Origin: an uncultured Pelagibacteraceae bacterium
Lineage (GTDB): Bacteria > Pseudomonadota > Alphaproteobacteria > Pelagibacterales > Pelagibacteraceae
Assembly: GCA_902585365.1 (NCBI GenBank)
Contig: CACIDF010000003.1
Location: 1 to 64,000, forward strand
Length of the DNA: 64,000 bases
Reading direction: 5' to 3'
Position 1 is the stretch's first letter, and every line of letters starts with the position of its first letter. Below, piece after piece: positions 1 through 64,000 of this stretch. Below the pieces are notes generated by a model. The model ran no database searches, had not been told where the DNA came from, and was given only the letters and a program-made list of their open reading frames with translations. A program made the position numbers and the translations under genes.

Positions 1-1005
1 TTAGGGACTATTTGTGATCTTATGCCTTTAAGACATTCAAATAAACATATTTCCAAGATTGCATTAAATAAATTTAATAAAATTGAAAATCCTGGTATTA
101 AACAGTTATTGAATTTCTTATCTTTAAAGAGATCAATCAGCTATACTGATATTTCTTATTCTATAGGTCCAATGATTAATTCACCAGGTAGACTAAAAGA
201 TGCAAAACTTTCTGTTGAATTACTTTGTTCAAAAAATTTAAATAAAATTACTAAAATGGTTGAAGAAATGCAAATTTTAAATATGAAAAGAAAAAAAATT
301 GAAAATTTTTGTATTAATCTTATAGATTTAAAAAAATATGAGAATAATGAAGAAGTTATATTCGAGGAAAATAAATTATTCCACGAAGGTATTTTAGGTA
401 TTATTGCAGGCAAACTAAAAGACAAACTAAATAAACCTGCCTTTGTAATCACAGAGTCTTTTAATTTTTATAAAGGTTCAGTTCGATCTACTAATCAATT
501 CAAATTGAATAATTTATTAAATAAATTATTAAATTTTAAACTAATAGAAAGTGGGGGAGGCCATAATATGGCTGCCGGCTTTTTACTAAAAAAAAAAAAT
601 TTAACTAAATTAAAAGAATTCATTAATGCAGAATATCGAAAGTCAAAAAAAAATGACACTTTTTATTATGATTTTAAAAAATTATTGCCCAAAGATGATT
701 CTTCTATCTTTTATGATTTAAAGAAATTAGAGCCCTTTGGTTGCGATAACCAACAACCGTTATTTTTATTTGAAAATCTCAAGTCTATTAAAACAAAAAT
801 TATTAATAAACGGCATATAAATTGTATTTTGAAAAATAAAGAAAATAGATCATTTCAATCGATCGCATTTGACGCAGTTGATACATCAATTGGTAATTAT
901 CTGATTAATTATAAAAAAAAATTTAGTTTAATTGGGACAATTGATCAATATTTTTGGGACGGTAAAAAAAAAAATCAAATTATTATAAAAGATCTATTGA
1001 TATAA
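1..1005 (+). CDS. recJ: Single-stranded-DNA-specific exonuclease RecJ, C-terminal part (5' end outside window)
   Basis: Frame stays open from base 1 (LGTICDLMPLRHSNK...). DHHA1-like 'GILGIIAGKLKDKLNKPAFV' and 'ESGGGHNMAAGF' motifs. Confidence 0.9.
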   Translation, partial: LGTICDLMPLRHSNKHISKIALNKFNKIENPGIKQLLNFLSLKRSISYTDISYSIGPMINSPGRLKDAKLSVELLCSKNLNKITKMVEEMQILNMKRKKIENFCINLIDLKKYENNEEVIFEENKLFHEGILGIIAGKLKDKLNKPAFVITESFNFYKGSVRSTNQFKLNNLLNKLLNFKLIESGGGHNMAAGFLLKKKNLTKLKEFINAEYRKSKKNDTFYYDFKKLLPKDDSSIFYDLKKLEPFGCDNQQPLFLFENLKSIKTKIINKRHINCILKNKENRSFQSIAFDAVDTSIGNYLINYKKKFSLIGTIDQYFWDGKKKNQIIIKDLLI

Positions 1006-1055
1006 ATTCTTTAAACTTGATTAATATTTTTTTTTGCAATAAAAGACTGTTTTTT

Positions 1056-1130
1056 GGTCCCTTCGTCTATCGGTTAGGACACATGGTTTTCATCCATGAA
1101 AGAGGGGTTCGATTCCCCTAGGGACCGCCA
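1056..1130 (+). tRNA. tRNA-Glu (TTC)
   Basis: GGTCCCTTCGTCTATCGGTTAGGACACATGGTTTTCATCCATGAAAGAGGGGTTCGATTCCCCTAGGGACCGCCA; complete cloverleaf, TTC anticodon, encoded CCA. Confidence 0.97.
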
Positions 1131-1132
1131 TT

Positions 1133-1396
1133 ATGAAATACTTTGTTTATTTAATTGTAAGCACTCAATCTAAATATAAAAATGGAGTTTCTTACGTTGG
1201 ATACACAAATAATATAAAAAAAAGACTATTTTTACATAATAATTCAAAAGGTGCCAAATACACAAGAGGTAGATTATGGAAACTTGCATATTCAAAGGGG
1301 TACCAATCTAAAAATATTGCTTTAAAAGAAGAATATATGCTTAAACATAATTATAAATTAAGAAATCAAATAAAAAAAAATTTTTTGGTTAAATGA
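1133..1396 (+). CDS. GIY-YIG nuclease family protein (UPF0213-like)
   Basis: YFVYLIVST...GVSYVGYTNNIKKRLFLHN...GAKYTRGR matches the single-domain GIY-YIG family. Confidence 0.9.
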   Translation: MKYFVYLIVSTQSKYKNGVSYVGYTNNIKKRLFLHNNSKGAKYTRGRLWKLAYSKGYQSKNIALKEEYMLKHNYKLRNQIKKNFLVK

Positions 1397-3504
1397 AGAT
1401 ATCCGTACTCCTTCCATATAAAGAAAATTTTTCTTCTGTAAATGCTGGTGCTGTTTCATTGTTTGTTAAGGACACTATTCGAAATAGTAAATTTTCAAAA
1501 AACTCTTTTGTTTTTGGGAATATGACTAATAAAAAACCATTTTTAAATAATTATGTCAACATTGAATTAAATAGATCATTGATAAGAAGTAATTCAAAAA
1601 ATTATGTTTTAAAATTTTTGGAAAAAGAAAAAATAATAAATTCCGACATTATAGAAATACATAACAGACCTAATTACATAAAATTTTTAAATAATTTGCA
1701 GAACAAAAAAATTATTTTATATTTTCATAATGATCCATTATCGATGAATGGATCAAAATCAACAGATGATAGGTTATACTTATTAAATAAAATTGATAAA
1801 ATACTATTCAATAGTGAATGGTCCCAAGAAAGATTTTTTATTGGAATTGACAATAAAAAACTATTAAAACAAAAAACTTCTGTCTGCTATCAATCGACAA
1901 ATAGAACCAAAGTTAATTTTAATAGTAAAAAAAAATTAATTTCCTTTATTGGTAAATTAAATAGTGCAAAAGGTTATGATATTTTTGGCAGAACAATTAT
2001 TAAAATTTTAAATAAATATAAAAATTGGAAAGCTATTGTAATAGGTGATGAACCGAGAGAAAAACTCTATTTTGACCATAAAAATTTAAAAATTTATGGA
2101 TATGTAAAACATGACAAAGTATTAAATCTGTTGAAGAAAGTGAGCATATCTGTTGTATGCTCTAGGTGGGAAGAGCCATTCGGTAGAACTAGTTTAGAAG
2201 CAGCGAGCAGGGGTTGCGCAGTAATTATAAGTAACAGAGGTGGTTTACCAGAAACTTCTAATAATGCAATTATTTTAAGAAATTTATCTTCAGATGAACT
2301 TTTTAAAACAATAGAAAATTTAATATTAAATAAAAAATTATTACAAAAATCGCAAAAACTTAATTATAAGAATTTTATTTTTGACCATAAATATATTTCT
2401 AATTTAATTGATGAAATTAGAGCTACTTTTGAAGCTAAAAAAATATTTTATACAAAAAAAAATAAATCTTTTAAAATCATGCATATTACAAATTTGAACG
2501 AAAGATTTGACGGAAGATTGCATTACAACACAGGCCGTAGATTAAATAATGGTTTTATTAGAAACGGACATAACGTATTAACTTTAAGCGATAGAGATAT
2601 TATTCATAATTATAAAAGTATTAAAGATTTTTCAGGTAAACAAACGCTACAAAACAAGATTATAGAGGCATTTAATAACTTTAAACCTGATATAGTTATT
2701 TTAGGTCACGCTGATAGAGTTTTAAATTCTACATTATCAAAAATGAAAGATATAAATAAAAATATAGTTTTTTCACAATGGTTTTTAGACCCTCTTTCAA
2801 AATACGGGCCTGACCATAAAAGTAATTCCAAAAGAATTTTAGATAAGAAGGAATTTTTAAATACCACTTTCTTAACAACTGATCCTTCTGCTTTATCTAT
2901 AAATATTCCTAACTCATATTTTATGCCTAATCCTGCAGATAAGTCTTTTGAGACATTAAATAATTTTAACAAAAATTGTCCTTATGACGTTTTTTTTGCA
3001 ATGAGTCACGGTGTTCATAGAGGTCAATTAAAGACTGGAAAGGGTGATGACAGGGAAAATTTTATTAATAAACTAATCAATCTAAATAAAGACATCAAAT
3101 TTGATGTATATGGTATGAATAATGTCCAGCCTATTTGGGCAGATCAATTTATTAAAAAAATTTCAAATTCATATATGGGTCTTAATTTAAGCAGAGGTAA
3201 ACCAATTAAGTATTATAGCAGTGATAGAATAGTACAATTAGTTGGGAACGGTTTATTAACATTTATAGATGAAAATACTTTATTAACTGATTTCTTTACT
3301 AATAAAGAAATTGTATTTTACAAAAATATTCATGACCTTAGCTATAAACTTAATAAATATAAAAAGGATAAAAAGTCTGGTAAACGAATAGCTAAAAAGG
3401 GAAAACTGAAATATTTAAAATATTTTAATTCAGATATCATATCTGAATATATTTTATCTAAGTCATTTGATTATAAATTAAAAAAAAAAGTAATCTGGGA
3501 ATAA
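1393..3504 (+). CDS. Two-module glycosyltransferase: GT4-like N-terminal half plus CgeB/GT-like C-terminal half
   Basis: 703 aa. 'SRWEEPFGRTSLEAASRGCAVIISNRGGLPETS' is a GT4 donor-site motif; a second module starts near 'FKIMHITNLNERFDGRLHYNTGRRLNNGF'. Confidence 0.8.
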   Translation: MKISVLLPYKENFSSVNAGAVSLFVKDTIRNSKFSKNSFVFGNMTNKKPFLNNYVNIELNRSLIRSNSKNYVLKFLEKEKIINSDIIEIHNRPNYIKFLNNLQNKKIILYFHNDPLSMNGSKSTDDRLYLLNKIDKILFNSEWSQERFFIGIDNKKLLKQKTSVCYQSTNRTKVNFNSKKKLISFIGKLNSAKGYDIFGRTIIKILNKYKNWKAIVIGDEPREKLYFDHKNLKIYGYVKHDKVLNLLKKVSISVVCSRWEEPFGRTSLEAASRGCAVIISNRGGLPETSNNAIILRNLSSDELFKTIENLILNKKLLQKSQKLNYKNFIFDHKYISNLIDEIRATFEAKKIFYTKKNKSFKIMHITNLNERFDGRLHYNTGRRLNNGFIRNGHNVLTLSDRDIIHNYKSIKDFSGKQTLQNKIIEAFNNFKPDIVILGHADRVLNSTLSKMKDINKNIVFSQWFLDPLSKYGPDHKSNSKRILDKKEFLNTTFLTTDPSALSINIPNSYFMPNPADKSFETLNNFNKNCPYDVFFAMSHGVHRGQLKTGKGDDRENFINKLINLNKDIKFDVYGMNNVQPIWADQFIKKISNSYMGLNLSRGKPIKYYSSDRIVQLVGNGLLTFIDENTLLTDFFTNKEIVFYKNIHDLSYKLNKYKKDKKSGKRIAKKGKLKYLKYFNSDIISEYILSKSFDYKLKKKVIWE

Positions 3505-3519
3505 TTAGAATATTACTTA

Positions 3520-4422
3520 ATGGAAATATATATAAAATTATTTGAAGTACTATTTCCTGTATTTTTTGTAGTAGGTATTGGATATTATTTGGGCAAAACT
3601 AATCCAAAAATAGATACCACTTTTATTACTAGTTTTGCTGCAAATATTGGCACTCCTGCAATGGTTATCTTTGCAATAACCTCTACAGGTATAAATTTTG
3701 AAATATTTCGCGATTATTTTTGGTATTATCTTTTAGCAATTGGTTTATTTGCTTTGGTAGGCATTTTTACTTTATACACATTGAAAACTAGGGATATTGT
3801 TAGAGAACTACCACCTTTAATTTTCCCTAATACTGGAAATATGGGATTACCAATTTGTATGTTCGCATATGGCTCTAAAGGTTTGGGTGTATCAGCATCT
3901 ATAACTTCTCTAATTATACTATGCCACTTCACTTTAGGTGTTTTTTTAGCTGACAGAAAATTTAATTTGAATGTAATACTTAAAAATCCTCCATTTTATG
4001 CGATCATATTTTCTGCAATTATGCTTTTCTATGGGATAAAAATGCCTGTGTTTGTTGTTAACACAACAGAATGGTTAATGTATGTTACTATTTTTCTTAT
4101 ACTCATGTCTTTAGGTATTGCTCTTACTCGATTAAAGGTATTTTCCTTATCCAATGCTTTAATCTCATCTTTTACAAGAATGATAATTGGTCCTGCTATT
4201 GGTTTTTTCCTAATATTTATATTTGATCTCAAAGGATTTGCTGCTGGAGTACTTCTAATACAATGCTCAATGCCAAGTGCAGTTTTAAATTATTTAGTTG
4301 GTTCAATATATTCACCTAAAAAAATAGTAGATAGCATAGCTAGTACCATTGTTGTTTCTACTTTAATTTCTTTTGTAACAATACCGATAGTAGTTTATAT
4401 AGCATTAAGATTTTTTTCTTAA
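3520..4422 (+). CDS. AEC (auxin efflux carrier) family transporter
   Basis: About 10 TM segments; 'FPNTGNMGLPICMFAYG' and 'CSMPSAVLNYLVG' motifs of the AEC/Mem_trans family. Confidence 0.88.
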   Translation: MEIYIKLFEVLFPVFFVVGIGYYLGKTNPKIDTTFITSFAANIGTPAMVIFAITSTGINFEIFRDYFWYYLLAIGLFALVGIFTLYTLKTRDIVRELPPLIFPNTGNMGLPICMFAYGSKGLGVSASITSLIILCHFTLGVFLADRKFNLNVILKNPPFYAIIFSAIMLFYGIKMPVFVVNTTEWLMYVTIFLILMSLGIALTRLKVFSLSNALISSFTRMIIGPAIGFFLIFIFDLKGFAAGVLLIQCSMPSAVLNYLVGSIYSPKKIVDSIASTIVVSTLISFVTIPIVVYIALRFFS

Positions 4423-5276
4423 TGAAAGCTATAATTTTTAACTTATTAGCATGGATAATGTTACCCATCATGGATGGTTTTGCAAAATATTTAAGTGCCG
4501 ACCTTCCAGTTCTTCAAATAACTTGGGCTAGATATTTTTTTACTGTAGTATTTACTTTTCCTTTAATGCTTTTTTTCTTTAAAAAGTATTTAGTTTGGAC
4601 TGAAAAACCAAAATTACAATTAATCAGAGGTTTGATTTTATTAACTGCAAACATAAGTTTTTTTTACTCAATTTCAGTTATTTCACTTCCTAAAGCATTA
4701 ACACTTGCATTTGTCGCTCCACTAGTTGTAACTGCTTTCTCTCCCTTTTTTTTGGGTGAGTCAGTAGGCTACAGAAGATGGGCAGCAGTTATTATTGGTT
4801 TCATAGGATCTCTTGTCGTTATTAGACCAGGTTTTTTAGAAATAAATCTAGCAAGTTTAGCAGCACTTGGAACTGGTATTATGTATGGTTTTTATTTAAT
4901 AATTACTCGTAAACTTAGCACCTCAGATAACCCATTATTAACTTTATTATTAACAGGTGTAGTAGGGGTCATTATCGCTACAACAGTCATGCCTTTTGTT
5001 TGGGTTTCTCCAACTTTTAATCAATGGTCTATAATGGTAGCTATTGGTTTATTTGCGTGCATAGGTCATCTTTTTATTATTTTATCCTTAAAATATGCTG
5101 ACGCATCCAAATTAGCACCATTTAGTTACTTTGAGATCGTAACTAACATCATTATTGCTTATTATTTCTTTGGTGATTTTCCTGATAGTTGGACTTTCTT
5201 AGGCTTGTTTATAATAATTTGTAGTGGAATATATATTTCTAGAAGAGAGATTATTGTTAAGAATATAAAAATATAG
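4422..5276 (+). CDS. DMT-superfamily (EamA) transporter
   Basis: Two EamA repeats ('WIMLPIMDGFAKYL...', 'SLKYADASKLAPFSYFEIV'). Confidence 0.88.
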   Translation: MKAIIFNLLAWIMLPIMDGFAKYLSADLPVLQITWARYFFTVVFTFPLMLFFFKKYLVWTEKPKLQLIRGLILLTANISFFYSISVISLPKALTLAFVAPLVVTAFSPFFLGESVGYRRWAAVIIGFIGSLVVIRPGFLEINLASLAALGTGIMYGFYLIITRKLSTSDNPLLTLLLTGVVGVIIATTVMPFVWVSPTFNQWSIMVAIGLFACIGHLFIILSLKYADASKLAPFSYFEIVTNIIIAYYFFGDFPDSWTFLGLFIIICSGIYISRREIIVKNIKI

Positions 5277-5706
5277 GTATATTTAGTTTACTAAATACTA
5301 AAGTTTTACTTCAATATTAATACGTATACTATTGTTTTTATTAGATTTATTTTCATATTATAATTTTATAAATTTGTATACAATTAATTAAGTAATAATA
5401 TTAATAAATCAATTGTGTTATTTACTAATATTATAAAAAACATTGAAATATGTGGCTTTTTAATCAAAAATATCGTTCGCAAACCATAAAATACAGTTTT
5501 CTAAAAGTGTTGATATTGTTAAACAGTAGAGGGATGCAGTATTTGAATATGCCATTTAAACGAACATAGAAGGGTCAAATTTAAGCAAATTGTTTTATAT
5601 GGTACAACTAAAGGGTGAAATATAATAATTTCTTTTAATAATAGAAAATTTATCAATAATTGTTGATTTTATTAGCTTTTTTAACCATTATATCCAGTAA
5701 AAAAGG

Positions 5707-5976
5707 TTAAATTTGAACTTTTTCTGACCTTAATAAACTCACTTTTTTTTTTACCCCACCTCTGCCAGAATAACCACCAAGGCCTCCATCTGACCTAATT
5801 ACTCTATGACAGGGTATTTTGGGGGCATATGGGTTCTTAGCACATGCATTTGCTACAGCCCGCGCTGCTTTTGGCTGATTTATAGCTATTGCAACATCTT
5901 TATATGTTTTAACTGATCCTTTGGGGATCTTTTTAAGATATTTCCAGACTTTGATTTGAAATTTAGTACCTTTCAT
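5707..5976 (-). CDS. Short methylated-DNA--[protein]-cysteine S-methyltransferase (MGMT C-terminal domain only)
   Basis: MKGTKFQIKVWKYLKKIPKGSVKTYKDVAIAI...PCHRVIRSDGGLGGYSGR; catalytic PCHRV retained. Start placed at the internal Met because the upstream codons overlap the hairpin block. Confidence 0.85.
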   Translation of the reverse strand: MKGTKFQIKVWKYLKKIPKGSVKTYKDVAIAINQPKAARAVANACAKNPYAPKIPCHRVIRSDGGLGGYSGRGGVKKKVSLLRSEKVQI

Positions 5977-5980
5977 GAAG

Positions 5981-6175
5981 AAAAAACCCCTGTTTCTCTG
6001 CACTTTTTAAGGTGCAAAGAACAGTAGTTTTGGCACGTCGTTGTATGCGCTACCGCCATGCCTTCCGCCCTACGATTTTAGCGCTACTCCGTAAGACTTT
6101 CTGCCCCCTGGGCTTGGTCCTCTCGGCCTTTCCCCAGTCGGCCAGTTAAGGGTTGCCCCTTAATTAACTTAGCTT
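5981..6175 (-). ncRNA. Candidate structured RNA (unidentified); strand inferred from the U-tract after the terminal hairpin
   Basis: GC-rich block in an otherwise very AT-rich region. Minus-strand stems: TTAAGGG-GCAA-CCCTTAA; CUGGG/CCCAG; CUUACG/CGUAGG; GGCAUG/CGUGCC; GUUCUUUGCAC/GUGCAGAGAAAC, then AGGGGUUUUUU. No convincing ORF. Confidence 0.5.
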
Positions 6176-6254
6176 AACAAATAATAATGGTTGTATGTAT
6201 CACTTTTTGATTGATTTGATGGTCCCATGTGGATTGTGTTAATAACTTTTGTTA

Positions 6255-6283
6255 TTGACAAAGTATTTTTAATAATATATTAC
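6255..6283 (+). promoter_or_regulatory. Putative promoter of the tyrosine recombinase
   Basis: TTGACA (6255-6260), 17-nt spacer, TATTAC (6278-6283), upstream of the ATG at 6317. Confidence 0.45.
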
Positions 6284-6316
6284 TAATGATAATTAATTGT
6301 TATCAATAGTAATAAT

Positions 6317-7270
6317 ATGAATGAACTAACAACAGACCTAAAATCGCTGCACGAGGCAACACTAAATAACCTTAAAAGCTCAAAAGCAAATAACACTTTA
6401 AGAGCATACAAGTCAGACTTCAAAGATTTTGGAGCTTTTTGTGCTAAGCATGGTTTAAATTCCTTACCGTCAGAGCCAAAAATTGTATCTCTATACCTAA
6501 CTCATCTTTCTAAAAATTCAAAAATCAGTACATTGAGGAGAAGATTGGTGTCCATAAGCATGGTGCATAAACTTAAGGGGCATTATTTAGATACAAAACA
6601 CCCAATTATTGTTGAAAATTTGATGGGAATAAAAAGGGTAAAAGGAAGCATTCAGAAAGGTAAAAAACCCATATTAATCAATCATTTAAAATCAATAATT
6701 AATGTAATAGATCAACAAAAAATTGAGGAAATAAAGAAGTTTAGAGACAAGTCAATTATCTTAGTGGGCTTTGGAGGTGGTTTTAGACGAACTGAACTAA
6801 TTTCAATTGACCATGAAGATCTAGAATTCGTACCTGAGGGACTCAAAATCACTCTTAAAAGGTCAAAAACTGATCAATTTGGTGAAGGGATGATTAAAGG
6901 ACTACCCTACTTCACTAATGAAAATTATTGTCCGATTGTGAATCTTAAAAAATGGTTAGAAATTTCTAAAATTAAATCTGGACCAATTTTTAGAAGATTT
7001 TCAAAAGGTTCATCTTTAACTGACAAAAGATTAACTGACCAATCAGTAGTTTTATTAATGAAAGAATATTTAAATTTAGCAGGTATAGAAAATAAAAATT
7101 TTGCGGGTCATAGTTTAAGATCTGGTTTTGCAACAGTCGCTGCAGAGTCTGGCGCTGATGAACGTAGTATAATGGCAATGACTGGTCACAAAACAACTCA
7201 GATGGTTAGAAGATATATAAGAGAAGCTAATATTTTCAAAAATAATGCACTTAATAAAGTAAAATTATGA
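6317..7270 (+). CDS. Tyrosine-type site-specific recombinase / integrase
   Basis: SAM-like N-terminal domain ('NTLRAYKSDFKDFGAFC'), catalytic 'GFGGGFRRTELISI', 'AGHSLRSGFATVAAESGADERSIMAMTGHKTTQMVRRYIRE' (R, HxxR, H, Y). Confidence 0.95.
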   Translation: MNELTTDLKSLHEATLNNLKSSKANNTLRAYKSDFKDFGAFCAKHGLNSLPSEPKIVSLYLTHLSKNSKISTLRRRLVSISMVHKLKGHYLDTKHPIIVENLMGIKRVKGSIQKGKKPILINHLKSIINVIDQQKIEEIKKFRDKSIILVGFGGGFRRTELISIDHEDLEFVPEGLKITLKRSKTDQFGEGMIKGLPYFTNENYCPIVNLKKWLEISKIKSGPIFRRFSKGSSLTDKRLTDQSVVLLMKEYLNLAGIENKNFAGHSLRSGFATVAAESGADERSIMAMTGHKTTQMVRRYIREANIFKNNALNKVKL

Positions 7271-7278
7271 TTATAAAA

Positions 7279-8034
7279 TCAATAATGAAAGTTAACTTTT
7301 AAAAGATTAGAATCTTCTCTTAAAAAAACGCAATCAAATTGTAATAAATAGGAATCTCGATCTCCTAATCTTTTTAAATCATAAATATCATATAAAATAT
7401 ATTTTTTATTTTTCATGTAGGAAATAACGTCATAAACCAAGGGGGAATCTTTGTTATATTTATGAAGAGAAACTTCAAGAATAATAACTTCAAAATTATT
7501 AATTAATTCCTTAAGACCAGTTATAATTTTTAATTCTGCACCCTGAACATCAAGTTTAATTAAATTTGATTTAGTCTTTTTTATTTCGTTAGGAAGTTCG
7601 TTACATAGAAGAAATGATTTTATTTTCTTTATTTCTCTAGAATAATTTGTTTGCTCTTCAAAAATTGATGAACCCGAAGCCATCGAAAAAAAATCGTAAT
7701 CTTTTTCATCATCAGAAAGTAATTTGATTTTATAATCTATATTTTTATTATTAGATTTAATTTTTTCTAAATATTCGATATTTTTATCGTCCGCATCAAA
7801 CAAAATATATTTGGACTCCGGAAAGAATTTCAATATTTTTTTTGTCCAAATCCCCCTAAAACATCCAACATCTACTATATAATTTGGGTTAAAATTTTTA
7901 TTTTTTAAAGAGGTTATAATTATATCTAAATTAGTTACTTGGTTACGATTTTGAAATTTATGATTTATTTTAAATGAAACTGGCAATGTCCTTTTTAGAA
8001 AAATAATAAATTTTGATAATAATTTATGAAACAT
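7279..8034 (-). CDS. FkbM family methyltransferase
   Basis: 'NYIVDVGCFRGIWTKKILKFFPESKYILFDAD' SAM-binding motif; 'LIKLDVQGAELKIITG' FkbM signature. Confidence 0.88.
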   Translation of the reverse strand: MFHKLLSKFIIFLKRTLPVSFKINHKFQNRNQVTNLDIIITSLKNKNFNPNYIVDVGCFRGIWTKKILKFFPESKYILFDADDKNIEYLEKIKSNNKNIDYKIKLLSDDEKDYDFFSMASGSSIFEEQTNYSREIKKIKSFLLCNELPNEIKKTKSNLIKLDVQGAELKIITGLKELINNFEVIILEVSLHKYNKDSPLVYDVISYMKNKKYILYDIYDLKRLGDRDSYLLQFDCVFLREDSNLLKVNFHY

Positions 8035-8038
8035 ATAG

Positions 8039-8986
8039 TTATTTACTTATTAATTTTAGCCATTTATTAATTATTAAATCTAAATGATAATTTCGAGAAA
8101 ATTTAATACAGCTATTAATTAATTTTTTCCTAGATTTTAAATTCATATTTGCAATTTGTATTATACGTTTGGGGATATCATTATAATTAAGCAATTTAAA
8201 ACTATTTTTTTTATTAGAAATCTCGGCTACAGCTGTATGTCCAAATGTTATAATGGGTAATCCACAAGCAAATGATTCTATTGCATTTAAACAAAAAGTC
8301 TCATCATAACCTAAACAAATCATGGCTAAAGATTTTCTATAAAAACTTATTAATGTTTGTTTATTTACCCTGCCCTTAAAATAAATATTATAATTTGATA
8401 AATTTTTAAGGTTATATCTTTCTAAATTACTTTTTCTAATTCCAAAAATGAATAACTTAAATTTTTTATTGTTTGAATATATATCTTTTATCCATATATC
8501 AATTACTTTATCCAATCCTTTATTTCTTTGAACAGACCATACAAAAAAAGGTTTTCTATTATAATTGACTGTTACGTCTTCAAATTCTTTACTTAAAAAA
8601 TTTGGAATTATAATTTTTTTTTTAAAATAATATAGTTTTGAAGTATTATTATATAAGTACTTACTATTATAAATAGCATTAATTTTATTTTTAAAAATTG
8701 AAAAAATTTGTCTTTTTCTGAAAGCTTTTTCTATTTGCAATTTATTATGTAGCCATAAATAATTATTTTCGGAACTTATTTTATTGAAAATTGTTGCATC
8801 ATTTGAACTAATAATATTTTTCCATCTTTTTTTAGATATTTTCTTTGTAATCTTGTTACTTATTTGGCAATTAATTTTACTTTTTTTTAACTTTTTAAAT
8901 AAGTTTAAATTCAGTGTCTCAATCCCACCAAGATTTTTTTTTTTTAAATTTTCTTTAGCGTTGCAATAAATTAGTGTGCTAGACAT
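8039..8986 (-). CDS. Glycosyltransferase (GT4-like)
   Basis: 'FVWSVQRNKGLDKVIDIW' and 'LGYDETFCLNAIESFACGLPIITFGHTAVAEI'. Confidence 0.85.
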   Translation of the reverse strand: MSSTLIYCNAKENLKKKNLGGIETLNLNLFKKLKKSKINCQISNKITKKISKKRWKNIISSNDATIFNKISSENNYLWLHNKLQIEKAFRKRQIFSIFKNKINAIYNSKYLYNNTSKLYYFKKKIIIPNFLSKEFEDVTVNYNRKPFFVWSVQRNKGLDKVIDIWIKDIYSNNKKFKLFIFGIRKSNLERYNLKNLSNYNIYFKGRVNKQTLISFYRKSLAMICLGYDETFCLNAIESFACGLPIITFGHTAVAEISNKKNSFKLLNYNDIPKRIIQIANMNLKSRKKLINSCIKFSRNYHLDLIINKWLKLISK

Positions 8987-9729
8987 TATTTACTATAATC
9001 CAGACTCATAAAGAGCAAATCATCATGATTCCAATTAATCAATTTATAGTCATTTTTAATCAAAAATTTATATACTTCCGAGTTAGTAATTTCATTGATA
9101 TCTTTTTCATAAAATTCTTTTTTATTTGGTATATTAAATTCTAATAGAATAAGTTTAGGTTTATATTTTTTTAAATTAAAACCGTTAAGCACATTCATTT
9201 CATTTCCTTCTACATCAATAGAAACAAAATCAATTTTTGAATTTTTAAATTTACTATTTTCAATAATATTATTTAAAGTATCTGAATTTATTTTTTTTTT
9301 TTCTTTTGCATTTGAGCCAAATTCTTTTGAAATTGTATTTTTTGCTGCTCTATTGTGATAAAAATATAAATCTACCTCCCCTTTATGATTTGTTACAGCG
9401 GTTTGTATATTAACATCGCTTTTTCTAAAAAAATTAAACATATCAATAGAATTATAATCTATGTCGATATTTATACCCTCCCAACCTGATTTGTATAATA
9501 AATAGGAGTGGTTATTTAGAAATGGATGGTGACAACCTACATCTATATATATTCCTTTATTTTTTGAGTTTAATAATTTTGTAATAATCAGATCCACTCC
9601 CCAGTGTGAATAAGCTACCCTTGGTTTAAATTTGGCTTTTAAAAACTGAAAATAAAAATAAAAAAATTTAAAAATGTTAGTTTTTTTCGAGTATAAATAT
9701 TTATTTTTGATTTTTTCTTCAATTTTCAT
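8986..9729 (-). CDS. FkbM family methyltransferase
   Basis: 'IYIDVGCHHPFLNNHSYLLYKSGWEGINIDID' and 'IDFVSIDVEGNEMNVLNGF'. Confidence 0.9.
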   Translation of the reverse strand: MKIEEKIKNKYLYSKKTNIFKFFYFYFQFLKAKFKPRVAYSHWGVDLIITKLLNSKNKGIYIDVGCHHPFLNNHSYLLYKSGWEGINIDIDYNSIDMFNFFRKSDVNIQTAVTNHKGEVDLYFYHNRAAKNTISKEFGSNAKEKKKINSDTLNNIIENSKFKNSKIDFVSIDVEGNEMNVLNGFNLKKYKPKLILLEFNIPNKKEFYEKDINEITNSEVYKFLIKNDYKLINWNHDDLLFMSLDYSK

Positions 9730-9732
9730 TAA

Positions 9733-11022
9733 TTAAAATAGTCTTATTAAAACAGGTTTTTTTAAAATCTTTTTATTCTTCTCTAAACCTCTCAATAATT
9801 TATTTGAATTAATATGTCTGGCCTTGTGTGTTATTATTACGATAGAAGCTGTTTTCAATTTATTATAAGGTATTTGAATCATCCTTTGGATCGAAATTTT
9901 ATTTTGAGCTAATTTTTTAGTAATTTCTGAGAGGACACCAGGCTTATCTTTTACTTCAAAACGAAGGTATAATGAATTTTCATAATTATTCACATCAAAA
10001 GTTGAGATGCTATTTCTATTTTTGCTAGATACACCGAATGGATTTTTAATATTCCCTCTTAAAATAGATAATAAATCAGACATTAATGCAGATGATGTTG
10101 GACCTGGGCCAGCACCCTCCCCTTGTAATATACTTTGGCCAACTGGATTTCCATCTAAAATAATAGCATTCATAACACCATTAACATTACCAATATAGCT
10201 ATTTTTTTTTACAAGACATGGATGTACTCTCTCAAATAATTTATTATTTAAAATTTCAGTTACACCTAATAATTTTATTTTTAAATTTAACTGATTTGCA
10301 ATTTCAAAATCTTTAGGTTCTATATTTTCTATACCTTCCATTAATAATTCATTTTTAGAAATTTTCTTTTTAAATGCTAAAGATGAAAGAATCCTTACCT
10401 TGGCCAATGTATCATAACCATTAATATCTAATTTCGGATTACCTGGTTCAGCATATCCTAAAGTTTGTGCTTTTTTTAAAACATTTTTAAAATTATCTTT
10501 AGTTCTGTCCATTTCTGATAGAATATAATTACATGTACCATTTAGAATTCCATAAACTTTAGTTATTCTATTTGTAGACAAACCTTCTTTTATTGTACGT
10601 AATATAGGAATACCACCCCCAACAGACGCTTCAAATTCAAGATTTACTTTATATCTCTCCGCTATATTACTTAAATAATCTCCATGTTTAGAAATTAAAG
10701 CTTTATTGGGGGTTATCACATGTATGTAATTTTTTAGAGATTTTTCTACAACTTTTTTTGAAATTCCATCAGACAAACCTATACATTCGAACAAAATATC
10801 AATTTTATTTTTATCAATAATTTTAAGAGGATTTTTATAGAAAATTTTTTTGTTAATTTTAAATTTTCTTTTTTTATTTTTATTTTTTGCTGAGATAGCT
10901 GCTATATTAATTTTCTTTCCAGTGAGTAATTCTATCTCTTTTTTTTTAGTTTTAATTTCATTGAAAAGATGATTACCAATTTGACCTAATCCTACAATAG
11001 CAATATTTATTTTATTTTTCAT
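9733..11022 (-). CDS. hom: Homoserine dehydrogenase
   Basis: 'IAIVGLGQIGNHLFNEI', 'ASVGGGIPILRTIKEGL', 'GILNGTCNYILSEM', C-terminal ACT domain. Confidence 0.95.
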   Translation of the reverse strand: MKNKINIAIVGLGQIGNHLFNEIKTKKKEIELLTGKKINIAAISAKNKNKKRKFKINKKIFYKNPLKIIDKNKIDILFECIGLSDGISKKVVEKSLKNYIHVITPNKALISKHGDYLSNIAERYKVNLEFEASVGGGIPILRTIKEGLSTNRITKVYGILNGTCNYILSEMDRTKDNFKNVLKKAQTLGYAEPGNPKLDINGYDTLAKVRILSSLAFKKKISKNELLMEGIENIEPKDFEIANQLNLKIKLLGVTEILNNKLFERVHPCLVKKNSYIGNVNGVMNAIILDGNPVGQSILQGEGAGPGPTSSALMSDLLSILRGNIKNPFGVSSKNRNSISTFDVNNYENSLYLRFEVKDKPGVLSEITKKLAQNKISIQRMIQIPYNKLKTASIVIITHKARHINSNKLLRGLEKNKKILKKPVLIRLF

Positions 11023-11189
11023 TGATTTATATCAGGATAATCTTTATTTAATCCTTTTTCCTCTATCAATTTTTTAAACTCATTAAATGTTAAATTATCA
11101 TTTATATTAATTTTGTATGTTTTCTTTTCATTAATATTTTTATTACAAGATAACAAAATAACAAAAAAAATAAGAAATATTACACGCAT
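11019..11189 (-). CDS. Small putative lipoprotein (56 aa), not in the supplied ORF track
   Basis: Manual translation: MRVIFLIFFVILLSCNKNINEKKTYKINIDNDLT-type product (full: MRVIFLIFFVILLSCNKNINEKKTYKININDNLTFNEFKKLIEEKGLNKDYPDINQ*). Lipobox LLSC; ATGA overlap with hom; start abuts the argC stop. Confidence 0.75.
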   Translation of the reverse strand: MRVIFLIFFVILLSCNKNINEKKTYKININDNLTFNEFKKLIEEKGLNKDYPDINQ

Positions 11190-12208
11190 TAATTTAACCC
11201 CTCATCAATATTAAAGCCGAATTTAATATTCAAATTTTGTATTGCTTGACCGGCTCCACCTTTTATCAAATTATCTATAGCTGACAATATTACCAACTTA
11301 TTTTTATCATTTGTTTCACACACTGAAATATCACAATAATTTGTATTTATTACATTTCTAGTACCAATAAGCATATTTTTTTTACATATTCGAATAAATT
11401 TATTTTTTTTATAAAATCTTTTTAAAAAATTTAAAATTTTTTCTGCACTTATATTGTTTTTTTTCTCAACATATATAGTGGATAAAATACCTCTAAACAT
11501 TGGTAAAATGTGGGGAGTAAAATTAAACTTTATTTTTTTTGATATAAGAGAAAGTTCTTGATATATTTCAGCGTTATGGCGATGGTTAGGTATACCATAG
11601 GCAGTTAATGAATTAAATAAATTCATTTTTTTTTCTTTTTTTAAAATTGTTCTTCCAGCACCTGAATATCCTGATTTTGAATCAATTATAACTTTATTAA
11701 TTTTTAGATATTTTTTTTTAAATAGTGGAAATAGAGGTGTTATAATTGATGTCGGATAACAACCAGGACAGGCTATAATTTTTTTATTTTTTATTTCTTG
11801 TTCGTATAATTCAGATAATCCATACACACTATCAATTAATAACTTTTTAGATTTATGTTTAATTTTATAAAATTTTTTGTAAATATTTACGTCTTTTATT
11901 CTAAAATCAGCAGATAAATCTATTAGTATATTTTTTTTACTTAAATTATTACCAATAAGTTGACTTTGTCCGTTTGGTAAAGCAGTAAAAATTACATCAA
12001 CCTCTTTAAAGTATCTATAATTAATTTTAACAATTTTTGGTAAATTATATTTCTTTAATGTTTTGTCATATACATATATATTTTTTCCAATTGATGAATT
12101 TCCACAAAGATACTTAATCTTTATATATTTATGTTTACATAAAAGTTTTACAAGCTGAACTCCTATGTAACCTGTAGACCCTGCAACTAAAACACTAAGT
12201 TGATTCAT
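11189..12208 (-). CDS. argC: N-acetyl-gamma-glutamyl-phosphate reductase
   Basis: 'VLVAGSTGYIGVQLVKLL', 'ACPGCYPTSIITPLFPLF', 'SGYSGAGR'. Confidence 0.95.
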   Translation of the reverse strand: MNQLSVLVAGSTGYIGVQLVKLLCKHKYIKIKYLCGNSSIGKNIYVYDKTLKKYNLPKIVKINYRYFKEVDVIFTALPNGQSQLIGNNLSKKNILIDLSADFRIKDVNIYKKFYKIKHKSKKLLIDSVYGLSELYEQEIKNKKIIACPGCYPTSIITPLFPLFKKKYLKINKVIIDSKSGYSGAGRTILKKEKKMNLFNSLTAYGIPNHRHNAEIYQELSLISKKIKFNFTPHILPMFRGILSTIYVEKKNNISAEKILNFLKRFYKKNKFIRICKKNMLIGTRNVINTNYCDISVCETNDKNKLVILSAIDNLIKGGAGQAIQNLNIKFGFNIDEGLN

Positions 12209-12243
12209 ATTAATAATAATAACAGTTGATATTTAAAAAGATA

Positions 12244-12666
12244 TTATCTTTTAGAAAACTGGAAACTTCTTCTAGCTTTTCTATGACCGTATTTTTTACG
12301 TTCAACTGCCCTAGAGTCTCTCGTGGTAAGTTTTTCTTTTTTAAGTGCTGGTTTTAGAGCTGAATCAAACTGCAACAAGGCTTTAGATATTCCATGTATC
12401 ATAGCTCCCACTTGCCCACTATGACCACCGCCTTTTACTGAACATTTTACATCATATGATGTAGTTTGATTTATTATTTCAAAAGGCTTTGTTAATTCAC
12501 TTTTGTGATTTACTCTTTTAAAGTATTCTCCATAATCTTTTCCATTAACAATTATTTTACCGGATCCTTTTTTTAACCAAACTTTTGCAATAGATTTTTT
12601 TCTTCTTCCTGTTGCATATTTACTATCTTTAAAATTTAGATTTTCAACTTTAGATACTTGTTCCAT
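12244..12666 (-). CDS. rpsI: 30S ribosomal protein S9
   Basis: 'YATGRRKKSIAKVWLKKGSGKIIVNG' and C-terminal 'RDSRAVERKKYGHRKARRSFQFSKR'. Confidence 0.98.
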   Translation of the reverse strand: MEQVSKVENLNFKDSKYATGRRKKSIAKVWLKKGSGKIIVNGKDYGEYFKRVNHKSELTKPFEIINQTTSYDVKCSVKGGGHSGQVGAMIHGISKALLQFDSALKPALKKEKLTTRDSRAVERKKYGHRKARRSFQFSKR

Positions 12667-12667
12667 T

Positions 12668-13126
12668 TTAATTTCTAATAATATTTTTGTTATTAAGATT
12701 TTTTATTTCTATAATTTCAGGATTTTGAGCTGAATGAGGGTGACTTTCCCCAATATAAATCTTTAATTTTGATAATTGTTTTTTAGCCAAAGGTCCTCCA
12801 GGGAGCATTCTTTTTACTGCTAATTTTAAAATCTCTTCTGGTTTTTTTTCACTAATTCTTTCTGGTGTTGTTTCTTTAATTCCACCAGGGTAACCAGTGT
12901 GCCTATAGTATTTTTTATTTTCAAATTTGTTTCCAGTAAATTTTATATGTTCAATATTTTTGACAATAACAAAATCCCCATGATCCATGTGTGGAGTAAA
13001 TTTTGCGGTATTTTTACCTCTTAAAATTTTAGTAATAATTGTGGCCAATCTCCCAACAACCGCGTTTTTGGCGTCAATTTCATACCACTTAGAATTGATT
13101 TCATCTTTTTTAACAAACTTTGTCAT
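12668..13126 (-). CDS. rplM: 50S ribosomal protein L13
   Basis: 'WYEIDAKNAVVGRLATIITKILRGK', 'YYRHTGYPGGIKE', 'MLPGGPLAKKQLSKLKIY'. Confidence 0.98.
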   Translation of the reverse strand: MTKFVKKDEINSKWYEIDAKNAVVGRLATIITKILRGKNTAKFTPHMDHGDFVIVKNIEHIKFTGNKFENKKYYRHTGYPGGIKETTPERISEKKPEEILKLAVKRMLPGGPLAKKQLSKLKIYIGESHPHSAQNPEIIEIKNLNNKNIIRN

Positions 13127-13203
13127 ATTGAGGCGGATTAATACTTAATAATATTACATTGTCAATTTATTATATTTAGCTTGTTTTATCTATTCTTATT
13201 ATG

Positions 13204-13280
13204 ATACCCTTAAAAGGTTTTAAATGGGTGTTTAAACTTTATTGTGAACCAAGCATAAGCAAAAACACAAAAAAAGGAGT
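13204..13280 (+). promoter_or_regulatory. Candidate SAM-II/SAM-V-like riboswitch pseudoknot in the metY leader
   Basis: Interleaved stems ATACCC(13204-13209)/GGGTGT(13226-13231) and GGTTT(13216-13220)/GAACC(13246-13250) form an H-type pseudoknot; 'TTTTAAATGGG' element; Shine-Dalgarno-like AAGGAG just before the metY ATG. Confidence 0.5.
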
Positions 13281-13285
13281 AAAAT

Positions 13286-14611
13286 ATGAGTAAATCAAAA
13301 AATCCAGAAACAATAGCATTGCACGGAGGTGAATATAGAAGTGACCCGGCAACTACTGCTGTTGCTGTTCCAATTTATAGAACAACTTCTTATCAATTTA
13401 ATAATACTGGCCATGCTGCAAATCTTTTTGCATTAAAAGAATTTGGAAACATTTATACGAGAATTATGAATCCAACAAATGATGTGCTAGAAAAAAGAGT
13501 AGCAGCAATAGAAAACGGTTTAGCATGTGTAACAGTCGGATCTGGACAGGCCGCATCAACATTTGCAATTGTTAATGTTTGTCAAGCAGGTGACAATTTT
13601 GTTAGTTCTACAGACTTATACGGTGGAACTGTAAATCTCTTTACACATACTTTAAAAAAATTAGGGATAGAAGTAAGATATGCTGACCCTTCAGATCCTA
13701 AAAATTTTGAAAAAGCAATAGATGACAGAACAAGATGTTTTTATGCAGAAACATTACCTAATCCTGCTTTGAGAGTTTTTCCAATTAAAGAGGTATCTGA
13801 TATTGGAAGAAAACATAATATACCATTAATAATGGATAATACTGCAGCACCTATTATATGCAAACCTTTGGATCATGGAGCTGCTGTAGTAGTTCACTCT
13901 TTAACAAAATTTATTGGCGGACATGGTACTGTTATTGGTGGTTGTTTGGTTGATGGTGGTAATTTTGACTGGACAGCAGATCCAAAAAGACAACCTTTGT
14001 TTAATGAACCAGATATGAGTTATGGAGGAGCTAAATGGGGAGAAGTAGTTCCACAGTTAACTGGAGCGAATGTTTCTTTTGCAGTTAGAGCTAGAGTTTG
14101 TTTATTACGTGATCTAGGAGCTCCTTTAGCACCAGATAATGCCTGGGGGATTATACAGGGGTTAGAGACAGCGCCATTAAGAATGAAACAACACTGTTCT
14201 AACGCAGAAAAAGCTGTTGATTTTTTAACAAAACACAAGAATGTTGAGAGAGTTATATACCCTACCCTCCATAAAGGATCTGTAGGTGATAGAACTAAGA
14301 AATATTTTTCTGGTGGTAACGGCGCCTTAATTGGTATTGAAGTAAAAGGCGGAGTTGAGGCAGGTAAAAAATTCATAGAAGCTCTTAAAATGTTTTACCA
14401 TGTTGCCAACATAGGTGATGCTAGAAGCCTAGCAATTCATCCAGCTACTACTACACACAGCCAGTTAACTGAAGAAGAGTTATTAGCTGCAGGTGTAACA
14501 CCTGGGTATGTTAGATTATCTATAGGTATTGAGCATCCGGATGATATAATTGCTGACTTAAAACAAGCACTAGATGCATCTGGCAAGCCAAGCCTTAAAG
14601 CTGTTAGTTAA
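13286..14611 (+). CDS. metY: O-acetylhomoserine sulfhydrylase / aminocarboxypropyltransferase
   Basis: Cys/Met-metabolism PLP enzyme: 'SSTDLYGGTVNLFTHTLKKLG', 'HSLTKFIGGHGTVIGGCLVDGG', 'GDARSLAIHPATTTHSQL'. Confidence 0.95.
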   Translation: MSKSKNPETIALHGGEYRSDPATTAVAVPIYRTTSYQFNNTGHAANLFALKEFGNIYTRIMNPTNDVLEKRVAAIENGLACVTVGSGQAASTFAIVNVCQAGDNFVSSTDLYGGTVNLFTHTLKKLGIEVRYADPSDPKNFEKAIDDRTRCFYAETLPNPALRVFPIKEVSDIGRKHNIPLIMDNTAAPIICKPLDHGAAVVVHSLTKFIGGHGTVIGGCLVDGGNFDWTADPKRQPLFNEPDMSYGGAKWGEVVPQLTGANVSFAVRARVCLLRDLGAPLAPDNAWGIIQGLETAPLRMKQHCSNAEKAVDFLTKHKNVERVIYPTLHKGSVGDRTKKYFSGGNGALIGIEVKGGVEAGKKFIEALKMFYHVANIGDARSLAIHPATTTHSQLTEEELLAAGVTPGYVRLSIGIEHPDDIIADLKQALDASGKPSLKAVS

Positions 14612-15623
14612 TCTTTTTGTTAAGAAATAAAAAATAGATACTAAAGCTTACTAATATTATAGAGCTTATTTGGTGCATGGATGCTAATAACATTTGTGCA
14701 CCATTCAAGATAGTTAGAATTCCTAAAAAAATTTGTAAAAATAAAATTACTCCTATAATTTTAATGATGTTATAAAACCTGGTCATTTTTCCTTTTATCA
14801 CTAAAATTGAAATTAAAAGAAACACTAACATTATAAGATATGCTAAATTTCTATGAATAAATTGAACTAATGAAGGATCACTCAATGCATCAATTGTAAT
14901 TATATGATTAAAACTATTGTCATCAGGGAAGTAATTATTACCCATTAAAGGCCAAGTGTTGTAAATTTTACCCGCATCCATTCCGGATACAAACGCTCCA
15001 AATACAATCTGCAAATATATCAAAAATAAAAATATTGATGGAAGACTATATTTTATGAAATGATCTGAATTTTTATATATGCTTTTGTATTTTAATATTT
15101 GCCATAAAATAAGTGATAAAATGATAAAGGCAATAGTTAAATGTAAAGATAACCTAAAATGACTTACATCTACTCTATTAACAAGACCACTTGAAACCAT
15201 ATACCAACCTATAAAACCTTGAAAACAAATTAATATAAAAATGAAAATTAATTCTTTTGTTTTATCAATTCCTTTTTTTATAGAAAAGTAAATTAACGGA
15301 CATAAAAAAGACAAACCTATTAATCTCCCTAAAAATCTATGAGCCCATTCCCACCAAAAAATTATCTTAAATTCATTTAAATTCATATCAAAATTCTGAA
15401 GTTTATACTCAGGTATCTCTTTATAGAGGTTAAAATAAAGTTCCCATTGTGTATTGGTAAAAGGTGGCAGAATACCTTTAAATAATTCCCATTCAGTTAT
15501 AGATAATCCTGAATCTGTCAACCTAGTTAAACCACCAACAATTATAATAATTGATACAAGTACAAACATGGTAATTAACCAATTATATAAATATTTATCT
15601 GTTTTTTTATCGTTTAAGTACAC
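14604..15623 (-). CDS. ctaA: Heme A synthase (COX15/CtaA)
   Basis: 'GGLTRLTDSGLSITEWELFKGILPP', 'EWAHRFLGRLIG', 'FGAFVSGMDAGKIYNTWPLMG', 'QFIHRNLAY'. Confidence 0.95.
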   Translation of the reverse strand: MYLNDKKTDKYLYNWLITMFVLVSIIIIVGGLTRLTDSGLSITEWELFKGILPPFTNTQWELYFNLYKEIPEYKLQNFDMNLNEFKIIFWWEWAHRFLGRLIGLSFLCPLIYFSIKKGIDKTKELIFIFILICFQGFIGWYMVSSGLVNRVDVSHFRLSLHLTIAFIILSLILWQILKYKSIYKNSDHFIKYSLPSIFLFLIYLQIVFGAFVSGMDAGKIYNTWPLMGNNYFPDDNSFNHIITIDALSDPSLVQFIHRNLAYLIMLVFLLISILVIKGKMTRFYNIIKIIGVILFLQIFLGILTILNGAQMLLASMHQISSIILVSFSIYFLFLNKKIN

Positions 15624-15666
15624 GATTAAATAGATATAATATTTAATAATAATTCCAAAAGAATAA

Positions 15667-15963
15667 ATGTCGCCTAGTAATAAAAAAAAACTATTTTTAC
15701 TCCGAAAAGAACTCGATCTTATCGATAATAAAATGCTTAATTTATTAAAAATAAGAGCAAACTATGTAAAAAGAGTTCTTTCTTTAAAAGAATTTAAAAA
15801 AGAAATTATTGACAAAAAGAGAATTAATAAAATTCTCAGAATTATAAAACTTAAATCAATAAAGAAAGGTGTTGATCCAAAAATTAGTAACAGAGTTTGG
15901 AAAAATATGATCTATGCTTTTATTGACTATGAATTCAGAAATTTTAAAAAAAAAAATAAATAA
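15667..15963 (+). CDS. AroQ-type chorismate mutase
   Basis: 'LRKELDLIDNKMLNLLKIRANYVKRVLSLKE'; single helical domain. Confidence 0.82.
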   Translation: MSPSNKKKLFLLRKELDLIDNKMLNLLKIRANYVKRVLSLKEFKKEIIDKKRINKILRIIKLKSIKKGVDPKISNRVWKNMIYAFIDYEFRNFKKKNK

Positions 15964-16155
15964 TTACTTGCTATGTGGAGGTAATTTTTTTTCTATAAAT
16001 ATCTCATGTTTTCTTGAAACAGGATTATACTTTCTAGCTTTTAATTTAACTTTTGCTTTTTCACCACCTGATGGTTTTTTAACATAATAATAAAATGCAC
16101 TATCTGGTTTGGCTTCTGGTACAAGCCTTACTTTAACATGTGTTTTTTTTGCCAT
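15964..16155 (-). CDS. rpmG: 50S ribosomal protein L33
   Basis: 63 aa, L33-like: MAKKTHVKVRLVPEAKPDSAFYYYVKKP...KARKYNPVSRKHEIFIEKKLPPHSK. Confidence 0.92.
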   Translation of the reverse strand: MAKKTHVKVRLVPEAKPDSAFYYYVKKPSGGEKAKVKLKARKYNPVSRKHEIFIEKKLPPHSK

Positions 16156-16520
16156 TAATCTTTTTTTAAGTTTTTTATTAAATTATTAATTTTATCTAAT
16201 CTATATTTAATATTTAATGAACTTATAATTTTTTTATTATTTTCGTCAATCTTTAAATTACTATTATTTAAAATCTTTTTAACTCCAGCAATAGTCATAC
16301 CTTGTTTTTTTAATAAGTATTGAATTTTTAACAAAGTATCTACATTTTTTTGGTCATAATATCTTCTATTGTTAATCTTAATTGGCTTGATCTGCTTAAA
16401 TTGTGTTTCCCAATACCTAATAGTGTGAGATTGGTTATTTAATTTTTTTGGATTTTCTAAATTTAGTAATTTAACAACTTCACTGATAGTTTTATAAGAG
16501 TTTTTTAGTTTATTGGTCAT
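16155..16520 (-). CDS. MerR family transcriptional regulator
   Basis: 'KTISEVVKLLNLENPKKLNNQSHTIRYWETQFKQIKPIKINNRRYYDQKNVDTLLKIQYLL'. Confidence 0.92.
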   Translation of the reverse strand: MTNKLKNSYKTISEVVKLLNLENPKKLNNQSHTIRYWETQFKQIKPIKINNRRYYDQKNVDTLLKIQYLLKKQGMTIAGVKKILNNSNLKIDENNKKIISSLNIKYRLDKINNLIKNLKKD

Positions 16521-16809
16521 TGTTAATATTTACAAATTTTTTAAATTCTTTAGATGGTTTAAATAAAACTACATTTCTTGCAGAAATTATTTTTGTTTCT
16601 TTTGTTTTGGGATTTCTACCAGATCTTTGTTTTTTATGTCTTACCTCAAAAGTACCAAAATTAGATATCTTTACTTTTTTATTTTTTTTTAGATTTTCAA
16701 ATATTATATTAAGTATATCTTCTAATATTATATCTAATATCCTTTTAGATAAACCAAGCTTCATATATATTGAATTAACAATTTCTTTCTTGGTAAGATT
16801 AGTTCTCAT
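16510..16809 (-). CDS. ihfA: Integration host factor subunit alpha
   Basis: 'VKISNFGTFEVRHKKQRSGRNPKTKETKIISARNVVLFKPSKEFK' bacterial DNA-binding HU/IHF signature. Confidence 0.93.
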   Translation of the reverse strand: MRTNLTKKEIVNSIYMKLGLSKRILDIILEDILNIIFENLKKNKKVKISNFGTFEVRHKKQRSGRNPKTKETKIISARNVVLFKPSKEFKKFVNINNDQ

Positions 16810-17819
16810 TTAGAAATATTATCTCTAATTTTCTTAATTAAATTATTTTTAACTACTTTGATACACACATTTAAAGAATGAGAAAATCCTATATGATCTG
16901 TTGAACCGTGGCTTTTAACTACTGGTGAATTCAGTCCAATTAATATAGCGCCATTATAAAGTCTTGGATCTAATTTTTTTTTCACTTTGTTTAGATTTTT
17001 AATATTAATTAAGCTTGATAATTTACCTAAAATATTTGATGTCATTGACTCTTTGAATTCTTTAACAATAAAGTTAGCTGTGCCTTCTGCTGTTTTTAAG
17101 GCTATATTACCAGTAAAACCATCTGTAACTATTACGTTAGCTTCTCCATCCATTATATTATTTCCTTCTATGTAACCATTAAATCTGAAATTTTTGTTTT
17201 TTATGTTCTGTAGTTCTTGGTAAGCTTTTTTAATAATATGATTACCTTTTAATTCTTCAGATCCAACATTTAAAAGTGCAACAACTGCATCATCATTTGG
17301 ATATAAAGACTTAAATAGAGAGGAGCCCATAATAGAAAAATCTACTAAATTTTTATCATTGCATTCAATATTTGCCCCTAGATCCAAAACAACATTAAAA
17401 TTTCTTTTATTTGGCCAAAGTGCTGATAAAGCTGGTTTCTCTATATTTTCTATCATTTTCAAATTTAATTTAGAAATTACAAAAAGTGCACCTGTATTTC
17501 CTGCTGAAATAGCAACGTGAGACTCATTTTTTTTAACACTGTCTATGGTCATCCACATGCTAGTATCTTTACCTTTTTTAGCAGCAGATAAAGGAGAGTC
17601 TGTATCTAAAATTTTATTTTTAGTATCAAAGATATTAAAAATTTCTTTATTAAAATTTTTTGGAAAAAGTAATTCAATTTTATCTTTATCCCCAAAAATA
17701 TTATAAACAACATCTTTGTTTTCTTTTGAATTTACCAATATCCCATCAATTATTTTTTTTGGAGAATTATCACCACCCATTGCATCTACTGCAATTTTTA
17801 TATTTGAAGCCATAAGCAA
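16806..17819 (-). CDS. plsX: Phosphate acyltransferase PlsX
   Basis: 'KIAVDAMGGDNSPKKIIDG', 'SAGNTGALFVISK', 'DGFTGNIALKTAEGTA'. Confidence 0.96.
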   Translation of the reverse strand: MLMASNIKIAVDAMGGDNSPKKIIDGILVNSKENKDVVYNIFGDKDKIELLFPKNFNKEIFNIFDTKNKILDTDSPLSAAKKGKDTSMWMTIDSVKKNESHVAISAGNTGALFVISKLNLKMIENIEKPALSALWPNKRNFNVVLDLGANIECNDKNLVDFSIMGSSLFKSLYPNDDAVVALLNVGSEELKGNHIIKKAYQELQNIKNKNFRFNGYIEGNNIMDGEANVIVTDGFTGNIALKTAEGTANFIVKEFKESMTSNILGKLSSLINIKNLNKVKKKLDPRLYNGAILIGLNSPVVKSHGSTDHIGFSHSLNVCIKVVKNNLIKKIRDNISK

Positions 17820-17822
17820 AAA

Positions 17823-18002
17823 TTATTCCTTAGGATCTAAAACTTGTCTACCTTTATAAGTTCCAGTTTTTAAATCAATATGATGTGAAAGTCTATATTC
17901 ACCAGACTTTTTATCTTCAACAATATTTTTTGTAGAAAACTTAATGTGAGATCTACGCTTACCAGATCTAGACTTTGTTGTTTTACGTTTTGGAACAGCC
18001 AT
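17823..18002 (-). CDS. rpmF: 50S ribosomal protein L32 (not in supplied ORF track)
   Basis: Manual translation: [59 protein letters not shown]. Confidence 0.95.
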
Positions 18003-18005
18003 AAT

Positions 18006-18479
18006 TTAAAATTTATGTTCTAATACACTTTTTGTAAATGAATTTAAAGTTATTTTTGACAAATAATTTGAATACTTTTCAAAATATCCAACAAATTTTT
18101 CATCATTGTCTTTAATTTCTAGAAATACTTTAAGAATTTTGATTTTTTGTTCCGAATTATATGTCTCCCAATTATCAATCTTATTGATTATAGAATATAG
18201 TAAATTAACATAAGTTTTCATCTTTTTATTAACAGTTTGATCTCCATAACCTATCTCCCTAATGTCAAGTTCGATTTGCCTAAAAACATAATCGTAAAAA
18301 TTTTGGAGATATTTTTGATCAATCTTAGATTTAAAATGTTTAAAAAAAAACGCTAGATGTAATAGAAATATTAAAAGTCTATCTGAGAATGTGTCATTTT
18401 CAGTAAAATAAAAAAAAAGAGTTTTATTTCTAGAGAGATTAACCAAATTATTATATATATTTATATATTCAGAATTCAT
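18006..18479 (-). CDS. Ubiquinol-cytochrome c chaperone (CBP3-like) family protein
   Basis: 'FRQIELDIREIGYGDQTVNKKMKTYVNLLYSII' family signature; divergent from the lipoprotein gene. Confidence 0.8.
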   Translation of the reverse strand: MNSEYINIYNNLVNLSRNKTLFFYFTENDTFSDRLLIFLLHLAFFFKHFKSKIDQKYLQNFYDYVFRQIELDIREIGYGDQTVNKKMKTYVNLLYSIINKIDNWETYNSEQKIKILKVFLEIKDNDEKFVGYFEKYSNYLSKITLNSFTKSVLEHKF

Positions 18480-18951
18480 GAAAATAATATTTTATATATC
18501 TATTTTTTTCTTAATATCAAATTGTTCTTTTAACTTAGTTGATGACCATCACGGTGTTTTTTTCTTAGAAAAAAAGGAAAAAAAAATTAAAGTTAATGAA
18601 TCAAATACAAATGATATTTTGTCTGTATTTGGAGAGCCTTCAACCAAAAGTACTTTTGATAATGATATTTGGATATATATAGAGCGTAAAATAACGAATA
18701 CACACTTTTTTGGTAGGAGAAAATTAGTTGTTAATAATGTAATGGTATTAGAAATTGATAATAGAGGTATTTTAGCAAAAAAAGACTTTTATAACGTTAA
18801 CGATATGAAAACTTTAAAGTTTGATACTCAAAGATCTGAAACTTTAAAGAAAAGAAATTTTATTTATAATTTTTTATCTAGTCTTAGACAAAAAGTTAAC
18901 GACCCTATGGGTGTTAGAAAGAAAAAAAGAGAACAAGGTAGTGGGAATTAA
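18478..18951 (+). CDS. bamE: Outer-membrane assembly lipoprotein BamE (SmpA/OmlA)
   Basis: Lipobox 'LISNC'; 'VNESNTNDILSVFGEPSTKSTFDNDIWIYIERK'. Confidence 0.8.
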   Translation: MKIIFYISIFFLISNCSFNLVDDHHGVFFLEKKEKKIKVNESNTNDILSVFGEPSTKSTFDNDIWIYIERKITNTHFFGRRKLVVNNVMVLEIDNRGILAKKDFYNVNDMKTLKFDTQRSETLKKRNFIYNFLSSLRQKVNDPMGVRKKKREQGSGN

Positions 18952-18967
18952 AATTTTTGAATTAAAT

Positions 18968-21073
18968 TTAACCCGCTATTACGGCTAGAAGTAATAATGC
19001 TACAATATTTGTAATTTTTATCATCGGATTTACTGCTGGTCCAGCAGTATCTTTATAAGGATCTCCAACTGTATCACCAGTTACAGCAGCCTTATGTGCT
19101 TCCGAGCCCTTACCGCCAAAATTTCCATCTTCTATATATTTTTTTGCATTATCCCATGCTCCGCCGCCTGCAGTCATTGAAACGGCAACAAATAATCCGG
19201 TTATGATTACACCAAGCAACATTGCACCAACTGAAGCTAATGCAGCTACCTGTCCTCCTATTGATAAAATAATAAAATACAGTACAATTGGTGAAAGCAC
19301 TGGTAATAATGATGGAATTATCATTTCTTTAATTGCTGCAACAGTTAATAAATCTACTAATTTTGCGTAATCTGGTTTTTGTTTTCTTTTCATAATACCT
19401 GGATATTTTTTAAATTGCCTTCTTACCTCAATAACGACCGCACCTCCAGCTCTACCCACTGCTTGCATGCCCATTGATCCAAAAAGATATGGTAACATAC
19501 CACCAATTAGTAATCCTACAACTACGTAAGGATTTGATAAATCAAATGTAACAATGATACCCTCTAATTTAGATCCAGCGACTTTTGAGAAATGTTTTAT
19601 ATCTTCTGTATACGCTGCAAATAAAACTAACGCTCCCAATCCAGCAGATCCAATTGCATAACCCTTTGTTACTGCTTTTGTTGTATTTCCCACTGCATCT
19701 AATGCATCTGTAGTTTTTCTTACATTGTTTGGTAATTTAGACATTTCTGCAATTCCACCTGCATTATCTGTTACTGGTCCATAGGCATCTAATGCTACAA
19801 CCATCCCAGCAAGAGCTAACATTGTGGTTACAGCTATCGCAATACCATATAATCCTGCAATATTATTAGTTAAAAGTATTCCAGCTACAATAATCAAAGC
19901 AGGTATAGCTGTAGCCTCTAAAGAAATAGCCAAACCCTGAATTACGTTAGTACCATGACCAGTTGTTGAAGATCCTGCAACACTTCTAACAGGCCTATAA
20001 TTTGTGCCTGTATAATATTCTGTTACCCAAATTAATAATCCAGTAATAACTAAACCTATTACACCGCAATAATATAAATCTGTTCCAGTAAAAGATTTAT
20101 TTTTAAGTTTATATATATTTTCCAATCCTAGAACATAGTCTGTAACAGGATATAAAACTATTAAAGAAGCTATAGCGGAAACTATAAATCCTTTATATAA
20201 AGCGTTCATAACATTTTTGCTATTACCCAATCTAACAAAAAATGTTCCAACAATAGAAGTCAGAATACATGCACCACCTATTGTCAAAGGATATATCATC
20301 ATACTCATATCATTAGGGAAAAATATTGATGATAATACCATAGTCGCAACAATCGTTACCGCGTATGTTTCGAATAAGTCAGCTGCCATACCTGCACAAT
20401 CTCCTACATTGTCTCCTACATTATCAGCTATAACAGCAGGATTTCTCGGATCATCCTCTGGGATTCCAGCCTCAACTTTTCCAACTAGATCTGCACCAAC
20501 GTCAGCACCTTTTGTGAATATGCCTCCACCTAATCTAGCAAAAATTGAAATTAAAGATGCGCCAAAACCTAGTGCCACCAGAGCATTCACTATTTCCCTC
20601 TCATCAATTCCAAATTTTAATAAAAGATAATAATAAACTGCAATCGATAATAAGGCTAAACCAGCAACTAGCATACCTGTCACTGCTCCTGATTTGAATG
20701 CAACATTTAAACCACTATCTAAACCTTTTCTTGATGCTTCTGCGGTTCGAACATTTGCTTGAACAGAAACTAACATTCCCACATAACCTGCAATACCTGA
20801 GAGAGTTGCGCCTACAAGATAACCTAAACCAACCAGAATACTAAAAGAAAAACTCACAATTACTAAAACTACAACTCCTACAATTGCAATAGTTTTATAT
20901 TGTCTGTTTAAATATGCTTTTGCACCAATTTGTATGGCTGATGCAATTTCTTGCATTTTAGCATTACCTGCACTTGAACTTAAAATACTTTTACCTGTAA
21001 AAAAACCATAAACTATTGATAAAAGTCCAGCTAATATAGTGTAAATTAATATTGATTCAGTATTACTTGACAT
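18968..21073 (-). CDS. hppA: Membrane H+-pumping pyrophosphatase, K+-independent type
   Basis: '[37 protein letters not shown]'; '[16 protein letters not shown]' carries Lys at the K+-independence position. Confidence 0.97.
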
Positions 21074-21130
21074 AATTTTGTTTTTTAAAAATCGGACAAT
21101 ACAAAATAAAACATAAAAGGCAATAAAATA

Positions 21131-22096
21131 TTAAGTAAAAAGGTGCTCATAGCCTGGTATTTTTGTAAAATTCATCACTTTATTGGCATTTAGTAACCTA
21201 TATTTGAATTTTTTTTTTGATAAAATTTTACCTATTCTACTAATTTTTGTATTGGTTATTCTTGAAATTTTAATGATTTTATCTCTGTTGGATTTATTTG
21301 CAGTAAATAAAATTTGATAGTCATCACCATTAAAAATAAATTCATTTTTTTTTAAAGAATTTTTACTTAAAAATATTTTTAATTTACTAGATATAGGTAT
21401 TTTATCATAATAAATTTCTGATGATATTTTTTGAGCATTAATCATTTTATTTAAATCAACTAATAAACCATCAGAAATATCGATTGATGTATTTGCTATC
21501 TTTGTTAAATACTTTGAAAAATTCAAGTTTATAACTGGTAAATAAAATTTGTTTATAAAATATTTTTTGTAAATATTTTTATTAAAATTTTGTTTTTGTA
21601 AATATCTTAAACCTAAATAACTATCACCTAAATTACCTGTTAAATATATATCGTCATTTATTTTAGCATTATTTCTTTTAACTACTTTATTGCTGAATCC
21701 TAATGAAACAACAGTAAATGAATTTATTTTTGAAAAAACTGTATCACCTCCAGATAGTTTTATAGAAAATTTCCGTTGTTCAGATTTTAATGAATTTATT
21801 ATTTTTTTTAAGTTTTTGCTGCTAAAAGACTGTTTGTTTCCACTCCCTGAAATAAAATAAAATTTAGGTATAACACCTTTACAAACCAAATCTGATATTG
21901 AAGATCTGATTATTTTTTTGATTAATAAATCTGGTTTTTTAAAGTTTGGAAAGTGAATTTTTTCTACATAAGTATCAATAGAAATTACGTTTTTATTTTT
22001 TTTGTCAAAAAAAACATCATCATTTAACCCCAATGCAGATGGATTATTCTTAACTAGTTTGGTTAGATAATTCCCTATTAAAGTACTTTCATTCAT
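21131..22096 (-). CDS. thiL: Thiamine-monophosphate kinase
   Basis: 'LIKKIIRSSISDLVCKGVIPKFY', 'SGGDTV', 'DISDGLLVDL' within a rib-nusB-thiL string. Confidence 0.9.
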   Translation of the reverse strand: MNESTLIGNYLTKLVKNNPSALGLNDDVFFDKKNKNVISIDTYVEKIHFPNFKKPDLLIKKIIRSSISDLVCKGVIPKFYFISGSGNKQSFSSKNLKKIINSLKSEQRKFSIKLSGGDTVFSKINSFTVVSLGFSNKVVKRNNAKINDDIYLTGNLGDSYLGLRYLQKQNFNKNIYKKYFINKFYLPVINLNFSKYLTKIANTSIDISDGLLVDLNKMINAQKISSEIYYDKIPISSKLKIFLSKNSLKKNEFIFNGDDYQILFTANKSNRDKIIKISRITNTKISRIGKILSKKKFKYRLLNANKVMNFTKIPGYEHLFT

Positions 22097-22493
22097 TAGT
22101 TAATCTTAAATTTTTAGAAATTTTGTCAAGTAATGCATTTAAATATTTTGTTTTTGCATCTTCAATAAAATAATTTGATGCGTTTAAATATTCTTTAATG
22201 ATTATTTTTGATGATGTTGCTGGTTTGTAAAGAAGTTCATAAATAGCACTTTTTAAAATAATCAAAAAAACATTGTCATGGTTTTTAAAATTAATTTCGG
22301 TGTCTAAATGTTTTTTAATTTCTGTAATTATTACTTCATTTCTCTCAATTGTACCAAAAACAACATCTTTTATAAACTTTTTAAACCTATGTTTAGGAAT
22401 TATTATTTTTTGATCATTGTTATAATACTTTCCATATAAAATTTGGATAATTATAACTCTAGGGTTATTTTTTGGACTAAAAATTGGTTTCAT
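22089..22493 (-). CDS. nusB: Transcription antitermination factor NusB
   Basis: 'ILKSAIYELLYKPATSSKIIIKEYLNASNYF...KYLNALLDKISK'. Confidence 0.9.
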   Translation of the reverse strand: MKPIFSPKNNPRVIIIQILYGKYYNNDQKIIIPKHRFKKFIKDVVFGTIERNEVIITEIKKHLDTEINFKNHDNVFLIILKSAIYELLYKPATSSKIIIKEYLNASNYFIEDAKTKYLNALLDKISKNLRLTNE

Positions 22494-22505
22494 TTTATAA
22501 TTGAT

Positions 22506-22892
22506 TTATTTATATAGAATAGAATTTAACGCAAAAGCCGCTTCTTTACCTTTGTTTTTTCTCGATAAAGCTTGCTTATAATTAAAGCACGTTAAAATAC
22601 AGTTTCCTATAGGCTTTTTGTTATTTACACTTATATTCATGATTGCATCAATTACTGATTTCGATATTAAATCAAAATGAGCAGTTTTACCTCTAATTAC
22701 ACAACCAATAGCAACAAAACCATCAAACTTTTTTATATTTTTTGAAATTATTACCGGTATTTCAAATACGCCTGGAACTTTAATAATTTTTAAACTAGTT
22801 TTTTTGTTAAGATATTTTTTAGTACTTTTTAATAACGCATCACTAATGTCTTTATAGTAATCAGATACAACAATAAGAACTTTTTTTTTCAT
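22506..22892 (-). CDS. ribH: 6,7-dimethyl-8-ribityllumazine synthase
   Basis: 'VPGVFEIPVIISK', 'GFVAIGCVIRGKTAHFDLIS', 'GKEAAFALNSI'. Confidence 0.95.
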   Translation of the reverse strand: MKKKVLIVVSDYYKDISDALLKSTKKYLNKKTSLKIIKVPGVFEIPVIISKNIKKFDGFVAIGCVIRGKTAHFDLISKSVIDAIMNISVNNKKPIGNCILTCFNYKQALSRKNKGKEAAFALNSILYK

Positions 22893-23989
22893 TTAATAAT
22901 CTCTTGTTTTACAATTTTTATATCAAATCCTTCTAGACCTACAACTTTTTTAAGAGATCTTGTAACTAAAATCATATTTTTAATTTTTAAGGATTTTATT
23001 ATTTGCGCACCTATGCCGTAGTTTCTTATTAATTGATCTGGATTCTTTTTAATTTTTTCTGATTTTAGATCACGTAATGTTGCAGATACAGATTTAATAT
23101 TAGTATCCCTTATAAATATAAGAACACAATTATTAAATTTTTGAAAGTATTTTAAAGTTTTGTTAAATGAATTTGGTAGATTTTTTCCCGTAAGATAGTT
23201 CTCAACAATATTTGAAGATATAACTCTAACTCTAGTGTTTTTATTGGATTTAATTTTGCCTTTTACTAACGCAAAATTCTCAGATCCATCTAATAGATTT
23301 TCAAATACTTTAATTGAAAAATTTTGATTATTAATTGTTATATGATCCTTTTTCTTTAGCTTGATCAATTTCTCGTTTTTAAGTCTGTAAGAAATCAAAT
23401 CTTCAATTTTACCAATCTTCAGATCATGTTTTTTTGCAAAATCAAAAAGCTCTTTTCCTTTTGCCATAATACCATTGTCATTCATTATTTCACAAATAAC
23501 TGCCGAAGGGTTTTTGTTTGCAAGTTTTGAAATATCTACTGATGCTTCTGTATGCCCTGCTCTAACTAATACGCCGCCGTCTTTTGATATAATTGGAAAA
23601 ATATGTCCAGGAGAAACAATTTCTTCTTTCTTAACTTTATCTTTAATAGCTGTTTTGATAGTTTTGGACCTATCTTTAGCTGAAATACCTGTTGTAACAC
23701 CTTTTTTTGCCTCAATAGAAACAGTGAAAGCAGTTTGATTTCTTGAATTATTTATTGGGGACATTAATGATAAATTTAATTTTTTGGCTTGTTTGTCTGT
23801 AATAGCTAAACAAATTAATCCTCTACCATATTTAGCCATAAAATTAATTTTATTAGATGATACATTCGATGCTGGGACGACTAAATCTCCCTCATTCTCA
23901 CGATTTTCATCGTCAACAAGAATATACATTTCACCTTTTTTTGCAGACTTTATAATTTTATCTATTGGAGTGTAATTACTTTTTCCCAT
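22889..23989 (-). CDS. ribB: 3,4-dihydroxy-2-butanone-4-phosphate synthase with degenerate GTP-cyclohydrolase-II-like tail (RibBX-like)
   Basis: '[21 protein letters not shown]', '[13 protein letters not shown]'. The C-terminal half lacks the GCHII Cys cluster but keeps '[31 protein letters not shown]'. Confidence 0.92.
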
Positions 23990-24566
23990 AATGTTTTTTT
24001 ATATATTTTGATAAGATATCAATTTCAACATTGACAATTTGTCCCTTTTTTAGATCTGATAAATTTGTAAGCTTCAAACTGTGAGGTATTAACCATACTT
24101 GAAATCCTTTTTTTGTAACCTTTGATATTGTTAATGATACACCATTCAAAAGAATAGATGCTTTAGGTATTAAATATGATAAATTTTTTTTATCAATTGT
24201 GAAATCATATATTCTTGATTTACCTTTGTTAATAATTCCAATTACCTTTGATGTACAGTCAACGTGACCTTGGCATAAATGGCCTGAGATTTTCTGACCA
24301 TATTTTAAGGGTAATTCAAGATTTATCCTGTCGCCTATTGATATATGCTTAAATTTAGATCTATTCATTGTTTCTTTTAATAAATAAAATTCCATTATTC
24401 TATTCCTTAGAGATACCATTGTTAAACAAACGCCATCACAACATATTGAAACCCCTAAGTCTTTTTTTTTAACTTTTAAATTGCTTTTAATAAAAATATT
24501 TACACCTTTCGTGTTATTTTTAATCTTTTTTACAATCCCTTTATTAAAAATGATACCATTAAACAT
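23976..24566 (-). CDS. ribE: Riboflavin synthase (alpha subunit)
   Basis: 'MFNGIIFNKGIVKKI', 'SGHLCQGHVDCTSKVIG', 'LNGVSLTIS'. Confidence 0.95.
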   Translation of the reverse strand: MFNGIIFNKGIVKKIKNNTKGVNIFIKSNLKVKKKDLGVSICCDGVCLTMVSLRNRIMEFYLLKETMNRSKFKHISIGDRINLELPLKYGQKISGHLCQGHVDCTSKVIGIINKGKSRIYDFTIDKKNLSYLIPKASILLNGVSLTISKVTKKGFQVWLIPHSLKLTNLSDLKKGQIVNVEIDILSKYIKKHYGKK

Positions 24567-24568
24567 AA

Positions 24569-25651
24569 TTAACTATAACAAATAACTTTGTCCTCATTTA
24601 AATGAATATTTAAATCTTTTTTGTTTTTAAATTTTTTATTTAACTGATTAACTATTTCTTTTATCTTTAATTGTCCATTTGTATTTAAGTTTTTACCACT
24701 TTTAAATAGGAAAAACTGATTAATGTGTTTTTTTTTAATTAAGGATTTAGTCAATTCTTTGCCACCTTCTATTAAAAGATAATTTATATTCAATTTAAAT
24801 AATTTTTTTTTAATTTCTAAAAAATCTAAATTATTTTGATTATCTAAATTAACTTTATAATATTTAAATTTATTTTTTTTAATTATAGATAATTTTTTCT
24901 TATTAGATCTGTTATAAAAAAAAATGCATCTTTTTTTGTCATCTTTGAAAATATTAAGATTTTTTTTATAATTTAAGTTTTTGTCTAAAATAATTTTCGT
25001 AGGTGAGTAATTTTCTAAACCATTAATTCTGCAGTTTAAAAAAGGATTATCTTTATTTAAAGTTTTTGATGTGATTAGAATTGCATTATTCTTATATCTT
25101 AATAAGTGCGAAGTTTTTCGAGATAATTCATTGGTAATATTTTTATTCTTTTTGGAATAAATATAATAGTCATTTGAACAAGCTAATTTAGCAGTAATAT
25201 AAGGTAATTTATTTTTTCTAATAAAAAAATAACTTTTATAAAAATCAGTAATCTCTTTCATTTTAACTTTTTTTGTAAAAATATTGTGCTTTTTCAAAAC
25301 TATTTTTAGTTTATTGGCTGTTCTCGTATCGATATCATTAGATCCATATACAATTTTAGATATCTTTTTTTTTATAATTAAATCGGTACAAGGTGGCGTT
25401 TTTCCATGATGTGTACATGGCTCCAAAGTTACGTAAATAGTCGAGCCTTTTAAATCATTTTTATTTGCTAAACGAATTGCATTCGCTTCTGCATGAGGTC
25501 TTCCATTAATTGATGTTTTTGAGAGCGATAAAATTTTATTATTCTTAACTATAATACATCCAACAGAGGGGTTTTCTCCTGTCAAACCTTCATGTTGTTT
25601 GGCTAGATTTAAAGCTAATTTGAGGTAAAATTTATCTTTTTTTGAAGACAT
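24569..25651 (-). CDS. ribD: Bifunctional riboflavin deaminase/reductase RibD
   Basis: '[12 protein letters not shown]', '[10 protein letters not shown]', '[20 protein letters not shown]'. Confidence 0.96.
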
Positions 25652-26090
25652 CTATCTTGTCTACAAATTGAACGAAATCTTTTTCTTCTCTAAAATTTCT
25701 ATATACAGATGCAAATCTAACATAAGCAACAGGATCTAAATTTTTAAGACCTTCCATTACCATTGTTCCTATTGTGCTAGATGAAATCTCACTTTGACCA
25801 ATTTCTTCCAACGAATTTGATATTTTGGTTATAAATTTTTCTACTGTATCCGTATCTATTGGTCTTTTCTTTAATGCTATATAAATTGATTTAGATAACT
25901 TTTCTCTATCAAAAGGAGACTTTCTTCCGTTTTTTTTTACAATAGTAAGTTCTCTAATTTGAATTCTTTCAAATGTTGTAAATCTTTCGCCACATGTAGT
26001 ACAAAGTCTTCTTCTTCTAATTGCTGTACCATCTTCTGTTGGCCTAGAATCCACAACTGAAGTTTCCCCTTTTTTACACGGACAGATCAT
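25632..26090 (-). CDS. nrdR: Transcriptional repressor NrdR
   Basis: '[43 protein letters not shown]' Zn ribbon plus ATP-cone. Confidence 0.96.
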
Positions 26091-26095
26091 TTAGG

Positions 26096-27406
26096 TTATT
26101 TTAAATTTTTATAAATAGGGAACTTAGAGCAAAGATCAATAACTTCTGTTCTAACTTCATTTTCAACTTTACTATTGTCCTCTTGATTAGTTGATAACCC
26201 TTTAATTACTTTAGTAATTAAATTACCTACTAATTTAAATTCTTCTAATCCAAATCCTCTTGTTGTTGCTGCTTGAGTTCCTAATCTAATTCCAGATGTA
26301 ATCATTGGGCTTTCTGTATCAAAAGGTATTCCATTTTTATTACAAGTTATGTTGGCTCTGCATAAACTATCTGCTGCCATATTGCCTTTTACATTAAACG
26401 GACGTAAATCAACTAACATTAAATGTGTATCAGTGCCCCCAGAATAAATTTTAAATCCATTATTTTTTAATGTTTCAGCTAACATCTTAGCATTTGCAAG
26501 AACGTTAGATATATAATTTCTAAAATCCGGCTTCAGCGCTTCCAAAAAACCAACTGCTTTTGCAGCTATTACATGCATTAATGGACCACCTTGGTATCCT
26601 GGAAAAACTGCAGAATTAAATTTTTTAGATAGATCTTCTCTGTTTGTTAAAATTATTCCCCCTCGTGCGCTTCTAAAAACTTTATGTGTTGTTGATGTTA
26701 CTACATCTGCATGGTCAACTGGATTTGGATAACCTTTACCAGCTACTAGTCCAGAAAAATGTGCCATGTCTACCATCAAATAAGCTCCAACTTTTTCTGC
26801 AATTTCTTTAAATCTTTTAAAATCTATAACTCTAGAATAAGCACTTCCTCCTGCAATTATTAATTTAGGTTTGTGTTCTATAGCCTTGTTTTCAATATCT
26901 TTATAATCTAATAATTCAGTTTCCTTATCTACTTCGTAACTAATTGCGTTAAACCATTTACCAGAAACAGATGCTTTTGAACCATGAGTTAAGTGACCAC
27001 CAGAATTTAAACTCATACCTAAAATAGTATCACCTGGTTTTAATAATGCTAAAAATACAGCTCCGTTAGCTTGCGCACCCGAGTGTGGTTGAACATTTGC
27101 AAATTTACAATTAAATAATTTTTTAACTCTTTCTATTGCTAAACTTTCTGCTGCATCGACATGATCACATCCATTATAATATCTTTTGCCAGGATAACCT
27201 TCCGCATATTTGTTAGTAAGAACAGAACCTTGAGCTTGTAATAGCGCATTAGAAACTATATTTTCTGATGCTATAAGCTCTATATGCTGTTGTTGTCTTA
27301 ACAGTTCATCATTAATAGCTTTATATATTTCTGGATCAGAAGTTGATAAATTATTTTCAAAAAAACTTTGAAAATCTGAATTTATATATTTTTTTTCACT
27401 AGACAT
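26096..27406 (-). CDS. glyA: Serine hydroxymethyltransferase
   Basis: '[46 protein letters not shown]', '[15 protein letters not shown]'. Confidence 0.97.
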
Positions 27407-27413
27407 ATTCTTA

Positions 27414-27836
27414 TTAAATTTTTTTTATTCTCCTCAAGTGTCTACCACCTTCAAATTTAGTTTTCAAAAAAATATTGATTAATTTAAAAGCTAAATTTTT
27501 ACTAGTTAATCTAGATCCTACTGTAATAATATTTGCGTTATTATGCAATCTAGATAATTTCGTATTTTTCACGTTATAACACATGGCAGCCCTTATATTT
27601 TTCACTTTATTTGCAGCCATTGCCATACCTGTACCAGATCCACAGACAAGTATCCCAAAACTTGTTTTGTTTTTAGCTACTTTATTTGCTAATTTTTTTG
27701 CAAAAATTGGATAGTCAACGGATTTATCGTTAAATGGACCTAAATTTGTAACTTTAAAATGTTTTTTTTTTAAGTTTTCGAAAATATGATTTTTTAAACT
27801 AAAACCTGCGTGATCTGATGAAATAAAAATCTTCAA
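27414..27836 (-). CDS. rpiB: Ribose-5-phosphate isomerase B
   Basis: '[14 protein letters not shown]', '[24 protein letters not shown]'. Confidence 0.94.
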
Positions 27837-27837
27837 T

Positions 27838-28428
27838 TTAATTAAATTTATAGTCTAAAACACATGCTACTAGATGTATTCTATTTTCTTCACCACCATT
27901 AAAAGCATTATGATATTTAGTATTGTTTGTAATCCATACTGATCCATCTGCTGGCATATGTTTTGCAACATTATCTATGACCATTATTGAGCCTGGATTA
28001 GTTATAATTGGAATATGTAACCTTGGCTCAGGGTCTCTATGCCAACTCAATGTAGATCTTGGTGTCTTTAATAAAATTCTAACACGCCCAATTTTATAAT
28101 TCTTTTGTAAAGTTTCTACTACCTCTTTAAAATAAGTTTCTTTATAGTCACTTATAAATTCTGAATATGCAGCTTCGTCTATCATTTGATCTCTTACAAC
28201 TTCTTTTCCTGACTGATCGGGTTTTGTCCAAAAAACACCTCTTGCTTTGTTCCCTTTTATGGACTCTGGGTCACCAGGGATTTGCGTCAAAGAAATTGCT
28301 CCGAAATTAGTTACTCCCTCAACTCCTTGAAAATCTTTTATTTTGAGAACCTGATTGTAGGCCTCTTTTAATTTATTTATATCGAATTTAATTTTTTGTT
28401 TTTGAAAATCATTAAATGATAGTGACAT
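27838..28428 (-). CDS. Aspartyl/asparaginyl beta-hydroxylase-like 2OG-Fe(II) oxygenase
   Basis: 'STLSWHRDPEPRLHIPIITNPGSIMVID...MPADGSVWITNNTKYHNAFNGGEENRIHLVACV' with HxD...H metal site. Confidence 0.82.
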   Translation of the reverse strand: MSLSFNDFQKQKIKFDINKLKEAYNQVLKIKDFQGVEGVTNFGAISLTQIPGDPESIKGNKARGVFWTKPDQSGKEVVRDQMIDEAAYSEFISDYKETYFKEVVETLQKNYKIGRVRILLKTPRSTLSWHRDPEPRLHIPIITNPGSIMVIDNVAKHMPADGSVWITNNTKYHNAFNGGEENRIHLVACVLDYKFN

Positions 28429-28501
28429 AATTACTTTTTATTAATAACTTATAGACTAAAATTATATATATTACTATTGTCGCATTAATAAATATTTGAG
28501 A

Positions 28502-29494
28502 ATGATTATCACTGGAAAATATCCAAATTTAAGGATGAGAAGATCAAGAAAAGAAGAGTGGTCAAGAAGACTTGTTAGAGAGAACAGTCTCTCCGGAAGT
28601 GATTTTGTTTTACCGATTTTTGTTACAGATGGAAAAAATAGAAAGGTCGAAATAAAGTCAATGAAAGGTGTGTATAGATATAGTGTTGATAATTTGTCAG
28701 GCATTATTGATCGTGCCATAAACAATAAGATACCCATGATAGCCATATTTCCAGAAACAAATAAAAAATTAAAAGATTTAAAGGGTTCCGAAGCATTAAA
28801 TGAAAATAATTTAGTATGCAAAGCTATACGAAACGTTAAAAAAAAATATAAAAATTATATTGGTATAATGTGCGATGTGGCACTTGATCCTTATACATCA
28901 CATGGACACGACGGAATAATTAAAAAAAATGAAATTTTAAATGATGAAACTGTTGAAATATTAATAAAGCAAGCTTTATTACAAGCGGAAATGGGATGTG
29001 ATGTGATAGCACCATCAGATATGATGGATGGTAGAATTGGAAAAATTAGAAAAGAGTTAGATCGAAAAGGATTTAAGAAAATTCAAATACTTTCGTATGC
29101 TGTAAAATATTCTTCCTCATTTTATGGACCATTTAGAGATGCAATAGGATCAAAAAATTCTTTAAAGGGTGATAAAAAAACATATCAGATGGATTATGGA
29201 AATTCGGATGAGGCACTAAGAGAAGTGTCGATTGACATAAAAGAAGGAGCTGACATGGTAATGGTAAAACCAGGATTGCCATATCTTGATATTATTAAAG
29301 ATATAAAAAATAGATTTAAAATACCAGTTTTAGCATATCAGGTGTCTGGTGAATATAGTTTGTTAACAAATGCAATAAAAAATAAAATTTTAAAACCTGA
29401 AGCTATATACGAAACCTTGCTATCTTTTAAAAGAGCTGGTGCTAACGCGATTATAAGTTATCACGCAGATTATTTAGATAAAATTCTTAAATAA
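28502..29494 (+). CDS. hemB: Delta-aminolevulinic acid dehydratase (porphobilinogen synthase)
   Basis: 'VLPIFVTDG', 'YTSHGHDGII', 'DVIAPSDMMDGRIG', 'YSSSFYGPFRDA', 'VKPGLPYLDII'. Confidence 0.97.
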   Translation: MIITGKYPNLRMRRSRKEEWSRRLVRENSLSGSDFVLPIFVTDGKNRKVEIKSMKGVYRYSVDNLSGIIDRAINNKIPMIAIFPETNKKLKDLKGSEALNENNLVCKAIRNVKKKYKNYIGIMCDVALDPYTSHGHDGIIKKNEILNDETVEILIKQALLQAEMGCDVIAPSDMMDGRIGKIRKELDRKGFKKIQILSYAVKYSSSFYGPFRDAIGSKNSLKGDKKTYQMDYGNSDEALREVSIDIKEGADMVMVKPGLPYLDIIKDIKNRFKIPVLAYQVSGEYSLLTNAIKNKILKPEAIYETLLSFKRAGANAIISYHADYLDKILK

Positions 29495-30175
29495 TTATTT
29501 AAAGTTATTAATAAAGTTAAGTCTTGATATTGGAAAATTGATGCTATTAGGAATAAAAATATTTTTTTTCATAAATTCACTTATCAAAATTAACGAATTG
29601 TAAATGTCATTATCAGGTATATTGTTATAATTATCTTCCACCAAAAAATTAGGAACTATTAATTTTCTAGACGAAGTATCTATAAAATATTTTTTTAAGT
29701 TATTAATGACTTCATATTTACAAAATTCTTTGATATTTAAGTCAAAACCAATATATTTTAATAATTCAAGCTCAATAAATATATAATTTTTAATCCAATC
29801 TTCAGAGTTAAAATTTAAAAAAAATTTATTAATTAAATTATAAATTTTTTTGTTTTGTTGACCCTCTACAGTTAATAAGTTAACGAGGTCTAGCATTGAC
29901 ACAATACAGCTGAGTTTAACTTTTTCAGAAAAAAATTTAGATGTGCTGGGAGTTATTATTTCGGTTTTAAAATACCCCATAGCGTTATCATTTTTTGAAA
30001 AATATTCTAAATATAATTCATTTCCATTTTGTAAATAACTTTTTATTTTCTTAGAGGTAGCTCCATATATAATACCAGAACATTTTCCATGTTTTTCAGT
30101 AAAAAACTTTGAAATAATTGAGTTTTCTTGAAAATTAACCTTTGAAAGTAAAAAACCTTTATCTGACCAAATCAC
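29495..30175 (-). CDS. recO: DNA repair protein RecO
   Basis: 'WSDKGFLLSKVNFQENSIISKFFTEKHGKCSGIIYG'; position next to rnc. Confidence 0.88.
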   Translation of the reverse strand: MIWSDKGFLLSKVNFQENSIISKFFTEKHGKCSGIIYGATSKKIKSYLQNGNELYLEYFSKNDNAMGYFKTEIITPSTSKFFSEKVKLSCIVSMLDLVNLLTVEGQQNKKIYNLINKFFLNFNSEDWIKNYIFIELELLKYIGFDLNIKEFCKYEVINNLKKYFIDTSSRKLIVPNFLVEDNYNNIPDNDIYNSLILISEFMKKNIFIPNSINFPISRLNFINNFK

Positions 30176-30831
30176 TTTAATGAATCTAATAATTTTTTTG
30201 CTGCTATTTGTTCTGCTTCCTTCTTTGAATTACCTACGCCAATGGTGTTTTTAGAATTTTTAATTTTGACCGAAACTTTTATTAGCGGTTTGTGTCTTGG
30301 ACCCTTATTTTCTATTAACTTATATATTGGAAGAGTCTTATGAGTTTTTAATGAATATTCCTGTAATTTTGTTTTTGAATCCCTTTCTGTAATAAGGCTT
30401 CTATTTAAATATTTTTTCCAATTTTTAATTATAAATTTTTCAGCAACATCTAAACCCTGGTCTAAATAAATACAACCAATTACCGACTCTAAACAATCAG
30501 ATAAAACTTTGTTTTCGATATTTGAAATTTTATTTGAATTTTTGATTAAAATATAGTTTTGAAGATCGATACTTTTGGCTATATTTGCACATTGTTTCTT
30601 ATTAACAAGTGAAGCTAATTTTTTATCTAAATCACCTTCTTTATCTTTTGGAAAAAATTTTAGTAAGTTCTGAGATATTATCAAACCTAAAACTCTGTCA
30701 CCTAAAAATTCTAGTTTTTCATTGTTATCTACAGGATCATAGCTCTTGTGCGTAAAACATTTTAATAAGAGTTTTTCATTTTTAAAGATGATACCTATTT
30801 TTTTTTGAAAATTATTTAGACTTTTATCCAT
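30172..30831 (-). CDS. rnc: Ribonuclease III
   Basis: 'NEKLEFLGDRVLGLIIS', 'DCLESVIGCIYLDQG', C-terminal dsRBD. Confidence 0.96.
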   Translation of the reverse strand: MDKSLNNFQKKIGIIFKNEKLLLKCFTHKSYDPVDNNEKLEFLGDRVLGLIISQNLLKFFPKDKEGDLDKKLASLVNKKQCANIAKSIDLQNYILIKNSNKISNIENKVLSDCLESVIGCIYLDQGLDVAEKFIIKNWKKYLNRSLITERDSKTKLQEYSLKTHKTLPIYKLIENKGPRHKPLIKVSVKIKNSKNTIGVGNSKKEAEQIAAKKLLDSLK

Positions 30832-31559
30832 TATACAATTTTTTTAAAAAATCTTTCTATTCTAATAATTTTTTTCCAGTTCCAAAATTTAAATACACTA
30901 CCCTCTTTTATATTTGTTGAAAAAAAAATAAATTGAGCCTTTCCTACTAAGTTATCTTTGTGAACATAGCCCACACTAGTTAAGAATCTGCTATCTTTAG
31001 AACAATCTCTGTTATCTCCTAAAAAGAAATAATGGTCTTTAGGAACTAAAAATTCATCTGAGTTTTGATAGCTTCCATTTTTATAGTATGTAGTTAAATA
31101 CTCTTTTTTATTAAATAATTGTTCCTTAAAAATATGTGTATCTACAATTGATTTTCCACAATAAATTTTAGATTTATACTCTATTTTTGATTTTAAAATT
31201 TCGATATTATTTAAATATAAATTTCCATCAATAAATTGGATTTTATCACCAGGTAAACCTATCAATCGTTTTATATAATCTGTTCTATTATCTGCAGGAG
31301 TTTTAAAAACTATAATATCTCCTCTTTCAGGTTCTGAAAATAAAATTCTGTTTTTTATAGGACCCAAACTAAAAGGAAAAGAATGCTTACTATAACCGTA
31401 TGATAATTTTGATACAAACAATCTATCACCAACTAATAAAGAAGGTTCCATAGAAGATGAAGGAATATAAAAAGGCTGTAATAAAAGAGATCTTATTAAA
31501 ATAGCAATTATTAATGCATAAAATATCGTTTTTAAATTTTCTAAAATTATTTTTTTCAT
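30831..31559 (-). CDS. lepB: Signal peptidase I
   Basis: 'IPSSSMEPSLLVGDRLFVSKLSYG', 'RGDIIVFKTP', 'YIKRLIGLPGD', 'FFLGDNRDCSKDSR'. Confidence 0.96.
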   Translation of the reverse strand: MKKIILENLKTIFYALIIAILIRSLLLQPFYIPSSSMEPSLLVGDRLFVSKLSYGYSKHSFPFSLGPIKNRILFSEPERGDIIVFKTPADNRTDYIKRLIGLPGDKIQFIDGNLYLNNIEILKSKIEYKSKIYCGKSIVDTHIFKEQLFNKKEYLTTYYKNGSYQNSDEFLVPKDHYFFLGDNRDCSKDSRFLTSVGYVHKDNLVGKAQFIFFSTNIKEGSVFKFWNWKKIIRIERFFKKIV

Positions 31560-31945
31560 TTTAATTTTTGTAAAATAACATATGAAATTGAATGTTTTTT
31601 TTCATCTGACAGAGATAAGTGAGCTTTAAAATTTTTTAATTTATATTTTTCTTTTAAAATATTTTTTAATTTTTTGTTAAACATAAAATATGGTTTTCCT
31701 TTTTTATCATTTAGAATTGAAATATCAGTAAAACACAAATTATTTCTAAAACCTGTACCTAAGGATTTAACAAATGCCTCTTTTGCAGAAAATCTTTTAG
31801 ACAAAAACAACAATTTATTTTTTTTGTTTTTTAAGATATGAATTTCTTTTTGGCTACAAATACGTTTAATAAAGTTTTTTTTTCTAAATAATTTTTTAAA
31901 TCTTTTGTTATCGACTATGTCAACACCAATGCCAAATATATTCAT
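31556..31945 (-). CDS. acpS: Holo-[acyl-carrier-protein] synthase
   Basis: 'MNIFGIGVDIVDNKRFKKL', 'FSAKEAFVKSLGTGFR'; start moved to the internal Met adjacent to the pdxJ stop. Confidence 0.92.
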   Translation of the reverse strand: MNIFGIGVDIVDNKRFKKLFRKKNFIKRICSQKEIHILKNKKNKLLFLSKRFSAKEAFVKSLGTGFRNNLCFTDISILNDKKGKPYFMFNKKLKNILKEKYKLKNFKAHLSLSDEKKHSISYVILQKLK

Positions 31946-31946
31946 T

Positions 31947-32660
31947 TTATTTAATAATTTTTTTAAAGTTTTTAATAACTTTAGATATACCAATTTTAAT
32001 ACTTTCACCTATGATAAAGTGACCAATATTATATTCGGTAATATGTGAAATTTTAGTTAATAGTCTTGTCGTTTTGTAATCAAGCCCATGTCCTGCATGA
32101 ATTTTAATATTATTTTCTACTCCAAATTTTGAGCATTTTTTTATCTTTAAAAATTCCTTTGAAAAATTTTTATTATTTTTAACAAGTCTTGAAATTTTTC
32201 CAGTATGAAGTTCAACACATTTAGCTCCAATTTTTTTTGACAATATGATATTTCTTATCGAAGGGTCTATGAATAAACTTGTTCTGATATTTTTATTATT
32301 CAATTTAGTTACAATTTTTTTTATTAAATTATAATTCTTATTTAAATTAAGCCCACCTTCAGTAGTAACTTCGTTTCTTTTTTCAGGTACCAAACAAACA
32401 AATTTAGGTTTATTCTTAATTGCAATTTCCATCATTTTAATATTTGCTGCCATCTCCATATTTATTAAATATTTTTTATTACATAAAATTTTTAAATCTT
32501 GATCTTTTATATGTCTCCTATCTTCCCTTAAGTGAACAGTGATTGAGTCAGCACCAGAGTCCTTAACAATTTTTGCAATTTCAATAACACTTGGATGACC
32601 TTCTCCTCTAGCATTTCTTACTGTAGCAACATGGTCAATGTTTATGCCAAGTTTAGTCAT
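31947..32660 (-). CDS. pdxJ: Pyridoxine 5'-phosphate synthase
   Basis: 'LGINIDHVATVRNARGEGHPSVIEIAKIVKDSGADSITVHLREDRRHI'. Confidence 0.96.
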   Translation of the reverse strand: MTKLGINIDHVATVRNARGEGHPSVIEIAKIVKDSGADSITVHLREDRRHIKDQDLKILCNKKYLINMEMAANIKMMEIAIKNKPKFVCLVPEKRNEVTTEGGLNLNKNYNLIKKIVTKLNNKNIRTSLFIDPSIRNIILSKKIGAKCVELHTGKISRLVKNNKNFSKEFLKIKKCSKFGVENNIKIHAGHGLDYKTTRLLTKISHITEYNIGHFIIGESIKIGISKVIKNFKKIIK

Positions 32661-33238
32661 TTTAAAAATCTACTTCCTGGTTTAGTCACAGGTTTATTTT
32701 TTAAAAAAGAAGGTAAGTTTTTTTTGCTATAAGTTGGAATTTTCAATTTTACTTGGGATATAATCTTATTTTTTATTTTTGTTTTACTGGATCTATCAAT
32801 TATACAAGCAAATCCAACCAACTTGGCTTTACATTTTTTTATCAATTTAAAACATTCTAAACTTGATTTTCCTGTAGTAATAACATCTTCGACAATAAGA
32901 ACTCTTGAATCTTTTTTTATTGAAAATCCTCTTCTTAATGTAAATTTTTTATTTACTCTTTCACAAAAAATTGTTTCTTTACCTAATAACTTACCAATTT
33001 CATACCCAATTATAATCCCACCCATCGCAGGTGAGAGAATTATATCAATTTTTTTTACTTTTTTTTTAATTTTAGATGCAAGGGATTTTACAAATTTTTC
33101 TGAAAGTTTAGGGTAACTTAAAAGTTTAGCACATTGGACATAATGTGCAGAGTGAAGTCCTGAGGATAAAATAAAATGCCCTTCTAATAATGCGTTAGTT
33201 TTTTTTAAGACCTTCAAAGAGTTTTTTAAAGAAAGCAT
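32657..33238 (-). CDS. pyrE: Orotate phosphoribosyltransferase
   Basis: 'ALLEGHFILSSGLHSAHYVQCA', 'VLIVEDVITTGKSSLE'. Confidence 0.95.
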   Translation of the reverse strand: MLSLKNSLKVLKKTNALLEGHFILSSGLHSAHYVQCAKLLSYPKLSEKFVKSLASKIKKKVKKIDIILSPAMGGIIIGYEIGKLLGKETIFCERVNKKFTLRRGFSIKKDSRVLIVEDVITTGKSSLECFKLIKKCKAKLVGFACIIDRSSKTKIKNKIISQVKLKIPTYSKKNLPSFLKNKPVTKPGSRFLK

Positions 33239-34955
33239 ATTTTTTATTAGTATGTCTAATTATTTTAAACCTGTATTGCCTCTGTTTTAACTCACTTAAA
33301 AGTTTTGTAAAGTTTTTGAGATCAGAAATTATAAGATTAAATTTAAAGTTTATTGATGTTTTTGTTTTTTCCGTCATTTCTACACTCGATATATTAATTT
33401 TATTTTGCCCAACTAATGAAGTTACGTCACCCAAAATTCCTGGTTTATCTGGTAATGAAACCCATAATGATGTATTATATTTTTTATCAATCTGTTTAGA
33501 ATTTTCTCTATATTGCCAATACTTTCTTATTGCAGAACGAGCTTTACCAGTTTTAGTTGATGAAAGCCAATGAAGAGATGGGGAAACTTTTTTTGAGGTT
33601 GTTATTTTTACAACATCCCCATTTCTTAACTCACTCTGCAAGGGGCTATCCTTTCCATTAATTTCACATCCAATAGCAGTATCGCCTATTTGTGTGTGCA
33701 CGGCATATGCAAAGTCTATTGGAGTAGCATTTTTTGGTAATTTTATTACAGATCCTTTTGGTGTAAAACAAAAGACATTTTCTTGAAACATTTGAAGTTT
33801 CGTATACTCAAAATAATGTTCAGGATTTTCATTCCTCTCAATAATATCAACTAAATCTTTAAGCCAATCATACTCTTTCCAGGTTAATGAATTAAATCTT
33901 TCATTTGATTTATATTTCCAATGTGAAGCTATTCCTCTCTGAGCAAATTCATGCATTTGCATTGTTCTTAGTTGAATTTCAATAGGTCTTTTATTCGGAC
34001 CAATTATTGCAGTATGTAATGACTGGTATTTATTAATTTTTGGAGAAGAGATATAATCTTTAAATCTTCCTGGTATGCAATTCCATTTTGAATGAAAAAC
34101 GCCTAAAGCTTTATAACAATCAGTTACACTATCAACGATTACTCTAAACCCTATTATATCAGTTATTTGTTCCAAAGAGGTTCTTTTCTTCTGAATTTTC
34201 CTCCAAATAGAAAATGGTGTTTTTTCTCTTCCAAAAATTTTAACTTTTATATTTGAGGTGTTAAGGATTTTTGTAAACTCCTCTGAGAGGGATTTAAAGT
34301 TCATTAAATTATTATATTTTATTTCATCTAACCTATTTTTAATTAATGTTCTCGCTTCATTATTTAATACTTCAAAAGAAAGATCTTCTAATTCGTCTCT
34401 TATTCTATTCATGCCCATTCTATCTGCAAGAGGAGCATAAATTTCCATAGTTTCTTGTGCTTTTCTTATTTTCTTATCATCGTCTTTAAGATATTTTATT
34501 GTTCTCATATTGTGTAATCGGTCTGCAATTTTAACTAACAAGACTCTAATATCTTTAGATGTAGCAATAATCAGTTTTCTAAAATTTTCAGCTTTAGTAA
34601 ATTTTTTTTTATCTTGATCGGCAATTGCTTGATTTTCAAAAACTGAAATTTTTGTTACACCTTCAACTAAATCAGCAACTTCTTGACCGAATTCTTCTTT
34701 TATAGTTTGATATGTTGCGTGGGTATCTTCAATAGTGTCATGGAGAAGACCTGTTGTTATAGTGGCACTATCTAGTTTCAAATCAGACAATATATTTGCC
34801 ACAGCAACAGGATGATTGATGTACGGAACACCTTCATCTCTTTTTTGCTTTTTATGAGCATCAAGAGCAAAATTGTATGCTTTTGTTAATGCATCAGGAT
34901 TTAAAAACTTATTGTATTCTTTGACTTTATTAATTAATTCTTCAGATTTTAACAT
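33195..34955 (-). CDS. rsh: Bifunctional (p)ppGpp synthetase/hydrolase, Rsh (RelA/SpoT)
   Basis: HD 'LLHDTIEDTHATY', synthetase 'GRFKDYISSPKINKYQSLHTAI', TGS and C-terminal ACT domains. Confidence 0.96.
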   Translation of the reverse strand: MLKSEELINKVKEYNKFLNPDALTKAYNFALDAHKKQKRDEGVPYINHPVAVANILSDLKLDSATITTGLLHDTIEDTHATYQTIKEEFGQEVADLVEGVTKISVFENQAIADQDKKKFTKAENFRKLIIATSKDIRVLLVKIADRLHNMRTIKYLKDDDKKIRKAQETMEIYAPLADRMGMNRIRDELEDLSFEVLNNEARTLIKNRLDEIKYNNLMNFKSLSEEFTKILNTSNIKVKIFGREKTPFSIWRKIQKKRTSLEQITDIIGFRVIVDSVTDCYKALGVFHSKWNCIPGRFKDYISSPKINKYQSLHTAIIGPNKRPIEIQLRTMQMHEFAQRGIASHWKYKSNERFNSLTWKEYDWLKDLVDIIERNENPEHYFEYTKLQMFQENVFCFTPKGSVIKLPKNATPIDFAYAVHTQIGDTAIGCEINGKDSPLQSELRNGDVVKITTSKKVSPSLHWLSSTKTGKARSAIRKYWQYRENSKQIDKKYNTSLWVSLPDKPGILGDVTSLVGQNKINISSVEMTEKTKTSINFKFNLIISDLKNFTKLLSELKQRQYRFKIIRHTNKKYAFFKKLFEGLKKN

Positions 34956-34975
34956 GCCTACTTATACCATTACTT

Positions 34976-35527
34976 TCAAAATATTTTAATACTTCTAAGA
35001 GACTTTATATCAAGATTTTTAATTAATTTATCAATTGTTGTGTTGGTTTTAGGATATATCCATCCCTTTTCAATTTCAAATAATGGCACTAATACAAAAT
35101 TACGACTTCTTAAACGAGGATGTGGTACCTGCAGATTTTTTTCTTGAAATCTAAGACCTTTAAAATCAATAATATCAATATCACATGTTCTTGGAAAATT
35201 TTTAATTTTTCTTTTTCTACCAAGTTTTATTTCAATATTTTTAAGTTTCTTTATTAATGAAAATGGATTTAATTTAGTTTTACATTTCAAAATAATATTT
35301 AGATATTTTGGAAAATTTTCATTTGGCCAAGAATTGGTCTCATAATAACTAGAAACCTTATATATTGAACAAAAATTACTTAATAAATAGCATGCATAAT
35401 TGATGTTGTTAATTCTATTTCCAACGTTTGAACCAATTCCTAAATAAACTGGTTTATGAGGATTTTCTAAAATATCTTGCTTTGTCTCTATTCCAATCTT
35501 TTCTTTTAATTGCTTGTCTTTTATCAT
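34976..35527 (-). CDS. folK: 2-amino-4-hydroxy-6-hydroxymethyldihydropteridine pyrophosphokinase
   Basis: '[19 protein letters not shown]', '[10 protein letters not shown]', '[19 protein letters not shown]'. Exact start uncertain. Confidence 0.9.
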
Positions 35528-35924
35528 ACTGTTTTTTTCCTTTTGCAACTGCTATTTCAATTTTTGCTTTCCCTTTTTTAAAATACATTTTGGTAGGTAT
35601 TAATGTAAATCCTTCTCTTTGCATTTTACCTATTAATTTATTTATTTCTTTTTTATTTAATAATAATTTTCTTTCCTCAATAGGATTATGATTTAACATG
35701 CTTGCTTGTTTATATGATGATATATGAGAATTAATCAAATATAACTCACCATCTCTTTCAATCGCATATGCTTCTGCAATATTTACTTTGCCATTTCTTA
35801 CTGATTTAATTTCTGAACCTTTAAGAATTAATCCTGCTTCGTATAAATCCTCAAAAAAATAATTGAACGATGCTTTTCTATTTAAACAAATTATTTTTAA
35901 ACCAGGATTGGTTTTACTTTTCAT
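35454..35924 (-). CDS. smpB: SsrA-binding protein SmpB
   Basis: '[40 protein letters not shown]', '[20 protein letters not shown]'. Confidence 0.97.
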
Positions 35925-36808
35925 TAACTTAATAATTTTGCAATTGACAATGCTTTATCAACTTCTTTTTTAGTTTCCTCTTTAATATTCACTAATGGTA
36001 ATCTAATTTCATCACTACATAACCCCAAAATTTTTGCTGCATATTTTACGGGAGCAGGATTGCTCTCAATAAACAAAGCCTTATGTAATGGCTGTAAAAT
36101 TTTATCAATACTTTCAGCTTTTTTTATATCTTGGTCCTTGTTAGATTTTGATAATCTCTGCATTTCAGAACATTGTTTTGGAGCAATATTTGCTGTAACA
36201 GAAATTATTCCCTCTCCTCCTCTTTTATTAAATTCAAATGCTAAACCGTCTTCTCCAGTTAATTGTATAAATTCTGGTCCTAACTTTTTAATAGTTTGGT
36301 CTAACCTATTGAGATCACCAGTAGCATCTTTAACACCTGCTATATTTTTAAGCTCAAACAATCTAGCCATTGTATCTACTGACATGTCAATTACACATCT
36401 GCTTGGTATGTTATAGATTATTATTGGCAGGCTAGTATTATCATTAATGGCTTTGTAATGACGATATAAACCCTCTTGTGTTGGTTTGTTATAATAAGGT
36501 GTAACTACTAATACTCCATTAGCTCCAGCCTTTTCAGCATGTTTTGTCAATGAAACTGCTTCTTCGGTTGAGTTTGATCCTGTACCGGCTATTACTGGAA
36601 CTTTACCTCCGGACTCTTTAATGCATATTTCGATTACTTTTTCATGTTCATTATGACTTAATGTGGGAGATTCACCTGTAGTACCCGCGGGAACTAAGCC
36701 GTTAGTGCCATTTTCAATATGAAAATTAATTAATTTTATATAGTTTTCTTCATCTAATACATTATCCTTAAAAGGAGTTATTAAAGCAACATTTGATCCT
36801 TTAAACAT
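35924..36808 (-). CDS. dapA: 4-hydroxy-tetrahydrodipicolinate synthase
   Basis: '[18 protein letters not shown]', '[18 protein letters not shown]', 'YNIPSRC', 'GVKDATGDL'. Confidence 0.96.
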
Positions 36809-36849
36809 ATGAACTTATAACATAAATTATCGATTCATTTACTAAAATT

Positions 36850-39078
36850 ATGATCAAATATAAAAAAATATCTATTCTAATTACAATATTCTGTTTCATA
36901 ATTTTGTCATCCAATGCATTAAGTGAAAATTTAATTATACCAAAGAAAAAACCAGAAATTAGCACTGAAAAAAAAGTTATTAGCGAGCTTAAAAGTGAAA
37001 TTTTACCTTTAAAAAAACCTTCATTAGGTATTAAGACGGATAACAAGGCTCAAAAGGAGGATAAAAATAAGAATAATTTAGGTATTATTTTACCTAAAAA
37101 CAAACCATTGGTGATTGCAAAAAAAAAGGTTGAAAAGAAAACCAAAAAACTAAAATCAAAATATTATAATAAAAAAGACTTCGAAGTAGCTAAAAAAGCA
37201 ATCTCTCTTATGGAAAAAAGAAAATGGGAAACAGCAATTAAATTATCCAAAAAAGCAAAAGATAAATCAATATATAATTTTATAGTTTGGAGATATTTAT
37301 TAGAAAAAAGTAATAATGCAGATTATAGTCTTTATAGTGAATTCTTGGAAAAAAATAAAAAATATCCAAGAATTGGTAGAATAGAATATTTATCTGAGAA
37401 AAAATTATCTACAAAAAAAATAAGTCCAAAAAAGATTATTAAAATATTTGAAGAAAAAGAACCGCTAAGCGGATTTGGTGAAATGATACTAGGAGAAAGT
37501 TTAATTAAGGAAGGAAATATAGCTGCTGGTATAAATTTGATTAAAAAAGGATGGATTAGAGCAGAACTTAACAAAAATGAATTAAGAATTTATAAGAAAA
37601 AATTTAATAAATATCTGAAATCAGAAGATCATATTAAAAGAGCAGATTATTTAGCATGGGAAAATAAATATTGGGATCTAAAAAGAATGTTAAGATATCT
37701 TCCTAAGGACTATCAGGCACTTTATAACGCAAGACAGCTTTTAATGAGTAAATCCTATGGTGTAGATGCAGCAATCTCAAAAGTTCCAGAAAAGTTTAAA
37801 AATGACTCAGGTTTAAACTATGATAGATTAAAATGGAGAAGAAAAAGAGGTAGGGTCGATAGTTCTTTAGAAATATTATTAAATATTAAAAATAACAAAA
37901 ATTATTTAGTTAGACCCGATAAATGGTGGATTGAAAGATCAATTATTGCTAGATCTTTAATATATAAAAAGAAATATCAAACTTCTTACGAAATCGTAAA
38001 TGATCATGCTCTTGATAAAGGCACACCAGAGTATGCTGAAGCTGAATGGTTAAGTGGCTGGATATCACTAAGTTTTTTAAACGACCCTTTAAGAGCTCGT
38101 GAACATTTTAAATCTTTTTTTGAAAATGTAGGATACCCGATTAGTTTATCAAGAGGAGCTTATTGGATTGCTAGAAGTTACGAAGCGTTGAGTGACACTG
38201 TAACTGCAAACAAATATTATAAAATTGCATCCGCCTACCCCACTACCTATTATGGACAGTTATCCCACTTAAAAATTTTTAAAAATGAAAAATATACTCT
38301 TTCTAATTCATCAAAAATTGATGAGAGTTACAAAAAGGATTTTTTTAAAAAAGACCTTTATAAACTAGTACATTTACTGCATGAATTAGATAAGGATAAA
38401 TATACCAAACATATTTTGAGATATTTAGCTTTAGATAATATTGATAAAGGAAGTGAAATATTGTCAGCTCAACTTGCTACAGATATTTTAAGATACGATT
38501 TTGCAATACAAATTTCTAAAATAGCATCTTATGAAAAAAGATTTCACAACAAATATAATTATCCAGTAATAAATACACCTAGTTATGTTGCTGGAAGAAA
38601 AATACCTGACCAGGCATTAATTTTAGCTGTTATAAGACAAGAAAGTGAATTCGATTCTAAAGCTAATAGTTATGCTGGAGCAAAAGGGATGATGCAGCTT
38701 ATGACTTACACAGCTAAAGTTGTAGCAAAGCAAGCCAAACTACCATACTCAAAATCAAGATTAACACAAGATCCAGAATATAATATCAAACTGGGTTCTC
38801 ATTATTTAGCAGGTTTAATATTAGAATATGATGGATCATACCCGTTTGCAATTGCAGCATATAATGCAGGTCCTAAAAGAGTTAGATATTGGAAAAAGCT
38901 AAATAAAGATCCTCAAAAAAGACAAATTGATTATGTTGATTGGATTGAACTTATAAAATTTAAAGAAACAAGAAATTATGTTCAAAGGGTATTAGAAAAT
39001 TATAATGTATATAGATACATTCTCAAACAAGAGCCTGTAGACATAAAAAATTTTTTCTTAAATGAACCGCTATACTAA
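36850..39078 (+). CDS. slt: Soluble lytic murein transglycosylase
   Basis: 'ALILAVIRQESEFDSKANSYAGAKGMMQLM' and 'YPFAIAAYNAGPKRVRYW' SLT motifs after a long alpha-superhelical N-terminal region. Confidence 0.93.
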   Translation: MIKYKKISILITIFCFIILSSNALSENLIIPKKKPEISTEKKVISELKSEILPLKKPSLGIKTDNKAQKEDKNKNNLGIILPKNKPLVIAKKKVEKKTKKLKSKYYNKKDFEVAKKAISLMEKRKWETAIKLSKKAKDKSIYNFIVWRYLLEKSNNADYSLYSEFLEKNKKYPRIGRIEYLSEKKLSTKKISPKKIIKIFEEKEPLSGFGEMILGESLIKEGNIAAGINLIKKGWIRAELNKNELRIYKKKFNKYLKSEDHIKRADYLAWENKYWDLKRMLRYLPKDYQALYNARQLLMSKSYGVDAAISKVPEKFKNDSGLNYDRLKWRRKRGRVDSSLEILLNIKNNKNYLVRPDKWWIERSIIARSLIYKKKYQTSYEIVNDHALDKGTPEYAEAEWLSGWISLSFLNDPLRAREHFKSFFENVGYPISLSRGAYWIARSYEALSDTVTANKYYKIASAYPTTYYGQLSHLKIFKNEKYTLSNSSKIDESYKKDFFKKDLYKLVHLLHELDKDKYTKHILRYLALDNIDKGSEILSAQLATDILRYDFAIQISKIASYEKRFHNKYNYPVINTPSYVAGRKIPDQALILAVIRQESEFDSKANSYAGAKGMMQLMTYTAKVVAKQAKLPYSKSRLTQDPEYNIKLGSHYLAGLILEYDGSYPFAIAAYNAGPKRVRYWKKLNKDPQKRQIDYVDWIELIKFKETRNYVQRVLENYNVYRYILKQEPVDIKNFFLNEPLY

Positions 39079-40657
39079 ATACATAAATCAAAATTATCAT
39101 TATTTAATATTTTTTTTATTTTTTTTATTACAGGTACTATCATATGATGATTTCGGTTATTCTTGGGATGAGTCTCTGTCAAGATTAAACGGAATTGTAT
39201 CCTTTAATTATATTTTAGAAAAATTAAATATCTTAGAAAATTTAAAATATGATAACGTACCAAATTTAAATGATTACATTGACAATGAATACGGTGTTTT
39301 TTTTGAGTTAATAAATATATTATTTGAAAAAACTTTATCTTTAAATGACAGTCTAGATATTTTCTATTTTCGTCATTTAATGAATTGTCTATTCTTTTTT
39401 ATTGCCTCTATATACTTTTATTACACTTTAAACTTATTCTATTCAAAAAATATATCGATTCTTGGTTTTTTATTGTTTGTATTACATCCTAGAATTTTTG
39501 CACAGTCGTTTTATAATAGTAAAGATATTATTTTTTTAGTTTTTTTTTGTATTTCAAATTTTTATTTTATAAAATTTTTCATTTCTAAAAGAATAAAATT
39601 TTTATTTCTATTATCTTTGGTAATTGGATTAACTATTGGGATAAGAGTAATGGGTATAATTATACCTTGTTTATTCACATTATTTTATATATTAGAAAAT
39701 CTTGAAAAAAATAAATTTAAAAAAATTTATCTTATAATTCCTTTTTTAATATCAACAATTATATTTACTATAATTTTCTGGCCATATTTATGGGAAAACC
39801 CCTTGAATTTGATTAACTCATTTAAAAGTATGAGTGATTACGAATGGAAAGGATTAGTTTTTTTTGAATCTAAATATTATTCTGCTCAATATCTCCCTTG
39901 GTATTATTTACCTAAAACAATTTTAATAACGATGCCAATTTTATATATTTTACTTTTTATTATAGGCAGTTTTCTAATATTCAAATTTCTATTATCAAAT
40001 TTAATTAATTTAAAAGATAGCAGTAAAAATATTTGGGAAAATAAAGAAGAACTTTTCTGTTTTTATTCATTAATAATTGTTTTTTTCACAATTGTATTAA
40101 TTATCGAACTTAACTCAACTTTATATAATGGATGGAGACAAGTTTATTTTATTTATCCTTCAATTGTCTTTATATGCATTTACGGTTTAAAACAATTATT
40201 GTATATTAAAAATATAAGAAAATTTGTGTTGAGTATTTTTGGTATTCTTCTTGTATATATCTTAAATTGGAATTATCAAAATCATCCTTATCAATATGTT
40301 TATTATAATGAGTTGATAAATAATAAAATTATTAAAAATTATGAATTAGATTATTGGGGTGTTTCTAATCTTAAAATACTTAAAAAAATTTTAGAGATTT
40401 CTAAAGATAAAAAAATAAAAATTTATAAATATAGTAACTCACCTTACGAATATAGTTTAAATATGATTGAAAAAGATCAAAGAAATAGATTAATTTTTAC
40501 TAATACAATTGATAATGCTCAATACATTGTAACCAACTACATGTATCGTTCAAAAAAACCTCATATAAAAGATACTAATTTAATTAACGATTTTAAATTG
40601 GTTTATGAAATTAATTTAGATAATGTAAGTATAAATAGTATTTATAAAAAAAAATGA
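39062..40657 (+). CDS. Polytopic membrane protein, probable GT39/PMT-like (GT-C fold) glycosyltransferase
   Basis: Multiple TM helices with an early acidic 'DDFGYSWDESLSRLNG' loop typical of GT-C enzymes. Confidence 0.6.
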   Translation: MNRYTKYINQNYHYLIFFLFFLLQVLSYDDFGYSWDESLSRLNGIVSFNYILEKLNILENLKYDNVPNLNDYIDNEYGVFFELINILFEKTLSLNDSLDIFYFRHLMNCLFFFIASIYFYYTLNLFYSKNISILGFLLFVLHPRIFAQSFYNSKDIIFLVFFCISNFYFIKFFISKRIKFLFLLSLVIGLTIGIRVMGIIIPCLFTLFYILENLEKNKFKKIYLIIPFLISTIIFTIIFWPYLWENPLNLINSFKSMSDYEWKGLVFFESKYYSAQYLPWYYLPKTILITMPILYILLFIIGSFLIFKFLLSNLINLKDSSKNIWENKEELFCFYSLIIVFFTIVLIIELNSTLYNGWRQVYFIYPSIVFICIYGLKQLLYIKNIRKFVLSIFGILLVYILNWNYQNHPYQYVYYNELINNKIIKNYELDYWGVSNLKILKKILEISKDKKIKIYKYSNSPYEYSLNMIEKDQRNRLIFTNTIDNAQYIVTNYMYRSKKPHIKDTNLINDFKLVYEINLDNVSINSIYKKK

Positions 40658-40911
40658 GATTATTTATATACAAAAGTTTTGTAATATTTATTGGAATATA
40701 TTTGTTATATAATTTTACAATTGGAATGAAAATTGATGATTATGAAAAAAAACTAGTAAATTTTGCTACAGACGAAGGTAGAGAAAAATTAAGAAACTTA
40801 ATCAGAAAAGAAATAAAAAATACTATAGATAATGAAAACGTATTTGACCCTGAAGATAGAGTTTTGGTTAAAAAATTATTAGATAAAATCAAGAAAGAAT
40901 TGGACTATTAA
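40654..40911 (+). CDS. Small hypothetical protein with N-terminal TM segment
   Basis: 85 aa; overlaps the preceding gene's stop. N-terminal hydrophobic helix, charged C-terminal region. Confidence 0.6.
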   Translation: MRLFIYKSFVIFIGIYLLYNFTIGMKIDDYEKKLVNFATDEGREKLRNLIRKEIKNTIDNENVFDPEDRVLVKKLLDKIKKELDY

Positions 40912-40921
40912 TTAAAATTAG

Positions 40922-41016
40922 TGGCGGAAGGAGAGGGATTCGAACCCTCGGTACACCTTTTCAAGCGTACGGCGGTTTAGCAAACCGCTGGTTTAAACCA
41001 GCTCACCCATCCTTCC
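40922..41016 (-). tRNA. tRNA-Ser (GCT)
   Basis: Minus strand GGAAGGATGGGTGAGCTGGTTTAAACCAGCGGTTTGCTAAACCGCCGTACGC...GGTTCGAATCCCTCTCCTTCCGCCA; long variable arm, GCT anticodon, CCA. Confidence 0.97.
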
Positions 41017-41079
41017 CTATCTACCTGTGTAACTTGAAATCATTGAATATTCAATATTTATGAAGTAATTTTGTTCAAA

Positions 41080-42333
41080 ATGAAAAATAAATATTCAATA
41101 TTTTCGCTAATAAAAAATGCTTTTAATGGGCATGAAAACTGGCAAAGAGCTTGGAGAGATCCAGAACCAAAAAAAGAATACGACACAGTTATAATTGGTG
41201 GTGGAGGTCATGGACTTGCAACTGCATATTATTTAGCCAAGAAACACAAAATGACTAATGTTGCAGTAGTCGAGAAAGGATGGATCGGTGGAGGAAATAC
41301 TGGAAGAAACACAACAATAATTAGATCTAATTATTTATGGGACGCCAGTGCTGGACTTTACGATCATGCGCTTAAAATTTGGGAAGGATTATCTCAAGAA
41401 TTAAATTACAATGTTATGTTTAGTCAAAGAGGTGTTATGAATCTTGCGCATAATCTTCAAGATGTCAGAGATTTAAAAAGAAGGACACATGCAAATAGAT
41501 TAAATGGTATTGATGCTGTCTGGTTGAATACAGAGGAAGTTAAAAAATTTTGCCCAATTATTAATACATCTCCAAACATTAGATATCCTGTATTAGGAGG
41601 AACTTTACAAAGAAGAGCTGGTACAGCAAGACATGATGCTGTTGCTTGGGGTTATGCTCGTGGTGCAGATGAAATGGGAGTGGATATTATACAAAATTGT
41701 GAAGTTAAAGGTATTAAAAGAAACGGTAATACAGTTGAGGGCATAGAAACAACAAAAGGTTTTATAAAAACAAAAAAAATTGGCGTTGTCGCTGCAGGAC
41801 ATTCTAGTGTTATAGCAAATATGGCGGGTATAAGATTACCATTAGAAAGTAAACCTCTTCAAGCATTAGTTTCTGAACCAGTTAAACCAATAATTGATAC
41901 GGTCGTAATGTCAAATGCTGTACATGCTTATGTAAGTCAATCAGATAAAGGTGAACTTGTAATTGGAGCAGGTACAGACTCGTATGTTTCTTACACCCAA
42001 AAAGGTAGTCATAATATTGTTGAGGAAACTTTAAGAGCAATATTAGAACTATACCCAATATTTAGTAGAATGAAAATGTTAAGACAATGGGGAGGTATTG
42101 TAGATATTTGTCCAGATGCAAGTCCTATAATTAGTAAAACTCAAGTTAAAGGTTTATATTTTAATTGTGGTTGGGGTACTGGTGGTTTTAAAGCTACACC
42201 TGGTTCTGGAGATTTATTCGCACACACTATAGCTAATGATGAACCACATAAATTAAATGCTGCTTTTAACTTAAATAGATTTGTTAGCGGTGATCTAGTT
42301 GATGAACACGGTGCTGCAGCAGTAGCACACTAA
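41080..42333 (+). CDS. soxB: Sarcosine oxidase subunit beta
   Basis: '[23 protein letters not shown]', '[24 protein letters not shown]'; first in a B-D-A-G operon. Confidence 0.95.
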
Positions 42334-42608
42334 TGTTTATAATTAATTGTCCGTATTGTGGTGAAAGAGATCAAACAGAATTTTCTTGTGGAGGCGAAGC
42401 TCATATTGAAAGACCAAAACAACCTACAGAATTAAGTGACGATCAATGGGCTGAATATCTTTTTATGAGAAAAAACATAAAAGGTATTCAATTTGAAAGA
42501 TGGAACCATATTCATGGATGCAGAAAATGGTTCAATGTTGTTAGAGATACTTCAAATGATAAGATACATGCAGTTTATAAAATGGGAGAAAGACCACCCG
42601 TAAAATAA
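42333..42608 (+). CDS. soxD: Sarcosine oxidase subunit delta
   Basis: 'INCPYCGERDQTEFSCGGEAHIERP...WNHIHGCRKWFNVVRDT' zinc-binding delta subunit. Confidence 0.96.
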   Translation: MFIINCPYCGERDQTEFSCGGEAHIERPKQPTELSDDQWAEYLFMRKNIKGIQFERWNHIHGCRKWFNVVRDTSNDKIHAVYKMGERPPVK

Positions 42609-42610
42609 TT

Positions 42611-45600
42611 ATGAGTAACAACTTAAGAATTAATAAAAACAATTTTATAGATCATACTGTTAGAATTTCCTTCAAGTTTAATGGTAAAAAGCTTTTTGGT
42701 TACAAAGGTGATACATTAGCCTCTGCTTTATTGGCAAATAATATTCATTTAGTGGGAAGAAGTTTTAAATACCATAGGCCTAGAGGAATAATGACTTGTG
42801 GTTCTGAAGAACCTAATGCAATCGTTCAAGTTGGAAATGATCCTGCATTAACTGATCCAAATGTGAGAGCTACTGAAATTGAATTATATGAAGGTTTAGA
42901 AGCATTTAGCCAAAACTGTTGGCCAAGTGTAAATTTTGATATAGGGGGTATAAATAATTTACTATCCCCTCTTCTACCTGCAGGATTTTATTATAAAACT
43001 TTTATGTGGCCTGCAAGTTTTTGGGAAAAATATGAATTTTTTATTAGACATTCAGCTGGATTGGGTAAATCTCCAACTAAACCTGATCAAGATTTATATG
43101 ATCATCAATATGTGCATTGTGATGTTTTGGTAATTGGTGGTGGTATCTCTGGTATATTATCAGCCAAATTATCAGCAGAAAAAGGTCTTAATACAATGCT
43201 AATAGATGATAAAAATTATCTCGGGGGTTCTACAATATATCAAGATGATGATATTTTTAGAATAGATAATGAAACTTCAAATGTATGGTTAAAAAATCAA
43301 ATAGAGGAATTAAAAAAAAAACCAAACCTAACAATTAAAAATAGAACAAGCGTTGCTGCTTTTCACGGTTATAATTATCTTTTGGCAAGAGAAAATTTAA
43401 CTGATCATTTAAGTGGTAATGAAAGAAAAGAAAAAATTAGACAAAGATTGTTAAAAATAAGAGCTAAAAAAGTTGTAATAGCAACTGGTGCTATTGAAAG
43501 ACCATTAATTTTTAGTAACAATGATAGACCAGGAATAATTTTATCATCATCTATAAAAAAATATATTGATTATTATGGTGTAAAAACAGGAGAAAGTATT
43601 TCATTATTTACCAACAATGATAGTGCTTATGAAACAGCAATTTCATTAAATAAAAGTGGAGTAAAAGTCAAAGTAATTATAGATATTAGAGAAAATTCTA
43701 ACTCAATACTTTCACAAAAAATAGAAAAAACAGGAATAAAAATATTAAGAGGATATACAATAACTAATACTGATGGATACAAGAGAATTAATTCTATCGA
43801 AGTTATGAAGTTATCAAAAGATGGTGGAAGCGTTGTTGGTAACAAAATTACTTATAAATGTGATTGTTTAGGAATTTCAGGTGGTTGGACACCGATGGTA
43901 CATTTGTTTACTCAATCAGGTGGAAAATTAAAATTTAGGAATAATGATAATGTTTTTATACCTGATGAAAATAAAACGCCATCAGAACAAATTAGTGTGG
44001 GGTCGTCAAATGGAGACTTTGAATTAGATGATGTTATAAATAATACTGTCAAAAATATTAAAATTTTTCTTGGCTTAGATAAAAATAATTATGAAAATTT
44101 AGATATTAAATGTTCAAAAGAAAAACAAAAAAGAAATATATGGTTATTACCTTCAAATAAGCCTATATCTAAAACAAAGCCATTCTTAGATTTCCAAAAT
44201 GACTCAACTGCTAAAGATGTAAAACTAGCTTTGAGAGAAGGTTTTAAATCAATAGAGCATGTAAAAAGATATACGACAACTGGTATGGGAACTGATCAAG
44301 GTAAATTATCAAATATGCATGCACTCGGTATAATTGCTGATACAACTGGTACAAATATGGGAGAGCTAGGTACAACCACCTTTAGACCGCCTTATACACC
44401 TTTAACATTTGGAGCAATAGTAGGAAGAAATGTTGGTGAATTTTTTGATCATACAAGAAGAACAGCTATTCATGATTGGCATGTGGAAAATAAAGCAGAA
44501 TTTGAAAATGTTGGACAGTGGAAAAGACCTTGGTATTTTCCTAAGAATGGAGAAACTATGTATCAAGCTGTTCAAAGAGAGAGTAAAGCTGCAAGAGAAA
44601 GTGCTGGAATACTTGATGCCTCTACTTTGGGAAAAATTGATATACAAGGTGAGGATGCGTCTGAATTTTTAAATAGAGTTTATACAAATGCATGGTCAAA
44701 ACTTTCTATTGGTAAATGTAGATATGGTTTAATGCTAAATGAAGATGGTATGGTTTATGATGATGGTGTTACTACAAGACTTGGAGAAAATCATTATATA
44801 ATGACGACCACAACTGGTGGTGCGGCCAATGTTTTGTCAAAACTTGAAGATTATTTACAAACAGAATGGCCAGAGTTAAATGTATATTTAACTACTGTTA
44901 CAGATCAATATTCAACAATGAGTATTTGTGGACCAAATTCTAAAAAGATTATTAAAAAAATAATACCAAGTTTAGATCTATCGGATGAAAGTTTTCCGCA
45001 CATGTCTTTTAAAAATTCAAAAATAGATAATGTTAATTGTCGTATTATGAGAATAAGTTTTACTGGGGAGCACAGTTACGAAATTAATGTTCAATCTAAT
45101 TACGCTAAAGATGTTTGGGAAAGATGTATAGAGGCAGGTAAAGAATTTAATATTACACCATATGGAACTGAAACTATGCATTTACTGAGGGCTGAAAAAG
45201 GTTTCATAATTACTGGTCAAGATACTGATGGAACATTAACACCTTCAGATCTTCAAATGGACTGGATTATTGGAAAAAAGAAATATGATTTTATAGGTAA
45301 AAGATCATTATACAGGAGTGATACGATAAGAGAAGATAGAAAACAATTAGTTGGATTATTAACAGATGATCCAAAGGAAGTTTTAGAAGAAGGAGCTCAA
45401 CTTGTTGAAAGCTTAGAAAAGCCAATTGATATGTTGGGTCATGTTACCTCTAGTTATTTTAGTCCAAATCTCAATAAATCTATTGCCTTAGCTATAGTAA
45501 GAAGTGGAAAAAAATTAAAAGGTAAAAAATTAATAGTTCCTATGGAAAATAAAAATATCAATGTAACTATTACAGACACTGTTTTTTATGATAAGGAAAA

Positions 45601-45619
45601 TAAAAGATTAAATGCTTAA
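42611..45619 (+). CDS. soxA: Sarcosine oxidase subunit alpha
   Basis: 1002 aa: 'GRSFKYHRPRGIMTCGSEEPNAIV', 'DVLVIGGGISGILSA', C-terminal GcvT/aminomethyltransferase domain. Confidence 0.96.
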   Translation: MSNNLRINKNNFIDHTVRISFKFNGKKLFGYKGDTLASALLANNIHLVGRSFKYHRPRGIMTCGSEEPNAIVQVGNDPALTDPNVRATEIELYEGLEAFSQNCWPSVNFDIGGINNLLSPLLPAGFYYKTFMWPASFWEKYEFFIRHSAGLGKSPTKPDQDLYDHQYVHCDVLVIGGGISGILSAKLSAEKGLNTMLIDDKNYLGGSTIYQDDDIFRIDNETSNVWLKNQIEELKKKPNLTIKNRTSVAAFHGYNYLLARENLTDHLSGNERKEKIRQRLLKIRAKKVVIATGAIERPLIFSNNDRPGIILSSSIKKYIDYYGVKTGESISLFTNNDSAYETAISLNKSGVKVKVIIDIRENSNSILSQKIEKTGIKILRGYTITNTDGYKRINSIEVMKLSKDGGSVVGNKITYKCDCLGISGGWTPMVHLFTQSGGKLKFRNNDNVFIPDENKTPSEQISVGSSNGDFELDDVINNTVKNIKIFLGLDKNNYENLDIKCSKEKQKRNIWLLPSNKPISKTKPFLDFQNDSTAKDVKLALREGFKSIEHVKRYTTTGMGTDQGKLSNMHALGIIADTTGTNMGELGTTTFRPPYTPLTFGAIVGRNVGEFFDHTRRTAIHDWHVENKAEFENVGQWKRPWYFPKNGETMYQAVQRESKAARESAGILDASTLGKIDIQGEDASEFLNRVYTNAWSKLSIGKCRYGLMLNEDGMVYDDGVTTRLGENHYIMTTTTGGAANVLSKLEDYLQTEWPELNVYLTTVTDQYSTMSICGPNSKKIIKKIIPSLDLSDESFPHMSFKNSKIDNVNCRIMRISFTGEHSYEINVQSNYAKDVWERCIEAGKEFNITPYGTETMHLLRAEKGFIITGQDTDGTLTPSDLQMDWIIGKKKYDFIGKRSLYRSDTIREDRKQLVGLLTDDPKEVLEEGAQLVESLEKPIDMLGHVTSSYFSPNLNKSIALAIVRSGKKLKGKKLIVPMENKNINVTITDTVFYDKENKRLNA

Positions 45620-46175
45620 TTTTAATTCACCAATTAAAGAAGAAAAAAAATTCAATGATCTAAATATTATTGAAGTTGAACCTACAATTAAAATTAACCT
45701 TAGAAGTAACAAAAGAGAATTCTCTACAAAAATTGGAAAAATATTATCAATTTTACCACCAAATGAAGCGAATACTTCGTCTGGTAACGAAAAATTTAAT
45801 TTATTATGGTTGAGTCCAGATGAATGGTTAATTTACTCTAATGATAAAAAAATGACTTTAGATGATCAAATAAATTTAGAAGATAAATTATTTAATGAAA
45901 TTTCAAAATTAAATCAAGGAGCTGTAACAAATGTTTCCGATCACTGGATAATGATTAATTTAAAAGGAAATAAAGTGTACGATTTATTGTCTAAAAGTTG
46001 CCCTTATAATTTTAATGATTATAAAAAGAAAAAAGGATCTGTTGCTCAAACAATTGTTAATCACATAGATGTAATCCTACACAACAAAGAGGATAACAAC
46101 ATTAATCTATTTGTCAGAAGGTCATTTTCAGAAGATTTATGGCTCTGGTTGAATGATAGTGCTAGATTCATCTGA
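45612..46175 (+). CDS. soxG: Sarcosine oxidase subunit gamma
   Basis: Position directly after soxA; 'LLWLSPDEWLIYS' and 'FVRRSFSEDLWLWL'. Confidence 0.88.
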   Translation: MLNFNSPIKEEKKFNDLNIIEVEPTIKINLRSNKREFSTKIGKILSILPPNEANTSSGNEKFNLLWLSPDEWLIYSNDKKMTLDDQINLEDKLFNEISKLNQGAVTNVSDHWIMINLKGNKVYDLLSKSCPYNFNDYKKKKGSVAQTIVNHIDVILHNKEDNNINLFVRRSFSEDLWLWLNDSARFI

Positions 46176-46235
46176 TTATTTATGTGCGTCAAGGTTAACC
46201 TGGAAATCTTTGCTTATTTTAAGTACTAACTAAAT

Positions 46236-47000
46236 ATGAAAAAAATCATAATATTTATATTTAGTTTATTCTTTGCATTACCCTCTTATTCATCAAGTCT
46301 TGATAAAATTTTGTCCTCTGGTGAGCTAAGAGTTGGAACAACTGGAGATTGGGATCCTATGACAATTAAAGATCCTGCAACTAATAAATATAGAGGTTTT
46401 GATATAGATGTCATGAATGAATTAGCAAAAGATATGGGTGTAACAATTAAATTTGTGCCTGCTGAGTGGAAGACTATAGTATCTGGTATTACTTCAGGAA
46501 GATATGATATCTCAACAAGTGTTACTAAAACACCTAAAAGAGCAGAAGTTGCAGGCTTTACTAACACCTACTATAAATATGGAACAGTGCCCCTTGTTCT
46601 TAAGAAAAATTTAAAAAAATTCCCAACTTGGGACTCTTTAAATGATAGTAAAGTAACGATTGCAACTACACTTGGAACTTCACAGGAAGAAAAAGCAAAA
46701 GAATTTTTTCCAAAATCAAAACTAAATTCCGTTGAAGCACCTGCAAGAGATTTTCAAGAAGTTTTAGCCGGTAGAGCAGATGGAAATATAACCAGCTCAA
46801 CAGAGGCTAATAAATTAGTCATCAAATATCCTCAATTGGCAATTGTTCCAGATGGAGAAAAAAATCCTGCATTTTTAGCAATGATGGTTGGTAAAGGTGA
46901 TGATAAATGGAAAAATTACGTTAATGAATGGATAAATAATAAAAAATCGTCTGGTTTTTTTACAGAACTTTTAGCAAAATATAATCTAAAGAGCTTATAA
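46236..47000 (+). CDS. ABC transporter periplasmic substrate-binding protein (family 3, amino-acid type)
   Basis: Signal peptide; '[43 protein letters not shown]'. Confidence 0.9.
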
Positions 47001-47040
47001 TAAATTAGATATTAACATTTAATACTTTATAAATATATGT

Positions 47041-47778
47041 GTGAAAAATATTATTTTTCTATTATTTATATTATTATTTCTTAATTCTTGTTCAAAACAA
47101 GAGTTAGACTGGTTAATTTTATCTCCAAATAATGTAGATGGATTAACAAACATTAAATTTCTCATAAGTGGATTTACAACAACAATATACATATCCCTAG
47201 TTTCAATATTTATCTCAATAATTCTAGGTCTAATAATTGCAATTCCATCATTAGCAAAAAATAAATTTCTTACATATATAAATATTGGCTATGTAGAAAT
47301 CGTTAGAGCGATACCATTATTAGTTTTAATCTTATGGATTTATTATGGTTTACCAATAATGACAGGAATAAGTTTTAGTCCATTTGTGTCTGGTATTATA
47401 GCCTTGTCAATAAGTGAAAGTGCTTTTCAAGCTGAAATATTTAGAGCTGGAATAAATTCAATTAAAAAATCCCAATGGGAAGCTGGTAGCTCTCTTGGGT
47501 TCTCTTTTTTTAAAAAATTAAGACTCATAATATTGCCCCAAGCTATTAAAAATATACTTCCTGCTATTGGTAATCAATTTGTATATGTTTTAAAAATGTC
47601 TTCTCTTGTTTCAATTATAGGAATTGGTGATTTAACAAGAAAAGCAAATGAGCTTGTTGTTACAACCTATAGACCGTTGGAAATTTATACTTTTTTAATA
47701 TTTGAATATCTAATTTTAATTTTAGTAGTTTCTTATTTTGTAAGAAAATTCGAAAAAAAGTTAGCAAAGTCTAACTAG
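47041..47778 (+). CDS. Amino-acid ABC transporter permease (HisM/GlnP type)
   Basis: 'GFTTTIYISLVSIFISIILG', 'EIVRAIPLLVLILWIYYG', 'SSLGFSFFKKLRLIILPQAIKNILPAIGNQF'; GTG start. Confidence 0.92.
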   Translation: MKNIIFLLFILLFLNSCSKQELDWLILSPNNVDGLTNIKFLISGFTTTIYISLVSIFISIILGLIIAIPSLAKNKFLTYINIGYVEIVRAIPLLVLILWIYYGLPIMTGISFSPFVSGIIALSISESAFQAEIFRAGINSIKKSQWEAGSSLGFSFFKKLRLIILPQAIKNILPAIGNQFVYVLKMSSLVSIIGIGDLTRKANELVVTTYRPLEIYTFLIFEYLILILVVSYFVRKFEKKLAKSN

Positions 47779-49126
47779 TTTTTTTAAATACTGAATTAAA
47801 AAAAGACCCTATAAAGATTAATATGCAAAATCCCATAAACCAATTAGTGAATAATAAAGTATAGAAAATATCTTCATATGACCCATCTTTAATATTTATT
47901 ACATACCATAAACATAAAAATGGTAGAGCCGTTAATCTTAAGATACCAAGATATAAACTATATATTGGTTTTTTTACTGATTGAAATAAGGCTGTTGTTA
48001 TAAAGAAAGTAGGATAAATCGGACCTATTAAAGCTGCAATTTTTAAATAAATTGTACCATAACTAATTGTATTCAAATCTTCTGTGAATAAACTTATGAG
48101 GAATGATGCATTAAAATAAATTATGATACCTGCTAATGTCATAAAAGAACAACCAAATTTGAGAGCTTTTAAATATAATTCTCTAATTCGCTCATAATTT
48201 TTAGCTCCAAAATTTTGACTTGAGATAGAAAGTACAGCTGTATTTAATCCAATAACTGGTAATAAAAAGACTTGTTCAATTCTTAAAGCAGTGCCATAAC
48301 CAGCTGCAGCCAGATCACCAAATTTTCCTACAAAATATAAAACATTAAACAAACCGACACCAATTAAAAGCATACTAAACATAACTGGAACAGATTGAAA
48401 TATTAGGTTTTTAAAGTAAAAAATTTTTGGTTTAAAGCATTCAAAAAATAGATACTTTTTTAATTTACAACAATAAACTTTGTAAATTAAATAAGTTGCA
48501 CCTAAAAATTGACATATAACTGTTGCAATAGCAATTCCAGAAATACCGAAGGCAGGTATAAAACCATATCCAAATATGAATATAGGATTTAAGATTATGT
48601 TTAAAAAAAAGGTAAAAACTAAAACATTTCTGTAACTCTTTGTATCTCCTTGAGCATTTAGGGTGCCATTTAAAGATGTTTGTATTAAAACTAAAACAGT
48701 GCAGTAAAATATTATATCAAGATACTCTCTTGTTAATAAAATATTTTCTAAACTAGATCCCATTAGTCCCAATAAAAAATCTGAAATATTTAAACCAACA
48801 TAGGTAACTAAGAGTGAAACGAAAACAGCATATAGAAAAGATTGGCCAACAAAAATTGATGCTCTTTTTTCATTCTTTTCACCAATTGAATTTCCGATTA
48901 AGGTATTTGTAGCAGCACCTACTCCAACACCAATTGCAATTATTATAAAATATATTGGAAAAGATTTTGCCAATGCACTAAGGGCTTCAGGTGATATTTT
49001 ACCAGCGAAATAAGTATCAACTAAATTATAAAAAGTTTGAAATAATGATCCTATACTAGCAGGAATTGTTACTTTTCTTAATAACGGCCAAATGGGATCT
49101 CTTAATAAATTAATTTTTTTGTACAT
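47771..49126 (-). CDS. MATE family efflux transporter
   Basis: 'ATIPASIGSLFQTFYNLVDTYFAGKISPEALSALA'-like N-terminus, 12 TM pattern with internal duplication. Confidence 0.92.
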   Translation of the reverse strand: MYKKINLLRDPIWPLLRKVTIPASIGSLFQTFYNLVDTYFAGKISPEALSALAKSFPIYFIIIAIGVGVGAATNTLIGNSIGEKNEKRASIFVGQSFLYAVFVSLLVTYVGLNISDFLLGLMGSSLENILLTREYLDIIFYCTVLVLIQTSLNGTLNAQGDTKSYRNVLVFTFFLNIILNPIFIFGYGFIPAFGISGIAIATVICQFLGATYLIYKVYCCKLKKYLFFECFKPKIFYFKNLIFQSVPVMFSMLLIGVGLFNVLYFVGKFGDLAAAGYGTALRIEQVFLLPVIGLNTAVLSISSQNFGAKNYERIRELYLKALKFGCSFMTLAGIIIYFNASFLISLFTEDLNTISYGTIYLKIAALIGPIYPTFFITTALFQSVKKPIYSLYLGILRLTALPFLCLWYVINIKDGSYEDIFYTLLFTNWFMGFCILIFIGSFFNSVFKKTS

Positions 49127-49132
49127 ATTATT

Positions 49133-50032
49133 TTATTTTTCAATTTTATAAAAATAATTTTGACCTTTCTTTTTAGATAGATTGATTTGTTTTTGTCTCA
49201 TACGAAATCTTTGTTTTTGTTTATCAGTTAATTTATGAAAACAATTAGAACAGCTAACTCCTTCCTCATATTGCTTGTTATTTTTTTCTAATCTCGTAAT
49301 AGGTTCTCTACAACCAGCGCAAATTTTTAAATTTCCAGGTTTTAGGCCATGTTTTACCGATACTCTATTGTCAAAAACAAAACAATCACCTTTCCATAAA
49401 CTTTTTTTTTTATCAATTTTATTTAAATAATTGATGATACCTCCACTTAATTGATAAACATTTTTAAAACCTTTATTTCTCAAATAAAAACTTGCCTTTT
49501 CACATCTAATACCACCGGTACAAAACATACCTATGTTATTATTTTTTTTTAATGATTTAAAATATTTTGGAAAGTCTCTAAAATTATTCAGTTTTGGATT
49601 TATTGATCCTTTAAATGTACCAACTCTAAATTCAAAACTTTTTCTTGTATCAATAATGACAGTGTTTTTTTTTTTAATAAAATTATTCCAATTTTCAGGA
49701 TCAATTTGATTATTAATAATTCTTTTTTCTAATTTAATACCAATAGGAACAAGTTCTTTTTTAATTTTAATTTTACCTTTGTGAAAAGCTTGATATTTAT
49801 AATGTGATAAATTTTCGCTATCAAAGTTCTTTAAATTTAAAATCATTTTTATATTTTTTTTAATTGTAATATATCTATCAATTTTAAAGCTTATTGTTCC
49901 ATTTACACCTTCGGGGGATAATATTATAGTCCCTCTAAAATTTTCTTGTTTTAGGTAATTATCAAGTAATTTCTTTTTCTTTTTAAGATTTGTAATCTTT
50001 TTAAATTTGTAAAAACCAAAAATATTATACAT
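49133..50032 (-). CDS. trhO: Rhodanese-domain tRNA uridine hydroxylase (UPF0176/TrhO)
   Basis: 'FRGTIILSPEGVNGTISF', 'VIDTRKSFEFRVGTFKGSINP', 'MFCTGGIRCEKASFYL', C-terminal CxxC pairs. Confidence 0.92.
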   Translation of the reverse strand: MYNIFGFYKFKKITNLKKKKKLLDNYLKQENFRGTIILSPEGVNGTISFKIDRYITIKKNIKMILNLKNFDSENLSHYKYQAFHKGKIKIKKELVPIGIKLEKRIINNQIDPENWNNFIKKKNTVIIDTRKSFEFRVGTFKGSINPKLNNFRDFPKYFKSLKKNNNIGMFCTGGIRCEKASFYLRNKGFKNVYQLSGGIINYLNKIDKKKSLWKGDCFVFDNRVSVKHGLKPGNLKICAGCREPITRLEKNNKQYEEGVSCSNCFHKLTDKQKQRFRMRQKQINLSKKKGQNYFYKIEK

Positions 50033-50688
50033 TATAATTTTCTACAAATTGATAAACCATCGCCAATTGGTAGAATGATATTTTCTACTCTATTGTCTTT
50101 ATCGATATGTGAATTAAATTCTCTAATTTTAATTGTAAGATTGTCATTTTTATTTTTATCTATAACGTCACCGTACCATAAAACATTATCTGTTATAATT
50201 ATCCCTGATTTTTTTAACATTTTTAAAGATTTTTCAAAATAATTTATATAATTTTCCTTATCAGCATCAATAAATACTAAGTCAAAAACCTCTTTGCTTT
50301 TAAGAAGCTCGTCTAGACCGTCACTGGCATTTTTAACTAAAAGATTTATTTTGTTTTCAAGATCAGCTTTAATAAAAAAATTTTTAGCTATTTCAGAAGT
50401 TTGTTTGTTTTTGTCTATAGCTATTAAATTTGAGTCATTATTCATAGCTAATCCCATTGTTAAAGCACTTAAACCTGTAAATGTTCCAATTTCTAAAATT
50501 TTTTTTGGATTATATAATTTTATTATTAGGTGTAATAGATGACATTGACTTAATGAAATTTGCATTTTTTTCTTTTCACCCAAAGTTTTGTTATATTGAA
50601 TAATCTCTCTTTGAATCGGATTTAGTTTATAAGAATGATTGTTTATATATTCCTCGAGTTCGTTTGTAATCTTAATGTTTGAACCCAT
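50032..50688 (-). CDS. O-methyltransferase (CCoAOMT-like)
   Basis: 'ILEIGTFTGLSALTMGLAM', 'FDLVFIDADKENYINYFE', 'GIIITDNVLWYGDV'. Confidence 0.92.
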   Translation of the reverse strand: MGSNIKITNELEEYINNHSYKLNPIQREIIQYNKTLGEKKKMQISLSQCHLLHLIIKLYNPKKILEIGTFTGLSALTMGLAMNNDSNLIAIDKNKQTSEIAKNFFIKADLENKINLLVKNASDGLDELLKSKEVFDLVFIDADKENYINYFEKSLKMLKKSGIIITDNVLWYGDVIDKNKNDNLTIKIREFNSHIDKDNRVENIILPIGDGLSICRKL

Positions 50689-50689
50689 T

Positions 50690-52156
50690 TTAATTCAATT
50701 TTTTTTTCAAAATTTCATTAACAAGTTTTGGATTTGCTTTACCATTTGAATTTTTCATTACTTGACCAACAAAAAAACCAAATAATTTGTCTTTTCCTGA
50801 TTTATAAGCTTCAACATTTTTTGGGTTTTCAGAAATTACTTTATTAATTAAATTTTCCAATTCCTTAGGATCACTTTGTTGTTTTAAACCTTTTTCTTCT
50901 ACAATAGTTATTGGATCTTTATCTCCACGTCTCATTATTTCAAACACAGATTTAGCAATTTTGCCTGAAATGGTTCCATCTTTGATTAAATTAATTAATT
51001 TTGATAAATTTTTTGAGGAAATTGGACTTTCTGTTATTTCAATATTTTTTTCGTTTAATAATGCGAATAACTCTCCTGTTATCCAGTTTGTAGCTAATTT
51101 TACATCAGAGTTTTTTGAAACTTCTTCAAAATATTTTGATATTTCAATGTCTGACACTAGTATATTTGCTTCATAAGGTGATAGTTTAAATTTTTCAATA
51201 AATCTTTTCTTTTTTTCATCAGGAAGCTCAGGAATATCTTTTTTTATTTGATCTATATAATTATCATTTAATTCAAGTGGTAAAAGATCAGGATCAGGAA
51301 AATATCTATAATCATGTGCATCTTCTTTAGATCTCATAGATCTTGTTTCATTTTTTTTGGTATCAAATAATCTTGTTTCTTGATCAATAGAGCCACCCTC
51401 TTCAATTACGTCTACTTGACGATTAGCTTCGAAATCTATTGCCATTTGCATAAATTTTATAGAATTGACATTTTTAATTTCACATCTAGTGCCTAATTTT
51501 TTATCTCCTTTTTTTCGAACAGAAACGTTTACATCGGCTCTTAATGAACCCTCCTGCATATTACCATCGCAAGTTCCTAAATATCTCATTATAGATCTTA
51601 ATTTTTTAATATATGCATTTACTTCATCTAAAGATCTTAAATCAGGTTTGCTAACTATTTCCATTAAAGCTACGCCTGATCTATTTAAGTCAACTAATGT
51701 ATTTTGAGGATCTATATCATGGATACTTTTTCCTGCATCTTGCTCCAAATGAAGTCTTTCAATACCAATATTTTTTTCCCCGTTTGGCATATCTAATGTA
51801 ACAGATCCCTCACCAACAATTGGATTTTTATATTGAGAAATTTGATAACCTTGAGGCAAATCAGCATAAAAATAATTTTTTCGATCAAATATTGATCTTT
51901 TGTTAATCTTAGCTTTTAATCCAATACCTGTCTTAACAGCTTGTTTAATACAATGTTCGTTAATTACTGGCAACATTCCTGGAAATGCTGCATCGACCAA
52001 GCTAACTTGAGTGTTAGGTTCTGATCCAAATTTTGTTGATGAAGTTGAAAATAATTTAGACTTTGATAAGACCTGTGCATGAACTTCAAGACCAATAATA
52101 ACTTCATATTTGTTATCATTTCTTATTATTAGATATTCACCATTATTTTTACTCAC
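50690..52156 (-). CDS. gatB: Asp-tRNA(Asn)/Glu-tRNA(Gln) amidotransferase subunit B
   Basis: '[19 protein letters not shown]', '[24 protein letters not shown]', '[16 protein letters not shown]'. Confidence 0.98.
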
Positions 52157-53610
52157 TTAATCCACCAATCAGTTATATTATTTTTAAAGCTTATATTTTT
52201 TTCTAAAGCAAATGCGATATTTAAAATACTTTGCTCATCAAATGCCTTTCCTATAACCTGTAAACCTAGTGGGTAGCCTTTTTTATCATGACCCGCTGGA
52301 ATTGATATAGCAGGTAAGCCTGCAAGATTAATTGGAACTGTGAAAATATCATTCAAATACATTGATACTGGATCGTTTAATTTCTCTCCAATCTTAAAGG
52401 CAGAGCTTGGCGTAGATGGAGTTAATATAGCGTCTACTTTTTTATAAGCCTCATCAAAATCATTTTTGATTAGTCTTCTTACTTTTTGTGCTTTTAAATA
52501 ATATGCATCGTAATAACCTGATGATAAAACATATGTTCCAATCATAATTCTTCGCTTTACTTCATCACCAAAGCCCTCTGATCTTGTTTTTTCATACATA
52601 TCTATAAGATTTTCACCTTTTGATCTAAAACCATATTTTACACCATCGTATCGAGCAAGATTTGATGAGGCTTCTGCGGGAGCTACGATGTAATATGTTG
52701 GTAAAGCATAATTAGTATTAGGTAAACTTATCTCAATAATTTCACCACCATTTTCTTTAATAATTTTTATTCCTTTTTCCCATAGCTCATCAATTTCTTT
52801 TGGCATTCCATCAACTCTATATTCTTTTGGTATACCTATTTTTTTTCCTTTAATATTCTCATTTAAATTATTTAAATAATTTTCTCTTTTGAATTCAACA
52901 GAAGTTGAGTCTTTTGTATCGTAATTACTCATAATTTCTAACATTAAAGAACAATCTTTAACATCATGAGTCATGGGTCCGGCTTGATCCAAAGATGATG
53001 CAAATGCTACTATACCATACCTGGAGCAACTGCCGTATGTTGGTTTTAAACCAACTGTGCCAGTGAAGGACGCTGGTTGTCTAATAGATCCACCTGTATC
53101 TGTACCTATTGTTGCTGGAGTTAATTTTGCAGCAAGTGCTGATGATGATCCACCAGAAGAACCGCCAGGTACTAAATTCTCAGATACTGGATTTTGAACG
53201 TTTCCAAAATAACTTGTTTCATTTGAAGAACCCATTGCAAATTCATCACAGTTTAACTTCCCAATTATAATACCTCCTTCATCTAGAATATTTTGAGTTA
53301 CCGTTGACTCATAAGTTGGGATAAAATTTTCAAGAATTTTACTTCCAGCTGTAGTTCTAATATTTTTTGTACAAAACAAGTCTTTTACAGCAATAGGTAT
53401 GCCAGATAATTTTTTTTTAAAGTCTGGTTTTTGATCAAATATTTTTGCTTTTTTAATTGCATTTTCATAATTTTCAGAAATATAAGCATTAAGTTTTTTT
53501 GATTTTTTTGATCTTTCAATAAAGGCAATAGTTACCTCAGTTGATGATAATTCTTTTTTTTTTATTTTGTCTACAAGTTCAACTAATTTTAAATCTGTTA
53601 TATTGCTCAT
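52153..53610 (-). CDS. gatA: Asp-tRNA(Asn)/Glu-tRNA(Gln) amidotransferase subunit A
   Basis: '[24 protein letters not shown]', '[14 protein letters not shown]', '[15 protein letters not shown]'. Confidence 0.98.
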
Positions 53611-53897
53611 TATTCAACTACCTTGGGTACAACAAAAAAATCTTTATTTTTGTCTGGTGAATTTTTTAAAATATCCTCACGAATATTTTCAGATTTTATC
53701 TCGTCTTTACGTAGTTTTAATGTAGTTTCAGCAATTGAAGTTAATGGTTCAGTATTTTTTGTATCTAATTCATTTAATTTTTCAATAAAAGAAAATATTG
53801 AATTTAAATCTTTACCTAATTTTTTAGCTTTATTATCATCGATTGAAATCCTAGATAATTTAGATATGTGCTTTACTGTTTTAAGATCAATTGTCAT
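53610..53897 (-). CDS. gatC: Asp-tRNA(Asn)/Glu-tRNA(Gln) amidotransferase subunit C
   Basis: 'VKHISKLSRISI...FSFIEKLNELDTKNTEPLTS', 'FFVVPKVVE'. Confidence 0.96.
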   Translation of the reverse strand: MTIDLKTVKHISKLSRISIDDNKAKKLGKDLNSIFSFIEKLNELDTKNTEPLTSIAETTLKLRKDEIKSENIREDILKNSPDKNKDFFVVPKVVE

Positions 53898-53942
53898 ATG
53901 ATATGAATATCAAAAACTATCATTAAATCTAAAAAATACAAT

Positions 53943-54398
53943 ATGATCACTATTGAGCATCTTAAGAAAAAAATTGACAGTAATGCGAGATTAATTGGTT
54001 TGGATTTAGGGTCAAAACGTATAGGTGTAGCAATTTGTGATGATAAAAGAAAAATATCTACTCCTTTTAAAACAATAGATTATAAGAATATGCAATATCT
54101 ATTGGATCAATTAACAAACATTATTTATGAAAATAACGTGTCTGGAATTATAATTGGATTCCCAATTAATATGGATGGCAGTTTAGGTAGAGCAGCTCAA
54201 TCTGTTACCGATAAAGCAAATGTGATATCAAAACATTTAAAAATCGATGTTGTACTTTGGGATGAGAGAATGTCAACCAAAGGTGCTTTTAATATCTCTA
54301 AAGAACTAGAAGTTAATGTAACAAAAAGAGAGAAAAAAATTGATGAAAATGCTGCATCATTCATTTTACAAGGCGCAATCGATTATCTCAATAATTAA
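53943..54398 (+). CDS. ruvX: RuvX/YqgF-like Holliday junction resolvase family protein
   Basis: 'LIGLDLGSKRIGVAICDDKRKISTPF', 'GIIIGFPINMDGSLG', 'LWDERMSTKGA'. Confidence 0.94.
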   Translation: MITIEHLKKKIDSNARLIGLDLGSKRIGVAICDDKRKISTPFKTIDYKNMQYLLDQLTNIIYENNVSGIIIGFPINMDGSLGRAAQSVTDKANVISKHLKIDVVLWDERMSTKGAFNISKELEVNVTKREKKIDENAASFILQGAIDYLNN

Positions 54399-54439
54399 GC
54401 TTGCATTAAACATGCTTTGAAGTTATAGAGTTAGTTTTA

Positions 54440-55378
54440 ATGGCCTATTCAAAAAATGCTGTTAAAATTTCTAAAAAACATCTTCTAGGTATTCAAGATC
54501 TATCAATCACTGATGTAAAGACTATTCTTTTAGAGTCAAAAAACTTCATAGCTTTGAACAAAAGTAAAAATAAAAAAATAGATATCTTGAGAGGTAAAAC
54601 ACAAATAAATTTATTTTTTGAACCATCTACTAGAACTCAAAGTTCATTTGAGCTTGCTGGAAAGAGATTGGGTGCTGATGTTATGTCTATGAATATAACT
54701 AATTCAGCAATTAAAAAAGGAGAAACTTTAATAGACACTGCAATGACTTTAAATGCGATGCACCCTGATATTATTGTTGTAAGGCATCAAGACTCGGGTG
54801 CCTCAAATTTATTGTCACAAAAAGTTAACTGTGCAGTATTAAATGCAGGCGATGGCAGAAGAGAACATCCTACCCAAGCATTGCTTGATGCTTTAACAAT
54901 TATGGAGAAAAAAAATAAAATAGAAGGTCTTAAAATTGCAATTTGTGGAGATATACTTCATTCAAGAGTTGCTAGATCAAATATTTATTTATTAAATATG
55001 TTGGGTGCAGACATAAATATAGTTGCACCATCTAATTTGATGCCAAAAGATTTAGAAAAATTTGGTGTCAACACTTTTACAAATATGAAAGAAGGAGTGA
55101 AAGATTGTGACATTGTGATGATGTTAAGATTACAAAATGAAAGAATGACAAGTTCATTCCTTTCATCAAATAGAGAGTATTATGAATATTATGGTCTTAC
55201 ACCAGATAAATTAGAGAAAGCAAAAAGTGATGCAATTATTATGCACCCTGGTCCTATGAATAGGGGAATAGAAATTGATACGAAATTAGCTGATGACATT
55301 AATAAAAGTGTAATTAAAGAACAGGTTGAATTAGGTGTTGCTGTAAGAATGGCCTGTCTAAAGTTATTTTGTGAATGA
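54440..55378 (+). CDS. pyrB: Aspartate carbamoyltransferase catalytic subunit
   Basis: '[23 protein letters not shown]', '[17 protein letters not shown]', '[13 protein letters not shown]'. Confidence 0.97.
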
Positions 55379-56664
55379 TGAAAAAACAATATTTTTTAAA
55401 TGCAAAAATAATAGATCCTAAAAACTCTATAGATGAAATAGGCGGTTTGATTATTGGCGAAAATGGAAAAATTGAAGCGATAGGTAAAAAAGTAAACCAG
55501 AATAATATTCCTGCTAGAGAAAAATATATAGATCTTAAAGAAAAATTTATATTTCCTGGTCTTGTTGATATGAGAGTATTTGTAGGTGAGCCAGGCTACG
55601 AATATAAGGAAAATTTTAGAACATTAAGTAATGCAGCTCTAGCTGGAGGTGTTACATCTGTTGTTACAATGCCTAATACTTCTCCTGTTATAGATAATGT
55701 TTCTATGGTTGACTTTCTTAAGAGAAGAGGAAGAGATAAATCAAAGATTAACATATTTCCAACTGCAAGTTTAACAAAAGGTCTGGAAGGAACTAATATG
55801 AATGAATTTGGACTTTTGAATAAAAAAGGAATAATCGGTTATACAGATGGTACGCAAACTATTCAAAATACGAGATTAATGTCTAGAATTATGAGATCTG
55901 CTTTTGATTTAGATGCATTAGTAATTCAACATGCAGAGGATAATGAATTATCAAAAGATGGACAAGTAAATGACGGGATAATTGCAACCAAACTTGGGCT
56001 TCAAGGTATACCAGATTACGCAGAAAAAATTATTATCGAAAGAGATTTAACTTTGCTAGAGGATTTCAATTGTAGATATCATATTGCTCAAATATCATCA
56101 GAAAAGTCTATTGAAATAATTAAAAATAGAAAAGAAATTGTAAAATTTACAACCGGTGTTTCAATTAATAATTTATCATTAAACCAAAATGATATAGGAG
56201 ACTTTCGTACATTCCTTAAATTATCCCCTCCTCTGAGGACAGAGGAGGACAGATTATCTCTAATAAAGGGTATAAACCAAAATTTGATAGATGTTATTGT
56301 CTCAGATCATAAACCTGAAGATGAAGAGTCAAAAAGATTAACATTTTCTCAAGCTGCTACAGGTGCCTCTGGTATAGAAACTCTTTTACCACTTGCATTA
56401 GAATTATTTCACAACGGATCAATAAAATTAAATAAGATAATTGAGTGCCTGACAAGCAATCCAGCTAAAATTTTAAAAATTAATAAAGGAAGTCTTTCTG
56501 TAGGAAGTGATGCTGACTTATGTATTGTTGATATATATAAGCCATGGGTAGTTAAAAAAGAAAAAATGATATCAAAATCAAAAAATACTTGTATAGAGGA
56601 CAAAAAACTACAAGGCAAAGTATTAAGCACTTTTATTAATGGAGTAGAATTGTTTAAATGTTAA
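55375..56664 (+). CDS. pyrC: Dihydroorotase
   Basis: '[45 protein letters not shown]'; '[15 protein letters not shown]'. The usual HxH is replaced by MRVFVGEPG here. Confidence 0.92.
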
Positions 56665-57245
56665 ATTTAGAAATTACTTTGATTATTACAATCTCTTATT
56701 TATTTGGTTCTATTCCATTTGGACTCATCTTAACTAAAATTTTTATCGGTAAAGATATAAGAAAAATAGGTTCTGGAAATATTGGAGCAACTAATGTTTT
56801 AAGATCTGGAAATAAATTTATAGCATATTTAACATTAACTTTAGATATTTTAAAAGCTGTAGTGCCTATTTTATTTGTTAATTTTTATTATAATGATCAG
56901 CTATACTTAGCTTCTTTATCAGTTTTTATAGGTCATGTTTTTCCAGTTTGGCTTAAATTTAAAGGTGGTAAAGGTGTTGCGACTTATGTTGGAATTTTAT
57001 TTTGTTTAAATAATTTGTCAGGAATAATATTTTGTGTAACTTGGTTATTAATTTTTTTTATATTTAAATACTCTTCTTTAAGTTCAATTGTATCCAGTTT
57101 TTGTATACCTATTTTTCAATTTTTTTTTATTTCAGATCCCTTTTATTATTTCTACTTTATAATGTTCATAATGATTTTTTATACACACCGAGAAAATATA
57201 AAACGCCTAATAAATAAGACAGAATCTAAGACAAAAATTTATTAA
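56658..57245 (+). CDS. plsY: Glycerol-3-phosphate acyltransferase PlsY
   Basis: 'YLFGSIPFGLI', 'IRKIGSGNIGATNVLRSGN', 'GHVFPVWLKFKGGKGVATYVG'. Confidence 0.96.
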   Translation: MLNLEITLIITISYLFGSIPFGLILTKIFIGKDIRKIGSGNIGATNVLRSGNKFIAYLTLTLDILKAVVPILFVNFYYNDQLYLASLSVFIGHVFPVWLKFKGGKGVATYVGILFCLNNLSGIIFCVTWLLIFFIFKYSSLSSIVSSFCIPIFQFFFISDPFYYFYFIMFIMIFYTHRENIKRLINKTESKTKIY

Positions 57246-57278
57246 TTTGACTATCTAGGTCTTTAATGTACTTTTGTA

Positions 57279-59867
57279 ATGATGAATTTAGTCATTGTTG
57301 AAAGTCCAGCCAAAGCAAAAACAATAAATAAATATTTAGGAAAAGATTATACAGTTCTTGCAAGTTACGGTCATATAAGAGATTTACCATCTAAAAATGG
57401 ATCTGTAGATCCAGAAAATAAATTCAAAATGATATGGGAAGTAGATAGTTTTTCAAAAAAATATTTAAAAGAAATTACAGATGTAGCAAAAGATTCTGAT
57501 AAGATTATTTTAGCTACAGACCCTGATCGTGAAGGAGAAGCAATAGCATGGCATGTTAAAGAATTTTTAAATGAAAAAAAAATACTTAAAGATAAAAAAA
57601 TTGAAAGAGTGGTATTTAACGAAATCACAAAAAAAGCAGTTATAAATGGCATAGAAAATCCTAGATCACTTGAAGGTCAACTTGTTGACGCTTACATGGC
57701 AAGAAGAGCTTTAGATTATTTAGTAGGTTTCAACATTTCACCAATATTATGGACTAAATTACCAGGCTCTAAGTCAGCTGGCAGAGTCCAATCAGTAGCT
57801 TTAAGATTGTTAACCGAAAGAGAACATGAAATTGAAGTATTTAATCCAGAGGAATTTTGGACAATAAATGTAAATTTTATTACTTCCTCAAAAAATATTT
57901 TAACCTCATCAATATCTGAATTAAACGGGGAAAAAATTGAAAAATTTAGTTTTAGAAATAAAGAAGATATAAATGATGCCATATCAAAAATTAAGGAAAA
58001 AAAATATTTAATTAAAGATATAACTTCAAAAATATATACAAGGAACCCATCAGGTCCTTTCACAACTTCAACTCTCCAGCAATCTGCATCAAGTAAATTA
58101 GGTTTTGGTGCTTCAAGAACAATGCAAATTGCACAGAGACTCTATCAAGGTATTGAGATAGATGGCGATACAAAAGGTTTAATAACTTATATGAGGACTG
58201 ATGGTACCAATATATCTAAAGAAGCTATTCCATTATTTAGAAAATATATAGAAGAAAATTATGGTGACAATTATCTTCCCGAACAAGCTAATAATTATTC
58301 TGGTAAAAAAGCAAAAAACGCACAAGAAGCGCATGAAGCAATTAGACCAACAGAAATAAAAAATTCACCTGAAAGTATAAAAAAATATTTAAGTACAGAC
58401 CAGTATAAATTATATGATCTTATTTGGTCGAGAGCTCTGTCATCTCAAATGCAGCCAGCTAAATTTGATAGAAAAACTATATTAATTACCTCAGAAGATG
58501 GAAAGAATATATTAAAATCTAGTGGCTCAACTATAAAATTTGACGGGTTTTTAAAACTTCAAAAAATTGATGAAAATGATGATGAAAAAATATTACCAGA
58601 AGTGTCTAAAGGACCAATCGAAATAAAAGAATTTAATGATGAGCAGCACTTTACACAACCACCTCCACGTTTTTCAGAAGCAAGTTTAGTGAAAAAATTA
58701 GAGGAATTAGGAATTGGTCGTCCCTCAACATATGCAAGTATTATCTCTGTTATATCTAATAGAGGATATGCTGATATAGTTAATAAGAGATTTTTTCCAA
58801 CCGATAGAGGAAAATTACTATCTGCCTTTTTGGAGAAACTTTTTTCAAGATATGTTGACTATGATTTTACTGCTAAACTTGAAGATCAATTAGATGATAT
58901 TACCTCAGGAAAAGAAAATTGGATAAAAGTTTTAGATCAATTTTGGAAAGATTTTAACGAAAATGTCTCTAATGTTAAGGAGAAAAGGACTAGAGAAGTT
59001 TTAGATTTACTTAATGATAGTTTAGGAAGTTTAATTTTTGAAAAAAATAGTAATGGTAAGGTGGATAGAAGCTGTAAATTATATAATAAAGATTGTAAGT
59101 TTTCAGTTGAAGGAACATTAAGCTTAAAGAATAGCTTTAGAGGTGGGGCATTTATTGGTTGTTCTAATTACCCAGACTGTAAATATACAAGACCATTATC
59201 AAAAGCAAAAGCTGCCGCTCAAGCAAATCTATCAGAACCTAAATTAATAGGAAAAAATGATATAGGGAAAGATATATATTTAAAAAATGGAAGATTTGGA
59301 CCTTATTTACAATACGAACTAAGTAATGAAGAAATAGAAAATATTAAAAAACCAAAAACTAAGGCAAAAAAGAAAAAGAAAGAAGAAAGTAACTTTAAAA
59401 ATGTATCCATACCAAAAGGTTTAGATATAGAGAATGTTGATCTTGATAAGGCGAAATATTTATGTTCACTTCCTAGAATAATAGGTAAACATCCAGACTT
59501 AGATAAAGACATTACAATTAACGTTGGACGATTTGGTCCATATTTAAAGTGTGATAATAAATCAGCAAGATTAGAAAGTATTGAGGAATTATTTAATATT
59601 GGATTGAACAGGGCGATAACTTTGATATCAGAGGCGAAACCTGGAAGAATTTCATCTTCTATTATAAAAGATTTAGGTGAACATCCAGAGGACAAAAAAC
59701 CAGTTAGAATTATGAAAGGTCAGTACGGACCTTACATAAAATATAAATCATTAAATGCTACAATTCCTGAAGAGAAAGATCCAGCTGAACTTACAATGGA
59801 AGAAGCATTGATTTTGATTGAGAAAAGAAAAGAATACGATAGAAGTAAAAAGAAAAAAAATAAATGA
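57279..59867 (+). CDS. topA: DNA topoisomerase I
   Basis: 'LVIVESPAKAKTINKYLGKDYTVLASYGHIRDLP', 'ATDPDREGEAIAWH', 'LITYMRTDGTNIS', C-terminal Zn and topo-C repeats. Confidence 0.98.
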   Translation: MMNLVIVESPAKAKTINKYLGKDYTVLASYGHIRDLPSKNGSVDPENKFKMIWEVDSFSKKYLKEITDVAKDSDKIILATDPDREGEAIAWHVKEFLNEKKILKDKKIERVVFNEITKKAVINGIENPRSLEGQLVDAYMARRALDYLVGFNISPILWTKLPGSKSAGRVQSVALRLLTEREHEIEVFNPEEFWTINVNFITSSKNILTSSISELNGEKIEKFSFRNKEDINDAISKIKEKKYLIKDITSKIYTRNPSGPFTTSTLQQSASSKLGFGASRTMQIAQRLYQGIEIDGDTKGLITYMRTDGTNISKEAIPLFRKYIEENYGDNYLPEQANNYSGKKAKNAQEAHEAIRPTEIKNSPESIKKYLSTDQYKLYDLIWSRALSSQMQPAKFDRKTILITSEDGKNILKSSGSTIKFDGFLKLQKIDENDDEKILPEVSKGPIEIKEFNDEQHFTQPPPRFSEASLVKKLEELGIGRPSTYASIISVISNRGYADIVNKRFFPTDRGKLLSAFLEKLFSRYVDYDFTAKLEDQLDDITSGKENWIKVLDQFWKDFNENVSNVKEKRTREVLDLLNDSLGSLIFEKNSNGKVDRSCKLYNKDCKFSVEGTLSLKNSFRGGAFIGCSNYPDCKYTRPLSKAKAAAQANLSEPKLIGKNDIGKDIYLKNGRFGPYLQYELSNEEIENIKKPKTKAKKKKKEESNFKNVSIPKGLDIENVDLDKAKYLCSLPRIIGKHPDLDKDITINVGRFGPYLKCDNKSARLESIEELFNIGLNRAITLISEAKPGRISSSIIKDLGEHPEDKKPVRIMKGQYGPYIKYKSLNATIPEEKDPAELTMEEALILIEKRKEYDRSKKKKNK

Positions 59868-60325
59868 GTGCTGATAAAAAATTAAAAGAAAATAACATTG
59901 TTTTACCTGAAGCGCCCGCACCAGTTGGATCATACGTAGCAAGTAAGATTGTTGGAAAATTATTATATATTTCAGGGCAAATCTCTATGAGCTCAAAAGG
60001 TGAGTTGATAAAAGGTAAATTAGGTAAAGATTTAAATACTGAAGACGGATATAAAGCAGCAGAAAGGTGTGCTTTAAGTATTTTGGCTCAAGCAAAGAAA
60101 ATATTATCTGGAGATCTAGATAAAATAAAATCCTGTATAAAAATTGTAGGTTTTGTTAATTCAACAGATGATTTTGTAGAACAACCAAAGGTTATTAACG
60201 GTGCATCTGATATGTTGGTTAAGATCCTAGAGGATAAAGGCATACATACTAGGGCGGCAGTTAGTGTAAATAGCTTACCGTTAGGTGTTGCGGTTGAGAT
60301 TGATGCAATTTTTGAAATAAAATAA
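59864..60325 (+). CDS. RidA/YjgF family protein
   Basis: 'GSYVASKIVGKLLYISGQISM', 'IHTRAAVSVNSLPLGVAVEIDAIFEI'. Confidence 0.93.
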   Translation: MSADKKLKENNIVLPEAPAPVGSYVASKIVGKLLYISGQISMSSKGELIKGKLGKDLNTEDGYKAAERCALSILAQAKKILSGDLDKIKSCIKIVGFVNSTDDFVEQPKVINGASDMLVKILEDKGIHTRAAVSVNSLPLGVAVEIDAIFEIK

Positions 60326-61624
60326 CTATCTTCCTATACCAAAATAATTAATACCTTTTTTTTTCATTGATTTTGGAGAATACAGATTACGCATATCAAA
60401 TACTTTAAAATAGCTCTTTTTAATTAATTTTTTGAAATTTAAAGTTTTGAATTCATTCCATTCAGTGTGAAGTATTATTAAATCTGATCTATGGCATGCT
60501 TGAGATACATTTTTACAATATCTAACTCTTTTAAATTTTTTAAATTCATTTTTTTTACCTGACGGATCAAAATAATTGATAATAGCTCCTTTTTTTAATA
60601 ATTTTGGTATCATATATAAACTTGATGCTTCTCTCATATCGTCAGTACTAGGCTTGAAAGTAACTCCTAAAAAAGTTATTAATTTATTTTTTAGATTATT
60701 GTTTAAAATTTTGTATACTTTATCTGTTAATAATTTTTTTCTATTTTCATTTGATTTAATTACAGCTTTTATAATTGATAAATTTGATTTAAACTTATTT
60801 GAGGTATCTATTATTGCTCTAGTATCTTTGGGAAAACAAGAACCACCATATGCTGGGCCTGCTCTTAAAAATCTATCCCCTATTCGTTGATCTGATCCCA
60901 TGCCTTGAGAAATTTCTTTAATATCAACATTTGTTTTTTCACAAAGATTTGCTAATTCATTGATATAAGATATCTTTGTAGCTAGAAAAGCATTTGATGC
61001 ATATTTAATTAGCTCAGCTCCACGTCTTGAAGTTCTAAAATATCTACTTGTCTTTTTAATTATGGGTAAATAAAGGTTTTTAAGATATTTATTTGCCTTA
61101 TTACTATCAGTTCCAACTACAACTCTATCAGGGCTCAAAAAATCTCTTATTGCTTCACCCTCTCTTAAAAATTCAGGATTAGAAACAACATCTACCAATT
61201 TTTTTCTTTTTTGTTTTATCAAAATTTTTTCAATTTTATCACCAGTAGTGACAGGTACTGTAGACTTTGTGATAACAACTTTGTATTTTTTTATAAATTT
61301 TTTTAAATTATTGGCAACATTAAAAACATATTTCAAATCAGCCGAGTTGCTATTTTTTTTAGTGGGAGTACCAACGCAAATAAATATAATATCAGAGTTT
61401 TCTACTGCTTCTTTTAAATTATTCGTAAAAATTAATCTTTGTTGTTTATAATTACGTTTTAAGATTTCCTCTAGACCTGGTTCATATATTGGAAGTATTC
61501 CTTTATTAAGTGCATTAATTTTTTCAATATCATTATCTACACAATAAACAGTATTTCCTAAATCTGAAAAACAAACTCCACTAACCAAACCAACATAGCC
61601 TGTTCCAATCATGCATAATTTCAT
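60326..61624 (-). CDS. ugd: UDP-glucose 6-dehydrogenase
   Basis: 'MKLCMIGTGYVGLVSGVCFSDLGN', 'GPAYGGSCFPKDTRAI', 'GVTFKPSTDDMREASSLYM'. Confidence 0.95.
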   Translation of the reverse strand: MKLCMIGTGYVGLVSGVCFSDLGNTVYCVDNDIEKINALNKGILPIYEPGLEEILKRNYKQQRLIFTNNLKEAVENSDIIFICVGTPTKKNSNSADLKYVFNVANNLKKFIKKYKVVITKSTVPVTTGDKIEKILIKQKRKKLVDVVSNPEFLREGEAIRDFLSPDRVVVGTDSNKANKYLKNLYLPIIKKTSRYFRTSRRGAELIKYASNAFLATKISYINELANLCEKTNVDIKEISQGMGSDQRIGDRFLRAGPAYGGSCFPKDTRAIIDTSNKFKSNLSIIKAVIKSNENRKKLLTDKVYKILNNNLKNKLITFLGVTFKPSTDDMREASSLYMIPKLLKKGAIINYFDPSGKKNEFKKFKRVRYCKNVSQACHRSDLIILHTEWNEFKTLNFKKLIKKSYFKVFDMRNLYSPKSMKKKGINYFGIGR

Positions 61625-62436
61625 AACTTTGATATTTCTATTCCTGATTTAATATACCCAGACATACTCCCACAATCTAAATATTTTCCACGGAATTTAT
61701 GTCCAATAAATTTGTCACCTTCGTTTATCAATTTTTTGATTGCGTCAGTAATATGAATTTCACCACCTTTACCTGGTTTAAGATTTTTTAGTTTGGAAAA
61801 TATTTTTTTTGGAAGGATATATCTACCTATAACAGCATTTGTTGAAGGTGCATTTTTAATAGTTGGTTTTTCAATAACATCTTTAATAAAAAAATTATTC
61901 TTATTAAGTCTTTTAGATAATGAATAAATGCCCCATCTACTTACATTATTTTTTTTAACTTTCATACTCGCCATCACAGAACATTTATTTTTCATACTTA
62001 TGCTAATCATATCTTTTGAACAATTATTTTTTACGATTAAATCATCTGGTAACAACATTAAAAAATATTTATCTTTTATAAATTTCTTTGTTTTAAGCAC
62101 AGCATCGCCTGTACCCAAAGGTTTATTTTGATATACAAATTTTATCATCTTTTTATATTTTAGGATTTTTCTATACTCGTTAATTATTCTTTTATCTTTC
62201 TTTTTTTTTATAATCTTTTTATAAAAACTATCCTTATAAAAATAATCTTTTATCATCATTTTTTTTTTGGAAATTATAAATACAACTTCTTTAATGCCGG
62301 CATCAATGCATTCATCTAGTATATATTCAATGCCAGCTTTACCGTTCATTGGTAACAATTCTTTTGCAAAAACGCTAGTTAATGGCAGTAGTCTTGTACC
62401 AAGACCTGCCAAAGGTATTATTGCTTGTCTAATCAT
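61621..62436 (-). CDS. galU: UTP--glucose-1-phosphate uridylyltransferase
   Basis: 'IIPLAGLGTRLLPLTSVFAKELLPMNGKAGIEYILDECIDAGI', 'KPLGTGDAVL', 'GEIHITDAI'. Confidence 0.94.
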   Translation of the reverse strand: MIRQAIIPLAGLGTRLLPLTSVFAKELLPMNGKAGIEYILDECIDAGIKEVVFIISKKKMMIKDYFYKDSFYKKIIKKKKDKRIINEYRKILKYKKMIKFVYQNKPLGTGDAVLKTKKFIKDKYFLMLLPDDLIVKNNCSKDMISISMKNKCSVMASMKVKKNNVSRWGIYSLSKRLNKNNFFIKDVIEKPTIKNAPSTNAVIGRYILPKKIFSKLKNLKPGKGGEIHITDAIKKLINEGDKFIGHKFRGKYLDCGSMSGYIKSGIEISKL

Positions 62437-62465
62437 AAATAACTATTATTAGTGAAGTACCATAA

Positions 62466-63269
62466 ATGATTATTTTTAAAAGCATTAATAAACTTAACAA
62501 AGAAGTTAATTTTAAGGCAGATATTGGTTTTGTCCCAACCATGGGGGCTTTACATCAAGGACACGTGAGTTTGATAAAAAAATCACAAAAAAAAAGCAAA
62601 AAAACATTAGTAAGTATATTTGTTAACCCTTCGCAATTTAATAATAAAGAAGATTATAAAAAATACCCAAAAAATATTCAAAAAGATCTTAAATTGTTAA
62701 AAAATCTCAAAGTAGACTATGTTTTAATACCTACTGTTAAAGATGTATATGGAAATAAGAGTAAAAGAAAATTTAAAATTAGCAAATCAAATAAAATATT
62801 ATGTGCCAAATATAGACCTGGTCATTTTGAAGGAGTTTTAGGTGTAATATATCAATACATCAAAAAATTAGAAATAAATAAAATATTTTTAGGTGAAAAA
62901 GACTATCAACAATACATACTTATTAGAGATTTTTTAAAAAAAAAATCAAATGTGAAAAGCATACTGTGCAAAACAATTAGAATGAAGAATGGACTTGCTT
63001 ATTCATCAAGAAATATATTATTAAATCAAAAATCTATAAAAAGATCTGCTTTGCTTGTTTCAAAATTAAAAAAATTATTTATTCAGTTAAAAAAAGATTT
63101 GAATAATAAATTTATAATAAATGATTTCATAAATAGAAATAACGAATTTAATATTGAATATTTAGAATTAAGAAATAAAAATAACTTAAGTAAAAAAATA
63201 AGTAAAAAAAATGTAAAAATTTTTATTGCTTTTTATATTCAAGGAATAAGGTTAATAGATAACTTTTAA
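62466..63269 (+). CDS. panC: Pantoate--beta-alanine ligase
   Basis: 'IGFVPTMGALHQGHVSLIKKSQKKSKKTLVSIFVNPSQFN', 'GEKDYQQ', 'GLAYSSRNILL'. Confidence 0.95.
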   Translation: MIIFKSINKLNKEVNFKADIGFVPTMGALHQGHVSLIKKSQKKSKKTLVSIFVNPSQFNNKEDYKKYPKNIQKDLKLLKNLKVDYVLIPTVKDVYGNKSKRKFKISKSNKILCAKYRPGHFEGVLGVIYQYIKKLEINKIFLGEKDYQQYILIRDFLKKKSNVKSILCKTIRMKNGLAYSSRNILLNQKSIKRSALLVSKLKKLFIQLKKDLNNKFIINDFINRNNEFNIEYLELRNKNNLSKKISKKNVKIFIAFYIQGIRLIDNF

Positions 63270-64000
63270 CTATAAAAAAAATAGGCACCTATTCCTAAAA
63301 AAGAAAGAAAACCAATAACATCTGTAATTGTTGTTACAAAAACACTTGATGCTATTGCGGGGTCTATATTAAATTTTTTAAGTGTAACTGGTATTAAAAT
63401 TCCAAATAAACCGGCAACAATCATATTTAAGACCATAGATACAGAAATAATTATAGATAATACATAATCTTTAAACCATAACTGTACAATCAACGCACTG
63501 ATAATTGCAAAAATTATTCCATTAAGAACTCCAATATTAAACTCTTTTAATACAATCTTTAAAAAATTACTATCTGTTAAGTCGTTCGTAGCAATTCCTC
63601 TTATTGTTACAGCTAAAGTTTGCATACCTGCATTACCACCCATTGAGGCAACTATTGGCATCAAAAATGCTAAGGCAACCATTTGTTCAATAGTTGCACC
63701 AAATTTACTAATTACCCATGTTGCAAGAAAAGCAGTAAATAAATTTAGTAATAACCAATTAAAACGTCTTTGTGTTTTTTTAATTACTCCATCTGTGATC
63801 TCTTCATCACCTACCCCGGCCAATCTTAAAGTATCTTCTTCTGCTTCCTCTTTTAAAACAGTTAATATATCATCACTTGTAATCATGCCTACTAATTTAC
63901 CGTTTTTATCTATGACAGCAGCAGAATTTAAGTTATAGTTTTCAAATAACCTTCCCACTTCTTCTTTGTCCATTTCTACTGGTATTGTAACTTGTGACTC
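63266..64000 (-). CDS. mgtE: Magnesium transporter MgtE (5' part outside window)
   Basis: CBS domain 'NYNLNSAAVIDKNGKLVGMITSDDIL' then 'MPIVASMGGNAGMQTLAVTIRGIAT'; frame stays open through base 64000 (…ESQVTIPVEMDKEE). Confidence 0.94.
   Translation of the reverse strand, partial: ESQVTIPVEMDKEEVGRLFENYNLNSAAVIDKNGKLVGMITSDDILTVLKEEAEEDTLRLAGVGDEEITDGVIKKTQRRFNWLLLNLFTAFLATWVISKFGATIEQMVALAFLMPIVASMGGNAGMQTLAVTIRGIATNDLTDSNFLKIVLKEFNIGVLNGIIFAIISALIVQLWFKDYVLSIIISVSMVLNMIVAGLFGILIPVTLKKFNIDPAIASSVFVTTITDVIGFLSFLGIGAYFFYS

Follow-up and report, generated by a model that had tools for sequence, protein, structure and literature searches.

A GC-rich block at positions 5981–6175 of the window (the whole 64,000-nt stretch of Pelagibacteraceae DNA that was analysed) is almost certainly a free-standing gene for an RNA of the known class IMES-2, and the loops of two of its hairpins very probably pair with each other in a kissing (pseudoknot) contact. 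Searching the window against all Rfam families with cmscan, we obtained a match to RF02035 (IMES-2) at 6030–6170 on the minus strand, which spans the model from end to end (1–141 of 141) and scores 157.8 bits against a curated gathering threshold of 54.7 bits (E = 1.8 × 10−41); the further Rfam matches in the window were two tRNAs and a SAM-V riboswitch. The match agrees with the Rfam family in its stems and conserved letters alike, and the element itself shows no difference from it, so that the class is already known and the window instance is an ordinary member. Beyond the Rfam model lie a terminator hairpin, conserved upstream motifs, three gene contexts and the contact between loops 3 and 4. 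IMES-2 was reportedly first described from environmental DNA, and its description in 2009 is said to have presented it as an abundant transcript in marine metatranscriptomes. To our knowledge no function has been assigned to it, and a literature search on IMES-2 function found nothing.

The block stands out from its surroundings in both composition and folding. Its GC content is 50.8%, compared with 27.2% for the window, and it is the GC-richest 195-nt stretch there: only 27 of 63,806 frames of this length are as GC-rich, all 27 at the same place, and stretches elsewhere stay at or below 47%. On the minus strand, 5981–6175 folds with −72.5 kcal/mol (z = −4.58), a stability equalled by none of 200 dinucleotide shuffles. 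A preliminary description made from the letters had pointed to a GC-rich, hairpin-rich block of about 190 nt encoding a structured RNA, and both the GC scan and the fold bear it out, as does strong covariation in relatives. The stems it listed recur in the minus-strand fold: its TTAAGGG-GCAA-CCCTTAA hairpin lies exactly at 6146–6163, CUUACG/CGUAGG forms the stem of hairpin 3 and GGCAUG/CGUGCC that of hairpin 4, and its last stem, followed by U6, corresponds to a stem at about 5985–6029 with U6 at 5981–5986. That observation was thus correct and sharp in recognizing a real RNA gene; the word "undescribed" has to be dropped, since the full-length RF02035 match assigns the RNA to a class already catalogued. 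IMES-2 was not among the classes that the description had excluded.

We examined the structure in an alignment of relatives comprising 63 distinct sequences. The Rfam core (6030–6170, minus strand, as are all parts of the RNA given below) consists of four hairpins. Hairpin 1 (6146–6163), closed by a GCAA tetraloop, is paired in 100% of cells, with both-side changes in 4 of its 7 pairs; hairpin 2 (6101–6145) carries a conserved internal loop, GAAA/CAAG, and a GAGA tetraloop, and has both-side changes in 9 of 15 pairs across its two helices. Both sides change in all 8 pairs of hairpin 3 (6067–6097), whose loop contains UAGCGCUA, and in 5 of the 9 pairs of hairpin 4 (6032–6062), whose loop contains GUAGCGC. 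Taking the stems together with the kissing helix, standard pairs fill 93.7% of cells and 29 of 45 pairs show both-side changes; double-change cells number 325, as against 79 in shuffles, a count that none of 500 shuffles reached. This signal was lost when the pairing partners were slid. A larger, model-based alignment agrees on stem covariation, although that alignment is fitted to the structure and hence biased towards it.

Covariation extends to the loops of hairpins 3 and 4, which the Rfam model draws as unpaired. The strand GCGCUA in loop 3 (6079–6084) is complementary to UAGCGC in loop 4 (6047–6052), and the six-pair helix that they would form is paired in 97% of cells, with both-side changes at three pairs (9 double-change cells compared with 0.9 in shuffles, 0 of 500); two of the six pairs are invariant in all sequences and thus uninformative. 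In a second alignment (A2), double-change cells of this helix number 15, compared with 1.8 in shuffles. The loops change jointly between the combinations GCGC/GCGC, GUAC/GUAC (loci L042, L222, L176 and L103), GCAC/GUGC (L038, L039 and L051) and UCGC/GCGA, the last seen as UCGCU/AGCGA in L041, L206 and L232. One group of about ten sequences, with AUCGCU in loop 3 and AGCGC in loop 4, could form only four Watson-Crick pairs and a G-U pair. Because loops 3 and 4 covary, we conclude from this comparison that they very probably form a kissing contact, one that is absent from the Rfam model and, as far as we could check, new. The inner stem GCG-GUAG-CGC proposed in the preliminary description does appear in the single-sequence fold of hairpin 4, but the comparative data instead favor pairing between loops 3 and 4. 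We also considered the recurring GUAGCGC as a mere protein-binding word and rejected it: in three lineages the loops are complementary without being identical. These non-identical complementary cases favor pairing between loops 3 and 4 over both a repeated protein word and self-dimers of loop 3. Since the common type of loop 3 is an 8-nt palindrome, dimers of IMES-2 are nevertheless conceivable, and such dimers, including ones made through contacts between loops 3 and 4, are possible.

The core is flanked on both sides by conserved features. Downstream, a fifth, terminator-like hairpin of 45 nt (5985–6029) is present in the fold and is followed by the U6 run (5981–5986). An equivalent hairpin occurs in all 111 loci (minimum free energy at or below −17.3 kcal/mol over 60 nt), and a run of at least four T lies 25–75 nt downstream in 88 of the 111. 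The hairpin's sequence is clade-specific: UUUGCAC..GUGCAGA in the window's genus, AAAUUUCUGGGC..GCCUAGAAAUUU in genus g5, GUCUGCGCACC..GGUGUGUAGAC in g6 and a further distinct sequence in g2. Upstream, the alignment shows a −10-like element, TTTGTTAAG (TATGATTTA in relatives), at a conserved position (6173–6181), which we take as part of a putative promoter, and a AAGTGATAC element about 35 nt upstream of the core (6197–6205) that is conserved in all three gene contexts. Two adjacent 9-mers, TTATTAACA and CAATCCACA, follow at 6228–6245; in relatives they resemble DnaA boxes (TTATCCACA and TTCACA/TTAACA) and lie some 40–50 nt before the AAGTGATA element in the IMES-2 contexts (upstream regions of L002–L111). 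This resemblance makes DnaA a candidate, and a link to replication or growth no more than a lead. At the stringency used, matches to the tandem 9-mers outside IMES-2 loci, which might have revealed a regulon, were at chance level, as in a reversed-pattern control. Overall, three gene neighborhoods share one cassette order: tandem 9-mers, AAGTGATA element, −10-like element, four hairpins and terminator-like hairpin. In L115, a complete genome of the window's genus, the cassette starts immediately behind the preceding gene's stop codon and ends at the start of the downstream gene. With the −10-like element, terminator hairpin and U6 as landmarks, the full transcript, comprising core, terminator hairpin and U-run, is likely to be about 190 nt long (5981–6170), its 5′ end being a prediction.

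That downstream gene (5707–5976, minus strand) encodes a protein with an O6-methylguanine-DNA methyltransferase DNA-binding domain, ATL-like (PF01035, 111.2 bits), and on the other side stands a divergent solitary tyrosine integrase (6317–7270, plus strand, PF00589); both lie outside IMES-2. This is the context in the window's genus, where DUF2938 or another small gene is sometimes inserted. In g5 and g6 mnmA precedes IMES-2, which faces a gene for a membrane protein; in g2 a diverged copy (62–69 bits) is flanked by a nuclease gene and an SRAP gene. Among 297 sampled genomes of the order, 140 carry IMES-2, always in exactly one copy, spread over 4 of 11 genera; the negative genomes, about half of the sample, include complete ones, so that IMES-2 is no general requirement of SAR11 (Pelagibacteraceae).

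These contexts bear directly on what the RNA belongs to. A cis-acting leader of the ATL gene, working like a riboswitch or attenuator, was one option in the preliminary description, and in the window's genus it has some appeal, with the ATL start codon a few bases after the terminator U-run and an SD-like AGGGG overlapping the hairpin. In g5, g6 and g2, however, IMES-2 is far from ATL and faces convergent genes, and 11 of the 12 ATL-bearing genomes of the window's genus that we examined have ATL with the IMES-2 cassette cleanly missing. A conserved position upstream of ATL is therefore not found, which contradicts a leader as the general function and leaves this reading highly improbable. The same 11 genomes keep both integrase and ATL, and this counts equally against a link to the integrase as part of a mobile element, be it as its RNA (another of the options first proposed) or as its attachment site. 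Adjacency in the window and recurrent gains or losses at a single site would fit such an element (presence and absence are interleaved on an ATL+EamA tree with at least six changes, a count that SAR11 recombination could inflate), but there is no integrase near IMES-2 in the other genera, and viral contigs and the phage and plasmid collections searched yielded no true copy. With links to element genes absent, the tie to the integrase is effectively refuted, and we give it next to no credence. Distribution and context thus leave no general role for IMES-2 as an ATL leader or integrase part, and three unrelated contexts sharing upstream motifs and a downstream terminator make a free-standing, trans-acting RNA, the remaining option of the first description, the most likely and best-supported reading.

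Searches beyond the Rfam matches did not extend this distribution. With our own covariance model (R1), 40 Rfam-negative genomes gave matches of at most 21 bits, and those inspected fell within protein genes such as rpoA. Nearly all matches in a pattern scan of species-representative genomes were Pelagibacteraceae; those in SAR116, Smithellaceae, Negativicutes and cyanobacteria, as well as all five viral ones, were chance matches and not IMES-2 when judged by R1. IMES-1 (RF02034), which is said to have been named in the same discovery work as IMES-2, had no match in the 297 genomes, but the controls were equally without a match, so that this negative carries little weight. The intergenic region beside recA in HTCC1062 has been noted as unexplained (PMC2704228). 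As a candidate for a substitute RNA it was rejected, consisting mostly of just a terminator-like hairpin after recA (14 genomes), and the six genomes searched there gave no Rfam match.

Several observations concern the neighborhood itself. Whether or not a genome of the genus carries IMES-2, the integrase keeps its place next to ATL, and it resembles a resident recombinase rather than a recent mobile element. An acetyltransferase-like gene lies between integrase and ATL in six IMES-2-negative genomes (L112, L116, L119, L120, L122 and L123), at the spot that in other genomes is taken by IMES-2 or by a gene for a small membrane protein; this genomic slot is small and variable in content. The ATL reading frame, with GTG starts, extends upstream into the terminator (window 5977–6003) and in some strains into IMES-2 (extended frames L002:1603–1974 and L007:1171–1539); automatic annotation may over-extend ATL in this way and hide the RNA. 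Elsewhere in the window, the SAM-V riboswitch (13217–13282, plus strand, 52.1 bits) lies directly upstream of an open reading frame at 13286–14611, an arrangement already known in SAR11 (PMC2704228).

Taking these results together, the overall explanation we consider best, and on balance probable, is a free-standing IMES-2 gene whose product has a kissing-locked fold and acts in trans as a protein-binding RNA. Judging from the flanking motifs, the gene would be transcribed from its own promoter and end at the terminator, and the free RNA of about 190 nt would act in trans. The six-base contact would lock hairpins 3 and 4 side by side into a compact domain, with the conserved unpaired bases of the GAAA/CAAG internal loop and the GNRA loops offering surfaces for a protein. 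More tentatively, the partner might be an abundant cellular protein or complex that IMES-2 modulates or titrates, as 6S RNA does with RNA polymerase. Of the mechanisms considered, a protein-binding regulatory RNA is the likeliest, though tentative. Titration of a CsrA-type protein through GGA motifs was tried and rejected: the GGA in the linker between hairpins 3 and 4 is not kept across clades.

The gene stands alone, in most clades with a terminator followed by a U-run, and its patchy presence is what a regulatory small RNA might show; both would also suit an Hfq-type RNA whose exposed loops base-pair with mRNAs and regulate them in trans. Yet such rigidity and conservation of structure are unusual for a seed-pairing RNA, and the alignment contains no long conserved unpaired stretch other than loops 3 and 4, which covary as a pair. 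Because the only long conserved loops pair and change together, a fixed antisense target is disfavored, and we regard a base-pairing small RNA as possible but rather unlikely.

SAR11 cells rank with the most abundant in the ocean, and few of their regulators are known. IMES-2 is an RNA class of this very numerous bacterial group, and it is made testable by the kissing contact and the cassette: with a single-copy, free-standing gene, this orphan RNA is now open to deletion, probing and pull-down in cultured relatives. Should IMES-2 prove to act on transcription or translation, SAR11 would gain a global regulator that has long been missing. The boldest form of this idea, a SAR11-specific global regulator with its own fold, placed under DnaA-box-like sites and having RNA polymerase or the ribosome as its target, in an order without detectable 6S RNA, strikes us as a long shot.

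Among known RNAs, 6S RNA (RF00013) resembles IMES-2 in size and in being a stable bacterial RNA, and it acts in trans as IMES-2 probably does. RF00013 had no match in the window's own genome or in any of the 297 genomes of the order, under stricter filters that a divergent 6S could escape, while Caulobacter and three other controls did match; SAR11 may therefore have no 6S RNA or a divergent one, and IMES-2 could be imagined as a 6S-like regulator of RNA polymerase in its place. The folds differ, however: IMES-2 does not match the 6S model and is built of separate hairpins, which no long closing stem encloses and none of which is long with a bubble at its center. With both RNAs missing from half of the genomes as well, we consider such a replacement improbable. 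The ornate RNAs GOLLD, ROOL and OLE are likewise conserved, structured bacterial RNAs and, as described in PMC12286853, form homo-oligomers; IMES-2 is much smaller than these, and by analogy it could in principle oligomerize through its palindromic loop as they do.
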